A stretch of 64,000 bases of DNA from Chryseobacterium gleum (GTDB lineage: Bacteria > Bacteroidota > Bacteroidia > Flavobacteriales > Schleiferiaceae): contig CAMCXO010000012.1 in assembly GCA_945883565.1 (NCBI GenBank), forward strand, positions 1-64,000, read 5' to 3'. A model generated the notes under the pieces. That model had not been told where the DNA came from. It did not search any database and worked only from the letters and a program-made list of their open reading frames with translations. This document shows, one piece after another, positions 1-64,000 of the stretch. The translations under genes and the position numbers were made by a program. How positions within the stretch are numbered: position 1 is the stretch's first letter; every line of letters begins with the position of its first letter.

Positions 1-83
1 GTGCATAATAGGCAGGAGGCGGTGCATCTTTTTAGATGAATTTGGGTTTTTGGATGTTCAAGGCCTGGGGCTAAGGCGTTTTA

Positions 84-590
84 TCAATTGGTTCTTTTTT
101 TTGGCGTCTCAATGGCCGGCGCGGGCTAATGTGATTTTGTTTTGATTAAATGATTTTTTTTCTTGGTCTGCGGCTATTGAGTTTTTTCAATTGGTTGGTC
201 TTTTGGGCGCCTCAATTGCCGGCGCAGGGGCTAATGTGATTTTGTTTTATTAAATGATTTTTTCTCTTGGCCTTCGGCTATTAAATTCTTGCAATTAATT
301 GATCTTCAGGGCGCCTCAATCGCCGGCGCGGGGGCTTCCTACTTTTGGCTTGACCCAAAAGTAGGCAAAAGGTCAAGGCCTGTTCAGCCTGTCGTCTGGT
401 CTCCATTGAAGAGGCTAAGTGCGGCCGGGCGAGCTCCTCCGTCGCTTCCCGGTCTTACTAAGCCTCTTCGGCTGTTTACCTGCCGCCATGCTGAAAGGGC
501 CGGGGTTTTTCTGTTGAATATTAATTTGGGTGTTAGGATTGATTTTTTCTAAGCCTGCGGCTATTGAATTCCTTCAATTGGTTGATCTTT
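84..590. repeat. 103-bp tandem repeat, about 3.5 copies, interrupted
   Basis: Units begin TCAATTGGTTG at 84, 187 and about 290 (there TGCAATTAATTG), exactly 103 bp apart, and share GGGCGCCTCAATTGCCGGCG, then GGCTAATGTGATTTTG, then CTTCGGCTATT. The third unit is broken near 337 and its tail (GCGGCTATTGAATTC) resumes near 541. A fourth unit begins at 574 and stops near 596. No convincing reading frame runs through the units, so they look non-coding. The stretch 1-83 shows no gene. Confidence 0.75.
337..540. repeat. structured insert inside the 103-bp repeat
   Basis: This segment of about 200 bp replaces the middle of the third 103-bp unit. It opens with a perfect hairpin (CCTACTTTTGG at 338-348, CCAAAAGTAGG at 355-365). 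A second, longer fold pairs GAAGAGGCTAAGT at 408-420 with ACTAAGCCTCTTC at 457-469 with one mismatch, and inside it CCGGG (425-429) with CCCGG (448-452). No transposase gene is present. It resembles a small non-autonomous or REP-like intergenic element; the class is my inference. Confidence 0.5.
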
Positions 591-599
591 TGAGCGATT

Positions 600-627
600 G
601 TAGAGACAGGGCATTCCCTGTCTCTAC
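600..627. repeat. perfect 12-bp-arm palindrome
   Basis: GTAGAGACAGGG (600-611) and CCCTGTCTCTAC (616-627) are perfect inverted arms around the four bases CATT. It sits at the point where the fourth 103-bp unit breaks off and just before the 21-bp array. There is no T-run, so it is not a typical terminator. It looks like a REP-type dispersed palindrome. Confidence 0.65.
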
Positions 628-649
628 GTTATCGGTGTGGTCCGTTGAA

Positions 650-1300
650 CATTCGAAGGCTGTAGATAATTTGAAAACGCTGGTAAAAAAATTGAAGATG
701 CCTGTAAATGAATGCTCGAATCCGGATAATGGGTGTTTGTTGCCGGTGCGGGAGGGTTAGAAGTCTGTCGAAATTTTGAAAACGCTGGTAAAAAAATTGA
801 AGATGCCTGTAAATGAATGCTCGAAGCCAAATAATGGGTGTTCGATGCCGACGCGGGAATGTTTGAAGTCTGTCGAAATTTTGAAAACGTTGGTAAAAAA
901 ATTGGAGAAGCCGACAGTTGAACGTTCGAAGCGAGCGGAGGAAAGCTTCAAGTCGTCAGATGAATGTTCTAAGTCTTTGGTAAAATTGAAAACGTCGGCA
1001 GAAGAATTGGAGAAGCCTATTAATGAAAGCTTGAAGCCGACTAATGACTGTTCGACTCTGGCGCGGGAATGTTTGAAGTCTGCGGTAGAATTGAAAGCGT
1101 TGGTAAAAAAATTGGAGAAGCCGACGGTTGAACGTTCGAAGCGAGCGGAGGAAAGCTTCAAGTCGTCAGATGAATGCTCGAAGTCTGCGGTAGAATTGAA
1201 AACGTCGGCAGAAGAATTGGAGAAGTCGATAGTTGTTGGCCCGAAGCGGTCGGTTTATCGATCGAAGTGGGTAGTGGAAGGCTTGGAAGTTATAATCAAG
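650..1300. repeat. 21-bp tandem array with 105-bp super-period
   Basis: About 31 imperfect units of 21 bp run without phase loss from 650 to 1300. The unit TTGAAAACG.. recurs at 671, 776, 881, 986, 1091 and 1196, exactly 105 bp (five units) apart. Blocks at 890-975 and 1100-1185 are almost identical (210 bp apart). Because 21 is divisible by three, both strands hold long open frames that translate as heptapeptide repeats, but a TAG at 758-760 breaks the plus frame and no signal for expression is visible. The array ends within a few bases of the minus-strand gene stop at 1296. Confidence 0.85.
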
Positions 1301-3113
1301 GTGTTTTATTGTCGCCACGGAGACGTCTATAATGGTTTCTGGCTTCCTCTAAATAGAAGCTATCGCCATGTTTTTCCAAAATGGTGGCATAATGTTGTTG
1401 GGCCTTGTCTATTCTGCCAAATTGTTCTTCTTCTAATTTGGCAAGTAACATTAAAGCATTATCCGCTAAAATGCCCTCTCCAAAATTTTCAATTAAGTTT
1501 TCTAAACTCATTAGAGCATTTTGGAAGTCTGATAAATCGACAAAAATTTTGGCTTTCATCCAAAGCAGCTCATCTTGAATGCTATGCTCATAAAAGGCAA
1601 TTTCCATTTGATTTAAAACCACAAGTGCTTCCGAATACTTTTTGCGCGTTTGAAGCATTTCTGCTTTGGCGTAAAGCAGAAGTGCTTCCGTATTGGTATC
1701 GAGACCAATATTGTCGCGAATAAGCACAGAATATTCCATAGCGTTGTTCGCAATGGGTTTTGAAGTACTTTGTTTTAAGGCGTCGAATAAATTTCGGGCC
1801 CATTGAAAATCGCCTTGATAAAAAGCCACTTGTGCCCTTTTAAATTTTGCCAAATCGGCTAATTCGGTCCCGGTTCGTTCTTTTTCAACTTGGGCATAAG
1901 CTAAAATTGCCGCATAGAACCTACCAATAAATGTTAAAACATCGGCATATGCCAAACGGCTCAAATCTATTTCTTCGCGCCTTGGATCTACAATGTTCAA
2001 CAATGAATCTAAAATATGGAGAGCGCCAATGGTATCATTTAGGTGAAAGGCTTTTAACAAAGCCCAATGTCTGAAACTGGATGAAGTGGTGGTATTGAAT
2101 GGTAAATCTTTAAGTGTAGTATGATACGCGTTTGAAAGGGCCGTGGCTTGGTTTAAGGTAATGGGTAAACTTTCGTAAGCTTGTAGCCTTTGGGCATCTA
2201 ACAAAGCCAAGCGTGCAGGTAGAAAAAACTGAAGATTTTTATTCTTTTCTTGGCTTAAGTAATTAAAGCACTCTGCAGCTGTTTCGTAATCGCCATTTCT
2301 TAAACACACATAGCCAAAATCAAAAATAGCATTCGCATACTGGGCTGTTTGTTTGTCGAGAGAAACTAACTGTTGAAAAGCGCCACTGAATTGACGTTCT
2401 TCAACAAAAACCCAAATAAGCAATTCGACTACTTGTGGAGTGCTTTTTTGCTGAATGTGTTTAACCAATTTTTCTTTCAACAACTGATTGGTTGGATTGT
2501 CGGCTTCGAGACTAATAGACTGGGATAAATAGGCCTTAATATTTTGCAAATAGCTTGGGGAGGTAGCAACCAATTCAATAAATGCGTCAAAAACGTCAGA
2601 TAAACGCCCCAACTCCCCATAAATCTGTGCTTTTTGCCAATAAAAGTTGAGTTGAGGTGATTTTTGTTCCGCCCTTTCGTAGGCTGTTAGTGCCTGTTCA
2701 AATAATCGTGCCTCTTCAAACAACCTGGCACTTTGATAAACATAAGTAGGTTGAATGTCAATTCTTTGAAATAAAAAGTTGAAAGCTTCGTTAGCGCCTT
2801 TGACATCGCCAAGTTTTAATCTTAAACGGCCTAATTCAACGTAATAGAAGTCGCTTTGATTTCCTGCGGTTTTGATTTGATCTTCTGCTAAACGCTCGGC
2901 TCTTTTAAGTTGGCCTTGAATTTCATAAATACTACAGATCTTTTGGTAAATACCTTTCGATTTGTTTGTTTTAAAAATTTCGCGGTATTCGGATAAGGCT
3001 TTGTCCCACTCGGACTGTTCAAAATACGCCTCTGCCAAAGCCAAATTACCGGTTTGACCATGTGCATTTGAAGCGATTAATGCGCAAACAATGAAATATT
3101 TAAACCATTTCAA
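1296..3113 (-). CDS. TPR-repeat exported protein
   Basis: A 605-residue protein with an N-terminal signal peptide (KWFKYFIVCALIASNAHG, then Q) followed by many tetratricopeptide-like helical repeats, for example LAEAYFEQSEWDKALSEYREI near the N-terminus. It is probably periplasmic and acts as a protein-interaction scaffold; the partner is unknown. I chose a TTG start at 3113-3111 because it places the signal peptide at the N-terminus and overlaps the TGA of the upstream lipoprotein gene as TTGA. The ATG at 3170 would put 19 extra polar residues in front of the signal. The stop lies at the edge of the 21-bp repeat array. Confidence 0.75.
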   Translation of the reverse strand: MKWFKYFIVCALIASNAHGQTGNLALAEAYFEQSEWDKALSEYREIFKTNKSKGIYQKICSIYEIQGQLKRAERLAEDQIKTAGNQSDFYYVELGRLRLKLGDVKGANEAFNFLFQRIDIQPTYVYQSARLFEEARLFEQALTAYERAEQKSPQLNFYWQKAQIYGELGRLSDVFDAFIELVATSPSYLQNIKAYLSQSISLEADNPTNQLLKEKLVKHIQQKSTPQVVELLIWVFVEERQFSGAFQQLVSLDKQTAQYANAIFDFGYVCLRNGDYETAAECFNYLSQEKNKNLQFFLPARLALLDAQRLQAYESLPITLNQATALSNAYHTTLKDLPFNTTTSSSFRHWALLKAFHLNDTIGALHILDSLLNIVDPRREEIDLSRLAYADVLTFIGRFYAAILAYAQVEKERTGTELADLAKFKRAQVAFYQGDFQWARNLFDALKQSTSKPIANNAMEYSVLIRDNIGLDTNTEALLLYAKAEMLQTRKKYSEALVVLNQMEIAFYEHSIQDELLWMKAKIFVDLSDFQNALMSLENLIENFGEGILADNALMLLAKLEEEQFGRIDKAQQHYATILEKHGDSFYLEEARNHYRRLRGDNKTP

Positions 3114-3655
3114 AATTCTTTCGAATAATGTGCCCGTGTGCTGTCGAGTTGTGGCTTTAAATCTTTCCATATAGCGGTGGCTAAACGCACATCTTCAATT
3201 TTGGCAAACAATTGTCCGCTTAAAAGAGAAACCTCATTTTCTTCATCAACCAAATAAGTGAAAAAGGCATTGCTGTCGAGCTCTTTTTTCACATAAGCTT
3301 CTTGCAAATTGTTTAGTTGTGAGCGGCTAAAATCTATGCTTTCTCTAAATTTTGATAATTCAGGCCTGCTTTTATCTATTCGGCGTTTTACGTATTGCAA
3401 ATCGCTTAATTGTTTTATCCAAAAAGATCGGTTATTTGTGTCTTTATAATTGGTTTGAAACCAGGAATAATGGTCTGTTACCTCAGGTTCTAAATTTAGA
3501 ATTTGTTCGAAACTACCTGATTTAAGTGCGGAATCGGCTTTTTCGAGCTGAGCCAATAAGGGGCTTATGTGGCTTTGGGCCGTTTGTTCGTGCTTATTTT
3601 GATTACAAGCTAATAGGCTTGAAAGCAACAGAACAATAAAAAACAGATGTTTCAT
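3110..3655 (-). CDS. hypothetical lipoprotein
   Basis: A 181-residue protein of unknown function. Residues 1-17 form a lipoprotein signal peptide with a lipobox ending LLAC (Cys17), so it is probably anchored in the inner or outer membrane facing the periplasm. The rest is charged and mainly helical by appearance (residues 90-130 look coiled-coil prone). Its ATG overlaps the serS stop as ATGA and its own TGA overlaps the TTG start of the TPR protein, so the three genes are probably translated from one mRNA. No known domain was recognised. Confidence 0.75.
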   Translation of the reverse strand: MKHLFFIVLLLSSLLACNQNKHEQTAQSHISPLLAQLEKADSALKSGSFEQILNLEPEVTDHYSWFQTNYKDTNNRSFWIKQLSDLQYVKRRIDKSRPELSKFRESIDFSRSQLNNLQEAYVKKELDSNAFFTYLVDEENEVSLLSGQLFAKIEDVRLATAIWKDLKPQLDSTRAHYSKEF

Positions 3656-4923
3656 GATAAAAGATTAAATCCGGTATAGGCTTGAAGTGCAGCAGGTATG
3701 CGAATACCCTCGTGCGTTTGATGGTTTTCGAGCATAGCCGCGACTATTCGGGGCAAAGCCAAAGCACTTCCATTTAAGGTGTGGCAAAGCTGAGGTTTGT
3801 TGTTATCATCTTTGTAACGCAATTTTAGCCTATTGGCTTGAAAACTCTCAAAATTAGAAGTTGAACTAACTTCGAGCCATCTTTTTTGCGCAGCTGAATA
3901 GACTTCAAAGTCGTAGGTTAAAGCCGAAGTAAAGCCCATATCGCCACCACAAAGTTTAAGAATTCGATAAGGCAATTCTAAAGCTTGAAGCAAGCTGCCT
4001 ACATGGTTAACCATTTCTTCGAGTCGCTCATAGGATTTTTCGGGCCTTTCGATTACCACGATTTCCACTTTATCAAACTGATGCAGCCGATTTAATCCAC
4101 GTACATCTTTACCATAGGAACCTGCTTCGCGTCTGAAACAAGGGGTATAAGCGGTATTCCTAATGGGTAACTTGGTGTGGTCAACAATTTCATTTCTGTA
4201 AATGTTTGTAACGGGCACTTCAGCGGTTGGAATGGCGTAGAGGTTATCGACAGGCATAAAATACATTTGACCTTCTTTGTCGGGCAACTGACCGGTTCCG
4301 TATGCCGAATCTTCATTAACAAAATGAGGAGGCATTACTTCCTCATAACCTGCTGCTGTGTTTTTGTCGAGGAAGAAATTGATTAAGGCCCTTTGAAGCC
4401 TTGCGCCTTTGCCTTTGTAAACCGGAAATCCGGCACCGGTAATTTTGACACCCAGTTCAAAGTCAATAATGTCATAGCGTTTGGCTAAATCCCAATGAGG
4501 TGAAGCATCTTCCGGTAAATCGGGAATATTGCCCCAATTAAAAACCTCCAAATTGTCGTCAGCACTTTTTCCGCTGGGCACCGATTCGTGAGGCACGTTA
4601 GGAATGGAACGCAAGCAATCTGTTAAAGCTTGTTCGGCCGATTGTAAAATGTCTGAGAGCGTTTTCTCTTTAAGTTTCAGCTCAGATGTGAAGGCTTTTT
4701 TGGCATCGGCTTGTTCGCGCTGACCAGATTTAAAGAGTTCACCAATTTCACGAGCTAAAGCATTTGAGGCTTGAAGTACGTCATCCAGTTCCTTTTGGGC
4801 TGCCTTACGGGCGTCGTCAAGTTTTATGGCTTCTTCAAGTAAGGGTTTGGCATTCAAGCCTCTTTTTTGCAAACCCGTGAGTACTTGATCGAAATTTTCT
4901 CGAATAAATTGAGGTTGTAACAT
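3652..4923 (-). CDS. serS: seryl-tRNA synthetase
   Basis: Charges tRNA-Ser with serine in the cytoplasm. The 423-residue protein has the N-terminal coiled-coil tRNA-binding arm (residues about 30-105) and the class II catalytic core: motif 1 in PPHFVNEDSAYGTGQLP, motif 2 FRREAGSYGKDVRG followed by RLHQF, and motif 3 LNGSALALPRIVAAMLENHQ. I chose the ATG at 4923 because MLQPQFIRENF matches the usual SerS N-terminus; an in-frame ATG at 4983 would add 20 residues. It is the first gene of a three-gene minus-strand set with a lipoprotein and a TPR protein. Confidence 0.97.
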   Translation of the reverse strand: MLQPQFIRENFDQVLTGLQKRGLNAKPLLEEAIKLDDARKAAQKELDDVLQASNALAREIGELFKSGQREQADAKKAFTSELKLKEKTLSDILQSAEQALTDCLRSIPNVPHESVPSGKSADDNLEVFNWGNIPDLPEDASPHWDLAKRYDIIDFELGVKITGAGFPVYKGKGARLQRALINFFLDKNTAAGYEEVMPPHFVNEDSAYGTGQLPDKEGQMYFMPVDNLYAIPTAEVPVTNIYRNEIVDHTKLPIRNTAYTPCFRREAGSYGKDVRGLNRLHQFDKVEIVVIERPEKSYERLEEMVNHVGSLLQALELPYRILKLCGGDMGFTSALTYDFEVYSAAQKRWLEVSSTSNFESFQANRLKLRYKDDNNKPQLCHTLNGSALALPRIVAAMLENHQTHEGIRIPAALQAYTGFNLLS

Positions 4924-5130
4924 GGTATTTTTTGAGCTGCGAATTTGGCGAATTGTCATCAATAAACACTCATTGATATGCATTTAAAAATGTACGGTAG
5001 GAAATAAATCCATTGATATTTATGAATATTAATTCGCGCCAATTTTGTGGATTTAACAAAATAATAGTCAACAATAGAACGTTGCAGATTGAGTAATTGT
5101 GAACTGTTCGATTAAAACCACTTGAAACCT

Positions 5131-5138
5131 TACCTTTG
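5131..5138 (+). promoter_or_regulatory. -7 box TACCTTTG upstream of the PorW-like gene
   Basis: TACCTTTG matches the Bacteroidota -7 consensus TAnnTTTG and lies 14 bp before the ATG at 5153. No clear TTG stands at the usual -33 distance, so strength is uncertain. Confidence 0.5.
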
Positions 5139-5152
5139 GAAACCATTTTTAA

Positions 5153-7849
5153 ATGATTTGCATTCCAGCTTTGAAAAGGCAAGTTCCCTTAAATTCGATT
5201 AGTCATTTTTTTCGCTTTCTGGCGCAGCTATTTGTTTTGGTGGTGATTGTAGTTGGATTTTCGGGTTGTAAGCGAACCAAGGATACGTTTACAAGCCGAA
5301 CATATCACCAAATGACGGCCAAATACAATCCGTTGTTTAATGGTGAAGAGGCCTATAAAGCCGGTGTTTTAAAAGTTGAGCAATCGTGGCAAGAGGATTT
5401 CACTAAAATTCTTCCTGTTTATAAATGGTCAAACGAATCGAATGCGGGTAGTTTGGCACCTGATATGGATCGCGCCATTGAAAAATCCATTAAGGTAATT
5501 CAAGAACACAGCATGTTTATTGGTAACAATCAACGCAATAAATACATAGACGACAGTTACTTGCTAATGGGTAAAGCCAGATTTTATAAACGCGATTTTT
5601 ATCCGGCAGCCGAAACATTCAATTATATTCTACAACAGTTCGACAAATCGGAAATGGCGTATGAAGCCCGTTTGTGGTTGGCATTGTGTAAGTTAGAAAT
5701 GGAGAACCCTGAGGGTGCACGTTTGGATTTAGAGCTTCTTTATAATAACCCAAGTCTTCCTAAAAACCTTAAGAGTCATGTTTTGGGGGCCATGGCCCAA
5801 ATGAATATTCAGTTGAAAGATTGGCCTGCGGTAGCTGTAAATTTGAAAGAAGCGGTTAGGCAATCGAAAGTTAAAGGCGATAAAGTTCGTTTTGGCTTTA
5901 TTCATGCCCAGGCATTGGTACTTGCAGGGAAGCCAGAAGAGGCGTCGGACGTTTTTGCTCAAGTAATTAAACTTCAACCATCGTATGATTTTTACTTTCA
6001 GGCTCAACTGAATAAGGCGCGAAATTTTGATGTGTATTTAAACGATCCCCGTCCGGTTTACAAAGAACTCGACAAAATGACCCGTGACGATAAGAATTTG
6101 GACACCCGTGATCAGATTTATTATGTAATGGCCGAATTGGCACTCAAAGAGGAACGGACCAGCCAAGCTGAGCGTTTTTTAGGCCAGTCGGTTAGATCCA
6201 GTACAACCAATACCACACAAAAAGGACTGTCGTACCTCAAATTGGGTGAGATGGCTTTTTCATTTCCGGATTATGTTTTGGCACAAGCTTATTACGACAG
6301 TGCTTCTACATCCTTGCCGGAAACGCATCCAAGGGCCAAGGAAATAGCTGCCAGGGCAGAAACATTGGGTAGATTGGTTCGAAATTTAACTATCATTAAG
6401 CAGCAGGACAGTCTTTTAAAAGTGGCTTCTTTACCTGAAGAAGAAAGACGAATAAGGGCTGAGCAATATGTTAATAAGTTGAAAAAAGAAGATGACAGGC
6501 GAAAAGAAAAGGAGGAAATGGAGGCCTTTAATAAAAGTTTAGCCGAGTCTTCAGAAATTGGGACGGGCGCTCCACAAGCAGGTAATGTGACCGGTGGGGC
6601 TTGGTATTTTTATAATCCCACTTTGCTTTCTAAAGGAAGAAGCGATTTTAACCGAATTTGGGGTGAACGACCGCTTGCTGACAACTGGAGGCAAAAATCA
6701 AGAATTAGAGGGTCTGGGCCGCAAAGCGAAAACCCGCTTGTTTCTGAAGAAAATGTGAATCCGAATGAGACAGAAAAGTCTGAAGGAGGACGTTACGACA
6801 TTGAAACGTATTTGGCTTCGATACCTTTAAACGAACAAGCTGTTGAAAATAGTCACTCGGCAATTAGGGAGGCATTTGTTGATTTAGGATTGGTTTATAA
6901 AGATGGTTTAGAAGATATAAAAAAAGCCATCGAAACCTATGAGAGTCTTTTAAAGCGCTACAGTGTATTTAGCGAGAAACCCAGGGTTTTATATAGTTTA
7001 TTTTTGATGTATCGAAAGGCAGAGCAGAAATTAATGGCCCAGCAGTGTAAAGACACCTTAATACAAAAATTTGCCAATACCGAGTTTGCCATTTTGGCCG
7101 CAAACGATGGGGTTCCTCAAGAATCGGTTCAAAGTATATGTGTACAGAAATACGAGTTGGCATACAGGGCATATGATCAAGGTGAACTGCAAAATGCCGT
7201 GAGTTTATGCCAATCATGCCTTTTAGATTGCAATGAAGACCAGTTGCTTCCATCAGTTAAATTATTAACGGCTTTGTGTTACGGAAGAATGGGGAGATCA
7301 AAAGAAATGAGGTTGGCTTTGGAGGATGTGTCGAAAACCCATACAGGCAGTTTGGCTGCTTCGAAAGCCGATGCCATATTAAGCCTTTTAAATCCGACTT
7401 TACCGAAAAAAGAAGAATCACAGGAGTTACAAGACGAAAAGAATTTGCCTTCTGAGGAAAGCAAAGAAACCGAAAGTAAAATTCAATATGTATTAAACGT
7501 AAACAGTCCGCACCGTTATGTTTTGATGTTGAAAGGAGGAGGATTTGGTGCCAACGAATTTCAAGTAGCATTGGTTGATCACAACAGCAAGTACAGCAGA
7601 ATGGATAATTTAAAAGTCCAAATGATGCCATTAGGCAATGAATTTATGGCCATTGTGGTATCGGGGTTTAAGAATGCCGGTGAGGCCGGAAAATACCTCA
7701 ACCAGTTAAAAAAGAACAGTGAATTTGAAATTCTAAAATCGGCCGAAGAATTTGATGAGTTTGTAATTTCGCAAGAAAATTATGCGCCTTTTTTTAAAGG
7801 AAAGGATTTAGATGGTTATTTAGCCTTTTATAACGCTAACTACAAGTAA
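5153..7849 (+). CDS. porW: PorW/SprE-like T9SS TPR lipoprotein
   Basis: An 898-residue protein that resembles PorW (SprE in gliding flavobacteria), an outer-membrane-associated TPR lipoprotein needed for type IX secretion. It has a hydrophobic segment at residues 24-36 and a lipobox ending GFSGC (Cys39). The next region (FTSRTYHQMTAKYNPLFNGEEAY) is typical of the family's N-terminus. TPR-like repeats follow around residues 120-420 and 560-740, with a charged linker around 430-550. Two T9SS substrates lie near the right end of the window. It heads a plus-strand set with a bactofilin and atpZ. The family assignment comes from the N-terminal motif and layout. Confidence 0.8.
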   Translation: MICIPALKRQVPLNSISHFFRFLAQLFVLVVIVVGFSGCKRTKDTFTSRTYHQMTAKYNPLFNGEEAYKAGVLKVEQSWQEDFTKILPVYKWSNESNAGSLAPDMDRAIEKSIKVIQEHSMFIGNNQRNKYIDDSYLLMGKARFYKRDFYPAAETFNYILQQFDKSEMAYEARLWLALCKLEMENPEGARLDLELLYNNPSLPKNLKSHVLGAMAQMNIQLKDWPAVAVNLKEAVRQSKVKGDKVRFGFIHAQALVLAGKPEEASDVFAQVIKLQPSYDFYFQAQLNKARNFDVYLNDPRPVYKELDKMTRDDKNLDTRDQIYYVMAELALKEERTSQAERFLGQSVRSSTTNTTQKGLSYLKLGEMAFSFPDYVLAQAYYDSASTSLPETHPRAKEIAARAETLGRLVRNLTIIKQQDSLLKVASLPEEERRIRAEQYVNKLKKEDDRRKEKEEMEAFNKSLAESSEIGTGAPQAGNVTGGAWYFYNPTLLSKGRSDFNRIWGERPLADNWRQKSRIRGSGPQSENPLVSEENVNPNETEKSEGGRYDIETYLASIPLNEQAVENSHSAIREAFVDLGLVYKDGLEDIKKAIETYESLLKRYSVFSEKPRVLYSLFLMYRKAEQKLMAQQCKDTLIQKFANTEFAILAANDGVPQESVQSICVQKYELAYRAYDQGELQNAVSLCQSCLLDCNEDQLLPSVKLLTALCYGRMGRSKEMRLALEDVSKTHTGSLAASKADAILSLLNPTLPKKEESQELQDEKNLPSEESKETESKIQYVLNVNSPHRYVLMLKGGGFGANEFQVALVDHNSKYSRMDNLKVQMMPLGNEFMAIVVSGFKNAGEAGKYLNQLKKNSEFEILKSAEEFDEFVISQENYAPFFKGKDLDGYLAFYNANYK

Positions 7850-7850
7850 A

Positions 7851-8270
7851 ATGGGATTGATTACCAAAACGACTAGCCAAACAGTTGGTGAAACACAAAT
7901 TAGTAATCGTATTTTAGCTGGAACTACTATAGAAGGCAATATAGTTTCTTCGGGTGACTTTAGAATTGACGGCAACGTAAAAGGTGCCATCCAATTAAAA
8001 GGTAAGCTTGTAATTGGAGAAAAAGGTAATATAGAAGGCGATGTGGAGTGTTCTAATGCCACAGTTGCAGGATACATAAAAGGGAAGTTGCAAATTTCCG
8101 AATTACTACAACTTCAAGCAAGTGCCAGGGTTGAAGGCGATATAATAACTACTCGATTATCGGTAGAGCCAGGAGCCGAATTTACGGGCAGTTGCAAAAT
8201 GGGGGTTGTGCGCGAAATGAAAAAAGACAACCAAAGTAGCAGCAGTGAAAGAAAACGATCGGCCAGTTAA
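7851..8270 (+). CDS. bactofilin (polymer-forming cytoskeletal protein)
   Basis: A 139-residue bactofilin. These proteins form nucleotide-independent filaments through a right-handed beta-helix and often sit at the membrane to position cell-wall or motility factors. The core (about residues 20-115) shows the repeating short strands of the fold, for example GTTIEGNIVSSGDFRIDG and EKGNIEGDVECSNATVAG. Flexible, charged tails flank it. The ATG follows the PorW-like stop by one base, and the 3' end overlaps atpZ by 26 bp, so it is probably co-transcribed with both. Confidence 0.92.
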   Translation: MGLITKTTSQTVGETQISNRILAGTTIEGNIVSSGDFRIDGNVKGAIQLKGKLVIGEKGNIEGDVECSNATVAGYIKGKLQISELLQLQASARVEGDIITTRLSVEPGAEFTGSCKMGVVREMKKDNQSSSSERKRSAS

Positions 8271-8457
8271 CAAATCTATAAAATTTGTTCAATTAGGTTT
8301 CCAAATGGCTGCTGTTATAGGAGGAACTACTTGGGTTGGTGTTAAGGTAGATAAGTGGCTTGGATTGGTTACCCCTTGGTTTACTGTTTTTTTAGGGCTT
8401 TTTGGAGTGTTCGTAGCGTTGTATCAGGTATTTAAAGAAATTAATAAAGAGCCTTGA
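8245..8457 (+). CDS. atpZ: AtpZ/AtpI-like ATP synthase accessory protein
   Basis: A 70-residue membrane protein with two hydrophobic helices (about residues 20-34 and 42-62), matching the AtpZ family found just ahead of F-type ATP synthase genes; family members are linked to ion transport and c-ring assembly. The start is GTG at 8245, inside the bactofilin gene, since the next in-frame ATG would remove the N-terminal part of the first helix. The TGA overlaps the TTG of the next gene. No ATP synthase structural gene follows, which is unusual. Confidence 0.78.
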   Translation: MKENDRPVNKSIKFVQLGFQMAAVIGGTTWVGVKVDKWLGLVTPWFTVFLGLFGVFVALYQVFKEINKEP

Positions 8458-8828
8458 AAAATTGGTTTGTAGCATCTTTTTTTTGGCTATCCATTTGTTT
8501 TCTCGCCCAAATTATCCTGCAGCTTTTCTTACTCCATTCAACCTATAAAGTTGATGAAGCTTTGTTGGCATATCCATTTTTATGGGTTCTTAGCGTCATT
8601 CTTCATATCCTTTTGATCCTAATTGAAAGGACCAATAAGAATTTAGTGGGATTTGCATTTATGGGGTTCAGTTTAATCAAGATGTTTGCATCGGTCTTGT
8701 ATTTATGGCCCTTTGTAACACAAAATGGACCAGCTTTTAAAGCGGTTGCATTGCTGTTCTTTTTACCATATTTCACTTTACTCGCACTTGATTCGGTATT
8801 TTGGTCAAAACGTTTATGGCAAATGTGA
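8454..8828 (+). CDS. small four-helix membrane protein beside atpZ
   Basis: A 124-residue protein with four predicted membrane helices (about residues 5-28, 36-56, 64-86 and 95-115). It starts with TTG at 8454, overlapping the atpZ stop as TTGA. In other Bacteroidota a small membrane protein of this kind sits between atpZ and atpB, so it may help ATP synthase assembly; that is inference from position. Its 3' end overlaps the opposing universal stress gene by 15 bp. Confidence 0.7.
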   Translation: MKNWFVASFFWLSICFLAQIILQLFLLHSTYKVDEALLAYPFLWVLSVILHILLILIERTNKNLVGFAFMGFSLIKMFASVLYLWPFVTQNGPAFKAVALLFFLPYFTLLALDSVFWSKRLWQM

Positions 8829-9662
8829 AGTGCTATGATGCGGCACAATTAGGATAGGAATATTGCCTGAAAGTACTATGTCATTGAAAATAAATCGCTT
8901 TAAATTCCTGTCTGTCAGCTTTCGCGAACCTTGTTGAACTACCAAGATAGCGTCTTCCAACGAGAACAAAAACGATTTGAATTCTTCGAGAGCATCAAAT
9001 CCATCAAACAATTCAACTCTCGAATTAGGCAAACCAAATTCATTGGAAAGCTTTTTTAAATAGGCATGTGTTTTCAACACATCGTCGTTCTCTAAAACCA
9101 AGGATGAAATGACCAGTTTATCCTCCATTTTAAGAAATCTGTTAAGCGCAAATTTAAAAAACCGTTCATTTAAAGGAAACTTTGAACTTACTGCTAATAC
9201 CATAGATTTTGGAATGTCAATGGCAACCTCTAAAGGTAAGATTAAATGCATAAATGGACATTCATCTAAAAGGCGCTGAGTAATTCCACCTAAAACGGTT
9301 TGGCGTTTGTGCGATGCGCCGTGCAGTCCGCTTATAATAACATAATAAAAATCATCTATACTCAAAAGGTTTAAGGCATCCATAACCGTTGGAGATGTTA
9401 TGTATGTAATTTCTCCTTGAAACCCCATGTCCAGTTCAAAAATGGACTTAAAATATTGCTTGGAATATTGAATTTCTACTATGTCTAAAGCCTCTTGAGC
9501 CTTGTTTAATTGTCTTTCATTTCTACAATAAACAACAACAATATCGGCCCCAAAATTTTTGGCAATCATCAAAACAGATTGGGCCATTATGCGCATATAT
9601 TCAAGCGGCTCCGCAAAAATCACGCAACGGACTTTTTTGGAGAATAAGCTATCGTTAGCCAT
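8814..9662 (-). CDS. universal stress protein family
   Basis: A 282-residue protein with tandem-Usp size and fold. The N-terminal half (VRCVIFAEPLEYMRIMAQSV, then GADIVVVYC) and the C-terminal half (SMVLAVSSKFPLNERFFKFA, ending GNIPILIVP) each look like one Usp domain. These bind nucleotides or act in stress responses; the exact role is unknown. It is divergent from the broken ArsR gene and convergent with the atpZ-linked membrane gene. Confidence 0.75.
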   Translation of the reverse strand: MANDSLFSKKVRCVIFAEPLEYMRIMAQSVLMIAKNFGADIVVVYCRNERQLNKAQEALDIVEIQYSKQYFKSIFELDMGFQGEITYITSPTVMDALNLLSIDDFYYVIISGLHGASHKRQTVLGGITQRLLDECPFMHLILPLEVAIDIPKSMVLAVSSKFPLNERFFKFALNRFLKMEDKLVISSLVLENDDVLKTHAYLKKLSNEFGLPNSRVELFDGFDALEEFKSFLFSLEDAILVVQQGSRKLTDRNLKRFIFNDIVLSGNIPILIVPHHSTSHLP

Positions 9663-9762
9663 GAAAGACTTCTCTTAGGTTGAGCGAATGTATGGTGAAA
9701 TCCAATCGTTTTGCTAAGGGAGAAACATGAAGACAATGGGTTAAAGTTTTCTTAAAAAACAC

Positions 9763-9780
9763 TAAATACTTGCGTATTTA
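9763..9780. promoter_or_regulatory. candidate ArsR-family operator
   Basis: TAAATAC (9763-9769) and GTATTTA (9774-9780) are perfect 7-bp inverted arms around TTGC. The dyad lies 17 bp before the start of the ArsR-like gene, where an autoregulatory site would be expected. Assignment to ArsR is by position and symmetry only. Confidence 0.45.
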
Positions 9781-9797
9781 ATTAAATTCATAAATAA

Positions 9798-10112
9798 ATG
9801 GTTATATCAGAAAATTTTCATTGCGTTAGAGCACAAGCCAACATTAAGCAGCTTCAAAATGCTCAACTTGTTCTGAGTGATTTTGAATTTTCTATCAAGA
9901 ATTGCGCTATGTTGTTTCAATCCTTAGGCAATTAAATTCGGCCAAAAATCTTATACTTGCTTAGAAGCGAGGGTGAGTTATGTGTTTGTGATTTGAGTGA
10001 TATTTTGGGTGTGACCATTCAAGTTGTTTCTCAACAGCTAAGAAAACTGAGAGAAAAAGAATTGATTATCTTTGAAGGGGAAAGCCAGACTCTTTATTAT
10101 TGGCTCGGTTAA
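9798..10112 (+). pseudogene. ArsR/SmtB-family metal regulator with an internal stop
   Basis: The frame from ATG 9798 to TAA 10110-10112 encodes a 104-position ArsR-like protein with one in-frame TAA at 9933-9935 (codon 46), where relatives read through LGNxIRxKIL. After the stop the frame is intact and includes the metal-site helix ELCVCDL (Cys62, Cys64) and the recognition helix VVSQQLRKLREKEL. Only the one codon is wrong, so either the gene died recently or the base is a sequencing error. The family senses metals or metalloids by derepression. The HMA and TonB genes downstream fit a metal-uptake locus. No good restart codon lies between the stop and the CxC motif. Confidence 0.8.
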
Positions 10113-10162
10113 GCGCGTATAGAATTTTTAAGTCTTGCGTTAAACTTTAAAAATCAGAAGTT

Positions 10163-10525
10163 TTGAAAACCCAATTTGTCGTAATTTTTACTTTTTTACT
10201 AGCTGCGGTATGTTGTGTACAGCCCTTAAAAGCGCAGTCGAAAGTAGAAACGCGTTTTGCCGTTCGTGGCGTTTGTGAAATGTGTAAAAAGCGCATAGAA
10301 AATGCGACCGATGTAAAAGGCGTTGTTTTTAGTGAATGGAATGCCGAAAAGCAAGAGCTGTTTTTAGTTTACAAGCCTAAATTGATAACACTAGAAACTA
10401 TTCACAAACGAATTCAGGCCGTTGGCCATGATACTGAATTAGGTCATGCAAGCGATTCAGCCTATTCTAAAATTCATAGTTGTTGTAGATATCGAACGGA
10501 AAAGGAATCCCACATATCGCATTAA
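10163..10525 (+). CDS. exported heavy-metal-associated (HMA) domain protein
   Basis: A 120-residue protein with a signal peptide (residues 1-25, ending LKAQ) and an HMA domain (about 28-95) carrying the metal-binding motif GVCEMC (Cys38, Cys41). A C-terminal CC pair (near 106-107) may add to the site. It probably binds copper or another soft metal in the periplasm. The start is TTG at 10163; no in-frame ATG precedes the signal peptide. The TonB receptor start follows the stop directly, so the two are probably co-expressed. Confidence 0.85.
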   Translation: MKTQFVVIFTFLLAAVCCVQPLKAQSKVETRFAVRGVCEMCKKRIENATDVKGVVFSEWNAEKQELFLVYKPKLITLETIHKRIQAVGHDTELGHASDSAYSKIHSCCRYRTEKESHISH

Positions 10526-12724
10526 TTGAAAGTTTCTGTTTATTTAGTAGCACTAATTGCGCTCTTTCCCCTTTTCATTCATGCTCAAATTAAATTAGAG
10601 ATTCTGGGCAAAGTAGGAGGTAAAATCGAAGCGCTTCCTAATGCCGGGGTTTTTTTGAATGGGAAATTGCTCGGTATAGCAGACGAACAAGGTCGTTTTT
10701 TAGTGAAAAGTTCCAATTTTGGCGATACAGTTACTGCCACATTCGCAGGCTATCAATCTGCGAATTTCATAGTAGGATCGGCTAAAATTGGGCAAATTAT
10801 TCTGAATCCAATGCTTATTCAAGAGGTGGATGTTATTGAGGTTCAGGAGGCTATTAAGCTTTCAACCAAAAGTCTCTCACTCGAGTATCAAATTAACCGA
10901 AAAGAGCTTAGGCGGGCTGCGTGTTGTAATCTTTCCGAGAGTTTCGAGAATAACCCTTCTATCGACGTTGCCTTTGCGGATGCCATCACAGGTACTAAAA
11001 CCATCGAAATGCTCGGGTTGTCGGGTAAGTACATTCAAACCCAAATAGAGCTTATTCCTTTTTTAAGAGGCATTCAAGTAAAAAGAGGATGGGCTTACAT
11101 TCCGGGCACATGGGTAAACAGCCTTCAACTAACTAAAGGTATTGGCAGTGTAGCAAATGGACACGAGAGCATGAGCGGTCAGCTAAATATTGAGCTTATA
11201 AAACCCATGCGCGACTCTGGCACTGTTGTGAATGTTTATTTTAATCAAACCGGCCGTTCCGAGTTTAATGTCACCAATGTTTACCCTTTAAATCCCAATT
11301 GGAGTACGGCCACTTTGATTCATGCCTCAGGAAGTACACCAGAGATAGACAGGAATAATGACGGTTTTCTGGATATGTCTGCCGGCCATCTTTACTCAGT
11401 TTTAAACCGTTGGCAATGGCTAGGCAAAAATGGTTGGGAGGGACAATTTGGGGGGCGATGGGTAGAAGATTTTCAATCGGGTGGGCAATTGTCGAATACC
11501 GAAATTCCAAATCCTTGGAGATTACGTCGCGACAGTCGTGGTGGTAACTTCTTTGCCAAATTAGGCCTCATTTGGCCAAGCAAACCTAACAATAGCCTTG
11601 GTTTTATTGCCAATGTTAACTATCAAGAAATGTTTGCCAATTATGGTTCGCGTTATGTAAATGCGTTTCAAAATGGCGCAAATGTTCAGGCTATTTTCGA
11701 TTATTTAAGCCAAAAAGGAGGGGGCGTAAAGGTTGGTGCACAAATTTATTACGACCAATACCGTTTATTGGCGAATCCGCAATATCAAGATTTGGCCGGT
11801 GACCAACTTGAAATTAATCGGGCACTTTTCGCCGAGTACAATTGGCAGCCTAATGAAAGATTCAATCTTTTAATGGGCTTACGGCAAGATTTTCATAACC
11901 TTTTTGGGAGTCGCCTAAGCCCTCGGCTCCATCTTCGGTATGCTATTTTACCCCAAACTATACTTAGGGCAAGCACTGGGAGTGGTTTTCGCTCGCCTCA
12001 AGCATGGCTGGAAAATACAGAACTCCTAGCTTCTGCTCGCCAAATTAATCTCAACCAACTTTTGCCGTTCTTTCATTATCGGCCTAATGCAGAGGAAGCA
12101 TGGAATCACGGCTTCTCAGTTCAACACCAGTTTAAATGGAATTACCGTCCGGCGACGCTGGTTTTAGATTACTTCTATACATATTTTAACAATAGACAAA
12201 TCGTGGATATGGATGTTAATTCTTATGAGTTTCAGATATTCAGCCGTGAAAAACAATCTTTTAGCCATAGTGCCATGGTGCAACTAGATTACGAGCTTAA
12301 ACGTAGAATGAGCCTCCGAGTGGCTTATAAATTCACCAACGCCATTACCGATTTTAGCATTTCGAGGCTTCAAGATTCCTTTGTATCAAAACACCGCGGA
12401 TTTATAGCTTGGTTTTACGAAACCCGAAATCAATGGGGCTTCGATTTGAGTTTAAATTGGCAAGGACCTAAACGATTGCCAATCAACGATAGGGGTGATA
12501 ATCAAAACACCAGCCCATCTTTTGCCTTGATTAACACTCAAATCAAGAAGCAATGGGCGAAAAAACTTGAAACTTACATTGGCGTGGAAAATCTTCTCAA
12601 TTTCATGCAGCCGAACCCAATTATTAACCCCAGCCATCCCTTCGAACAAGGCTTTGATGCCACCCAAATTTGGGGCCCTATAATGGGAGCAATTATTTTT
12701 GTTGGATGCAATTATCAATTTTAA
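10526..12724 (+). CDS. TonB-dependent receptor, likely metal-related
   Basis: A 732-residue outer-membrane transporter. In order: signal peptide (1-20), carboxypeptidase-regulatory-like domain (about 25-95), plug domain (about 110-225, with AACCNLSESFENNPSIDV and a GTKTIEMLGLSG stretch typical of receptors beside HMA genes), and the 22-strand barrel to the terminal aromatic residue (YQF). The substrate is not visible in the sequence. The HMA protein and ArsR-like gene upstream point to a metal or metal complex. It starts with TTG at 10526, directly after the HMA stop codon. Confidence 0.88.
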   Translation: MKVSVYLVALIALFPLFIHAQIKLEILGKVGGKIEALPNAGVFLNGKLLGIADEQGRFLVKSSNFGDTVTATFAGYQSANFIVGSAKIGQIILNPMLIQEVDVIEVQEAIKLSTKSLSLEYQINRKELRRAACCNLSESFENNPSIDVAFADAITGTKTIEMLGLSGKYIQTQIELIPFLRGIQVKRGWAYIPGTWVNSLQLTKGIGSVANGHESMSGQLNIELIKPMRDSGTVVNVYFNQTGRSEFNVTNVYPLNPNWSTATLIHASGSTPEIDRNNDGFLDMSAGHLYSVLNRWQWLGKNGWEGQFGGRWVEDFQSGGQLSNTEIPNPWRLRRDSRGGNFFAKLGLIWPSKPNNSLGFIANVNYQEMFANYGSRYVNAFQNGANVQAIFDYLSQKGGGVKVGAQIYYDQYRLLANPQYQDLAGDQLEINRALFAEYNWQPNERFNLLMGLRQDFHNLFGSRLSPRLHLRYAILPQTILRASTGSGFRSPQAWLENTELLASARQINLNQLLPFFHYRPNAEEAWNHGFSVQHQFKWNYRPATLVLDYFYTYFNNRQIVDMDVNSYEFQIFSREKQSFSHSAMVQLDYELKRRMSLRVAYKFTNAITDFSISRLQDSFVSKHRGFIAWFYETRNQWGFDLSLNWQGPKRLPINDRGDNQNTSPSFALINTQIKKQWAKKLETYIGVENLLNFMQPNPIINPSHPFEQGFDATQIWGPIMGAIIFVGCNYQF

Positions 12725-12973
12725 TTCAGCGAATCGCTATTTAAATAAAAATTCATAACCGTTTTTTGCAGACATTATTTAGGGCTTTGCGTGTTGACAT
12801 ACGCATTGGGCTTTTCACGTGAATATTTTTCGTAATTGTATCAAGGCAAATAAGAACTGTGTTATTAAACGGAAAAGGATTTCTGCTTCAATCCTCACGC
12901 ATAATTAAGTTAAGCATATAACCAAATGTTGTAGGTGCTATCTAAATGAAGTTTTTGCGCACCTAGTTTTAGA

Positions 12974-12989
12974 GTTAGATTTATCTAAC
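12974..12989. promoter_or_regulatory. candidate DtxR-like operator
   Basis: GTTAGAT (12974-12980) and ATCTAAC (12983-12989) are perfect inverted arms around TT, ending two bases before the -7 box of the next TonB gene. The form TTAG..CTAA resembles DtxR/IdeR/MntR sites, so iron or manganese control is plausible. The 12725-12973 stretch shows no gene, only a weak AGGTGC/GCACCT pair near 12930-12963. Confidence 0.45.
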
Positions 12990-12991
12990 AT

Positions 12992-12999
12992 TATATTTG
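12992..12999 (+). promoter_or_regulatory. -7 box TATATTTG of TonB receptor gene
   Basis: TATATTTG matches TAnnTTTG exactly and ends five bases before the ATG at 13005. Transcription would begin at or within a base or two of the start codon, so the mRNA may be leaderless. Confidence 0.65.
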
Positions 13000-13004
13000 T
13001 ACCC

Positions 13005-15377
13005 ATGAAAATAAGAAGAAGAATTACTCTGTTTCTATCCGTATTTGGTATTTCGTATCTCTCGGCTCAGTCACTAAGCCTCGAAATTCAGGTTACACAT
13101 AAAGGTGCCCCCGTTCCATTTGCACAACTGGAATTAAGTCCATCTGGCTTGACTGGCCTGAGTAACAGTCAAGGACGGTATGTATTTAACGGGCTAGTTG
13201 ATCAAAGCTACCGATTAACTATTTCTGCCTATGGTTTGAAATCGCAGCAAATGGATGTAGATCTTTCACAAATTAAGGCGCCTTTATTGGTGCAGCTCGA
13301 ATTAGAAAACAGCAGTTTACAAGAAGTAGTAGTAAGTGCTGGTCGAAGTCCAATACTTCGTCAACAAGCTCCAATTATTGTAAGCCGCCTGAATACTCGC
13401 ATTTTTGAGGCTACTCAGGCCCTTAGTATGGCCGAAGGGCTAAATTTTTCACCCGGTTTGCGCTTGGAAGTAAATTGCCAAAATTGTGGTTTCACCCAAG
13501 TAAGGATGAATGGATTGGATGGGGCCTATACACAAGTTTTATTAAACAGTCGCCCAATATTTTCTTCATTAGCAGCTGTTTATGGTTTAGAGTTAATTCC
13601 GACGGCTATGATTGATAGAGTTGAGGTGATTAGAGGAGCTGGTTCGGTGTTATACGGCGGTAGTGCCATTGCCGGTACCCTCAACGTAATAACGAAAGAA
13701 CCCAAAAATGATCATTTTGAAGCAAGCTTAAATCAGTCGTTTACGAATTTAGAAGCTTCAGACCGCAGCTTTAATGTATATAGTGCCACTTCGGGTCACG
13801 AGCAAAAAAGCGGTTTTGGAGTTTATGCTTTCCGTCGAGATCGTGAGTCATGGGATGCCAACAACGATAACCTTACCGAAATTACCGAACTAGCCAATAC
13901 AACTTTAGGCTTGGATGCATTTTTTGATTTGGGAAAGTATAAGAAAATAAAATCGGGAGTTCATTTTATAAACGAGTATCGAAGGGGAGGTGCACGTCTG
14001 GATTTGCCTCCGCACCAAAGTCCATTGGCTGAGCAATTGGTTCATGAGATATTAGGAGGGCATTTATCGTTTGAACAGGTAAGTGAAGATTTAAGAAACA
14101 AGTTTTCGGGTTATTTGGCGTTTCAGTCGGTAAATCGAAACAGCTATTATGGGGCAGGAGGGAGGGTTTTAGAGTTAGGCGATACTCTCAAATCATCAGA
14201 TTTTATTGCTCAGAACGCTTATGGTTATACAAACGACCTATCGTTCACTGCCGGCATGCAATTTAGCCGTGAAATCACTTCAAGAACCAATTTACTAATG
14301 GGAAGCGAGTTTCAGCATGGTAAGCTAAGCGATCAAATGTTGGCTTACAATCGAAACAGTCATCAATCTATGCAAACTTTAGGTAATTTTTTTCAAGTTG
14401 ATTTTAAATCAAGTGAAAAATGGCAATTTCTTGGTGGTATTCGCTGGGATTTCAACCATTTAAATAGTCAATACAACGAGCTTCGGAATGATTTTTTTAA
14501 ACCTCGAGTTATTCACGCTGTGATGCCAAGATTTAGCATTATGTATACACAATCCAAGAATTGGAGATACAGAGCCGGTTATGCTCAGGGATACAGGACG
14601 CCTCAAATATTCAATGAAGACCTGCACATAGAAACTGTGGGAGGGGCGGCCAGAATCATTCAGCTCGATGTCAATTTGCAAGTTGAACAATCAAATAGTT
14701 ATACTGCCTCTGTTCAGTACGACAAAGCGACTGAAATTGGGCAATTAACGGCCAATATGGAGTTTTTTTTCACCGATTTGAGAAATCCGTTTATTCTTTC
14801 AGAACCTATTGAATTGGAAAATGGAGTGGCCATAATTCAAAAGCGAAATGGTAAAGGGGCTTATGTTGCGGGCTTTAATGTTGAAAGTCAAATGGCATTT
14901 AAAAAATTGTATGTACAGATTGGCTTCACCCTTCAAAACGCTAGTTATCGAACTTTCGAACGGCTTTGGACCAACCCGGACCAAAGTTCATTAGAGCATG
15001 TCGAAACAAATCGCATTTTAAGAACACCTTTTGCTTACGGTTCTTCGGTTTTATCATATAAGCTAAAACATGGGTTTTCGGTCGATTATTCAACGGTTTT
15101 TACTGGAAGCATGCTACTTGCCCATACAGTTAACCCAGAAACCGAGTTTGTTGAACTTAAGAACAGCTCAGTATTTTGGGAGCATAATTTTAAGGCAAGC
15201 AAAGTATGGATTTTGAAATCAGGACAAGAAATCGATGTGTCTATTAGTTTGCAAAACATTTTCGACGCATTTCAAAACGACTTCGATTTTGGTCTCGAAC
15301 GAGATGCCAGTTATGTTTATGGGCCCTTTAGGCCAAGGACAGTTGGAGTGAAGATAAATTATTGTTTCTCTAAATAG
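13005..15377 (+). CDS. TonB-dependent receptor
   Basis: A 790-residue outer-membrane receptor: signal peptide (1-21), carboxypeptidase-regulatory-like domain (about 24-100), plug (about 108-230, with NCQNCGFTQVRMNGLDGAYT and VEVIRGAGSVLYGGSAIAGT) and barrel to the C-terminus. Plugs of this type occur in siderophore and vitamin receptors of Bacteroidota, but the substrate cannot be read from sequence. The dyad at 12974-12989 suggests metal-dependent repression, so iron or another metal complex is a reasonable guess. A separate promoter suggests it is not in the operon of the receptor upstream. Confidence 0.9.
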   Translation: MKIRRRITLFLSVFGISYLSAQSLSLEIQVTHKGAPVPFAQLELSPSGLTGLSNSQGRYVFNGLVDQSYRLTISAYGLKSQQMDVDLSQIKAPLLVQLELENSSLQEVVVSAGRSPILRQQAPIIVSRLNTRIFEATQALSMAEGLNFSPGLRLEVNCQNCGFTQVRMNGLDGAYTQVLLNSRPIFSSLAAVYGLELIPTAMIDRVEVIRGAGSVLYGGSAIAGTLNVITKEPKNDHFEASLNQSFTNLEASDRSFNVYSATSGHEQKSGFGVYAFRRDRESWDANNDNLTEITELANTTLGLDAFFDLGKYKKIKSGVHFINEYRRGGARLDLPPHQSPLAEQLVHEILGGHLSFEQVSEDLRNKFSGYLAFQSVNRNSYYGAGGRVLELGDTLKSSDFIAQNAYGYTNDLSFTAGMQFSREITSRTNLLMGSEFQHGKLSDQMLAYNRNSHQSMQTLGNFFQVDFKSSEKWQFLGGIRWDFNHLNSQYNELRNDFFKPRVIHAVMPRFSIMYTQSKNWRYRAGYAQGYRTPQIFNEDLHIETVGGAARIIQLDVNLQVEQSNSYTASVQYDKATEIGQLTANMEFFFTDLRNPFILSEPIELENGVAIIQKRNGKGAYVAGFNVESQMAFKKLYVQIGFTLQNASYRTFERLWTNPDQSSLEHVETNRILRTPFAYGSSVLSYKLKHGFSVDYSTVFTGSMLLAHTVNPETEFVELKNSSVFWEHNFKASKVWILKSGQEIDVSISLQNIFDAFQNDFDFGLERDASYVYGPFRPRTVGVKINYCFSK

Positions 15378-15453
15378 CCCCTTATTGTTTAGGGGGGGGG
15401 TATTTGTTTAATTTGTTAATAATTTCATTTTAGCAATAAAAGAAAAGGGGGGG
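15378..15453 (+). other. G tracts and short hairpin before the ammonium transporter
   Basis: Directly after the TonB stop, CCCCT (15378-15382) can pair with AGGGG (15391-15395), but no T-run follows. G tracts of nine (15392-15400) and seven (15447-15453) bases each precede GTATT. The second tract falls in the region between the expected -33 element and the -7 box of the ammonium transporter gene. Confidence 0.6.
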
Positions 15454-15467
15454 TATTCCATTTTTAT

Positions 15468-15475
15468 TATTTTTG
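15468..15475 (+). promoter_or_regulatory. -7 box TATTTTTG of ammonium transporter gene
   Basis: TATTTTTG matches TAnnTTTG and lies 17 bp before the ATG at 15493. A seven-G tract ends 14 bp upstream of it. Confidence 0.55.
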
Positions 15476-15492
15476 CCAAACATTCAGTGCTT

Positions 15493-16800
15493 ATGCAAAA
15501 CAAAAATAAATCACAAAAATGGGGTGCGGTTTTCTTTGCCGGCCTGTTGGTTGTTGCTGTATTTGCTGGGTTAGTACCGGTTAAACATCCTACTGGTTCA
15601 CTTGAGTCAAATGGCGACTTGGCTTGGATGCTTACAGCTACAGCTTTAGTTTTATTAATGACTCCAGGATTGAGTTATTTCTATGGTGGAATGGTGAGCA
15701 AAAAGAACATAATCTCAACCCTTTTGCAGAGTTTTATTGCATTGGGAGTAATAAGCGTTATTTGGTTTGCGGTAGGTTTCAGTTTGGCTTTTGGAGAAAG
15801 TTTAGGGGGATTGATTGGAAATCCATTGTCTTTTATGTTTTTTAATGATGTAGGAACAGAGCCGAATCCAAAGATTGGAAATGGCATTCCATTTATTTTG
15901 TTTGCGGCTTTCCAACTCAAGTTCGCCATAATAACACCAGCATTAATTACAGGAAGCATGGCCGAGCGAATTCGCTTTTATGCTTACATAATTTTCATGA
16001 TTTTGTTTAGTTTAATGATATATAGTCCATTAGCTCATTGGACTTGGCACCCTGAGGGCTTCATATTTAAAATGGGGGTTTTGGATTTTGCCGGTGGAAG
16101 CGTTGTTCACATCTCAGCCGGCATAGCAGCCCTTGTGGGTGCCATCATATTGGGTCCTCGCAAAGTGCGGGGTTTGGAATCTGAGAATGTAAATGTGCCA
16201 TATGTGTTGTTGGGCACAGGCTTGCTTTGGTTTGGATGGTTTGGCTTTAATGCGGGCTCTGCTTTAGGCGCCAATTCAATGGCAGTTCTGGCATTTTTTA
16301 ACACTAATTTGGCCTCTGCAGGTAGTATGATGAGTTGGATATTGTTAGATGCCTATCGCGGTAAAAAACCAAGTGCTTTAGGAGCTTGCATGGGCGCTGT
16401 TGTGGGCTTAGTTGCTATTACGCCAGCTGCTGGTTATGTTGATCCGGGTCCAAGTCTTTTTATTGGGGTTGTGGCAGCAATTATTTCCAATTATGTTGTT
16501 AGTCGAAAAGAAAAATTGGCTTTGGATGATACCCTCGATGTATTTGCTTGTCATGGTTTAGGTGGAATAAGTGGGATGTTACTAACAGGTATTTTTGCCA
16601 AAGAAGGTGGGTGGTACATTGATGGCAATCCACACCTTTTTGTAATGCATATGTTGGCTTTATTAATCGTGTTAATTTTCGTGGGTATTGGATCTTTTAT
16701 TCTCTTTAAAATAACCCAAGCGCTAATACCGCTAAGGGTAAGTACAGAACAAGAAGCCATTGGTTTAGACCTTTCACAACATGGTGAAGGTGCGCCCTGA
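15493..16800 (+). CDS. amt: ammonium transporter (Amt family)
   Basis: A 435-residue inner-membrane protein with about 12 hydrophobic segments (the first may be a cleaved signal). It carries Amt hallmarks: LDFAGGSVVHISAG, with the conserved Asp and first pore His, and FACHGLGGISG with the second pore His. It conducts ammonium into the cell. A GTG at 15487 is in frame, but I prefer ATG 15493. No glnK (PII) gene lies beside it; the next gene is on the opposite strand. Confidence 0.95.
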   Translation: MQNKNKSQKWGAVFFAGLLVVAVFAGLVPVKHPTGSLESNGDLAWMLTATALVLLMTPGLSYFYGGMVSKKNIISTLLQSFIALGVISVIWFAVGFSLAFGESLGGLIGNPLSFMFFNDVGTEPNPKIGNGIPFILFAAFQLKFAIITPALITGSMAERIRFYAYIIFMILFSLMIYSPLAHWTWHPEGFIFKMGVLDFAGGSVVHISAGIAALVGAIILGPRKVRGLESENVNVPYVLLGTGLLWFGWFGFNAGSALGANSMAVLAFFNTNLASAGSMMSWILLDAYRGKKPSALGACMGAVVGLVAITPAAGYVDPGPSLFIGVVAAIISNYVVSRKEKLALDDTLDVFACHGLGGISGMLLTGIFAKEGGWYIDGNPHLFVMHMLALLIVLIFVGIGSFILFKITQALIPLRVSTEQEAIGLDLSQHGEGAP

Positions 16801-16845
16801 GTCAAAACATTTTACTAAAGAGTCTTACATTCACGCAGAAAAGAA

Positions 16846-17076
16846 CTACAAATCCCAAACTGAGGTTTTTCGTTCATACACATAATCTTTAATCTTAATT
16901 AAAAAAGCCATGGCCATATACACTATAAGTGGAGAGCCTAGTGCTAGAAAGGAGGTGTATACAAAAAACAAGCGAACTCTGTAGGCGGGAATTCCCATGC
17001 GTTCGCCTAAATGTGAACACACTTCGAAGCCTTGACGTTCAAATTCATGCTTTATTTGCAAGACTATGTTGCTCAT
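16846..17076 (-). CDS. PspC-domain membrane protein
   Basis: A 76-residue protein matching the PspC domain: VCSHLGERMGIPAYRVRLFFV leads into one membrane helix region (about residues 35-60). PspC proteins act in envelope stress signalling in enterobacteria; here the role is unknown. A -7 box stands upstream. The 45 bp between its stop and the ammonium transporter stop hold no clear terminator. Confidence 0.85.
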   Translation of the reverse strand: MSNIVLQIKHEFERQGFEVCSHLGERMGIPAYRVRLFFVYTSFLALGSPLIVYMAMAFLIKIKDYVYERKTSVWDL

Positions 17077-17117
17077 GCTTCTAATTGGTAAACGGGGTGG
17101 TGATTTTTTCGAAGGTA

Positions 17118-17125
17118 CAAAGATA
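17118..17125 (-). promoter_or_regulatory. -7 box TATCTTTG of the PspC gene
   Basis: On the minus strand the sequence reads TATCTTTG, an exact TAnnTTTG match, 41 bp before the ATG at 17076. Confidence 0.55.
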
Positions 17126-17179
17126 AATATTATAAAAAAGTATAGATTTTTAAATTATAAAATGGCATGAATGCTATAG

Positions 17180-17623
17180 TCAAAGACGTTTTTCCTTAAA
17201 AAAAGCTTGCATTAAAGCAGTAGACTCGGTTTCTAAAACCCCACCAAGCACTTCAGTTTTTGGATGAAGTTCGAGATTCTTCCAAGATTGAAATCCGCGT
17301 TTTTTGTCGTAAGCACCAAAAACAACTCTATCTATTTGTGACCAAAACAATGCACCTGCGCACATTACACAAGGTTCTAAACTCACATAAAGGGTACAGC
17401 CTATTAAATATTTGCTTCCTAAATAATGAGCTGCTGCCGTAATAGCTTGCATTTCGGCATGGGCTGTAACATCTGTTAACAGTTGAGTTAAATTAAAAGC
17501 ACGGGCAATTATTCTGTTTTTCGCCACTATTACTGCTCCAACAGGCACTTCATCGGCGTCAAATGCCTTTTTTGCTTCGCGAATAGCTTCTCGCATAAAA
17601 TGCAAATCATGGTTTACTTCCAT
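17180..17623 (-). CDS. tadA: tRNA adenosine(34) deaminase
   Basis: A 147-residue cytidine-deaminase-fold enzyme that converts A34 to inosine in tRNA-Arg(ACG), an essential step in decoding. The zinc site is visible: HAEMQAI (His ligand and catalytic Glu) and PCVMCAGAL (two Cys ligands). Length and motifs fit TadA. It starts 38 bp from aspS, which is divergent, so the two share a small control region. Confidence 0.93.
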
Positions 17624-17661
17624 TTTTGGCTGCGTACTTTCGCGCCAAGTTAAACAGCATT

Positions 17662-19425
17662 ATGGCTTACCGTACACACAACTGTGGTGAATTAACAATT
17701 GAGCATCTTGGTCAGAAAGTGGTTTTGGCTGGTTGGGTTCAAAGAGTTAGAGAATTAGGTGGGATGACTTTCTTAGATTTAAGAGACAGATATGGAATAA
17801 CCCAATTGGCCTTTAATGATGGTTGGGATGAGTTGCTTATGGCAAATGCGCGTAAGTTTGGTAGAGAAGATGTTATACAGGCTAAAGGCGTTGTAATTGA
17901 AAGAAGCAATAAAAACGCATTGCTTTCAACAGGTGAAATTGAAATCCAAGTACAGGAGCTTCATTTGCTCAATAAAGCGAAACTACCCCCATTTACTATT
18001 GAAGATGAAACTGATGGTGGCGATGAACTTCGTATGCAGTATCGCTATTTAGATATTAGAAGAAAGCCTGTTCGTGATAATTTATTGCTGCGCCATAAAG
18101 TAGGAATGGAAGTTAGATATTGGCTTAGCAACCATGGTTTTGTAGATGTAGAAACCCCATTTCTAATAAAATCAACACCCGAAGGCGCGCGCGATTTTGT
18201 GGTACCCTCTCGAATGAATCCTGGTGAGTTTTATGCTCTTCCTCAATCGCCTCAAACCTTTAAACAATTATTAATGGTGGCTGGGATGGATCGCTATTAC
18301 CAAATTGTTCGTTGTTTTAGGGATGAAGACTTGCGAGCTGATCGACAACCCGAATTTACACAAATTGATTGTGAGATGGCTTTTGTAGAACAGGAGGATA
18401 TATTAGAAACATTTGAGGGTCTATTTAAGCACATATTGAAGCAAATTAAAGGGCAAGAGTTCGGGAATTTCCCGCGAATGACCTATGAAGAAGCCATGAC
18501 ATTATATGGAAATGATAAACCAGATATTCGCTTTGGGATGACTTTTGTCGAATTAAGTGCCTTGGTTCGGAATAGAGGGTTTAAGGTTTTTGATGAGGCG
18601 GAATTAATAATTGGAATTAATGTAGAAGGTAAGGCTGATTTTTCGCGTAAAGAGTTAGATGCTCTTACCGATTTTATAAAGCGCCCTCAACTTGGAATGA
18701 GTGGTTTGATATGGGTGAAATATCAGTTAGATGGTGTTATTTCGTCTTCAGTAAACAAATTTTTTAACGAAGACTCACTTTTTGAATGGGCTAAAATGTT
18801 CAATGCAAAGCCTGGTGATTTAATGCTGATTTTAGCCGGCACTAAAGCCAAAACGCGCAAGGCTCTTAGTGAACTGCGATTACATCTTGGCAATAGTTTA
18901 GGGCTTCGTAAACCCGATGAATTTGCGCCACTTTGGGTGGTTGATTTCCCTTTGCTTGAGTGGGATGAAGATAGTCAACGTTGGCATGCTATGCATCATC
19001 CTTTTACAGCACCTAAGCCCGAAGATATGCATTGGCTCGAAAACGATCCGGCTAAAGTGAGAGCAAATGCCTACGACATGGTTCTAAATGGCAATGAAAT
19101 TGGAGGAGGTTCAATTAGAATTCACGATAGTTCACTACAAGAAAGAATGTTTAAAATTCTTGGGTTTTCGGCCGAAGAAGCAAAAAAACAGTTTGGATTC
19201 TTGATGACGGCATTCGAATTTGGCGCCCCACCACATGGAGGAATAGCTTTTGGTTTTGACCGTTTGGTTTCTATAATTGGAGGCCAAGAGAGCATACGAG
19301 ATTTTATTGCATTTCCTAAGAATAATTCAGGCCGGGACACTATGATAGATGCCCCGTCTGAATTGGAAGTTGATCAGCTAAAAGAATTGCAATTGAAGTC
19401 AGAATATTTTAACACAAAAAAATGA
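17662..19425 (+). CDS. aspS: aspartyl-tRNA synthetase
   Basis: A 587-residue class II synthetase that charges tRNA-Asp in the cytoplasm. It shows the N-terminal OB anticodon-binding domain (residues about 10-110), the class II core ([27 protein letters not shown] for motif 2) and the bacterial insertion domain, ending with the motif 3 region [16 protein letters not shown] chose ATG 17662 ([11 protein letters not shown]); an in-frame TTG at 17626 would add 12 residues. A near-match -7 box, TACTTTCG, lies at 17634-17641. Confidence 0.96.
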
Positions 19426-19453
19426 TAATCAAATAATTGCTGTAATATTTTTA

Positions 19454-19487
19454 GCTGGAAAATCACAAAATTTTATCAGCCTTTTTT
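19454..19487 (+). terminator. intrinsic terminator after aspS
   Basis: GCTGGAAAAT (19454-19463) pairs with ATTTTATCAGC (19470-19480) with one bulged base and one G-T pair, followed by TTTTTT at 19482-19487. Confidence 0.7.
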
Positions 19488-19576
19488 GTGGCAATTTTCA
19501 GTATCTTGCTGCGGCTTTAAAAACCACATAAATTAAACTTCTTGTTCTTAGTAAAAGGAACGAAAAGAACTCTAAT

Positions 19577-20992
19577 ATGGCATACTACATCAATTTACTC
19601 ACCCCAGAAACTTACGAAGCAATGTCGAAAACGGCTTTGAAAGTAGCTGGCTTCCGCGAACGCCAAAGGCCTATTGCGGAAGAAATAAATCCTGGTGATG
19701 TGCTTGTGTGTTATGTGCTAAAAACATCAAAGCTTGTAGGCATAATGCGTGTTAATAGTCAGGTATACAAAGATGATAAACCGCTATTTGCCGAGGGAAT
19801 TGATCCATATACTGCCCGCTTAGATGTCGAAACAACCGTTTGGTTAGACTTAAAAGAAGCTGTTGCCGATGATGACGATATGGTTTGGAATCACTTAAGT
19901 TTTACCAAATCGATACCGAAAAGTAGTTTAATTTGGACAGGAATGTTTAGAGGCAGTCTCCGCAAACTTGAAGTGGCTGATGGGAAACACCTCGAATGGG
20001 TATTGCAAGAACGAAAAGCTGGTGTTCCAACTAATTTAATGAAATTAGGTCAAAGCCATTTCAACTCAAAGGAATTGAGCACGACTTCAAGCCATGAATC
20101 TGAATCTTTAATTTCGTCCGCCAATGCTAATGGGACAGATGTGCTAGACTCAGAAAACTCAGATTATGGCCAATCTACCAATCAAGAAACTCAACATCTT
20201 ATAAGCGTTGAGTCAGATTTAGAGTCTAAATATCAACAAACAGCGGATATGAATTATTCTGATACAAAAACCCCTGCATCATCAAACGAAAACCGCCCTT
20301 ACTGGGAAGGAAGAAGTGATTACAAAGAAGAAGGTTTAGGTTTTATTCCTATGTCGAGGCATTCGTCAGGTAAAAAAGAGAATCAAATGCAGTCCGAAAC
20401 CAACTCAACCATGCACATAACGGTACCAGCCAACGATGCCGGAAAAAGCCACATTGAAGAAGACACTAAAAATATTGCGCGAATTCAAGCTTTATTAGCT
20501 AGAATTGGAGAGAGAATGAATTTTAAAATATGGATTCCAATGGAGTATAGAAGTCAAGTGCTTCAATATTGGAACCCAACAGGCAATAGCTTGCTGAATA
20601 ATTTACCTCTTAATCTCGATTATTTAACGTTGCGTACTGTTGAAAACATTGATTTGCTATGGGTTCGTGATCGAAATATTGCACGCGCATTTGAGATTGA
20701 GGATCCTGGTTTTTTTTACAAAGGGGTTATGCGCCTCGCAGATTTGGTTACCCTGCAGTCAGGCATGGTGCTCAATGGATATATAGTTGGACCAGAGAAG
20801 CTCCAGAATGCGGTACTCGGTCAGATTACTCGGCCAATTTTTAGTTTGATGTCGAATAGCTCCCTCGCCAATTCGGTGAGCTTCTTATCCAATGAATCAG
20901 TTGAAGAATTGAGTAAACAAAAGCACCTCGAGTACATGAATGATCTGGTTTTAGATGAATATTCTATTCACGCACCGACGGTTGCACATTAA
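19577..20992 (+). CDS. EVE-domain fusion protein, possible nuclease C-terminus
   Basis: A 471-residue protein in three parts. Residues 1-150 look like an EVE (PUA-like) domain: INLLTPETYEA, GFRERQRPIAEEINPGDVLVCY and VETTVWLDL. EVE domains are thought to recognise modified bases in DNA or RNA. Residues about 155-285 are a Ser/Asn/Glu-rich linker. Residues about 290-471 form a separate domain with IDLLWVRDRNIARAFEIED (358-376) and RLADL (386-390), a pattern I associate with predicted PD-(D/E)XK-like domains, although the usual ExK appears as ExE here. It has its own upstream gap after the aspS terminator. Function is inferred, not shown. Confidence 0.6.
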   Translation: MAYYINLLTPETYEAMSKTALKVAGFRERQRPIAEEINPGDVLVCYVLKTSKLVGIMRVNSQVYKDDKPLFAEGIDPYTARLDVETTVWLDLKEAVADDDDMVWNHLSFTKSIPKSSLIWTGMFRGSLRKLEVADGKHLEWVLQERKAGVPTNLMKLGQSHFNSKELSTTSSHESESLISSANANGTDVLDSENSDYGQSTNQETQHLISVESDLESKYQQTADMNYSDTKTPASSNENRPYWEGRSDYKEEGLGFIPMSRHSSGKKENQMQSETNSTMHITVPANDAGKSHIEEDTKNIARIQALLARIGERMNFKIWIPMEYRSQVLQYWNPTGNSLLNNLPLNLDYLTLRTVENIDLLWVRDRNIARAFEIEDPGFFYKGVMRLADLVTLQSGMVLNGYIVGPEKLQNAVLGQITRPIFSLMSNSSLANSVSFLSNESVEELSKQKHLEYMNDLVLDEYSIHAPTVAH

Positions 20993-20993
20993 A

Positions 20994-21001
20994 TATTTTT
21001 G
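20994..21001 (+). promoter_or_regulatory. -7 box TATTTTTG of the ClC gene
   Basis: TATTTTTG starts one base after the stop of the EVE gene and ends 18 bp before ATG 21020. It overlaps an in-frame TTG at 20999, which argues against that codon as the start. Confidence 0.55.
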
Positions 21002-21019
21002 CTCTGTAAGGGCAAACAA

Positions 21020-22801
21020 ATGCTTAGGATTTTTAATAAGTGGTTAGGTAAGTTTTTAATTTGGCGCGTGAGGAATATATCTCAGCGCCAATTTATTTTA
21101 ATGCTATCAGTTTTGGTAGGGCTAATAAGTGGTACTGTGGCAGTATTACTCAAGAATACTGTTCATTTCGTACAAAGTCTTTTCGATACACCTTGGCTTA
21201 GTGCTTATCATCAAGTTTTCTATTTTATTTTCCCGCTAATAGGCATTTTCCTTACTGTTATAGTTGTGAAATTTGTTATTAAGCGACCGGTTGGCGAAGG
21301 TATTCCCGGGACCCTTTATGCCATTTCCAAGCAAAATGGACTAATACCCGCTTTTAAAATGTATGCGGCTATTTTGACTTCTAGTATCACAGTAGGTTTT
21401 GGGGGTTCAGTTGGATTGGAGGGCCCTACGGTAAGTACAGGTTCTGCCATCGGCTCGAACTTGGCTAGGTTAATGCACCTAAATTATAAATCACGTATTT
21501 TACTAATAAGTTGTGCCGTTTCCGGTGCTGTTAGCAGCATAATGCAAACACCAATTGCCGCTGTTGTGTTTGCAATTGAGATTTTAAGCCTCGATTTAAC
21601 CTTAAGTTCATTAGTACCCTTGTTACTTAGTTCAGCAAGCGGTGCAGTTATGAGTATATTTTTTCTTGGTGAAGGCCATTTATTTCCGGTTCAATTGAAA
21701 GAAGGATTTTCGGTTTCTCACTTGCCGTTTTATGCCTTGTTAGCTGCTTTGGCAGCAGGTTTCTCCATTTATTTCAATAAGGTTTATTTCGGCATATTGG
21801 CTGGATTGCATCAAATTCGAAACGAGTATTTACGCTTATTGGGCGGGGGACTGATTTTAGGTAGCCTTATTTTTTTAGTTCCGCCATTATATGGAGAGGG
21901 TTACGAAATAATAAACCACCTGCTTAATGGGAAAGCAGAAGAGGTAATTAGCGAAAGTCCATTCAAACAAATGGTTTCTCATGAACTGCTTATTTTACTT
22001 TTGGTTTTAGGCCTCGTATTGTTTAAAGTTTTTGCAACGTCTTTAACCATACATTCTGGAGGAGTAGGGGGTATTTTTGCCCCTGCTTTGTTTATGGGAA
22101 GTGCTCTGGGTTATACTCTTGCTAGATTCGTCAACTATTTTAAAATTGATGTATTACCAGAAACCCATTTTGCTTTGGTTGGGATGGCGGCACTACTGGC
22201 TGGGGTATTGCATGCTCCTTTAACTGCGGTTTTTTTAATTGCCGAAATTAGCGGAGGTTATGCTTTGTTCTTACCACTTATGCTGGTAAGTGCTTTATCA
22301 TTTGCCCTTGTTAAGGCTTTTGTACCACATTCGGTTTATGCGGTGCAGTTGGCTCGCAAGGGTGAACTTATTACGCACGATAAAGACCAAGCTGTTCTTA
22401 CACTTATGAAACTAGAAAGTGTTATAGAACATAATTTTGCTGAAGTTAGGCCTGATCAAAATTTAGGCGAATTGGTGGATGTTGTCGCCAAAAGCAGCCG
22501 CAACATTTTCCCGGTTTTAGACGAGGACCAAATGCTTGTTGGTATTTTGACCTTAGATGATTTTCGGCACATTATGTTTCAACAGAATTTGTATGAAAAC
22601 ACCTTTGTCCGCGATTTGATGTCAAGCGCGCCAGCAATAATTGACACCGAAGAAAGAATGGAATTGGTTATTAAAAAGTTTCAAGATACAGGTGCTTGGA
22701 ACCTGCCCGTGGTTAAAAACAACAAGTATGAGGGCTTTGTAAGTAAAAGTAAACTTTTTAATGTTTATAGACGTAAATTGATTGAATTTACAGGCGAGTA
22801 A
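21020..22801 (+). CDS. ClC-family chloride channel/transporter with CBS pair
   Basis: A 593-residue inner-membrane protein with the ClC fold (residues about 20-440) and two C-terminal CBS domains (about 455-590), which usually bind adenine nucleotides. ClC motifs seen: GEGIP in place of the common GSGIP, the gating glutamate in GSVGLEGPTV, and GGIFAP. The proton glutamate position after FAIE is Ile (FAIEIL), so it may be a channel rather than a proton-coupled exchanger. I chose ATG 21020 (MLRIFNKW). Confidence 0.9.
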   Translation: MLRIFNKWLGKFLIWRVRNISQRQFILMLSVLVGLISGTVAVLLKNTVHFVQSLFDTPWLSAYHQVFYFIFPLIGIFLTVIVVKFVIKRPVGEGIPGTLYAISKQNGLIPAFKMYAAILTSSITVGFGGSVGLEGPTVSTGSAIGSNLARLMHLNYKSRILLISCAVSGAVSSIMQTPIAAVVFAIEILSLDLTLSSLVPLLLSSASGAVMSIFFLGEGHLFPVQLKEGFSVSHLPFYALLAALAAGFSIYFNKVYFGILAGLHQIRNEYLRLLGGGLILGSLIFLVPPLYGEGYEIINHLLNGKAEEVISESPFKQMVSHELLILLLVLGLVLFKVFATSLTIHSGGVGGIFAPALFMGSALGYTLARFVNYFKIDVLPETHFALVGMAALLAGVLHAPLTAVFLIAEISGGYALFLPLMLVSALSFALVKAFVPHSVYAVQLARKGELITHDKDQAVLTLMKLESVIEHNFAEVRPDQNLGELVDVVAKSSRNIFPVLDEDQMLVGILTLDDFRHIMFQQNLYENTFVRDLMSSAPAIIDTEERMELVIKKFQDTGAWNLPVVKNNKYEGFVSKSKLFNVYRRKLIEFTGE

Positions 22802-22807
22802 ACTGCG

Positions 22808-23875
22808 TTAGATTTTTAAAGTTTGAATCAGGCTATTCTTGTTTGCTAATTGTCCACAAGCCGCATCTATATCTATTCCTCGGCTTTTTCTTATTTTAAC
22901 TACAGTACCATCATCTTCCAAAATTGAACGATACCGCTCTACTACCTCGTTATCAGCCTGTATAAAGCGTTCATCACCTATGGAATTGTATTGAATCAAA
23001 TTGACTTTGCTAGGCACTTTTCTACAATACAATTTAAGAGCTTGAATATCTTCTTCTTGATCGTTAAAGCCCTTCCAAACTACATACTCAAACGTTACTT
23101 GGCTTTTGGTTTTTTCGTACCAATACCTAAGCGATTCCATTAGCAATTCTAAGGGATTGCTAATATTAATTGGCATAATGGAGCTTCTTTTGGAATTGAC
23201 AGCCGAATGCAAGCTAAGTGCCAGTTTAAATTTCGGTTGTTCATCGGCAAGTTTAGCAATCATCTTGGCAATTCCAGAAGTTGAAATGGTGATTCGACGG
23301 GCTGCCATACCTAAACCGGCATCTTTTTGTGTAATTTTTTCTACCGCTTCAATTACCGACTGATAATTCAATAGAGGCTCGCCCATTCCCATGAAAACAA
23401 TATTACTTAGGGGCCTTCCAAAAAGTGTCTGCGCTTGTTTATCTATTAGTACAACCTGATCAAAAATTTCATCCGCTTTAAGATTTCGCATTCGCTTTAA
23501 GCGGGCAGTTGCGCAAAAATGACAATCTAAACTGCAACCCACCTGACTTGAAACGCAAGCTGTTATTCTTTTGGAGGTTGGAATAAGAACACTTTCAACG
23601 ACTTGTCCATCATAGAGTTTAACTGCATTTTTAATGGTACCATCTGAGCTTTTTTGAAACTCATATATTTGACCATGTCGAATTTCAAAGTGCAAATGGA
23701 GTGCTTGGCGAAGAGAAATGGGCAAGTTGGTCATCTCATTAAAGCCATGCGCTCCTTTTTGCCAAAGCCATTCTTTTATTTGATTTAATCTAAAATTCGG
23801 TTGCTGCAGGGAAGCAAGAAATTCATCTAGCTCACTTTCTGGAATATTTCGTATGTCTCTCTTTTGCTCTTCCAT
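22808..23875 (-). CDS. rlmN: dual-specificity RNA methyltransferase RlmN
   Basis: A 355-residue radical SAM enzyme that makes 2-methyladenosine at A2503 of 23S rRNA and at A37 of some tRNAs. The cluster motif is CSLDCHFC. GMGEPLLNY and a C-terminal Cys (near RGIDIDAACGQL), the methyl-carrying residue of the family, are also present. It lies six bases downstream of the desaturase gene and is probably co-transcribed with it. The 3' end faces the ClC gene with six bases between. Confidence 0.96.
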   Translation of the reverse strand: MEEQKRDIRNIPESELDEFLASLQQPNFRLNQIKEWLWQKGAHGFNEMTNLPISLRQALHLHFEIRHGQIYEFQKSSDGTIKNAVKLYDGQVVESVLIPTSKRITACVSSQVGCSLDCHFCATARLKRMRNLKADEIFDQVVLIDKQAQTLFGRPLSNIVFMGMGEPLLNYQSVIEAVEKITQKDAGLGMAARRITISTSGIAKMIAKLADEQPKFKLALSLHSAVNSKRSSIMPINISNPLELLMESLRYWYEKTKSQVTFEYVVWKGFNDQEEDIQALKLYCRKVPSKVNLIQYNSIGDERFIQADNEVVERYRSILEDDGTVVKIRKSRGIDIDAACGQLANKNSLIQTLKI

Positions 23876-23881
23876 ATTGGC

Positions 23882-24964
23882 TTAAGCCACATGACCGAGT
23901 TGCTTTAAAGTACGAAAATGATCAATCAATGCTTCAAGAAAATGTTCTTTCTCATTATATGGAACTCCGAATTCTAGAGCAGATTGCTTTACCAGAGGGG
24001 CAATTTTCGGATAGTGGGCATGACTTATATTTGGGAATAGATGATGCTCAATTTGATAATTTAATCCGCCTGTATACCAGGTCACAAACGCGCTTTTTCT
24101 TGAAAAATTACAGGTGGTTCTCATCTGGTGTTCCATCCACACTGCTTCTACTTGTTTACCTTCCCATGACGGTTGATCGGTACTGCTTACAATATGCGCC
24201 AATTGAAAGACCAATGAAAGTACTTGCCCAGCAATGACATGCATTAAAATCCACCCAAGAACAATCCACCATGACGCATAAGGTGCATATACTAGAGGAA
24301 GCACTAAGAAAATACCAAAATATATGGTTTTACCTAGGATTAACGACAGCCAGGCCGAACGCTCATTGGTTTTAAAACGTTTTAAAAGTCCAGTTTTGCC
24401 ATAACGGTACATTTGGGTAAAATCTTTGGTAAGTGCCCAATTTAATGTGAGTAAGCTATAGAAAAATGGTGCATACCAATGTTGGTGTTTGTGCATGGGC
24501 CTGAGTGGATCTTCTCTGTGCAATCTGATTAGGCCTCTAACCTCAACATCTTCATCAAGGCCAGCTAAATTGGTATATTGATGGTGTAAAAAATTGTGTT
24601 GGACTTTCCATGTAAGAGGGTGTCCACAGAGCAAATAGATGCTTCCGCCAAAAAATTTATTAACCCACGATTTCTGGCTCCAGCTCCCATGAATGGCATC
24701 GTGCATTACGTTCATACCAATTCCTGCCATGGCAAGACCCATAAGGGCCCATATCGAAAAAAATAAAATCCAGTTAAGACCGGAAATAAAAAGCAACCCG
24801 AATGGAACAAAATATAATGTAAACAAAACCAAGGCTTTCCACTTTAATTGTGGGTTGGCATTTGGTGTTACGTTGACATTTTGAAAGTAATCTTCGATTC
24901 GCTGATGTAGCGCCTTTTGAAACCCAGCAGGATCGCGGCGCAAGAAAGAGGGGAATTCACGCAT
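23882..24964 (-). CDS. membrane fatty acid (acyl-CoA/lipid) desaturase
   Basis: A 360-residue integral membrane di-iron desaturase. All three histidine boxes are visible: HDAIHG, HNFLHHQ and QIEHHLFP. The Gln at the start of the third box is typical of the delta-5/delta-6 type, but no cytochrome b5 domain is attached. It introduces double bases into lipid acyl chains, probably to adjust membrane fluidity. Four membrane helices fall around residues 45-85 and 190-250. Confidence 0.9.
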   Translation of the reverse strand: MREFPSFLRRDPAGFQKALHQRIEDYFQNVNVTPNANPQLKWKALVLFTLYFVPFGLLFISGLNWILFFSIWALMGLAMAGIGMNVMHDAIHGSWSQKSWVNKFFGGSIYLLCGHPLTWKVQHNFLHHQYTNLAGLDEDVEVRGLIRLHREDPLRPMHKHQHWYAPFFYSLLTLNWALTKDFTQMYRYGKTGLLKRFKTNERSAWLSLILGKTIYFGIFLVLPLVYAPYASWWIVLGWILMHVIAGQVLSLVFQLAHIVSSTDQPSWEGKQVEAVWMEHQMRTTCNFSRKSAFVTWYTGGLNYQIEHHLFPNISHAHYPKIAPLVKQSALEFGVPYNEKEHFLEALIDHFRTLKQLGHVA

Positions 24965-24972
24965 ATACTATG

Positions 24973-24980
24973 CAAAGTTA
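24973..24980 (-). promoter_or_regulatory. -7 box TAACTTTG of the desaturase gene
   Basis: The minus strand reads TAACTTTG, an exact TAnnTTTG match, eight bases before the ATG at 24964. Confidence 0.6.
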
Positions 24981-25020
24981 GCACTAAGAATGCCTTAGTT
25001 TTGAGGTCAAATATTTTTTA

Positions 25021-26664
25021 ATGAACAATTATTCTTCCCCCATAAGAACAAAGGCATGGAAACAGCTTGTCGCATTATCTCAAAAGATGGATTTAAAGAG
25101 CTGGAAATCGATAACTTTAAATGAGAACCGAGCCTTGCAATTTCAAGTCGAAATGCCCGATTTCGTTTTGAACTACGCTCGAAATCCTATTAATATGGAG
25201 ATTATGCAAGCTTTAGAGAATTTGTTTGACGAGACTGGAGTGAAAGAGGGGCGAAATCAAATGTTTTCTGGGGCCTTTATAAATGAAACAGAAAATAGAG
25301 CTGTGCTTCATACCGCCCTTCGAAACCCATTAAGAAAAGGACTTGAAGTTGCTGGTATTGATGTTTTACAACAAATTCACAGCGTATTAGACAGAATGGA
25401 GCGCTTTTCTAATGAAATTATTAGTGGATTGCATTTGGGTTTCGATGGGCGATCAATTTCAGATATTATAAACATAGGTATTGGAGGTTCGGATTTGGGC
25501 CCCTATATGGTATATGAAGCCCTTTATGCATATCGCAAACGGGGTCTAAAGGCCCATTTCGTTTCAAACGTTGACGCAGCTCATTTAGGTCGTGTATTAA
25601 TGGACTTGAACCCGGCAACCACTTTGTTTATCATTGCCTCTAAAACATTTACTACACAAGAAACTATGGCCAATGCCAAGTCGGCAAGAAAATGGTTTTT
25701 GACGCATGGTGGGAGTGAATCGGATATAGCAAAGCATTTTGTTGCATTGTCTACCAATATTTCGGCTGCGCGTGAATTTGGAATAGAAGAAGAGAATATT
25801 TTTGGATTTTGGGACTGGGTAGGAGGTCGTTATAGTTTATGGTCGGCTATAGGTTTGTCCGTTTGCTGTACTTTGGGTTTCGATGTGTTTAAGGAGTTAC
25901 TTGCTGGAGGGCATGAAATGGATAACCACTTTTTATCAGAGCCGTTTCAACAAAATATGCCTATGATTTTGGCAGCTTTGGGAATTTGGAACTCGAATTT
26001 CTTAGGATATACATCACATGCAATACTGCCTTACGATCAAAACCTGCACCGTTTACCGGCTTTTTTACAGCAAGCGGATATGGAAAGCAACGGCAAATCG
26101 GTTGACCGAAATGGTTGTAAAGTAGAATATTCAACCGGCCCAATAATTTGGGGTGAACCTGGAACGAATGGGCAACATGCTTTTTATCAACTTATCCACC
26201 AAGGCACTCATATTATTCCATGCGATTTCTTAGCTTCAGCAAAAACGCACTACCAATTAGATAACCAACACGAACTCTTGTTATCTAATTTTTTAGCTCA
26301 GCCACAGGCATTAATGAATGGACTTGCAGAACTGGATGTTTTGGAGAACTTGAAGAAAGAAGACTTAAGTGAGGAAAGAATTCAGAAACTGCTCCCATTC
26401 AGGGTTTTTGAAGGCAATAGACCATCAAATATATTGTTTTATAAGCTGTTGACGCCGCAACAATTGGGTAGGTTAATTGCCATGTACGAACATAAGATAT
26501 TTGTTCAAGGGTGGGTGTGGAACATTTTTAGCTTCGATCAATGGGGTGTGGAGCTTGGAAAGAAAATTGCAAATCAAGTTTTAAAAGGCTTAAACAACCA
26601 TACACAAATTGGTATTGATCCGATAAGTTCACAAATAATTTCTTTGTATCGGAAATGGAAGTAA
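25021..26664 (+). CDS. pgi: glucose-6-phosphate isomerase
   Basis: A 547-residue enzyme that interconverts glucose 6-phosphate and fructose 6-phosphate in glycolysis and gluconeogenesis. Hallmarks include GIGGSDLGP, SKTFTTQETMANAKSAR, the signature FGFWDWVGGRYSLWSAIGLS and, near the C-terminus, WGVELGKKIA. Length is normal for the family. It stands alone on the plus strand and is divergent from the desaturase with 56 bp between. Confidence 0.97.
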   Translation: MNNYSSPIRTKAWKQLVALSQKMDLKSWKSITLNENRALQFQVEMPDFVLNYARNPINMEIMQALENLFDETGVKEGRNQMFSGAFINETENRAVLHTALRNPLRKGLEVAGIDVLQQIHSVLDRMERFSNEIISGLHLGFDGRSISDIINIGIGGSDLGPYMVYEALYAYRKRGLKAHFVSNVDAAHLGRVLMDLNPATTLFIIASKTFTTQETMANAKSARKWFLTHGGSESDIAKHFVALSTNISAAREFGIEEENIFGFWDWVGGRYSLWSAIGLSVCCTLGFDVFKELLAGGHEMDNHFLSEPFQQNMPMILAALGIWNSNFLGYTSHAILPYDQNLHRLPAFLQQADMESNGKSVDRNGCKVEYSTGPIIWGEPGTNGQHAFYQLIHQGTHIIPCDFLASAKTHYQLDNQHELLLSNFLAQPQALMNGLAELDVLENLKKEDLSEERIQKLLPFRVFEGNRPSNILFYKLLTPQQLGRLIAMYEHKIFVQGWVWNIFSFDQWGVELGKKIANQVLKGLNNHTQIGIDPISSQIISLYRKWK

Positions 26665-26723
26665 ATAGTATCAAAGCTAAAATTTCCCTTGAAAAGGTTA
26701 GTGCTTGCAGAACTAGGGCGTAT

Positions 26724-26731
26724 TAACTTTG
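26724..26731 (+). promoter_or_regulatory. -7 box TAACTTTG before the 26808 gene
   Basis: TAACTTTG matches TAnnTTTG, with a TTG at 26705-26707 (16 bp upstream). It leaves a leader of about 75 bases to ATG 26808. The region 26665-26807 shows nothing else. Confidence 0.5.
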
Positions 26732-26807
26732 CAAAGTTCAAAAAAGGGAAGTTTAATTTTTATTTTAGTACAAGAATTGACTTCCATATTGGATAAAAAC
26801 TGAATTG

Positions 26808-27323
26808 ATGAAAGAAGAACAAAGGTTTGTCACCGTAGACAATCGCAAAACATTTTCTGTTTTGAGATGGGTAGTGGTGATTTTGTTCGTATTTATTGCT
26901 GCCGATTTTCTACTTAGTCGTCTAAATGGTTCGATTGCAGATATGTTCGGTAATCATTATTTAGCTATTACATCAGGCGTTATTTTATTGTTGCTTGCAA
27001 GTGTTCGTATAAATTATTTCCATTACGATGATAGTTACGAAATTCTCCATATTAAATCGAAATCTCTTTTCGAATTAGGAAATGGTTTTAATGGAAACAA
27101 ACGATACGACTTCCCAAAACGAAAGGTAGTTGATTTTGAGATTAGAGAGCGTTGGGTATATAGAACTTTAATTTTACACCTCGAAAACTACGCTTCAGAA
27201 ACAAAAAAGATAAGAAGCGTTGACATGACATTTATTCCGAAGGAAGAAGTTGTTAAAATAAATGCAAGTTTAAAGAAAATAACAACAAAAAATAAAAATT
27301 TGGGAAACGCGCAGCTTGGTTAA
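26808..27323 (+). CDS. hypothetical membrane protein
   Basis: A 171-residue protein of unknown function. Two membrane helices (about residues 15-37 and 50-68) are followed by a soluble domain of about 100 residues with alternating beta-strand pattern (for example FHYDDSYEILHIKSKSLFEL), which could be PH-like; that is a guess. A TTG precedes the ATG by one codon; I use ATG 26808. It is followed closely by a second small membrane protein and hflX, so the three may be one operon. Confidence 0.65.
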   Translation: MKEEQRFVTVDNRKTFSVLRWVVVILFVFIAADFLLSRLNGSIADMFGNHYLAITSGVILLLLASVRINYFHYDDSYEILHIKSKSLFELGNGFNGNKRYDFPKRKVVDFEIRERWVYRTLILHLENYASETKKIRSVDMTFIPKEEVVKINASLKKITTKNKNLGNAQLG

Positions 27324-27344
27324 ATTGCGGGTTAAAATTTGTTT

Positions 27345-27755
27345 ATGTACACAGGAATTTTACATCTTCATCATTGGTTTGCAGTATTGCTGCTTTTGTC
27401 GTTGCCTGTTTGTTTAGTGGCAGTTTTTGCCAAAGTTCGGTGGGCAAAGCCAATTTTTATGACTAGCCTGGTCCTATCTCACATTCAGTTTTTAGCTGGA
27501 ATGTATTTGTACTTGTTTGGAGAAAATGGTATAAGATTATTTCAAAATGAGGGATTTATGAAAAATTCCTCTATGCGATTTTATGCTGTTGAGCATATTT
27601 TAACTATGCTTTTAGGAATTATACTCATTACATTAGCCTATAAAAGGTTTAAGGCAAATCAGAATACCAACATTTTGATAAAAAAGGTCGTGCCATTTTT
27701 AATTACGGCTGTACTTTTAATATTTAGCAGAGTACCATGGGACCGACTTTTTTAA
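27345..27755 (+). CDS. small four-helix membrane protein
   Basis: A 136-residue protein with four predicted membrane helices. Several histidines lie at helix starts (HLHHWF, SHIQ, AVEHIL), and related Bacteroidota proteins are sometimes named cytochrome b-like, but I see no proof of haem binding. The pattern HLHxW, GMYLY, MKNSSMRFYAVEH and the closing VPWDRLF agree with a conserved family of unknown role. I chose ATG 27345. It lies 12 bp upstream of hflX. Confidence 0.7.
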   Translation: MYTGILHLHHWFAVLLLLSLPVCLVAVFAKVRWAKPIFMTSLVLSHIQFLAGMYLYLFGENGIRLFQNEGFMKNSSMRFYAVEHILTMLLGIILITLAYKRFKANQNTNILIKKVVPFLITAVLLIFSRVPWDRLF

Positions 27756-27767
27756 CTATCTACTCTT

Positions 27768-28988
27768 TTGATTGAGAAAAAAAGCCACGAATTAATTCGC
27801 GAGAGGGCAGTTTTAATTGGCACCTATAGGAAACGTGAAGATGAAGAACGCTGCCTTGAGTATTTGAACGAATTGGCGTTCTTGGCAGATACAGCTGGTG
27901 CAGAGGTGTTGAAGCAGTTTAATCAAAGAATGGATATTCCAAACCCTAAAACTTATGTTGGGACTGGTAAAACTGAGGAAATCCGTCAGTATATAAAAGA
28001 ATACAATGTAGAGATTGCCATTTTTGATGATGAGCTTTCGCCATCACAACTGAAAAACCTAGAGACCTTTTTGGCATGTAAAGTTATAGATAGAACAAAT
28101 TTAATTTTAGACATTTTTGCAAAACGAGCTCGCACAAGTTATGCTAGAACCCAAGTGGAATTAGCACAATATCAGTACTTGTTGCCGAGGTTAACAAGAA
28201 TGTGGACCCATCTTCAAAAACAAAAAGGAGGTATTGGGATGAAGGGCCCTGGTGAAACAGAAATAGAAACTGACCGCAGAATTGTTCGCGACCGGATTAG
28301 TTTACTTAAAAAGGATCTAGAAAAAATAGATAAACAAATGGCCACCCAGAGAGGCAATAGAGGTGCCTTGGTAAGAGTAGCATTGGTTGGCTATACAAAT
28401 GTGGGCAAATCGACCCTTATGAATCTTCTCGGAAAAGCTGATGTTTTTGCTGAGGATAAGCTTTTCGCAACTCTTGATACTACGGTGCGTAAAGTTGTAA
28501 TAGGTGAATTGCCTTTTTTGTTAAGTGACACAGTTGGTTTTATTCGAAAGCTTCCAACCCAATTAATAGAATCGTTTAAAAGCACTTTAGATGAGGTTCG
28601 CGAAGCAGACCTATTGCTTCATGTAGTTGACGTGTCTCATCCTTTGTTCGAAGAACATTATGATACAGTTAATCGAACTTTATCGGAATTAAGTAGCAAT
28701 GAAAAGCCTATTTTTTTGATATTTAACAAAATAGATAGATTTAAACCCGAGTTACACCCAAATCCGGATTTATCGCCCTTGGAACGTGATGCATGGACTT
28801 TAGATGACTTGAAGAAAACTTGGATGTCTAAAACACATAACCAAGCTGTTTTCATTTCGGCAGTAAATAAAAGCAATATTGATGAGCTAAAACAAACATT
28901 GCATTATATGGTAAAGGCCATTGACCAAGAAAGATATCCAAAAAAATCACCGAATCCAAAGCCCGAATCACCTTCTATGTTTGCCTAA
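27768..28988 (+). CDS. hflX: ribosome-associated GTPase HflX
   Basis: A 406-residue GTPase that splits stalled ribosomes, especially under heat stress. The N-terminal HflX domain (residues about 20-180) holds PNPKTYVGTGK and KGPGETEIETDRR; the G domain follows with GYTNVGKST (about 207-215), DTVGF and NKID. The start is TTG at 27768, with no earlier ATG and the family N-terminus intact. It ends two bases from the convergent sugar-phosphate transferase. Confidence 0.95.
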   Translation: MIEKKSHELIRERAVLIGTYRKREDEERCLEYLNELAFLADTAGAEVLKQFNQRMDIPNPKTYVGTGKTEEIRQYIKEYNVEIAIFDDELSPSQLKNLETFLACKVIDRTNLILDIFAKRARTSYARTQVELAQYQYLLPRLTRMWTHLQKQKGGIGMKGPGETEIETDRRIVRDRISLLKKDLEKIDKQMATQRGNRGALVRVALVGYTNVGKSTLMNLLGKADVFAEDKLFATLDTTVRKVVIGELPFLLSDTVGFIRKLPTQLIESFKSTLDEVREADLLLHVVDVSHPLFEEHYDTVNRTLSELSSNEKPIFLIFNKIDRFKPELHPNPDLSPLERDAWTLDDLKKTWMSKTHNQAVFISAVNKSNIDELKQTLHYMVKAIDQERYPKKSPNPKPESPSMFA

Positions 28989-28990
28989 AA

Positions 28991-30355
28991 CTAGAATTTA
29001 TTGGCTTTAGAAGGGAAAATAACCTGCCAAATGGTATAGAATAAAATTTTTAAATCAAGCATAAGTGACCAGTTGCTTAAATAATGAACGTCTGCATTAA
29101 CTCTGTCTTTCATTTCAGTTACATTATCTATCCCACCTCTTAATCCTTGAATTTGGGCAAGACCCGTTATTCCGGGTTTTATTAAGTGTCTAACCATAAA
29201 AGCATCTATTTGTTGTTTGTACAAATTGGTGTGTTCAGGCATGTGAGGGCGAGGCCCAATGATTGACATTTGGCCTTTCAGAACATTAATAAATTGAGGT
29301 AATTCATCTAAACTGTGACGTCTCAACCAATGCCCAAAAATGGTTGGTGTGCCATCATTATTTAGTGTTCTGAGTTTGTATATTACGAACGACCGCCCCC
29401 TTAAACCACTTCTTAACTGCTTGAAAAATAATATTTTCTGTCCACTTAGCTTCATCATAATTAATAGAATTAAAATAGTTATGGGTAGAAGGCTAATTCC
29501 GAAAGAAATAGTAAAGACCAAGTCGAAACTTCGCTTTATAATTCGATTGAAATTGTTTTCGAGCGGTTCTTTTCTCGGAAATATTATTGGAATGTTGCCA
29601 ATAAATTCAACTTTGAACGGCAAGTGGAAGGGGAGGTGTACTTCTGGAACCAACCGAATGGTTATCATATTTTCATCACCAAACCTTTGCCAGTCTAAAA
29701 TGGTTTTAAAATTGTTAAATGCTATGTAAATCATTTGAATTTCAGGGTTTTTTAGAATGAATGATTTAGCTTCTTGTATTTCAAAATATGGCCCATTCCA
29801 GTCTGAAACAATCTCTTTGCTGCCAAAGCAGGCAGCTAGTTCTAAACCTTCTTTTCGTAATGCTAAGTGTTGTTCAATGACAAATTCAAACATTCTTCCC
29901 TCTCCAATCAGAACAATTTTTTGCAAGCCCTTGCCGCTCAACCAACTTTGCCTGTAGAGGTTAAGACTTATAATATCCCAAGTAAACTGCAACCCAATCC
30001 ACAAAACATAATAATATAGACCGAAAAGCCTGGAAAAAAAAGTGCCTTTTAAAATAAGAAGGAGTAAAGCCAATGAAAAGGCATGAGTTGTAATAAGCCG
30101 AATACTCCCATTTAACCGCATTCTTATTCCATCGTATAAGCGCAAGTTTTTACTATTGAGACTTTGATTTTTCAGAATGAGGTAAACCAGATTGCAAAAA
30201 ATCCATAATTGAACATAGTAATTGTAATATGTTGGATTTTCGACTTTTAAATCGTTAAAGCGAAGGGCTACAGCCACAATGAAACCTGAATTTAGAGCTA
30301 GCCATCCAAACAGTAAGTCTGCCAAATAAAGTTTTTGTAACCCTTTACTAAGCAT
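28991..30355 (-). CDS. polyprenyl glycosylphosphotransferase
   Basis: A 454-residue WcaJ/WbaP-type enzyme. Four N-terminal membrane helices (about residues 8-130) lead to a Rossmann-like middle part (about 140-250) and a C-terminal bacterial sugar transferase domain (about 268-454) with KRSFDLVF, YKLRT, SLDELPQFINVLKGQMSIIGPRP and KPGITGLAQI. It transfers a sugar phosphate to undecaprenyl phosphate, the first step of a surface glycan. No other glycan genes adjoin it. It overlaps the M1 peptidase stop by one base. Confidence 0.9.
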   Translation of the reverse strand: MLSKGLQKLYLADLLFGWLALNSGFIVAVALRFNDLKVENPTYYNYYVQLWIFCNLVYLILKNQSLNSKNLRLYDGIRMRLNGSIRLITTHAFSLALLLLILKGTFFSRLFGLYYYVLWIGLQFTWDIISLNLYRQSWLSGKGLQKIVLIGEGRMFEFVIEQHLALRKEGLELAACFGSKEIVSDWNGPYFEIQEAKSFILKNPEIQMIYIAFNNFKTILDWQRFGDENMITIRLVPEVHLPFHLPFKVEFIGNIPIIFPRKEPLENNFNRIIKRSFDLVFTISFGISLLPITILILLIMMKLSGQKILFFKQLRSGLRGRSFVIYKLRTLNNDGTPTIFGHWLRRHSLDELPQFINVLKGQMSIIGPRPHMPEHTNLYKQQIDAFMVRHLIKPGITGLAQIQGLRGGIDNVTEMKDRVNADVHYLSNWSLMLDLKILFYTIWQVIFPSKANKF

Positions 30356-32700
30356 TAATTCCCGGTCATTTTGTTAAAATCTTGCCATTGTTGAGAATTC
30401 CAATTTGGCTTGAGTTCTTCTAACCATGGTTGCCAAACCTCTTGTTTGTTTTTTTTATGTACCCAGTGGTTTATGTATTGCCGTGCCGGTGCAGCAACGC
30501 GATTATTTGGGTGAAAATAGTCTTTCAATGCATCAGAAAACACCTTTTTGCTTAAGTGGTTAAGAAGTATTAAGTATTGAATAGCCATTTCTCGGCCAAC
30601 AAACTCATTGTTCCCACTTGCTAAAACTTCGAGAGATAATAGTGCTTTCTCATCGTTTAAGATTAAAAATCGGTAAAGTTGGTTTTTAGCTGTTAGCTTT
30701 TGAATGGCAGGTTCTTGAATTTCTAAAAGTTGATTAGAGAATTCTTCAAATTTTGTGGGGTGGTATTTTACAAACCATTCCAATACCGCCAACTGGGATA
30801 CATAGGTTTTATGCTTCAGAAGTGCTTCAATTGCATTTTCACTAATTTCAGGCAATTGTAAAATATCGGGGGCCAAATACTCAGTTAAGTGAAAAAACCT
30901 AGGATTTTCCAACCAATTTTCAAATAGTTTAGATTTCAAAAGTGTATCTGTTTCTGAGTTTTGCCATAGAGCAAGAGCTAATTCAATGTTTTTGGTAGTT
31001 ATGTTGGTCAAAATGTGCAAATCTTTAAAAGTATAATCTTCTTTACTTTGCTTCAACCAATGTTTCCAGGCAATAGTAGTTTTAATGTTGTTGAAATTTG
31101 TTAATAAATTGTCGGGAATTGGATAGTTCCAACGTACTAACAAACGCTTTTGAGGGTCTGGTATAACGCCAAGAAGTTTGTGGCCTTTTCGTATTTTGAC
31201 AGGCAGTTTCATTTCTTTTCCTAGCCAATCAAAAGTTTGAATTTCTGTTTGGCCATCATCCCAAATAAAAAGTAAACTCAATTGCGCAGCGAAAGTCACA
31301 TTTGATTTTAAGCAGATCGAATTCGTAGTTCCTTTAGTTTCAACATAGATATTCACTTCAGGCTCACCGCCACTTCTTACCCAGAAATCGAAAAAGGGCT
31401 TAAGATCTTTATTTGTATAGAGTTGTAAACTTTGTTGAAGTTGAGAATCATCAGAAATACCTTGTGAATACGTTCGAAGCCAATGGTCAATACCAAGTGT
31501 CCACGCATGGTTTCCTATGTAATCTCTTAACATTGAAACAACCCAACCACCTTTGTCATAGAATCCGATAGAACCAACATTTGGGTCTCTAATGGATGTG
31601 GGTTTATTTACACTTTGATTAAATATTCTTTCAGCAGCCTGATTACGCGCCAATTGGAAGCTGAATGTATCTTCAAAGGCTAGCTTACTTTGCCATTGCC
31701 AAAAGGTAGCAAATCCTTCATGTAGCCAATGATTTTCGGTGCTTGATGCCGTTACCCAATTCCCAAACCAATGATGTGCTAGTTCGTGGGCTTGAATTTC
31801 GATGGCAGTTCGCTCAGTCCATGGTATAAGTGAGTCTTGTAAAAAAATATCTCCTATCAAAACAGCACAAGTATTTTCCATAGCACCATGCTTGAAATTA
31901 CTTACAACCACCTGCTTATAAGGGGCTTTCCAGGGAAATGTTGAGCCTATTTCTGCTTCCATCCATTGAAGAAGAGAGGGCATTCTTTTAAAATTATATT
32001 TATATGTATGCTTTTGTTTATGTGATAAGTAAGTTACATAGGATCTCTCAGTAGAGTCTTTTTCCAAAAAGGACTGAAACCGTCCAGCCGCCAGCATTAT
32101 AAGGTAGGACGAATGGGCTTGAGGCATGCTATAGAGCCATGTAATGGAGTTGAATTTTTCTTCTTTTCGAATTAAATTACCATTAGAAACAGCCATCCAG
32201 TTTTTGGGCGTAGTTAATCGGATTGTATGGGTGAGTTTATCTCTTTGGTCGTCTTGGTGGGGAATCCAATGTCGGTGGTCAATTCCCTGGCCTTGAGACC
32301 ATATTTGTTTATGTCCATTATTTTGATTAAAGCCATGAAAATAAAGGCCTTTCCGAGGCTTACAAGAATAAACTAAATGTAGTTTTTGTTTTATTGAAGT
32401 ATCGCAAATTGCATTATGAATCCACAATCCTTGATCAGTTTGTTTAAACTTGGCAATTGAATGGTTAAGTAAGATTGTATCAATTTGGAGCCTAATGCCA
32501 TCAATCCAAAAGCTGTCACATACAGTAGGTAGCACCTTGAAAAACAATGTTACTTTGCCTCTTATAGCCGATTGAATCGTATCGAGTTCTAAAGATAAAT
32601 TGATATGTTCTTGGTTGATGTGTAATTTGCGAAGATCTTGGGCCAAAAGTGAATGTTGAAAAACACCGATCAACACGAACAACTTTAATGAGCGTTTCAT
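30355..32700 (-). CDS. M1-family metallopeptidase
   Basis: A 781-residue exported aminopeptidase-like enzyme. A signal peptide (residues 1-20, ending LLAQ) is followed by the M1 beta-domain and the catalytic domain with GAMENT and the zinc motif HELAHHW, plus the third ligand in NHWLHEGF. A HEAT-like C-terminal part follows (about 550-781). It probably trims peptides in the periplasm or outside the cell. Its stop overlaps the sugar transferase start by one base, so the two may be co-transcribed. Confidence 0.92.
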   Translation of the reverse strand: MKRSLKLFVLIGVFQHSLLAQDLRKLHINQEHINLSLELDTIQSAIRGKVTLFFKVLPTVCDSFWIDGIRLQIDTILLNHSIAKFKQTDQGLWIHNAICDTSIKQKLHLVYSCKPRKGLYFHGFNQNNGHKQIWSQGQGIDHRHWIPHQDDQRDKLTHTIRLTTPKNWMAVSNGNLIRKEEKFNSITWLYSMPQAHSSYLIMLAAGRFQSFLEKDSTERSYVTYLSHKQKHTYKYNFKRMPSLLQWMEAEIGSTFPWKAPYKQVVVSNFKHGAMENTCAVLIGDIFLQDSLIPWTERTAIEIQAHELAHHWFGNWVTASSTENHWLHEGFATFWQWQSKLAFEDTFSFQLARNQAAERIFNQSVNKPTSIRDPNVGSIGFYDKGGWVVSMLRDYIGNHAWTLGIDHWLRTYSQGISDDSQLQQSLQLYTNKDLKPFFDFWVRSGGEPEVNIYVETKGTTNSICLKSNVTFAAQLSLLFIWDDGQTEIQTFDWLGKEMKLPVKIRKGHKLLGVIPDPQKRLLVRWNYPIPDNLLTNFNNIKTTIAWKHWLKQSKEDYTFKDLHILTNITTKNIELALALWQNSETDTLLKSKLFENWLENPRFFHLTEYLAPDILQLPEISENAIEALLKHKTYVSQLAVLEWFVKYHPTKFEEFSNQLLEIQEPAIQKLTAKNQLYRFLILNDEKALLSLEVLASGNNEFVGREMAIQYLILLNHLSKKVFSDALKDYFHPNNRVAAPARQYINHWVHKKNKQEVWQPWLEELKPNWNSQQWQDFNKMTGN

Positions 32701-32726
32701 AATTCAAAGAAACTAAACCATGACTC

Positions 32727-32734
32727 TATTTTTG
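32727..32734 (+). promoter_or_regulatory. -7 box TATTTTTG of recG
   Basis: TATTTTTG matches TAnnTTTG and ends four bases before the recG ATG at 32739, which would give a leaderless or nearly leaderless mRNA. Confidence 0.55.
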
Positions 32735-32738
32735 AAAA

Positions 32739-34841
32739 ATGACAGAAAGTTTTTTAGATAAGAATATCGAATTCCTAAAGGGAGTAGGACCGCAAAGGGC
32801 ACAACTACTGAACCAAGAGATTGGTGTTAAGTCATTTGGTGATTTACTAAGACACTTTCCTTTTAGATATGTAGATAGATCTAAGTTTTATAAATTAAAT
32901 GAATGCCGTGGTTTGGGTGAAGGCGATTATCAAACAGTTGTCAAAATATTGGACATTAAAGAGATAGGGGGTTCAAAGCAAAAACGCTTGGTAGTTAGGG
33001 TAAGTGATTCAAGCGATTTGGCAGATTTAATTTGGTTCAGGGGGTTAAATTGGGTCAAGTCTGGGCTCAAAGTTGGCAGTAATTACTTGGTTTTTGGTAA
33101 AATGAATTTTTTTAATGGGACAATAAACTTCGTTCATCCTGAAATTGAATTTTTAGCGCCAAACCGTGAAGCTTCTATTAGAGGTTTGCAACCCATATAT
33201 CGAACTACCGAGAAACTTAGTAATAGAGGATTAGGCAGTTTGGGACTTTTACGTTTGGTTAAAGAAATACTAGAACATAAAGAATTCAATATAAGGGAAT
33301 GTTTTCCAGATGATTGGATTTCAAGTTATGCTTGGCCAATTAAAGCGATAGCATTTTATCAAATCCATTTTCCGAATAACGAATTAGAACAAAGAAAAGC
33401 AAGAGAGAGATTGGTATTTGAAGAGTTTTTCTTTTTAGAGTTACACATTCTTCTAAATAAAAAAGAAAGGCAACAGCAACATAGAGGCTTTGTATTTGAT
33501 AAAGTGGGAAAAGCCTTTAATAACTTTTACAAATCTTCATTGCCCTTTGATTTAACCGCTGCACAAAAAAAAGTGATAAAGGAGATTCGTGCTGATTTAG
33601 GAAGTGGGAAGCAAATGAATCGATTGCTACAAGGAGACGTTGGGAGTGGAAAAACCATTGTAGCACTTATGTGTATGTTGCTTGCCATTGACAATGGATT
33701 TCAGGCTTGTTTGATGGCACCGACAGAAATTTTAGCCAATCAGCACTTCAGAAGTTTAAGTGAGTTGCTCGGACGATTGCCTTATCCGATACAAATCCTA
33801 AGTGGTAACACAAAAAAAAGTGCTAGAACTAAAATGTTTCAAGACTTGAAAGATGGCGAACTTCCATTAATAGTTGGCACACATGCTTTGTTAGAAGATA
33901 AAGTGGAATTTAACAATCTCGGATTAGCAGTGATAGATGAGCAGCATCGATTTGGAGTTGAACAGAGGGCAAAGCTTTGGAGAAAAAATAGACAACCGCC
34001 GCATATTTTGGTAATGACAGCAACACCAATTCCAAGAACACTGGCTATGACTGTGCATGGGGACTTGGATTTAAGTGTTATTGATGAATTACCACCAGGT
34101 AGAAAGCCTATAGAAACATGGCATAGGTATGAAAACAGACGTCTCGAAGTTTTTGGACTAATGAAAAACCAAATTACCTTAGGACGTCAGGTATATGTGG
34201 TTTATCCTCTTATTCAGGAATCAGAGGCAAATGATTATAAAAATTTGATGGAAGGGTTTGAACATCTTCAAGTTATTTTTCCTCGACCTGCTTACGAAAT
34301 TGCCATCGTACATGGGAAGATGAAGCCAGAAGAGAAAGAATTTGAAATGAATCGATTTGTTAACGGAATTTGTCAAATTTTAGTGGCAACCACTGTTATT
34401 GAGGTAGGAGTAAATGTTCCTAATGCCACTGTAATGGTTGTTGAAAGCGCTGAGCGTTTTGGACTTTCTCAATTGCATCAATTACGAGGCAGGGTTGGTC
34501 GAGGCTTGGATAAAAGTTATTGTGTTTTGGTTACAGGACATAAACTGAGCAAAGATGCTCTGAAGCGTATGGAGGTAATGGTAGAAACCAACGATGGATT
34601 TAAGATTTCTGAGGTGGATTTGCAAATTAGAGGCCCTGGTGATTTGCTCGGAACTCAGCAAAGTGGCGCTTTTAATTTAAAATTGGCAAGCCTCCTTTAT
34701 GATGGAAATTGGCTAACTGAGGCTAAAAGTAAAGCAGAAGAAGTGATACTCGGAAAAGGGCATTCATTTGATTTTAGCGAAATGAGATTGGAATATGTTC
34801 GGATTTACGGGCGGAAATCAGGATGGTCGCGTATTTCTTGA
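32739..34841 (+). CDS. recG: ATP-dependent DNA helicase RecG
   Basis: A 700-residue SF2 helicase that remodels stalled replication forks and recombination intermediates. The N-terminal wedge/OB domain (residues about 1-230) is followed by the two helicase domains: Walker A GDVGSGKT, the Walker B-like DEQH, TATPIPRT and motif VI QLRGRVGRG, then the family C-terminal region with GPGDLLGTQQSG. Length is normal. It is followed by a VTT-family membrane protein and aspartate kinase at short spacing. Confidence 0.96.
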   Translation: MTESFLDKNIEFLKGVGPQRAQLLNQEIGVKSFGDLLRHFPFRYVDRSKFYKLNECRGLGEGDYQTVVKILDIKEIGGSKQKRLVVRVSDSSDLADLIWFRGLNWVKSGLKVGSNYLVFGKMNFFNGTINFVHPEIEFLAPNREASIRGLQPIYRTTEKLSNRGLGSLGLLRLVKEILEHKEFNIRECFPDDWISSYAWPIKAIAFYQIHFPNNELEQRKARERLVFEEFFFLELHILLNKKERQQQHRGFVFDKVGKAFNNFYKSSLPFDLTAAQKKVIKEIRADLGSGKQMNRLLQGDVGSGKTIVALMCMLLAIDNGFQACLMAPTEILANQHFRSLSELLGRLPYPIQILSGNTKKSARTKMFQDLKDGELPLIVGTHALLEDKVEFNNLGLAVIDEQHRFGVEQRAKLWRKNRQPPHILVMTATPIPRTLAMTVHGDLDLSVIDELPPGRKPIETWHRYENRRLEVFGLMKNQITLGRQVYVVYPLIQESEANDYKNLMEGFEHLQVIFPRPAYEIAIVHGKMKPEEKEFEMNRFVNGICQILVATTVIEVGVNVPNATVMVVESAERFGLSQLHQLRGRVGRGLDKSYCVLVTGHKLSKDALKRMEVMVETNDGFKISEVDLQIRGPGDLLGTQQSGAFNLKLASLLYDGNWLTEAKSKAEEVILGKGHSFDFSEMRLEYVRIYGRKSGWSRIS

Positions 34842-34881
34842 ATTAACAGAGTGTATTTTCGCAAACATCTATCAACAAACA

Positions 34882-35496
34882 ATGGCAATTATTAAAGGCA
34901 CATGGTTACGCAATGGCCGTGCATATTTTCGCCGTTTCGAGCGTAAAGGGGGTGTGGCCTTTATGAAGTCGAGTTTATGGAAAATGATGTTGTTCTTAAT
35001 TGCTTTCTCAGTTTTTTTTACATTGGTAGACAGGCTGTTACTTACGGAAGAATTAGCTCAAAGAATAGAAAATGACTTTTCACCAATTTGGTTATTGGTC
35101 ACACTTTTTGTTAGCGAGAGTTTTTCAGGAATTCTGCCACCAGATCTTTATATTTGGGCGGTTAAATCGTACAATTATCCGTATTTTTGGGTTTTCTTGC
35201 TGGCTTGTAGTTCTTATTCTGGCGGCGTTTTATCTTATTGTATAGGAACACGGCTCTATTTATTGCCAAAAGTTAAAACTTGGGTTGAAGAACGTTATTT
35301 GGAACATTTCCAGCAATTTAGGCGTTATGGTGGAGTTTTAATTACTATAGCAGCTATGACGCCTTTGCCATATAGTCCTGTTAGTGTAATCGCGGGTGTA
35401 GCCCATTATCCTGTTAAAAAGTACCTAATAGCTGGAACCACGAGATTTATAAGATTTTTCTTATACGCATGGTTTATTTACAATTTTTCAAATTAA
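34882..35496 (+). CDS. VTT/DedA-like (YqaA) membrane protein
   Basis: A 204-residue membrane protein of the SNARE-associated/VTT group. It shows the group's hydrophobic core with LPPDLYIWAV, a Gly-rich turn, and AAMTPLPYSPVSVIAGVAHYP, which lies in the re-entrant region of DedA-type proteins. Members are linked to lipid scrambling or undecaprenyl recycling; the role here is unknown. I chose ATG 34882 (MAIIKGTW), since the longer frame begins inside recG; ATG 34963 is also possible. Its TAA overlaps the aspartate kinase ATG. Confidence 0.8.
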   Translation: MAIIKGTWLRNGRAYFRRFERKGGVAFMKSSLWKMMLFLIAFSVFFTLVDRLLLTEELAQRIENDFSPIWLLVTLFVSESFSGILPPDLYIWAVKSYNYPYFWVFLLACSSYSGGVLSYCIGTRLYLLPKVKTWVEERYLEHFQQFRRYGGVLITIAAMTPLPYSPVSVIAGVAHYPVKKYLIAGTTRFIRFFLYAWFIYNFSN

Positions 35497-36749
35497 TGAA
35501 AGACATTCTCGTTTTTAAATTTGGAGGCGCCTCAGTAAAAAATGCTGAAGGAGTGAAAAATCTTTGGGGTATATTAAAAAGTTATGAGGCCAGAAAATAC
35601 GTTGTGGTGGTTTCAGCTATGGATAAAACCACAAATGAACTTGAAGTTATTTTAAAATTACACCAGAATAAAGCAAAGGATCAAGCATTAATTAGGTGGC
35701 GTGAACTAGAAAATCGGCATATTTCCATCTTGAATGAACTAAATATAGGAAGGAAAGAATCTATTCATGTTTTTGAATTATTCGACTACGGGCGAAGCAT
35801 TTTATCATCAGAACCGACAATTCCTTCAGTTGATTATGACCGTATTGTGAGTATTGGCGAGCTTTTAAGTACCAGAATTATTGAGTGTTTTATTTCAAAT
35901 TTCGAGCAAATTAAATGGATAGATGCTCGTGAAATCATTGTAACTGATAGTAATTTTCGAAATGCAAGTATACTTTGGGAGCCAAGTGGAAGGCGTGTTA
36001 AGCGAGCATTTAATTCTGATGGAATCTATATTACACAAGGATTTATAGGTGCCGATTTGGATGGAAGAAGTACAACACTGGGTAGAGAAGGTTCTGATTA
36101 TTCTGCGGCTGCATTGGCAAACATCCTAAAAGCTAAAGAATTAACAATTTGGAAAGACGTACCTGGCATCAAGAATGGTGATCCTAAGGTATTTTCGAAT
36201 ACAGTGCTTTTGAAAAGGTTGAGTTATGAAGAGGCAATAGAATTGGCTTATTATGGTGCATCGGTAATTCATCCAAAGACCATTCAACCTTTAAAAGAGG
36301 CAGGAATTCCTCTACACGTAAGAAGCTTTTTAGAGCCACAAAATTTAGGCACTTGTATTGATAAAACGAATGGCATAGAACCGAAAGTTTGCTGCTATAT
36401 TCGAAAAACAGAACAATGGCTCTTAAAATTAGGAACTTATAATCTGTCTTTTATTTCGGAAGAGCATTTAAGTCACATTTATTCTATTTTTCATCGATTT
36501 TCTATAAGAGTAAATCTTTCTCAGCATTCAGCCGTACAATCCTCATTCTGTATTAATGCTGAATATTTTAATGAAAAAGAGTTGATGGATTCTTTAAATG
36601 AAGCATTTGTAATTGAATTAAAAAAGGGGCTAACACTCTACACGTTAAAACACTCAACTGAGGATGATGTAAAGAGTTTAGTTGGTACAAAGCAAATCTT
36701 ATTAGCGCAAATCGATTTGCAAACACATCGGTTTATTCTGCAAGAATAG
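35496..36749 (+). CDS. lysC: aspartate kinase
   Basis: A 417-residue enzyme that phosphorylates aspartate, the first step to lysine, threonine and methionine. The kinase motif VFKFGGASV is at the N-terminus, followed by GEL (about 120) and GREGSDYSAAALA. The C-terminal part has an ACT-like region (about 290-417) that would bind an end product. It is not fused to homoserine dehydrogenase. ATG 35496 overlaps the upstream TAA (TAATG). The symbol is a functional guess. Confidence 0.88.
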   Translation: MKDILVFKFGGASVKNAEGVKNLWGILKSYEARKYVVVVSAMDKTTNELEVILKLHQNKAKDQALIRWRELENRHISILNELNIGRKESIHVFELFDYGRSILSSEPTIPSVDYDRIVSIGELLSTRIIECFISNFEQIKWIDAREIIVTDSNFRNASILWEPSGRRVKRAFNSDGIYITQGFIGADLDGRSTTLGREGSDYSAAALANILKAKELTIWKDVPGIKNGDPKVFSNTVLLKRLSYEEAIELAYYGASVIHPKTIQPLKEAGIPLHVRSFLEPQNLGTCIDKTNGIEPKVCCYIRKTEQWLLKLGTYNLSFISEEHLSHIYSIFHRFSIRVNLSQHSAVQSSFCINAEYFNEKELMDSLNEAFVIELKKGLTLYTLKHSTEDDVKSLVGTKQILLAQIDLQTHRFILQE

Positions 36750-36767
36750 AGGTTAATAGAACCTTTT
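36750..36767 (+). terminator. weak hairpin after aspartate kinase
   Basis: AGGTT (36750-36754) pairs with AACCT (36760-36764) and is followed by only a short T stretch, so termination here would be weak. Confidence 0.35.
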
Positions 36768-36788
36768 AAAAGATTTATTTACTTCAAC

Positions 36789-36818
36789 TTGCGCGAGTTA
36801 AAAAAGGTTGTACATTTG
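36789..36818 (+). promoter_or_regulatory. promoter of the str-S10-spc-alpha locus
   Basis: TTG (36789-36791) and TACATTTG (36811-36818) are 19 bp apart, the classic Bacteroidota -33/-7 arrangement. It lies 54 bp before rpsL and is the best-formed promoter in the window. Confidence 0.8.
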
Positions 36819-36822
36819 CAGT

Positions 36823-36838
36823 CCCCTAAAAATAGGGG
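36823..36838 (+). promoter_or_regulatory. hairpin at the start of the rpsL leader
   Basis: CCCCTA (36823-36828) and TAGGGG (36833-36838) are perfect arms around AAAA. With transcription expected to start near 36822-36826, the hairpin would sit at the extreme 5' end of the ribosomal mRNA. Confidence 0.5.
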
Positions 36839-36871
36839 GTTAGAGCGTAAACTCAAGAAAATTAAGCATTT

Positions 36872-37297
36872 ATGCCCACTATACAGCAGTTGGTTAGAAA
36901 GGGTCGCGAGAAGATCGAAAAGAAAAGTAAGTCTGCAGCCCTAGATGCATCGCCTCAGAGAAGAGGTGTTTGCACACGTGTTTATACTACTACGCCTAAA
37001 AAGCCAAATTCAGCTTTGCGCAAGGTTGCCCGTGTGCGCTTGACTAATGGTAATGAAGTTAACGCCTATATTCCAGGTGAGGGTCATAACTTGCAAGAAC
37101 ACTCAATCGTGTTAGTGCGCGGAGGTCGAGTGAAAGATTTGCCAGGCGTACGTTACCACATCGTGCGTGGAGCTTTAGATACAGCTGGAGTGGATGGTCG
37201 CAAACAGCGTAGATCAAAATATGGTGCAAAACGTCCAAAACCAGGGCAAGTGGCTAAAGGTCCGGCCGGCAAAGGAGCACCAGCTAAAAAGAAATAA
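36872..37297 (+). CDS. rpsL: 30S ribosomal protein S12
   Basis: A 141-residue S12 at the decoding centre of the small subunit. [11 protein letters not shown] and [13 protein letters not shown] are intact, including the lysines whose change gives streptomycin resistance in other bacteria and the Asp that is methylthiolated in E. coli. The C-terminus is longer than in E. coli (about 17 extra, Lys/Ala/Gly/Pro-rich). First gene of the long locus. Confidence 0.98.
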
Positions 37298-37319
37298 AAA
37301 TCAGTAGCCATACACTGAG

Positions 37320-37790
37320 ATGAGAAAGCAAAGAGCAAAAAAACGTCCCCTACTTCCAGATTCGCGGTTTAACGACCCTTTAGTTACACGATTCGTTAAT
37401 AACATGATGTACGACGGCAAAAAGTCGAAAGCATTTGATGTTTTTTATGAAGCAATAGACATTGTGAGTGAAAAAACTCAGCGACCTGAAGGTTTAGAGG
37501 TATGGAAAGAGGCTTTAACACATGTTATGCCTCATGTTGAAGTGCGTAGTCGCCGAGTAGGCGGTGCAACTTTTCAAATTCCAATGCAGATTCGCCCCGA
37601 TCGCAAAATATCAATGGCCATGAAATGGCTTATTAATTATTCGCGTAAAAGGAATGAAAAAACCATGAGTATGCGTTTGGCAAACGAAATTATCGCTGCG
37701 GCAAAAGAAGAAGGTGCAGCTGTAAAGAAACGCATGGATACTCATAAAATGGCTGAAGCCAACAAAGCTTTTTCTCATTTCCGTTTCTAA
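37320..37790 (+). CDS. rpsG: 30S ribosomal protein S7
   Basis: A 156-residue S7, which nucleates assembly of the 30S head and contacts the E site. The N-terminal MRKQRAKKR and the motif VEVRSRRVGGATFQIP are typical. It lies 22 bp after rpsL and 20 bp before fusA, in the standard str order. Confidence 0.98.
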   Translation: MRKQRAKKRPLLPDSRFNDPLVTRFVNNMMYDGKKSKAFDVFYEAIDIVSEKTQRPEGLEVWKEALTHVMPHVEVRSRRVGGATFQIPMQIRPDRKISMAMKWLINYSRKRNEKTMSMRLANEIIAAAKEEGAAVKKRMDTHKMAEANKAFSHFRF

Positions 37791-37810
37791 ATTAAAAGTA
37801 TCAAACCAAA

Positions 37811-39937
37811 ATGTCACGCGACCTAAAATTCACCCGAAACATTGGCATAAGCGCTCATATCGATGCGGGTAAGACTACAACGACCGAGAGAATTCTTTAT
37901 TATACAGGTATAAACCATAAAATTGGAGAAGTACATGATGGCGCCGCTACGATGGACTGGATGGTGCAAGAACAGGAACGCGGTATTACCATCACATCGG
38001 CAGCAACAACTTGTTTTTGGAATTATCCAACGGAACAGGGGAAGCCAGTTAATGGAACAGAGCACTATAAAATTAATATTATAGATACCCCTGGACACGT
38101 TGACTTTACAGTGGAGGTAGAGCGTTCTATGAGGGTTTTAGATGGTGCTGTAGCTCTTTACTGCGCTGTCGGTGGTGTAGAGCCTCAGAGCGAGACTGTT
38201 TGGCGACAAATGGATAAGTACCACGTGCCACGTTTAGGCTTCGTTAATAAAATGGATCGCTCTGGAGCTGACTTTTTCAAGGTTGTTGGTCAAATTAAAG
38301 ATCGACTAAAAGCAAACCCAGTACCACTTCAAGTGCCAATTGGTGCTGAAGCAGAGTTTAAAGGTGTAGTAGATCTATTAACCATGCAAGGCATTATTTG
38401 GGATGATAGCACCCAAGGAATGACCTATCAGATTGTTGACGTGCCCGAAGATTTGGTAGAGGTAGCTAACGAGTATCGTGAAAAATTGGTGGAGGCAGTT
38501 GCGGAGTACGACGATAGGTTGATGGAAAAGTTTTTTGAAGACCCATACTCCATCACCAAAGAAGAAATGCAGAATGCCATACGCAAGGCAACTTGCGACA
38601 TGAAGATTGTTCCAATTTTATGTGGTAGTGCCTTTAAAAATAAAGGTGTTCAGACTATGCTGGACGCCGTAATGGCTTACTTGCCATCACCCTTGGATAT
38701 TGATGCCATTTCCGGTACAAACCCAAGAACGGAAGTTGAAGAGAAGCGTAAGCCTTCTTCATCAGAGCCATTTGCGGCTTTGGCTTTTAAGATTGCTACC
38801 GATCCATTTGTCGGACGCCTTTGTTTTTTTAGAGTCTATAGCGGTGCTTTAAATGCAGGTTCTTATGTGTTGAATACTAGAACAGATAAAAAAGAGCGCA
38901 TATCTCGTATTTTTCAAATGCACTCAAATAAACAAAACCCAATCGATCGGATTGAAGCGGGAGATATTGGGGCTGGCGTTGGTTTCAAGGAAATTAGAAC
39001 CGGAGATACTTTGTGCGAAGAAAAGTTTCCAATAGTTTTAGAGGCAATGTCATTCCCTGAACCGGTAATTGGAATTGCTATTGAACCGAAAACTCAAAGC
39101 GATGTGGATAAGCTGGGTATGTCGCTCGCCAAATTAGCGGAAGAGGATCCGACTTTCCGAGTGCATACGGATGAAGAAACTGGTCAAACTGTTATCAGTG
39201 GTATGGGTGAGTTACACCTTGAAATTATTGTAGATCGTTTAAAGCGAGAATTTAAGGTAGAATGTAATCAAGGAGCTCCTCAGGTTCAATACAAAGAGGC
39301 CATTACTGGTATAATTAATCACAGAGAGGTTTACAAAAAGCAAACTGGAGGACGAGGTAAGTTTGCTGACATAGTTATCAATTTAGGACCGGCAGATGAC
39401 AGTATTACTGGTCTTCAGTTCGTGAATGAGGTTAAAGGAGGAAATATTCCTAGGGAATTTATCCCATCTGTGGAGAAGGGTTTTAAAGAAGCTATGAAAA
39501 ACGGTCCACTAGCCGGTTATGAAATTGATGCCATGAAGGTGACTTTACTAGATGGGTCTTTTCACCCTGTTGACTCTGATGCTTTAAGTTTTGAGTTGGC
39601 CGCAAAAATGGCTTTTAGAGAAGCTGCAAAGAAGGCCAAACCTGTTATTCTTGAGCCGATTATGAAATTGGAGGTGGTAACACCAGAAGAGAATATGGGT
39701 GATGTGGTTGGCGACTTGAACCGACGACGTGGCCAAGTAATGGGTATGGATGCTCGTAGCGGCGCTCAGGTGATAAAAGGTAACGTCCCGTTGTCTGAGA
39801 TGTTTGGTTATGTGACCCAATTGCGTACTTTGAGTTCTGGTCGTGCCACTTCAGCAATGGAATTTAGTCATTATCAAGAAACCCCAAGGAATATCGCGGA
39901 TGAGGTTATTGCAAAAGTCAAAGGTCAACACGCCTAA
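37811..39937 (+). CDS. fusA: elongation factor G
   Basis: A 708-residue translational GTPase that drives translocation and, with RRF, ribosome recycling. G motifs are clear: [18 protein letters not shown] and NKMDR, with the switch I region [12 protein letters not shown]. Domains II to V follow at normal length. The gene is in the usual str position, but tuf does not follow; rpsJ begins 10 bp downstream, so str and S10 genes are joined. Confidence 0.98.
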
Positions 39938-39947
39938 TTAAAGGAAA

Positions 39948-40253
39948 ATGAGTCAGAAAATTAGAATAAAGCTTAAGTCTTACGACCATAATTTGGTTGA
40001 TAAGTCTGCGGAGAAAATTGTTAAAACTGTGAAGAGTACCGGTGCCGTTGTTAATGGCCCAATTCCGTTGCCAACAAATAAGCGGATCTATACGGTTTTG
40101 CGTTCTCCCCACGTGAATAAGAAAGCTAGAGAACAGTTTCAGTTGTCGTCATACAAACGTCTTCTTGACATTTACAGTTCTTCGGCGAAAACTATCGACG
40201 CACTAATGAAGCTAGAGCTTCCTAGTGGTGTTGAGGTAGAAATAAAAGTGTAA
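39948..40253 (+). CDS. rpsJ: 30S ribosomal protein S10
   Basis: A 101-residue S10 (NusE), part of the 30S head and of NusG-linked transcription-translation coupling. [20 protein letters not shown] and [22 protein letters not shown] are family hallmarks. First of the S10 genes; 23 bp before rplC. Confidence 0.98.
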
Positions 40254-40276
40254 AAAAAGCTTAATATCAAGAATCC

Positions 40277-40900
40277 ATGCCTGCATTAATAGGTAGAAAA
40301 GTAGGAATGACCAGCCTCTTTGGTCCAGACGGTAAAAATTTGCCTTGTACAGTAATAGAGGCCTTACCGAATGTGGTTACCCAAGTAAAGACTCAAGAGG
40401 TCGATGGTTACCAAGCACTGCAAATCGCCGGAGGCGGAGAGCGTAAGAAAAAGAGTACCCCAGCTGCTTTGAATGGACATTTTCAAAAGGCAAAAACCTC
40501 TCCACAAAAAATGGTAGTAGAGTACAAGGACTTCGATGCCAATTCTTTTACTATTGGAGATGTTTTAGATGTTGATTTATTTGAAGAGGGCGAGTTTGTT
40601 GATGTGGTTGGTACTTCAAAGGGAAAGGGTTTCCAAGGAGTTGTAAGAAGACATCACTTTGGAGGCATTATGCAAGCTACACATGGCCAGCACAACCGCT
40701 TGAGGGCGCCAGGTTCAATTGGAGCAGGTTCCGACCCTTCGAGGGTTTTCAAAGGTTTGAGAATGGCAGGGCAAATGGGCAACGGAAGGGTGAAAATTCA
40801 GAACTTAGTTGTTTTAAAAGTTGATAAGGTTAAAAACCTTTTAATTATTAGTGGTTCAGTTCCTGGACCAAAGAATGGACTTGTAATTATTGAGAAGTGA
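40277..40900 (+). CDS. rplC: 50S ribosomal protein L3
   Basis: A 207-residue L3, an early-assembly protein reaching the peptidyl-transferase centre. [10 protein letters not shown] at the N-terminus and the [19 protein letters not shown] loop are typical; the Gln at the tip of the loop region (ATHGQHNR) is the methylation site in E. coli. The TGA overlaps the rplD ATG (TGATG). Confidence 0.98.
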
Positions 40901-41535
40901 TGGAATTGTTAGTTTTGGATAAACACGGTAAAGAAACCGGTCGAAAATTAGAATTAAGTGATGCTATATTTGGTATTGAGCCCAATGAGCATGCTATATA
41001 TTTAGATGTAAAACAGTATTTGGCCAATCAGCGCCAAGGCACCCACAAATCTAAAGAAAGAGCTGAAATTGCCAGAACTACCAAAAAAGGGTTTAAGCAG
41101 AAGGGTACAGGTAATGCACGAATGGGTTCTTACAAGTCACCATTGCATCGTGGTGGTGGCACAGTCTTCGGACCAAGACCGCATGAATATGGCTTTAAGC
41201 TGAATAAAAAATTGAAGCAGTTGGCTAGAAGAAGCGCTTTGAGTATTAAAGCAGCTGAAAAAGCTATTTTGGTTGTCGATGTTTTGGAATTTGAAAAGCC
41301 GCAAACCAAACAATTTGTGGGTGTATTGAAGGCCTTGGGTATTGATAAGAAAAAATCTTTGCTTGTGGTTGATGAAACAAGTAAAAACGTATATTTGTCG
41401 TCCCGAAATTTTCAGGGCTCTGAGGTTGTAACTGTCACCGAATTAAGCACATACAGGCTTATGAAGGCGCAGAGCCTTGTTTTCACTGAGGCTTCGGCTG
41501 GAAAGATAAATGAAGCTTTAAGTCAAATAGCATGA
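40900..41535 (+). CDS. rplD: 50S ribosomal protein L4
   Basis: A 211-residue L4, lining the exit tunnel; in E. coli it also represses its own operon. The extended loop with KQKGTGNARMGS and GGGTVFGPRPHEY is present. I chose ATG 40900 over GTG 40897 because it forms a TGATG junction with rplC. Its stop overlaps rplW (ATGA). Confidence 0.97.
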   Translation: MELLVLDKHGKETGRKLELSDAIFGIEPNEHAIYLDVKQYLANQRQGTHKSKERAEIARTTKKGFKQKGTGNARMGSYKSPLHRGGGTVFGPRPHEYGFKLNKKLKQLARRSALSIKAAEKAILVVDVLEFEKPQTKQFVGVLKALGIDKKKSLLVVDETSKNVYLSSRNFQGSEVVTVTELSTYRLMKAQSLVFTEASAGKINEALSQIA

Positions 41536-41822
41536 AAATTCTTATTAAACCTATAATTACAGAGAAAGCGACCGCGGATGCGGAGGTTAGAAACCGTTTT
41601 GCTTTTGTAGTTCATAAGAAGGCCAACAAGATTCAGATTAAGGAGGCTGTAGAGCTGACTTATGGAGTAGATATTGAAAATGTTAGAACTATGGTCGTGC
41701 CTGGAAAGAGAAAAACACGTTATACAAAAACGGGAGTGGTTGCAGGTAGTTCCGGCTCATTCAAGAAAGCAATCGTTGAAGTGAGAAGTGGACAGTCTAT
41801 AGACCTTTATAGCAATATATAA
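41532..41822 (+). CDS. rplW: 50S ribosomal protein L23
   Basis: A 96-residue L23, at the tunnel exit where trigger factor and SRP dock. The N-terminus ([12 protein letters not shown]) and the KIQIKEAVE stretch identify it. The ATG overlaps the rplD stop by four bases, suggesting coupled translation. Confidence 0.97.
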
Positions 41823-41827
41823 GCGAG

Positions 41828-42652
41828 ATGGGAATACGCAAACTTAAAGCAATAACACCTGGTCAACGTTTTCGCGTGGTGAATGATTTCGCTACTATCA
41901 CTATTTCGGAACCCGAAAAATCTTTGTTGGGTACTAAAAAAAGTAGTGGAGGTCGAAATAACTCAGGGAAGATGACTGTCCGCAATATTGGAGGTGGACA
42001 TAAGCAGCGATATAGAATCATAGATTTCAAGCGTGACAAGCAAGCTATTCCAGGGGTTATAAAATCCATCGAGTACGACCCTAACCGCAATGCACGTATT
42101 GCCCTAGTAGCTTATTTAGACGGTGAGAAGCGATACATTATTGCACCGAATGGTCTGAAGATTGGTCAGACTGTAGTTTCCGGAAAGGGTTCAAGCCCAG
42201 AAATAGGGAACGCTCTTTTGTTAGGTGAAATACCTCTTGGTACGGTTATAAGCTGCATCGAGATGCGACCAGGTCAAGGTGCTGTTATGGCTCGTTCTGC
42301 GGGTACATTTGCACAATTAGCCGCCAGAGATGGCAAGTATGCAATCATAAAGTTGCCTTCAGGAGAAACCCGTATGGTTTTGACCACTTGTATGGCTATG
42401 ATTGGTGTAGTTTCTAATAGCGACAGTGGACTTGAAAGGTCTGGAAAGGCGGGCAGAAGTCGGTGGTTAGGACGAAGACCAAGAGTACGGGGTGTTGCCA
42501 TGAATCCTGTTGATCACCCGATGGGGGGTGGTGAGGGCCGGGCATCAGGTGGGCACCCTAGGTCAAGAAAAGGCATTCCAGCAAAAGGTTATAAAACCAG
42601 AACGCCTAAGAAGGCATCGAATAAGTATATAATTGACAGACGCAAGAAATAG
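41828..42652 (+). CDS. rplB: 50S ribosomal protein L2
   Basis: A 274-residue L2, needed for subunit joining and peptidyl transfer. The C-terminal [17 protein letters not shown] holds the conserved His near the active centre, and [15 protein letters not shown] is typical of the N-terminal half. Five bases after rplW and three bases before rpsS. Confidence 0.98.
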
Positions 42653-42655
42653 AAT

Positions 42656-42937
42656 ATGGCCCGTTCACTAAAAAAAGGTCCTTTTATACATCACAAGCTT
42701 GAGAAGCGTATTCTTGAGAATGTAGAACAAGGAAAGAAGACAGTTGTGAAAACATGGTCTAGAGCATCGATGATCTCACCTGAGTTTGTTGGTCAAACAA
42801 TAGCGGTGCACAATGGTAAAACGTTTATTCCAGTTTATGTGACCGAGAACATGGTTGGTCACAAATTTGGTGAATTCTCGCCTACGCGCAGTTTCCGCGG
42901 GCATGCGGGAAATCGAAAAGATAAAGGCAAAAAATAA
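42656..42937 (+). CDS. rpsS: 30S ribosomal protein S19
   Basis: A 93-residue S19 of the 30S head, near the A-site finger. [15 protein letters not shown] and [20 protein letters not shown] are family signatures. Located between rplB and rplV as usual. Confidence 0.98.
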
Positions 42938-42949
42938 TCAGGAAGATTT

Positions 42950-43390
42950 ATGGGAGCCAGAAAAAGATTGAAAGCTGAAGAGCGGAAAGAGGCCAAGAAG
43001 AGCGTGGTTTCTGCTAGCCTTAATAATTGTCCAACATCGCCTAGAAAAATGCGCTTATTGGCAGATTTAATTCGCGGAATGGAAGTGGAAAAGGCGCTGT
43101 ACGTGCTAAGGAATAACGGTAAAGAAGCTTCTGGCAGACTTGAAAAGTTATTGCGTTCTGCTTTGGCAAATTGGCAGTTGAAGAATGAGGGCCATAGACT
43201 AGAAGACGCTGGTTTGATTGTAGGAGAAATACAAGTAAATGGTGGCAGAATGCTTAAACGAATTCAACCAGCGCCACAGGGAAGAGCACATAGAGTACGT
43301 AAGCGCTCTAATCATGTGAGCATTGTATTACTTAATGGTGCTGAAGTAGTTGTAGAGGAAGTTTCAGAAACAGAAGAAGTAACAAACTAA
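42950..43390 (+). CDS. rplV: 50S ribosomal protein L22
   Basis: A 146-residue L22, whose beta-hairpin lines the exit tunnel. [17 protein letters not shown] and the hairpin with [20 protein letters not shown] are visible. It has an acidic C-terminal tail (about 10 residues). The last base is shared with the rpsC ATG (TAATG). Confidence 0.97.
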
Positions 43391-44142
43391 TGGGACAAAA
43401 AGCGAATCCAATAGGCAACCGTCTAGGTTATATTAGAGGATGGGATTCTAATTGGTATGGAGGAACAGACTATGGCGATAAGCTGGCGGAAGATTTTCGT
43501 ATTAGAAAATATCTTTATGCTCGTCTCCAAAAAGCGAATGTTAGCAGGATTATTATTGAGCGTACCTTGAAGTTGGTGACGATTACAATTACGTCGGCCC
43601 GCCCTGGTGTTATAATCGGTAAACAAGGTCAAGAGGTAGATAAGCTTAAGGAAGAGATTAAGAAGCTTACTAAAAAGGAGGTTCAGATAAATATCTATGA
43701 AATAAAACGACCAGAGCTTGACGCCAAGCTTGTCGCTGATAGTGTAGCAAGGCAAATCGAGGGGCGTATAAGTTATAGAAGAGCTATAAAAATGGCTATT
43801 GCTGCAACCATGCGTATGGGTGCGGAAGGCATAAAAATTATGGCTAGTGGAAGATTGAATGGAGCAGAGATTGCCAGGAGTGAAATGTATAAGGACGGAA
43901 GAACTCCTTTACATACTTTCAGGGCAGATATAGATTATTACATAGCCGAGGCTCATACAACTTATGGGAGAATTGGAATTAAGGTTTGGATAATGAAAGG
44001 TGAGGTTTATGGAAAAAGAGATCTAAGCAATTTATTAGGTACTTCAGCTAAGAAAGTAGGAGGAGGTTCGTCTACGAATGCGCCGGCGCCTGGTAGCAGG
44101 GGAAATGAGCGTAGAGGTGGAAATCGTAAAAGAAAAGCTTAA
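43390..44142 (+). CDS. rpsC: 30S ribosomal protein S3
   Basis: A 250-residue S3 at the mRNA entry site. It has the KH domain ([16 protein letters not shown], about residues 70-90) and the C-terminal domain with [11 protein letters not shown] basic, Gly-rich tail of about 30 residues extends beyond the usual end. Confidence 0.98.
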
Positions 44143-44153
44143 AATACTGAGCC

Positions 44154-44576
44154 ATGTTGCAGCCAAAAAGAAGTAAGTATAGGAAGACGTTTAAAGGTAA
44201 GATGAAGGGCATCTCGCAAAGGGGGCACACAATTGCTTTTGGAAGTTTTGCAATAAAAACTATGGATGAAAAGTTCATCACTGGACGACAAATTGAAGCA
44301 GCGCGTATTGCGGCAACTAGATTTATGAAGCGCGAAGGTCAGCTTTGGATTAGAATTTTTCCTGACAAGCCTATAACCAAAAAGCCTGCCGAAGTTCGAA
44401 TGGGAAAGGGTAAGGGTAACGTGGAATACTGGGTAGCACCAGTTAGACCTGGCAGAATTCTATTCGAGATTGATGGTGTGTCACTTGATATTGCTCAGGA
44501 AGCTTTGCGATTAGCCGCGCAAAAATTGCCAGTGCGGACTAAGTTTATTTTGCGTAGAGATTTTGTTCAAGCTTGA
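44154..44576 (+). CDS. rplP: 50S ribosomal protein L16
   Basis: A 140-residue L16, which positions A-site tRNA on the large subunit. [19 protein letters not shown] and [20 protein letters not shown] identify it. The next gene, rpmC, starts 11 bases after the stop. Confidence 0.97.
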
Positions 44577-44587
44577 TTTTAGATAGA

Positions 44588-44788
44588 ATGAAACCTGAAG
44601 TAATAAGAGAAATGACCAGTGGAGAATTAAAGGAGTCTCTTTTGGAAGAAAAATTAAACTATTCTAGAATGAAAATGGCTCATGCTATTTCACCTCTGGA
44701 AAATCCGCTTGTGCTTCGTTCGAAAAGAAAAGACATTGCACGATTAGAGACCGAGTTGCGTCGTAGAAAAATTGAAGAAACTGCATAG
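44588..44788 (+). CDS. rpmC: 50S ribosomal protein L29
   Basis: A 66-residue two-helix protein near the tunnel exit. The frame could start upstream with ATT-AGA context, but ATG 44588 (MKPEVIREM) gives the usual N-terminus. The TAG is one base before the rpsQ ATG. Confidence 0.93.
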
Positions 44789-44789
44789 T

Positions 44790-45056
44790 ATGGAACAGAA
44801 TTCAAATCGAAACCTTCGTAAAGAACGAGTGGGAGTTGTGACAAGCTCAAAAATGGAGAAATCTATTGTCGTAAGTGTTGAGCGTAAAAAGAAGCACCCC
44901 ATATATGGCAAGTTTGTAAAGGTGACCAAAAAGTTCCATGCGCACGATGAAAAGAACGAGTGCCAAGAAGGTGATTTAGTAAAGATTATGGAAACTAGGC
45001 CGCTTAGCAAGACGAAAAATTGGCGTTTGGTTGAAATTTTAGAAAAAGCGAAGTAA
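44790..45056 (+). CDS. rpsQ: 30S ribosomal protein S17
   Basis: An 88-residue OB-fold protein, an early 30S assembly factor. [18 protein letters not shown] and HPIYGKFVK are typical. I chose ATG 44790 (MEQNSNRN) rather than an in-frame start inside rpmC. Its stop overlaps the rplN ATG by one base. Confidence 0.95.
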
Positions 45057-45424
45057 TGGTACAACAAGAGTCGCGTTTGCGTGTTGCGGATAATACTGGG
45101 GCTAAAGAAGTTCTGTGCATCCGAGTTTTAGGGGGGTCTGGTCGTCGCTATGCCTCTGTTGGTGATAAAATTGTAGTTTCAATAAAAGATTCATCTCCAG
45201 GGGGTAATGTTAAGAAAGGGCAAGTAAGTAAGGCAGTCGTTGTACGAACACGTAAAGAGGTACGTCGTTCGGATGGTTCATATATCCGTTTCGATGATAA
45301 TGCATGCGTGCTATTGAATGCTGCAGGTGAGATGCGTGGTACACGTGTGTTTGGTCCTGTGGCAAGAGAGTTAAGAGATAAGCAGTATATGAAGATTGTT
45401 TCGTTAGCACCAGAAGTGCTCTAA
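45056..45424 (+). CDS. rplN: 50S ribosomal protein L14
   Basis: A 122-residue L14 at the subunit interface, where the RsfS silencing factor docks. [19 protein letters not shown] and [13 protein letters not shown] are conserved. First gene of the classic spc group. Confidence 0.98.
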
Positions 45425-45434
45425 TAAAGGAAGT

Positions 45435-45752
45435 ATGAAGCTACATATTAAGAAAGGTGACAGTGTTGTGGTTGTTGCCGGTGGAAGTAAGGGAAAAAGT
45501 GGGAAGGTTCTTGAGGTGAATAGAGAAACCTCGCGTGCTGTTGTAGAAGGTTTAAATATGGTAACCAAGCATTCTAAGCCCAGTGCTTCATCACCGCAAG
45601 GTGGTATAAATAGAATTGAGGCGGGTATTCACATTAGTAACTTAATGATATCAGATCCAGAAAGCGGAAAGCCAACGAGAATTGGCAGAAAGAAGGATGA
45701 AAATGGGAAAAGTGTGCGTTACGCCAAAAAATCGCAAAAGACCTTAAAGTAA
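45435..45752 (+). CDS. rplX: 50S ribosomal protein L24
   Basis: A 105-residue L24 with the KOW motif ([20 protein letters not shown]), an initiator of 50S assembly. The last stop base is the first base of the rplE ATG (TAATG). Confidence 0.97.
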
Positions 45753-46306
45753 TGGAAACAATGCCAAGGCTTAAAATTGAATATCGAGAAAGAATTAGTT
45801 CAGCTTTGATGGAGGAGTTTGGCTATAAGTCTGTAATGCAGGTACCGCGGTTAAGAAAAATTGTTCTTAGTCGTGGTGTTGGGGCTGCTGTGGCAGACAA
45901 GAAATTAATCGACTATTCAATAGATGAAATGAGTGCAATTGCAGGCCAAAAGGCAATAGCAACGTTTTCTAAAAAAGATATTTCGAATTTCAAGCTTAGA
46001 AAGGGAATGCCAATAGGAACAATGGTGACTCTTAGAGGAGACAGAATGTATGAGTTTTTGGAGCGATTAATATATTCTGCTTTGCCAAGAATTAGAGATT
46101 TCAATGGAATAAAAGCTACTGGCTTTGATGGCAGAGGTAATTACAACCTTGGTGTTTCAGAACAAATAATTTTCCCTGAAATTGATATAGATAAGGTAAA
46201 CCGAATTTCAGGCATGGATATAACTTTTGTGACTTCGGCTGAGACAGATTTGGAAGCAAAGTCGTTGTTAGCACATTTTGGGTTGCCTTTCAAAAAGAAC
46301 AAGTAA
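45752..46306 (+). CDS. rplE: 50S ribosomal protein L5
   Basis: A 184-residue L5 of the central protuberance, binding 5S rRNA and P-site t[34 protein letters not shown] and [19 protein letters not shown] fit the family. ATG 45752 overlaps the rplX stop; ATG 45761 is an alternative. Confidence 0.97.
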
Positions 46307-46309
46307 ATT

Positions 46310-46579
46310 ATGGCAAAAGAATCAATGAAAGCGCGGGAGCGCAAGCGTCAGGCAATGGTAGCTAGGTTTGCTGCAAAAAGGGCTGCTTTAAAGGAGGTTG
46401 GTGATTATGAAGGGCTACAGAAATTACCTAAAAATGCATCCCCGGTGCGTTTGCACAATCGTTGCAAACTTACCGGCCGCCCTAGAGGATATATGCGTCA
46501 TTTTGGAATTTCAAGAGTTACGTTTAGGGAAATGGCCAATAATGGTTTAATACCAGGCGTTAAAAAAGCCAGCTGGTAA
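46310..46579 (+). CDS. rpsN: 30S ribosomal protein S14 (zinc-free type)
   Basis: An 89-residue S14 of the long type. [20 protein letters not shown] is conserved, and only one Cys remains, so there is no zinc ribbon. Confidence 0.97.
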
Positions 46580-46591
46580 TACTAAAGAATT

Positions 46592-46990
46592 ATGTTAACA
46601 GATCCAATTGCTGATTTTCTGACTCGTGTTCGTAACGGCCTAATGGCAGGACACAGAATTGTGGAGATACCTGCGACAAAGTTGAAGCAGGAAATTGCTA
46701 GAATTTTATATGAACAGGGATATATCTTAGGATATAAAGTTGTCGAGGCACAGCCCCAAGATGTCCTTAAGGTTGCATTGAAGTACGAGAAATCGTCCAA
46801 GTTCCCGGTAATTCGAGGTATTCACCGAATTAGCCGACCAGGCCTTCGGCAATATAAGGGTAAATCTGAAATGCCAAGAGTAAAGAATGGTTTAGGCATT
46901 GCTATTATTTCTACGTCCAAGGGAGTTATGACTGATAAGCAAGCAAGAATGGAGAATGTAGGTGGTGAGGTAATATGTTATGTATACTAA
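46592..46990 (+). CDS. rpsH: 30S ribosomal protein S8
   Basis: A 132-residue S8, which binds helix 21 of 16S rRNA and in E. coli represses spc translation. DPIADFLTRVRNG and the C-terminal GGEVICYVY are typical. Confidence 0.98.
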   Translation: MLTDPIADFLTRVRNGLMAGHRIVEIPATKLKQEIARILYEQGYILGYKVVEAQPQDVLKVALKYEKSSKFPVIRGIHRISRPGLRQYKGKSEMPRVKNGLGIAIISTSKGVMTDKQARMENVGGEVICYVY

Positions 46991-47002
46991 TTAGGTAGGA
47001 AG

Positions 47003-47560
47003 ATGTCAAGAATTGGAAAGGCTCCAGTATTAATTCCGGCAGGTGTTGAATTTAAGCTTGCCGATAACCTAATTACTGTTAAAGGTAAGTTAGGTGAGTT
47101 GAGGCAGACGGTTAATGCGAATGTTACGGTCGAGATTAATGGTAATATTGTTGAAGTAAAGAGGTTTAACGATGATAAGCAAAACCGTGCTATGCATGGA
47201 TTGTATCGGGCACTTATTGCCAATATGGTAAAAGGTGTTAGTGAGGGCTTCACGAATCGTTTGGAATTAGTTGGTGTGGGCTATCGTGCTGTAGCTCAAG
47301 GTCAATTGCTTGATTTGTCTTTGGGTTACTCACATACTATTATGATGATGCTTCCAAGTGAAGTTAAGGTGGAAGCCATTGCTGAAAAGGGTAAGAATCC
47401 TGTTATTGTACTTAGCTCCTTTGACAAACATTTGTTAGGCATGGTTACTGCAAAAATTCGTTCTTTAAGAAAAGTCGAACCATACAAGGGTAAGGGTGTG
47501 CGGTTTGTGGGTGAAGTAATTAGAAGAAAGGCTGGCAAAACAGCGTCTAAGAAAAAGTAA
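47003..47560 (+). CDS. rplF: 50S ribosomal protein L6
   Basis: A 185-residue L6 near the sarcin-ricin loop and factor-binding site. [16 protein letters not shown] and [20 protein letters not shown] are conserved. Two bases separate it from rplR. Confidence 0.98.
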
Positions 47561-47562
47561 AT

Positions 47563-47919
47563 ATGGCACTAACTAAACTAGAAAGAAGAAATCGCATTCG
47601 AATGCGTATTCGCAAAGTGGTCTATGGCGATGCAGAGCGCCCTAGATTGTCGATCTTCAGGAGTAATAAAGAGATTTATGCACAGCTAATTGATGATAAT
47701 AACGGTGTGACCTTGGTATCTGCTTCTTCAAAGGATAAAGTGATTGAGGAATTAGTGGGAAGTAAGATTGAGATCGCTAAGGCAGTTGGAAAAGTTTTGG
47801 CTAAAAAGGCTTTAGAAAAAGGTTTAGACACTTGTTCTTTCGATCGAGGGGGCTATTTATATCATGGGCGTGTGCAATCTTTGGCTGAGGGTGCGCGTGA
47901 AGCAGGTTTAAAATTTTAA
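47563..47919 (+). CDS. rplR: 50S ribosomal protein L18
   Basis: A 118-residue L18 that brings 5S rRNA into the large subunit. [20 protein letters not shown] and the C-terminal [20 protein letters not shown] identify it. Two bases before rpsE. Confidence 0.98.
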
Positions 47920-47921
47920 TT

Positions 47922-48443
47922 ATGAAAGAGTTAAAGAGTATTCATAGGGTCAAGCCGGGGGGATTAGAGCTAACTGATCGTTTGGTTGCGGTACAAAGAG
48001 TGACCAAAGTGACTAAAGGTGGTCGCACCTTTGGCTTCACAGCTATTGTTGTCGTAGGGGATGAGAAGGGTGTGGCAGGTTTTGGAACTGGAAAGAGTAA
48101 AGAGGTTTCGGAAGCCATTACTAAAGGTATTGAAGATGCCAAAAAAAATCTAATGAGGTTGCCTATTGTGAACCACACTGTGCCACATGAAGAAGAAGGT
48201 CGTTTCGGTGGAGCTCAGGTGTTTCTTCGACCTGCGTCGCATGGAACAGGTGTTATAGCTGGTGGTGCTATGCGTGCGGTTCTTGAAACGGCCGGTGTTC
48301 ATGATGTTTTAGCAAAGAGTAAGGGTTCATCAAATCCACACAATGTGGTAAAGGCGACTTTTCTGGCATTGCTGAGAATGAGAGATGCAAAGGCTATTGC
48401 GAAAGCACGGAATTTGTCGATGGCGAAAGTGTTTAATGGATAA
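47922..48443 (+). CDS. rpsE: 30S ribosomal protein S5
   Basis: A 173-residue S5 at the mRNA entry channel, important for accuracy and helicase activity. The double-stranded-RNA-like N-terminal domain ([20 protein letters not shown]) and the C-terminal [19 protein letters not shown] are present. Confidence 0.98.
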
Positions 48444-48454
48444 GATAAAGCAGA

Positions 48455-48637
48455 ATGGCTAGAATACGTATAACTCAGGTTCGAAGCACTATAAAGCGTC
48501 CGGAACGTCAAGTTTTGACAATGAGGGCCTTAGGTTTGAGAAAAATCAATGCTAGTGTTGAGCACGATTCCACCCCTCAGATTTTAGGGATGATAGACAA
48601 GATTAAACATCTAGTTCGTATCGAAGAACTAGCCTAA
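48455..48637 (+). CDS. rpmD: 50S ribosomal protein L30
   Basis: A 60-residue L30: RITQVRSTIKRPERQVLTMRA matches the family. Located between rpsE and rplO as in most bacteria. Confidence 0.96.
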   Translation: MARIRITQVRSTIKRPERQVLTMRALGLRKINASVEHDSTPQILGMIDKIKHLVRIEELA

Positions 48638-48647
48638 AGAAATAAAA

Positions 48648-49097
48648 ATGGAATTAAGCAACTTAAAGCCCGCATTGGGTTCTGTAAAAAAGGGAAAGAG
48701 GATAGGTCGCGGGGAAGGTTCTGGACATGGCGGGACCTCTACTCGGGGTCATAAAGGTGCCAAATCGCGCTCTGGATATTCGAAGAAGATTGGTTTTGAG
48801 GGAGGTCAAATGCCACTTCAGCGTCGGGTTCCGAAATTCGGTTTCAAGAATTTTAATCGCATTGAGTACTCAGGTATAAACCTAGACGTACTGCAGCGTT
48901 TGTTTGATGAAGGAAGGATTGAGGGCGAAGTAAACCCAGTTAATCTTTATCAAAATGGTTTACTTGGAAAGAATGATAGGGTGAAGATCCTTGGCAGAGG
49001 TGAATTAAAGGCTACTCTAAAAGTAAGCGCTCATAAGTTCTCCAAAACGGCATTGGCAGCTATTGAGGCGGCTGGTGGAAGTGCAGAAAGTTTGTAA
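48648..49097 (+). CDS. rplO: 50S ribosomal protein L15
   Basis: A 149-residue L15. The Gly/Lys-rich N-terminal extension (GKRIGRGEGSGHGGTSTRGH) that threads into 23S rRNA is clear. Nine bases before secY. Confidence 0.97.
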   Translation: MELSNLKPALGSVKKGKRIGRGEGSGHGGTSTRGHKGAKSRSGYSKKIGFEGGQMPLQRRVPKFGFKNFNRIEYSGINLDVLQRLFDEGRIEGEVNPVNLYQNGLLGKNDRVKILGRGELKATLKVSAHKFSKTALAAIEAAGGSAESL

Positions 49098-49106
49098 TAT
49101 TATCTT

Positions 49107-50447
49107 ATGAAGCGTTTTATAGAAACCCTTAAGAATATTTGGAAGATCGAAGAGCTAAAAGATAAGATACTTTTAACCTTAGGGTTATTGCTCATCTATC
49201 GTTTGGGTTCCAATGTGGTATTGCCGGGTATAAATCCTGATAGTTTAGAAGCCCTTCGTGGTCAAAGTGAAAGTGGTTTATTGGGTATTTTAAATGCCTT
49301 TACTGGGGGTGCTTTTGCTAATGCATCAATATTGGCATTAGGCATTATGCCATATATAAGCGCTTCTATTGTTATTCAACTGCTTGGAATGGCTGTACCT
49401 ACCATCCAGAAAATGCAGAAAGAGGGTGAAAGTGGTAGGCGTAAGTTAAATCAAATTACTAGGCTGTTGACGATTGCTATTACTGCAGCTCAAGCGCCTG
49501 GCTATATTGCAAATTTAGTTAGTCAAAATGTGGCTATTACTATGTCTCCTGGTTTATTTTGGCCTTTGGCGACCTTAGTGCTTATTACAGGAACCGTATT
49601 TGCCATGTGGTTAGGAGAGCGTATTACGGATAAAGGAATTGGTAATGGTATTTCCTTATTAATTATGGTCGGAATCATAGCTACTTTGCCTCAAGCCTTT
49701 TTACAAGAATTAGCAGCAAAGTTCGACCGAGGAGGGTTTGTTTTGTTCGTTGTGGAAATAGCGGCATTGTTAGTTGTAATTATGTTAAGTATCGGTTTAG
49801 TCCAGGCTGTTAGAAGGATTCCAGTTCAATATGCGAAGCGCACCGCTGGAGGTGTTCAGTATGGCGCTATGAGTAGACAATACATTCCTCTCAAGGTTAA
49901 TGCTTCAGGAGTGATGCCAATTATTTTTGCGCAAGCCATAATGTTCATTCCGATTACAGTTATTACTTATTCGGGAATAGATGCAGGTGGTGCTACTTCC
50001 TTGATTACCTTATTTAGCAATATTCAAGGTTTTTGGTATAACCTCATTTTTGCGGTTCTAATCATATTATTCACTTTTCTGTATACGGCTATACAGGTTA
50101 ATACGAATCAAATGGCTGAGGATTTGAAAAGAGGGGGAGGGTTTGTTCCTGGTATCAAGCCAGGGAAGCCCACGGCTGAATTTCTAGATACGGTTTTATC
50201 AAGAATAACTTTTCCGGGAGCTATTTTTTTAGCCGTTATTGCAATATTGCCGGCTTTTGCCATGGTTAGTGGAATAACATCTCAGTTTGCTTATTTCTAT
50301 GGAGGTACGTCATTATTGATTATGGTAGGAGTTGTTCTAGATACGCTGCAACAAATTGAGAGTTATTTATTGAATCGTCATTATGATGGTTTAATGAAGT
50401 CAGGAAGAATTCAGGGCCGCTCAGCGGTTTCAACACCTAGCGTTTAA
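49107..50447 (+). CDS. secY: protein translocase subunit SecY
   Basis: A 446-residue inner-membrane channel of the Sec translocon with ten membrane helices. [16 protein letters not shown] (helix 2/3 region), [10 protein letters not shown] and the cytoplasmic loop near [15 protein letters not shown] are conserved. All signal-peptide proteins in this window depend on it. The infA ATG follows one base after the stop. Confidence 0.97.
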
Positions 50448-50448
50448 G

Positions 50449-50664
50449 ATGTCTAAACAAGGTGTAATAGAGCAAGATGGTAACATCATTGAGTCGTTGT
50501 CAAACGCAATGTTCAGAGTAGAGTTGGACAATGGTCACATTGTAATAGCACATATATCTGGAAAGATGCGTATGCACTATATAAAGTTGTTACCAGGCGA
50601 CAGAGTAAAGTTAGAAATGACGCCATACGACCTTTCGAAAGGCAGAATAACCTATAGATACTAA
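50449..50664 (+). CDS. infA: translation initiation factor IF-1
   Basis: A 71-residue OB-fold factor that blocks the A site during initiation. [20 protein letters not shown] and [13 protein letters not shown] are diagnostic. Located between secY and rpmJ, the common order in Bacteroidota. Confidence 0.97.
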
Positions 50665-50674
50665 GCCAAGGGAT

Positions 50675-50791
50675 ATGAAGATTAGAGCATCGATCAAAAA
50701 ACGCAGCGCAGACTGTAAAATAGTTCGCCGGAAAGGCAAATTGTACGTTATCAACAAAAAGAACCCAAAGTTCAAGCAAAGACAAGGTTAA
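50675..50791 (+). CDS. rpmJ: 50S ribosomal protein L36 (zinc-free type)
   Basis: A 38-residue L36, small enough to be missed by gene finders. The start [19 protein letters not shown] and the end FKQRQG match the family. Of the usual CxxC...C...H zinc set only Cys14 remains (positions 11, 27 and 33 are not Cys/His), so this is the zinc-independent form. Confidence 0.95.
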
Positions 50792-50801
50792 ACAATTCAG
50801 C

Positions 50802-51179
50802 ATGGCCAGAATATCAGGTGTAGACCTTCCCCGTCAGAAAAGAGGTGAGATCGGGCTCACGTATATCTATGGAATCGGCAGAAGCCGTGCCCGTAAGATA
50901 TTGGATCAAGCGGGTATCGACCCAAATATCAAAGTTCAAGAATGGGATGATGATCAGTTGGGCGCTATTAGAACCATCATAACCGAAAGTTTTAAGGTGG
51001 AAGGGGAACTTCGTTCTGAGGTTCAGTTGAATATTAAACGTCTGATGGATATTGGATGTTACAGGGGCATCAGACATCGTTCTGGGTTACCGTTGCGTGG
51101 TCAGCGCACAAAGAACAATTCACGCACCCGCAAAGGCAAGCGTAAAACTGTAGCTAATAAGAAAAAGGCAACCAAATAA
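50802..51179 (+). CDS. rpsM: 30S ribosomal protein S13
   Basis: A 125-residue S13 of the 30S head that contacts L5 and t[24 protein letters not shown] and [19 protein letters not shown] are typical. First gene of the alpha group. Confidence 0.98.
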
Positions 51180-51188
51180 AATTTAGAA

Positions 51189-51581
51189 ATGGCAAAGAGT
51201 ACAAAAACGGTTGTTAAAAAGCGAAAAGTTAAGGTAGAGCCTGCTGGTGAAGCACATGTAAATGCGACATTCAACAATATAATTATATCCTTAACCAACT
51301 TGCAGGGCCAAGTAATATCGTGGTCTTCCGCTGGGAAAATGGGTTTTAGAGGCTCCAAAAAGAACACTCCTTATGCGGCTCAAGTTGCAGCCGAAGATGC
51401 CTCTACTCGGGGTTTGGAGGCTGGCTTGAAGAAAGTTAAAGTTTATGTTAAAGGTCCAGGGAATGGAAGAGAGTCAGCAATTCGTTCCATACATAACAGC
51501 GGGATAGAAGTTACAGAAATTATAGATATTACGCCCATACCACACAACGGCTGCAGACCTCCCAAACGTCGTCGTGTTTAA
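51189..51581 (+). CDS. rpsK: 30S ribosomal protein S11
   Basis: A 130-residue S11 of the platform. [20 protein letters not shown] and the end [12 protein letters not shown] are conserved; the Asn-Gly is the usual isoaspartate site. Confidence 0.98.
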
Positions 51582-51602
51582 TTAAAGAAGCAGGAAAGAG
51601 AA

Positions 51603-52208
51603 ATGGCTAGATATACAGGACCAAGAACCAAAATTGCACGTCGTTTTGGTGATCCAATTTTCGGAGCAGACAGCGCCTTCGAAAAGAGAAATTATCCTCC
51701 CGGTCAACATGGATTGGCACGTAAACGCGGAAAGAAAAGCGAGTATGCCGTTCAGCTTGCAGAGAAGCAAAAAGCTAAGTACACTTATGGCATGTTGGAG
51801 CGTCAGTTCCGCAACTTATTTGAGCGGGCTTCTCGGCAAAAAGGCATTACAGGTGAAAACCTACTGCAATTATGTGAATCGCGTTTGGACAATGTCGTTT
51901 TCCGAATGGGAATAGCACCAACTAGGCGCGCCGCCAGGCAGTTAGTAGGTCATAGGCATGTATTAGTTAATGGTGACATAGTTAACATTCCTTCATATCA
52001 CATTATGCCAGGTGATATAATCTCAGTGCGTGAAAAGTCACGTTCATTAGAGGTTATCGCCAATGCCATTCATGGCAATCGTAGTAAATATGAATGGATT
52101 GAGTGGAATCCTGAAACTTATTCGGGCCGATTCTTGAATACACCCTTACGTGAGCAAATTCCTGAAAACATCAAGGAGCAGCTTATCGTCGAATTGTATT
52201 CTAAATAA
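51603..52208 (+). CDS. rpsD: 30S ribosomal protein S4
   Basis: A 201-residue S4, a primary 16S-binding protein important for fidelity and, in E. coli, autoregulation of the alpha operon. [20 protein letters not shown] and the S4 RNA-binding domain with [20 protein letters not shown] are present. Confidence 0.98.
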
Positions 52209-52227
52209 TCCTTTTAAAAAACTTTTC

Positions 52228-53220
52228 ATGGCTATACTGAATTTTCAAAAACCTGAGAAGGTTCTTCTAAATCATGCGACTTCAACAGTTGGGTTGTTTG
52301 AATTCCGTCCTTTGGAGCCGGGATATGGTTTAACTGTTGGCAATGCCATTCGAAGGGTTCTGTTGAGCTCTCTGGAAGGTTTTGCAATTAGTTCGATTAA
52401 AATTGATGGTGTTGAACATGAGTTCAGTACCATTAAGGGCGTGGTGGAAGACGTTACCGAAATAATATTGAATCTTAAACAAGTTCGGTTTAAGAGACAA
52501 ATAAATGATGTAGATAGCGAGGCTATTACAACCAGTTTTTTTGGTGAAGATAGGATTACAGCAGGTGATTTAGGCAAGTTCTTGTCAGGTTTCCAAGTTT
52601 TAAACCCTGAATTGGTAATATGTAACTTAGACCCAAAAGTAAAGTTGGATATGCATATTGCCATTGAGAAGGGCAGGGGCTATGTTCCGGCAGAAGAAAA
52701 TAAGAGAAGTAATGCTCCAGTAGGAACCATTTTCATAGACTCTATTTTCACGCCAATAAAGAACGTTAAGTATTCAATTGAGAATTTCAGGGTTGAGCAA
52801 AAAACTGACTTCGAAAAGCTGTTGATTGAAATCACAACGGACGGAAGCATTCATCCAAAGGACGCATTAACAGAAGCTGCCAAGATTCTTATTCAGCATT
52901 TTATGCTGTTTAGTGACGAGAGAATCTCATTAGAAGATAGCGCACCTGTTGAAATCGAGAATTACGATGAGGAGGTTATACGAATGAGGCAGTTGTTGAA
53001 AACTAAATTGTCTGACATGGATCTTAGCGTAAGAGCATTAAATTGTTTGAAAGCAGCTGAAGTGGAAACATTGGGCGAGTTGGTTGGATACACCAAGCAA
53101 GATTTAATGAAGTTCAGAAATTTCGGCAAGAAGTCGCTTACTGAACTCGATGAACTTGTAGAGTCGAAGGGTTTGGCATTTGGAATGGACGTTAGCAAGT
53201 ATAAATTAGATAAGGAATAA
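52228..53220 (+). CDS. rpoA: RNA polymerase alpha subunit
   Basis: A 330-residue subunit that starts RNA polymerase assembly and, through its C-terminal domain, contacts promoters and activators. The N-terminal domain has [20 protein letters not shown]; the C-terminal domain (about 255-330) has [16 protein letters not shown] and [11 protein letters not shown] chose ATG 52228 ([11 protein letters not shown]); the longer frame overlaps rpsD. Confidence 0.97.
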
Positions 53221-53229
53221 AGAGGGGAA

Positions 53230-53742
53230 ATGAGACACGGAAAAAAGAACAACCACTTAGGAAGAACAGCTGCGCACCGCAGGTCGATGATGGCGAATTT
53301 AGCCTGCTCGCTAATAGAGCACAAGCGAATAAACACTACTGTAGCTAAAGCTCGAGAGCTTCGCAAATATGTGGAGCCGCTAATTACTCGCTCAAAAGAA
53401 GATACAACTCACAATAGGCGTATAGTATTTAGTTATTTAAAGAATAAATACGCCGTTAGTGAATTGTTCCGGGAAGTGGTTACGAAAATCGGTGATCGCC
53501 CAGGAGGATATACCCGTATCATTAAAACAGGCAATAGGTTGGGTGACAATGCGGAAATGTGTATGATTGAACTGGTGGATTTTAATGAGTTGTATACTGG
53601 ACAAGCTGCAACAAAGAAAGCCAGCCGCAGAAGCCGCAGAAGCAACACTAAATCTAAAGCAGAAGTTTCTAACCAAACGGATGTTTCATCTTCAGAAAAA
53701 AATAGTTCAGAAGAAGTCGTTAACCATGGGGACGCTTCTTAA
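53230..53742 (+). CDS. rplQ: 50S ribosomal protein L17
   Basis: A 170-residue L17; [20 protein letters not shown] is diagnostic. About 50 residues of Ser/Lys/Glu-rich tail extend past the usual L17 core (about 120). Last gene of the locus, followed by a strong terminator. Confidence 0.97.
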
Positions 53743-53770
53743 GAAGGAATTAACTTAATGCTATGAAAAG

Positions 53771-53805
53771 AAGGGACGAAGCGAATAGGCTTTTGTCCCT
53801 TTTTT
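53771..53805 (+). terminator. intrinsic terminator of the ribosomal locus
   Basis: AAGGGACGAAGC (from 53771) pairs with GCTTTTGTCCCTT (ending 53802) with a small bulge, and the 3' arm runs into a T tract ending at 53805. Confidence 0.85.
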
Positions 53806-53820
53806 ATTGACTTTTGCTTT

Positions 53821-56213
<2,393 letters not shown>

Positions 56214-56227
56214 AAAGCACAGAAACC

Positions 56228-57535
56228 ATGGATAAGATAAAAGAGAAGTTTTCGACCATCATTGACGATTCGGTTAAAGAGGTTAAGGATTTTGTTGCCG
56301 AGTATGGTGATGAAGTTATTGGGGAAATAAAGATTAATCAGTTGTATGCCGGTATGCGTGGCATGCCCGCTTTGATTTATGAAACCTCGAAACTTGACGC
56401 TGCAGAAGGCATTCGCTTTAGAGGTTACAGTATTCCGGAATTGCAGGAAAAACTGCCTAAATATCCAGGGGGTGAGCAACCGCTACCTGAAGGTATTTTT
56501 TATCTGATGTTGATGAATGAACTGCCGGATGACGACGATGTTAGACGCATGAGTAATAACTGGGCCAGACGAAGCATAGTTCCTCACCATGTGTTTAATG
56601 TGATTGATGCTCTGCCCAAAACAGCGCATCCTATGACTCAATTCATAGCGGGTATTACGGCTTGCAGAACCGAAAGCGAATTTCAGCGTGAGTACCGCGA
56701 AGGCATGAACAAAAGTGACTATTGGATGCCCACTTTTGAAGATGCTATGAATTTGATTGCGCGTTTACCGCGTATTGCCGCTTATATATATCGCCGTTGT
56801 TACCATAATAGCGACCATATTGAGCCAGATTCGAAGCTTGATTGGTCGGGAAACTTTGCCCATATGTTGGGCTTTGAAAATGAGGAGTTCAAAGAAATGA
56901 TGCGTTTGTATATGACTCTCCATGCCGACCATGAGGGTGGAAACGTTTCAGCTCATGCCATTCACTTGGTTGGTAGTGCTTTGAGTGACCCATATTTGAG
57001 CTTTGCCGCCGGTATGGCCGGACTTGCAGGCCCTCTTCATGGTCTTGCCAATCAGGAAGTAATACGCTGGATACAAGGTATGCGAGCTGATTTGGGTGGT
57101 GGATTGCCATCGAAAGAGCAAATTGCCAACTACTGCAAGAAAACGTTAGCAGAAGGTAAGGTAATTCCTGGTTTTGGACACGCAGTTTTGCGTAAAACAG
57201 ACCCTAGATACACTGCACAAAGAGAGTTTGCCCAGAAGCATATGCCTCATGATGAGTTGTTTTTAATTGTGAGTCGCATTTATGAAGTGGTGCCCGACAT
57301 TTTGGAATCGACCGGAAAAGTGAAAAACCCATGGCCAAATGTTGACGCTCACAGTGGTCAGTTGTTGATGCATTACGGGTTAACCGAGTACGATTTCTAT
57401 ACGGTATTGTTTGGTGTTTCGAGGGCTTTGGGAACCATGGCCGGCCTAATTTGGGACCGAGTTTTGGGCATGCCGTTGGAGCGTCCGGGATCGACTACCA
57501 CTGCGGTTTTAAAAGAAAAATTTGCTAAGAAGTAA
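56228..57535 (+). CDS. gltA: citrate synthase, mitochondrial-like (type I)
   Basis: A 435-residue citrate synthase joining oxaloacetate and acetyl-CoA. GMRGMPALIYETSKLDAAEG, IRFRGYSIPE and GPLHGLANQEV resemble the mitochondrial, dimeric form rather than the usual bacterial GltA. Catalytic residues are visible: His in GPLHG, His in GFGHAVLRKTDPR and Asp in NVDAHSGQ. I chose ATG 56228; a GTG at 56210 overlapping the eno stop (GTGA) would add six residues. The symbol follows function only. Confidence 0.93.
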   Translation: MDKIKEKFSTIIDDSVKEVKDFVAEYGDEVIGEIKINQLYAGMRGMPALIYETSKLDAAEGIRFRGYSIPELQEKLPKYPGGEQPLPEGIFYLMLMNELPDDDDVRRMSNNWARRSIVPHHVFNVIDALPKTAHPMTQFIAGITACRTESEFQREYREGMNKSDYWMPTFEDAMNLIARLPRIAAYIYRRCYHNSDHIEPDSKLDWSGNFAHMLGFENEEFKEMMRLYMTLHADHEGGNVSAHAIHLVGSALSDPYLSFAAGMAGLAGPLHGLANQEVIRWIQGMRADLGGGLPSKEQIANYCKKTLAEGKVIPGFGHAVLRKTDPRYTAQREFAQKHMPHDELFLIVSRIYEVVPDILESTGKVKNPWPNVDAHSGQLLMHYGLTEYDFYTVLFGVSRALGTMAGLIWDRVLGMPLERPGSTTTAVLKEKFAKK

Positions 57536-57555
57536 GGCTTGAATTAATCAAACAG

Positions 57556-57591
57556 ACCGCCTGCCCATTTGGGTTAGGCGGTTTTTTTTTT
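57556..57591 (+). terminator. intrinsic terminator after citrate synthase
   Basis: ACCGCCT (57556-57562) pairs with AGGCGGT (57576-57582), with CCCA/TGGG able to pair inside, followed by a run of ten T. Confidence 0.9.
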
Positions 57592-57726
57592 GCGCCAGGG
57601 ATTGTAGCGAAAAGCCCACAGCCGCCCATTTGAAATGCCTACAAAACTCGAATTTAAAGGCGGCGAGGACTTGAAGCGAAAAGCCCGGCCCGCTTGCGGG
57701 GGCGCCCAAAAATGTATGACTTGGGT
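57592..57726. repeat. REP-like intergenic sequence
   Basis: GCGAAAAGCCC occurs at 57607-57617 and 57676-57686, and the palindrome CCCGCTTGCGGG is at 57689-57700. This GC-rich stretch between convergent genes contrasts with the surrounding DNA and resembles the dispersed intergenic repeats common in Bacteroidota. No gene is seen. Confidence 0.55.
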
Positions 57727-59517
57727 TTAGTTGGGGCTTAGTTCGAGGCGCTGCATATTGAGCAGGGCTTTGAAACGGCCGTTTTCGCGTTGAGTGAGGT
57801 CTTCGTGGGTGCCGAATTCTGCAACCGAGCCGTTTTCTATAACCCAAATGTTGTTGGCATTTTTTACTGTACTGAGGCGGTGGGCTATAACCAAAGAGGT
57901 TCGGTTTTGCATAAGTGCATCGAGGGCCTGCTGCACAGCTTGTTCGCTTTCGCTGTCGAGGGCCGAGGTGGCCTCGTCGAGTAATAAAATGGCCGGATTG
58001 CATAAAATGGCTCGGGCGATGGCGATGCGTTGACGCTGACCGCCGCTGAGTTGAATGCCTCGTTCGCCCACTAATGTTTGATAGGCATCTGGAAAGGCTT
58101 CGATAAAATGGTGGGCGTGGGCTTGTTTGGCTGCCTCAACAATGGTTTCGAAAGGTGCTCCGGGCGCGCCATAGGCTATGTTTTCGGCGATTGTTCCACC
58201 GAAAAGGCTTATATCTTGTGGAACCCACGCAATGGTTTTGCGGAAGGCCGTTAAATCGAGATGTTGGAGATTTTCGTTATCGATAGAAATTAGCCCCGAT
58301 TGGGGGCTATAAAAACGGAGCAGAAGGTTAAGAATGGTTGATTTGCCTGCGCCGCTGGTGCCCACTAATGCTATTCTTTCGCCCGCTTTGATTTGCATAT
58401 TAAGGTTTTGAAGTACCGGCATATCGGGGCGTGAAGGATAGGCGAAATGGACTTTATCGAAGACTATATTGCCTTTAATAGGTAATTTTCGGATATTTTG
58501 ATTGATGTTGAGCGGCTCTTCAGATTCATCGAAAATGGCCAAAACGCTTTCTGTTGCTCCTACTGCCTTTTGAATTCGGGCGTAAACATCGGCCATGCCA
58601 CCAATGCTACCGCCAATAAAACTCGAATACAAAACAAAGGCAAAAAGTTGGCCTGTATCTAATTCCCCTTTGGCTATTAGAAGACTTCCTTGCCAAATAA
58701 CCGCCACCACCGCACCAAATAAACCCAATATTATAAAGCTGGCAAATGCCGCTCGGTAGTACCCCCCTTTTATGGCAATTTGCGCCACATCATCGGTTTT
58801 AGCATTGTAGCGTGTGCGCTCGTAAAGCTCGTTGGCATAAGCTTTTACATTCGAAATACCCTGAAGTGTTTCTTCCATTATGGTAGAAGACAGAGCCACC
58901 TCGTCTTGTAGTTTTTTTGAATATTTCCGAATAAAACGGCCAAAAGCCACGGCCGTAAGAACCACTACCGGTAAAATGGCCAACATAAATAAGGTGAGTC
59001 TGACTGAGGTGAAGAGCAACAAACTAATGCCTCCGCCAATGATGACTAATTGCCTTACAAATTCGGCCAAAGTAGTGGTAAAAGTTTCTTGAAGTTGAGG
59101 AATATCGCTGTTGATACGCGAAGTGAGTTCTCCAACTCTTCGGCTGTTGTAAAAGGTCATGGGCAGTTTCAACATTTTTTGATATGCCGCTTGCCGTAAC
59201 GCTTTTAGAGCTTTTTCGGCCACTTGTACAAATAATACAATTCGGAAATACGAAAAAGTGGCCTGTAGAATTAAGATGGCCATTAACATTAAAGCTACGT
59301 TCTCGATAGATTGGGTAAAGTTGTTTGATTTGGAAGCGTTTACCAAGTCGCCGAGGAGTTTGGGAAAAGCCAAATTGGCTGCACTGCTCAGAAATAAGAA
59401 TAGAATACCTAATAAAAACTTGCCCTGATAAGGTTTAATATAGGGGTAAAGTGCCGCGGCTTGTTTGAGACTTTTCCAATTTATACCGCGTTTTTTCTTA
59501 GATTCAGTGGCGCTCAT
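57727..59517 (-). CDS. ABC exporter (MsbA-like half transporter)
   Basis: A 596-residue protein with a six-helix membrane domain (residues about 25-310) fused to an ATPase domain (about 345-596). Walker A GTSGAGKST, signature LSGGQ and Walker B ILLLDEATSALD are intact. It probably works as a homodimer moving a lipid or other hydrophobic substrate; MsbA is the closest well-known relative. I chose ATG 59517 (MSATESKKKRG); the frame runs further upstream, but a -7 box lies inside that extension. Confidence 0.9.
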   Translation of the reverse strand: MSATESKKKRGINWKSLKQAAALYPYIKPYQGKFLLGILFLFLSSAANLAFPKLLGDLVNASKSNNFTQSIENVALMLMAILILQATFSYFRIVLFVQVAEKALKALRQAAYQKMLKLPMTFYNSRRVGELTSRINSDIPQLQETFTTTLAEFVRQLVIIGGGISLLLFTSVRLTLFMLAILPVVVLTAVAFGRFIRKYSKKLQDEVALSSTIMEETLQGISNVKAYANELYERTRYNAKTDDVAQIAIKGGYYRAAFASFIILGLFGAVVAVIWQGSLLIAKGELDTGQLFAFVLYSSFIGGSIGGMADVYARIQKAVGATESVLAIFDESEEPLNINQNIRKLPIKGNIVFDKVHFAYPSRPDMPVLQNLNMQIKAGERIALVGTSGAGKSTILNLLLRFYSPQSGLISIDNENLQHLDLTAFRKTIAWVPQDISLFGGTIAENIAYGAPGAPFETIVEAAKQAHAHHFIEAFPDAYQTLVGERGIQLSGGQRQRIAIARAILCNPAILLLDEATSALDSESEQAVQQALDALMQNRTSLVIAHRLSTVKNANNIWVIENGSVAEFGTHEDLTQRENGRFKALLNMQRLELSPN

Positions 59518-59535
59518 GCATTGTTTTCTGGGTTT

Positions 59536-59543
59536 CAAAAGTA
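59536..59543 (-). promoter_or_regulatory. -7 box TACTTTTG of the ABC exporter gene
   Basis: The minus strand reads TACTTTTG, an exact TAnnTTTG match, 18 bases before the ATG at 59517. It supports that start over the longer frame beginning at 59604. Confidence 0.55.
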
Positions 59544-59633
59544 GCAGTGTTTGCTTGGCTAGAATGAAACTAAGTTTCACAAATGGTTCACGCAGTTTTA
59601 TCATTAAAAAGGTTTAGGTAACGGTACAAAAAG

Positions 59634-59641
59634 TAATTTTG
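59634..59641 (+). promoter_or_regulatory. -7 box TAATTTTG of the LamG gene
   Basis: TAATTTTG matches TAnnTTTG and ends four bases before ATG 59646, pointing to a leaderless or nearly leaderless mRNA. Confidence 0.55.
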
Positions 59642-59645
59642 CTAC

Positions 59646-61190
59646 ATGCAATGGAAACGTTTGTTTGTTTGGATTTTTAGTTGTTGGTCGTTGTTTGCAC
59701 AAGGTCAGTTAACAAACGGCCAACTGCTTCATTACCCTTTAAATGGAAATGCCATAGATATTAGCGGCAATGGGTTGAACGGAACTTTGATGGGAGGTCC
59801 GGGCTTTGGGACGGGCCACGATGGAGCCCCTTCGGGGGCAGTTGTTCTTAATGGTTTCAGCCAATATGTTGCCATGCCCAACAGTGTGCTTTTGCGCCCT
59901 CCGTTGCCTATTTCATTTTCTATTTGGATAAATCCCAGCATACTGCCTGCCACCGATACGTATTTGTTTACCATGGATGAAAGCCTTGGATTGGCCGCCG
60001 GGCTTTTTTGTACCATTAGCAACACCCAGTTGGGCGTATTTTATGGCGATGGAGGCCCTGCTACTTTAAACAATATTCGAGGTGCTTTGGTGGTGCCTTT
60101 TTTCATTCCTTTAGGGGTATGGACCCACATTTCGGGAATAGTGCGCGGCCCAAACAACATTGAGATTTTTGTGGATTGCGTGCCTCAAAGTGTGGTGTAT
60201 GCAGGCAATGGAGGTGGTATTCAATTTTTGGGCGGCAATGGGAGCATTGGACGCGGTACATCGCCTACGGGGCCAGGAGGCTTTGACTATTTTAATGGCT
60301 TGGTAGATGAATTTAGATTGTGGAACCGTGCACTTACCAATTCCGAAATTCAGCAGCTTTGCCAGATTAATTGTGTGAATGATACCGCTCGAATTGATAC
60401 TGTTTTATGTAACAACGACAGTATTTTCTTCAACAATCGCTGGAGGCGTGTGGCCGGATTTTACCAAAGCATTACCCCATTGCCCAATGGCTGCGATTCA
60501 ATAGCCCAACTTAACTTAGGATTTGGAAACGGATTTAACGAATTGATTTTCGATACCATTTGCCAGGGACAGGTTTACGACTATAATGGAAGCGCACTTA
60601 ACGCTGGTGGGGTGTATGGCTATCAAGCGGTTGATGTTAATGGCTGCGACAGCGTTTCTACCCTTAATCTTACACTTTTGCCCACTAGCGATTCGCTTTG
60701 GGTAGAAATAGATGGCAATGCCTGTCGCGATGGCTATTTGCGCTTACAAACCCGAGGCCCATATAATGGCGCCATTTGGAATGCTCAGGATACAGGCACA
60801 AGCCTTTTGGTTTACGCCAATGGGGTGTATAATGTTGTGGCTTTTGGTCCTTGCGGTTTTGGAACCGCCAGCGTGCTGGTAAACGACGAATGCCTGCCAA
60901 CCTTGGGCGAAGCCCCTTCTAGGATGTTTGTGCCTAATGCCTTTTCGCCCAATGGCGACGGATTAAATGATATTTTCTTGCCCAAAGGCAATGGTGTTAT
61001 TTGGTACAGCTTTAGGGTGTACAACCGCTGGGGTGCCATGGTATTTGAATCGAACGATTTGCAACTAGGCTGGAACGGGCAATTTGAAGGAGAAGACCAA
61101 ATGCCCGGGGCCTATTTGTATATGATTGATTATAAAATTGAGGGTGATTTTTACAGGCGCGAAAGCGGATTTGTGCAATTGGTGCGGTAA
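59646..61190 (+). CDS. LamG-domain surface protein with type B T9SS sorting domain
   Basis: A 514-residue exported protein: signal peptide (1-20), LamG/concanavalin-like domain (about 25-235), two short repeats with DTVLCNNDSIFF and DTICQGQVYDY, and a gliding-motility-type C-terminal domain (about 428-514) beginning FVPNAFSPNGDGLNDIF. That C-terminal domain marks type B substrates of the type IX secretion system, so the protein is probably placed on the cell surface or secreted. The binding target is unknown. Confidence 0.88.
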   Translation: MQWKRLFVWIFSCWSLFAQGQLTNGQLLHYPLNGNAIDISGNGLNGTLMGGPGFGTGHDGAPSGAVVLNGFSQYVAMPNSVLLRPPLPISFSIWINPSILPATDTYLFTMDESLGLAAGLFCTISNTQLGVFYGDGGPATLNNIRGALVVPFFIPLGVWTHISGIVRGPNNIEIFVDCVPQSVVYAGNGGGIQFLGGNGSIGRGTSPTGPGGFDYFNGLVDEFRLWNRALTNSEIQQLCQINCVNDTARIDTVLCNNDSIFFNNRWRRVAGFYQSITPLPNGCDSIAQLNLGFGNGFNELIFDTICQGQVYDYNGSALNAGGVYGYQAVDVNGCDSVSTLNLTLLPTSDSLWVEIDGNACRDGYLRLQTRGPYNGAIWNAQDTGTSLLVYANGVYNVVAFGPCGFGTASVLVNDECLPTLGEAPSRMFVPNAFSPNGDGLNDIFLPKGNGVIWYSFRVYNRWGAMVFESNDLQLGWNGQFEGEDQMPGAYLYMIDYKIEGDFYRRESGFVQLVR

Positions 61191-61192
61191 GT

Positions 61193-61519
61193 CTAATTAA
61201 GCAAGCGCCTAAGTTGGTTGGAAATAATGTGTTCCCAAGAGCTGAATTTACCGTCGGCTTCGTAGAGCAAATGAAGTTCGCGCTGTAAAACTTCCGAACC
61301 TTGGTTGCCTGGGTAAAAGGTTTCTTTTAAAGTAGAAAGGGTTTGAATAACCTTAAACTCTGAATTGACTCTGTAAAACTTTTGGGCTTGTTCCAAAACC
61401 TCAGGTTCAAATAAATCTTCGAGTACCATTTGTTCGTTGTCGCCAAAATAGTCGTCGGTATGGGCCGCATACACCAGTAGGAGGGCCCGAAAGCTGTCGG
61501 CGTTCCAAGTGATTTCCAT
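61193..61519 (-). CDS. small hypothetical protein, possibly TerB-like
   Basis: A 108-residue, mainly helical acidic protein. DDYFGDNEQMVLEDLF and the general helical layout recall TerB-like or EF-hand-like folds, but the match is weak and I do not assign a function. It is convergent with the LamG gene, two bases apart. Confidence 0.6.
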   Translation of the reverse strand: MEITWNADSFRALLLVYAAHTDDYFGDNEQMVLEDLFEPEVLEQAQKFYRVNSEFKVIQTLSTLKETFYPGNQGSEVLQRELHLLYEADGKFSSWEHIISNQLRRLLN

Positions 61520-61947
61520 GGCTATTTATGTATTTTAGGTGAAGTTAGCCATTACTTGTAATACGAAGCCCAACATTTATCATGTTAAAACTTGATTTTA
61601 ATTCTGTTGTTGTTTGGCATTTTGTCCAAAAACCACAAAACGGACAGGGGGATTGCTGATTAATGAGCGCTTCTAAAAGGGTTGGAAAGATGCTTGGTTT
61701 TTTTGACAGCGTATTGGATTCAAGCCATTATGGATAAGGATTTTGATTGCTATGGTAAAAAGGGTTCCACGGTTTTATATACTTTCGTCATTTTCTTTAT
61801 GACTGCTTTACTGCGCTCATTGAACACAGTAAAGCAGTTTGGTTAAAGCAATTTCCGAGATGCAAGGGATAGGGCGTTCTTACATCCTTTTATAACCACT
61901 TTTTAAGCGTTTATGCTCAACTTTTTCACATAAATGGGCAATAAAAA
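61520..61947. other. intergenic stretch with a 12-bp-arm hairpin
   Basis: No gene seen in these 428 bp. ACTGCTTTACTG (61802-61813) and CAGTAAAGCAGT (61827-61838) are perfect inverted arms with a 13-base loop. No T-run follows on either strand, so it is not a standard terminator, although it lies downstream of the amylase gene. Confidence 0.55.
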
Positions 61948-64000
61948 TTACTGAACCAAGAGTTTCACCGTTTTGTTGGCATGTATGGTGCTCAATTCGA
62001 GCAAGTAAAGGCCTTGAGGGATGTTTAGGTTTAGCTGCACCACCTTCTCGTTTTGTTTGAGTTCGCGGGTTTCAATGAGTCGTCCATTTAATGTAAGTAG
62101 CCTAAGACTTGCTGTAGGTTGGTTTATTTCGTAATAAACGCTAACCCTATCATGCGCCGGATTTTGCACTTTTAGTTTTAGGGGTTCATTTAGGTTGGCA
62201 TTTGAATAGTTTATGCCGCCCAAATGCGGATTTGGCGCATTGCCATAAACCACAAAGCCCCCATCGGCAGGCAAGGTAATGTTATCGGCGGTGCTGTTTA
62301 CCACAAGAGCCGTATTGTCCATAAGATTATACCAAGTACCTGTAAAAGGGAAATAAGCCGGAAAAGTAGCCGGGCTGTTTGAAAAATTGGTGTGCACCAT
62401 TACATACGAGAGCGAGTTAGTAGGTTGGGTACTGGTCCAAACATCCAATCTGGGTCGTCCATTGCCCAAGCTGAGATTAAAGGCATATTGCCCCGATTCG
62501 AATACATCTTCTTTGGTTCTCAAATCGATTAGTTTAGACCAATCGTCGTAAATTTTACGGCGTTCGGGTTGGTTTAGCCAGTTTTGGGTCCACTGTGGCT
62601 GAGGCTTTGTGTCTAGACGGCAATTGTTGCTAATAGAGCCATTGCTGCAGGTGTTAATAGAAAGATTCCAGCCCAATTCGGCAAAGTGCCAAATCATTTT
62701 AGGGCCAGGCGCCAGAAAAAACACTGCGCCTGCTGCCGGCATACGGGCTAGGGCTTTGTTTAGGTTGCCATTGGTTTGTCCGCCCTGGGTTACGGCTTTG
62801 TACACAATTCGTTCCTCATCGTGGCTTTCCATGTTTCCTTGAATTCGGTAGGTAGCTGCATCGGTGGTGTTGCTAATGTTGGCATAATTGCCTTTAAGCA
62901 AATCGGTAAACTCGTAATCTGCCCTGCGCCAGCATAAAATACCTTTAGAAGGGTTTTCGTTTAATCGGTAATTGGTGTACAACGGAATTTCGCCAAAGGC
63001 CCAATGTTCAAAAATGACATAAAAATTGGGGTCAAGTTCCCATTGTTTGTCGGCATACCATTGCAGTTTCGCAATTCTGTCGGGTTGGTTGCTGCCTGTG
63101 CAATTGCCATCGTTGGCGCTGCAATTGTTGGTAAAGCCTTGAGTTAAATCCCAACGAAAACCATCAATTCGGTAGTCGTTAATCCAGGTTTCGAGCGTTC
63201 GAAGCACATAGGTATTGGTCAGGTTGTCTGGCTCTCTAAAGTGGTTCAAATCGGCTCCCACATTACCTGTGTGTTTTGGTTCGGTGTTGCAATATGGATT
63301 TTCCGGTGAAATGGCATTAGACCAGCCGTCGTTATCGGTATCTATCATCCACATTCTTTCTAAAGGCGATCTGCCAAACACATGGTTAAGGGCAATATCT
63401 AAAATAACCGCGATGTTGTTTTGATGACACACATCAATGAGTTCTTTTAATTTGGCAGGCGAGCCGTAGCGCTTGTCTGGCGCCATATGGTAAACCGGAT
63501 TGTAACCCCAGCTCATGTTGCCTTCGAATTCCATGACCGGCATAAGTTGAATGGCGTTTATTTTCAAATCTTTGAAATAGTCTATACGGTCAATGATGTC
63601 TTGGTAGGTTCTGTTGGCATCGAAATCTCGAATAAGCAATTCATAAATTACCAAATCCTTTTTGCTTACAGTGGTATTGGCTTTTGCCGGGCTGTTCCAG
63701 TTGTATTGCCAATAGGCCGAAGGACCAGTTTGAATAACACTAACTTCTCTTTCTTGATTTGGTGCAATGGATGAAAAAGAAGGAAGTCCCTGATAAACAC
63801 CTAAAGCATTAATTTCCGGGTCATCGAAAGCAGAAAGCACCAGAGTTGAAAAAGGGTCGGCGGTTTTAACCACTTTAGGTGAATTGGCATAAGGCGCATT
63901 GGCGCAGACCCAGTATTGAAATGCATACCAATCGCCAGGTGTAAGGCCTTCAATATCGATCCAGAATTTGCCCGATACAGGGTCTTTTTTCATAACATAT
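61948..64000 (-). CDS. GH13 alpha-amylase-family enzyme with T9SS sorting domain, 5' partial
   Basis: At least 683 residues, continuing beyond the right edge: the frame stays open past 63993, and its first visible part looks like the middle of an N-terminal beta domain. The GH13 barrel shows YELLIRDF, NHVFGRS, the nucleophile in DGFRWDLTQGF, the acid in FEHWA and the transition-state Asp in ESHDEERI. The end (about 80 residues, NPAHDRVSVYYEI to the final VKLLVQ) is a type A T9SS sorting domain. It probably cleaves starch-like glucans outside the cell. Confidence 0.9.
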   Translation of the reverse strand, partial: YVMKKDPVSGKFWIDIEGLTPGDWYAFQYWVCANAPYANSPKVVKTADPFSTLVLSAFDDPEINALGVYQGLPSFSSIAPNQEREVSVIQTGPSAYWQYNWNSPAKANTTVSKKDLVIYELLIRDFDANRTYQDIIDRIDYFKDLKINAIQLMPVMEFEGNMSWGYNPVYHMAPDKRYGSPAKLKELIDVCHQNNIAVILDIALNHVFGRSPLERMWMIDTDNDGWSNAISPENPYCNTEPKHTGNVGADLNHFREPDNLTNTYVLRTLETWINDYRIDGFRWDLTQGFTNNCSANDGNCTGSNQPDRIAKLQWYADKQWELDPNFYVIFEHWAFGEIPLYTNYRLNENPSKGILCWRRADYEFTDLLKGNYANISNTTDAATYRIQGNMESHDEERIVYKAVTQGGQTNGNLNKALARMPAAGAVFFLAPGPKMIWHFAELGWNLSINTCSNGSISNNCRLDTKPQPQWTQNWLNQPERRKIYDDWSKLIDLRTKEDVFESGQYAFNLSLGNGRPRLDVWTSTQPTNSLSYVMVHTNFSNSPATFPAYFPFTGTWYNLMDNTALVVNSTADNITLPADGGFVVYGNAPNPHLGGINYSNANLNEPLKLKVQNPAHDRVSVYYEINQPTASLRLLTLNGRLIETRELKQNEKVVQLNLNIPQGLYLLELSTIHANKTVKLLVQ

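What the first reader, a model, noticed from the sequence alone, without database searches (positions are those of the whole stretch)
19577..20992. EVE domain fused to an uncharacterised, possibly nuclease-like domain
EVE domains bind modified bases and are often fused to nucleases in restriction of modified phage DNA. Here the C-terminal 180 residues hold D359, E373-x-E375 and RLADL, which could be a diverged PD-(D/E)XK core. A stand-alone gene with its own flanking terminator and promoter could be a one-gene defence factor or an RNA-modification reader. This is the best candidate in the window for something new.
Basis: inference. Interest (0 to 1): 0.58.

Follow-up and report, generated by a model that had tools for sequence, protein, structure and literature searches.

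The report
EVE domain fused to restriction-nuclease domain
This gene encodes a two-part protein, a domain that probably reads a modified DNA base joined to a DNA-cutting domain of restriction enzymes, and is most likely a one-gene defence against viruses with altered DNA, a design already predicted by others.

Summary
The 471-aa ORF is real and has two conserved domains joined by a long variable linker. Residues 1-150 fold as an EVE/PUA domain (VIA Z 16.8 to PH1033). Residues about 297-471 contain D359, E373-x-E375 and the alpha-beta-beta-beta-alpha-beta order of a PD-(D/E)XK core. That domain is homologous, through relatives, to a PADLOC Type II restriction-enzyme model. In 52 aligned domains D359 and E375 are invariant. 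Eleven complete EVE fusions of the same layout occur in five phyla. Two of these sit beside restriction-modification genes. In the window the gene lies between aspS and clc. It is missing from that exact site in two congeners and two family members, so it is not strictly vertical. EVE-PD(D/E)XK enzymes were already predicted as modification-dependent (type IV) restriction enzymes (Bell et al. 2020), so this is a new member of a known kind. Two caveats: the window's lineage alone has lost the [S/T]-T-x3-S/N motif next to the catalytic acids, and a congener's copy has an in-frame stop, so activity here is uncertain. The claimed private promoter and terminator were not found.

The parts
19577..20992 (+). 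471-aa EVE + PD-(D/E)XK-like protein
   Evidence: ORF; homologues over the full length in 11 loci outside the genus
19577..20026 (+). EVE/PUA-like domain, residues 1-150
20027..20461 (+). disordered Ser/Glu/Thr/Asn-rich linker, residues 151-295; pLDDT under 50 for 157-291
   Evidence: linker 25.6% identical to the congener against 64-72% for the domains
20465..20989 (+). PD-(D/E)XK-like restriction-endonuclease domain, residues 297-471
20651..20653 (+). codon of D359 (first acidic residue)
20693..20701 (+). codons of E373-I-E375 (second and third acidic residues)
20702..20722 (+). residues 376-382 (DPGFFYK), which replace the family's H/K-[S/T]-T-x3-S/N
17626..19425 (+). aspS, upstream neighbour; followed directly by clc in several relatives
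21020..22801 (+). ClC-type channel/transporter gene with CBS domains, downstream neighbour (the ORF can also start at TTG 20999)

Best explanation
The protein is a single-polypeptide modification-dependent restriction endonuclease of the EVE-PD(D/E)XK kind. Inferred mechanism: the EVE domain flips out and binds a modified base in incoming DNA; the C-terminal domain, probably as a dimer and with a divalent metal held by D359, E373 and E375, then cuts nearby. Shown: the two domains, their predicted folds, the conserved acids, homology of the C-terminal domain (via relatives) to Type II restriction enzymes, the patchy presence at a fixed site, and purifying selection on both domains. Inferred: DNA as target, which modification, cleavage, and defence.
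For: Domain homology to proteins annotated 'type II restriction endonuclease' and to PADLOC PDLC03534 REase_II via relatives (L015 beside a C5-methyltransferase, E 2.6e-128 over 2-355; L060 4e-12; L063 3e-11; the congener's copy 5e-4). The domain recurs beside or fused to DNA methyltransferases. Conserved acids. AlphaFold2 core H287-313, E317-319, E360-364, E367-374, H382-393, E400-405, domain alone pLDDT 87.8. Structural neighbours are mostly restriction, nicking or repair endonucleases: 15 of the first 20 rows by title. EVE fold. R-M or other defence neighbours in L060, L061, L118, L119. Absent from the same site in G001, G003, G011, G007. pN/pS 0.29 (EVE) and 0.27 (C-term) against 0.22 aspS and 0.26 clc.
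Against: The window protein itself matches no PADLOC model and no Pfam nuclease. Foldseek best E is 0.11 and the best VIA Z 7.9, below the range the tool calls reliable. The window lineage lost the motif after ExE that nearly all 52 homologues keep and has a long stem, 0.66. The congener's copy has a stop. The direct neighbours of the window copy are housekeeping genes. The host and 6 of 13 other carriers have C5-methyltransferase matches, so general m5C cutting is unlikely.
Confidence: 0.6

Rival explanations
1. A former modification-dependent nuclease whose cutting function is lost or much altered in this genus; it survives as a modified-base binder or is on its way to decay.
For: Only the window has P377 and G378 where 51/52 have S/T and 50/52 have T; only the window and its congener have K at 382. 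Long stem branch 0.66. In-frame stop in the congener.
Against: D359, E373, E375, R386, D389 are all kept in both species. The C-terminal domain shows pN/pS 0.27, like housekeeping neighbours. The congener genome is a fragmented assembly, so the stop may be recent or an assembly error.
Confidence: 0.22
2. A Type II-like endonuclease in which the EVE domain serves ordinary sequence recognition or regulation, with protection by a methyltransferase elsewhere in the genome.
For: Nearest curated model is a Type II restriction enzyme. L061 sits in a cluster with a C5-methyltransferase and a Type II enzyme model; the host encodes a C5-methyltransferase on contig C10.
Against: No methyltransferase next to the window copy. 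In L061, and by eye in the host, the methyltransferase already has its own restriction enzyme.
Confidence: 0.1
3. A housekeeping RNA-modification reader linked to translation (next to aspS and near tadA).
For: YTH-type relatives of the EVE fold bind modified RNA (rows); neighbours are housekeeping.
Against: Missing at the same site in G001, G003, G011 and G007; in the order only 2 of 296 genomes searched (the window's and its congener's) have this layout among the 9 with the domain; the C-terminal domain belongs to restriction enzymes.
Confidence: 0.05

Closest known systems
[quoted passage not shown] outline, sections 5, 9, 18 and passages read)
   Same: EVE domain and PD-(D/E)XK-type domain in one polypeptide; fast-evolving, defence-type class
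   Different: The sections read name the class, not this nuclease subfamily; the window copy has a 145-residue linker and a lost active-site-flank motif. Supplementary data were not open to me.
VcaM4I, EVE-HNH endonuclease (PMC7897488; outline with abstract and sections 18, 19, 24 read)
   Same: N-terminal EVE sensor, C-terminal nuclease in one chain
   Different: HNH nuclease; binds 5mC/5hmC; no HNH match here
PADLOC PDLC03534 REase_II (Type II restriction enzyme)
   Same: Homologous nuclease domain in relatives
   Different: The best full-length match, L015, has another N-terminal half and sits beside a C5-methyltransferase; the window protein itself does not score
PH1033 / MJECL36 (UPF0310, stand-alone archaeal EVE proteins)
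   Same: EVE subfamily: profile E 1.9e-8 and 2.2e-6, Z 16.8 and 16.1
   Different: No nuclease domain
COG4127, Mrr-cat predicted restriction endonucleases (PMC1189080, passages read)
   Same: Predicted nuclease at the C-terminus after a different N-terminal domain
   Different: Mrr-type catalytic domain; no Mrr_cat match here

Membership tests
EVE domain (PF01878, PUA superfamily) | Profile match | tested here: met
   Borderline: 22.6 bits against 23, 23.4 over the cut-off; PRK00809 E 2.1e-8
EVE domain (PF01878, PUA superfamily) | EVE/PUA fold | tested here: met
   VIA Z 16.8, rmsd 2.4, 132 aligned, to PH1033
EVE domain (PF01878, PUA superfamily) | Base-binding pocket residues as in VcaM4I (P24, W82, Y130) | not tested
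   No residue-level structural alignment to VcaM4I was available; invariant W104, F109, W120 only noted
PD-(D/E)XK superfamily | alpha-beta-beta-beta-alpha-beta core order | tested here: met
   AlphaFold2 secondary structure
PD-(D/E)XK superfamily | D ... (D/E)-x-K catalytic motif | tested here: inconclusive
   D359 ... E373-x-E375, with E in place of K throughout the family; ExE is a tolerated variant as in BamHI (recalled)
PD-(D/E)XK superfamily | Structural similarity to solved members | tested here: inconclusive
   Foldseek best EcoT38I E 0.11; VIA best N.BspD6I Z 7.9, 150 aligned, rmsd 4.2
PD-(D/E)XK superfamily | Metal-dependent phosphodiester cleavage | not testable with these tools
   needs biochemistry
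EVE-PD(D/E)XK modification-dependent (type IV) restriction enzyme | Both domains in one chain | tested here: met
   the nuclease assignment rests on homology plus a sub-threshold fold match
EVE-PD(D/E)XK modification-dependent (type IV) restriction enzyme | Defence-type context | tested here: inconclusive
   Window copy: aspS and clc. Relatives: R-M beside L060 and L061, defence genes beside L118 and L119
EVE-PD(D/E)XK modification-dependent (type IV) restriction enzyme | Cuts modified, not unmodified DNA | not testable with these tools
   needs biochemistry or plating
Type II restriction-modification enzyme | Cognate methyltransferase partner | tested here: not met
   Neighbours are aspS and clc; the C5-methyltransferase matches are on other contigs
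Type II restriction-modification enzyme (PDLC03534) | Profile match of the nuclease domain | tested here: not met
   Window: none up to E 1 or 10; homologues do match
EVE-HNH endonuclease | HNH nuclease domain | tested here: not met
   No HNH family in the Pfam scan up to E 10
COG4127 / Mrr | Mrr_cat domain | tested here: inconclusive
   No Mrr family in the Pfam scan up to E 10; weak homology would be missed

The most novel reading that the evidence does not exclude
In this genus the nuclease half keeps its three acids but has rebuilt the otherwise near-invariant active-site flank, under purifying selection and behind a new 145-residue linker: a changed enzyme (nickase, other substrate, or a modified-base sensor with regulated cutting) rather than a standard EVE-PD(D/E)XK restriction enzyme.
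Probability: 0.18. Interest if true: 0.5.

Novelty: new member of a known kind. Interest (0 to 1): 0.32.

Why it matters
It ties an unnamed ORF to a mobile, compact nuclease domain that matched no Pfam, NCBIfam or PDB sequence model in the searches run here, and that is attached to at least five different N-terminal partners (EVE, an unidentified domain in L027/L028, a HARE-HTH-like domain, an HhH-like domain, methyltransferases). EVE-PD(D/E)XK restriction enzymes are a predicted class; this clade gives small single-gene candidates to test for cutting phage DNA with modified bases.

Tried and rejected
Viral contigs: no relative. Phages: none. Plasmids: no place covering 80% of the full EVE fusion, only part of it, mostly the nuclease domain. 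PDB sequence searches for the C-terminal domain or its carriers: only chance-level hits (the rows lie on the N-terminal half of a plasmid protein and were dismissed as coiled-coil-like noise). The idea that carriers should lack C5-methyltransferases because the enzyme cuts m5C was tested and not supported: 7 of 14 carrier genomes have a PF00145 match, some only fragments. COG4127/Mrr and EVE-HNH membership were considered and set aside. BspD6I active-site numbering could not be confirmed in the paper opened, so no residue-level match to it is claimed. 'Not in print' is not claimed.

Full report
Observation. ORF 19577-20992 (+) encodes 471 aa. The N-terminal part matches EVE at the border of Pfam's cut-off (22.6 bits against 23; 23.4 and over it in the genome search) and NCBIfam PRK00809 at E 2.1e-8. 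The C-terminal part matches no Pfam, NCBIfam or PADLOC model.

The C-terminal domain is a restriction-enzyme domain. tblastn with residues 297-471 finds 97 plasmid records (E limit 1), many annotated 'type II restriction endonuclease'. A profile finds it in 9 of 296 genomes of the order and 37 of 395 of the phylum, own genome included. Architectures seen: a ~359-aa protein next to a C5-methyltransferase (L047 by Pfam; L048 and L050 alike by eye); fusion to the C-terminus of an N6/N4-type methyltransferase (L016/L049 and L041 by Pfam; L042 by eye); a HARE-HTH-like N-terminus (below Pfam's cut-off) next to a Dam-type methyltransferase (L053; L043 and L044 alike by eye); ~420-aa proteins with an HhH-like N-terminus (label by eye); and EVE fusions. 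PADLOC model PDLC03534 (Type II restriction enzyme) matches L015 over residues 2-355 at 2.6e-128, and the C-terminal domain of L060 at 4e-12, L006 at 5.5e-12, L028 at 1e-11, L063 at 3e-11 and the congener's copy at 5e-4; the window's own domain does not score. The link to restriction enzymes therefore runs through close relatives.

Conservation. Among 53 distinct domains (52 with letters in these columns; L070 is broken off) D359 is 52/52, E375 52/52, E373 50/52 (one D, one K), W362 51/52, R386 46/52 with K in 6. Right after ExE and one more residue the family has [S/T] in 51/52 and T in 50/52, and S or N at position 382 in 49/52. The window alone has P377 and G378, and only it and its congener have K382. 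It is thus the most diverged member of the sample at this place, with the three acids intact.

Structure. In the full-length model most ten-residue blocks of the two domains have mean pLDDT of 71-96; residues 157-291 are under 50. The EVE part aligns to PH1033 with Z 16.8 over 132 residues. The C-terminal domain alone has mean pLDDT 87.8. Foldseek's first four rows are EcoT38I (three) and BsaWI, but the best E is 0.11. The VIA list starts with N.BspD6I (Z 7.9, 150 residues, rmsd 4.2); 15 of its first 20 rows are restriction, nicking or repair endonucleases by title. The tool warns that Z under 8 may be only a common arrangement; I use it as agreement with the sequence evidence, not as proof.

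Relatives of the whole protein. A scan of genome contigs gave 13 loci. Eleven carry a complete EVE fusion (L059-L069; L060 is the same gene as L046), L070 is broken in the C-terminal part and L071 holds only an EVE piece. They lie in Bacteroidota, Bacillota, Nitrospirota, Chloroflexota and Pseudomonadota. Identity to the window is 37-45%. In a tree of 52 nuclease domains the 13 EVE rows fall with L027 and L028 in one group (99/96), the window and its congener together (100/100) on a stem of 0.66. L027 and L028 carry another N-terminal domain, so the N-terminal module has been exchanged, as expected of modular restriction enzymes (inference).

Context. L060: a Type IIG enzyme (PDLC03612, E 1.2e-232) directly upstream, and a DUF433/PIN pair downstream. 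L061: a C5-methyltransferase and a Type II enzyme model upstream. L062: a DUF4062 gene. L118 (=L027): a DruE-like SNF2 helicase next door. L119 (=L028): a Type III restriction subunit nearby. By library search I scanned neighbours of L060, L061, L062, L068, L118 and L119 only; the other loci were read by eye, and parts were cut. Clear R-M neighbours: 2 of 11 complete EVE fusions; 2 of 2 swapped relatives if the DruE-like helicase is counted as defence.

The window's locus. The gene lies between aspS and clc, and the congener G002 has it in the same place. In G001 and G003 (same genus) and G011 and G007 (same family) clc follows aspS directly. G009 has another gene after aspS; G004's contig ends at aspS. 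By AspRS, G002 and G004 are closest (75%) and G001 and G003 further (71%). So the gene was gained at, or lost from, one site within the genus. Between window and G002, pN/pS is 0.29 for EVE, 0.73 for the linker, 0.27 for the C-terminal domain, 0.22 for aspS and 0.26 for clc (synonymous sites near saturation). Both domains have been kept by selection for some time, but G002's copy now has an in-frame TAG at position 319.

Which modification. The host encodes a C5-methyltransferase next to a protein that looks like an HNH restriction enzyme by eye, and 7 of 14 carrier genomes have PF00145 matches, some fragments. Unrestricted m5C cutting is therefore unlikely; hypermodified phage bases or a context-limited target fit better (inference).

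Comparison with the known. Bell et al. 2020 report 'a substantial variety' of EVE-PD(D/E)XK putative type IV enzymes (PMC7641849 section 9). VcaM4I shows how an EVE sensor works with an HNH nuclease (PMC7897488). The window protein is best filed as a member of the EVE-PD(D/E)XK kind by domain layout, with its activity untested. Claims of a private promoter and terminator are not supported.

Noticed in passing
L005, L006, L007, L103-L117: The HhH-like paralogues often sit beside heavy-metal P-type ATPase genes: an ATPase signature lies in the fetched 9-13 kb in 9 of 18 loci, against 0 of 14 EVE-clade and 0 of 18 other loci (motif search, one of the 9 with one motif only; the three plasmid loci were top hits, not a sample). 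Why a nuclease travels with copper or metal resistance is unexplained.
   Followed up: partly
L027/L118, L028/L119: Two Bacteroidota proteins have the EVE-clade nuclease domain but another N-terminal domain without a Pfam match, near a DruE-like helicase and a Type III restriction subunit.
   Followed up: partly
L059:9001-10101: In this otherwise typical EVE fusion the first E of ExE is K; natural variant or sequence error not decided.
   Followed up: no
L058:5976-7382: The congener's copy at the same aspS-clc site has one in-frame TAG, splitting it into 317 and 148 aa ORFs.
   Followed up: partly
window 20027-20461: The 145-residue Ser/Glu/Thr/Asn-rich linker is long only in this genus; the other 11 EVE fusions have about 50 residues there.
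   Followed up: no
L099 (G000:C10:71950-73044): The host's own Type II-like pair: an HTH-C5-methyltransferase (505 aa) followed by a 323-aa protein that looks like an HNH restriction enzyme by eye.
   Followed up: no
window 655-1235: Tandem array of a 105-base unit (period 210 also), about 4.5 copies, at the 3' side of the minus-strand ORF 1296-3170 and open in long frames on both strands.
   Followed up: no
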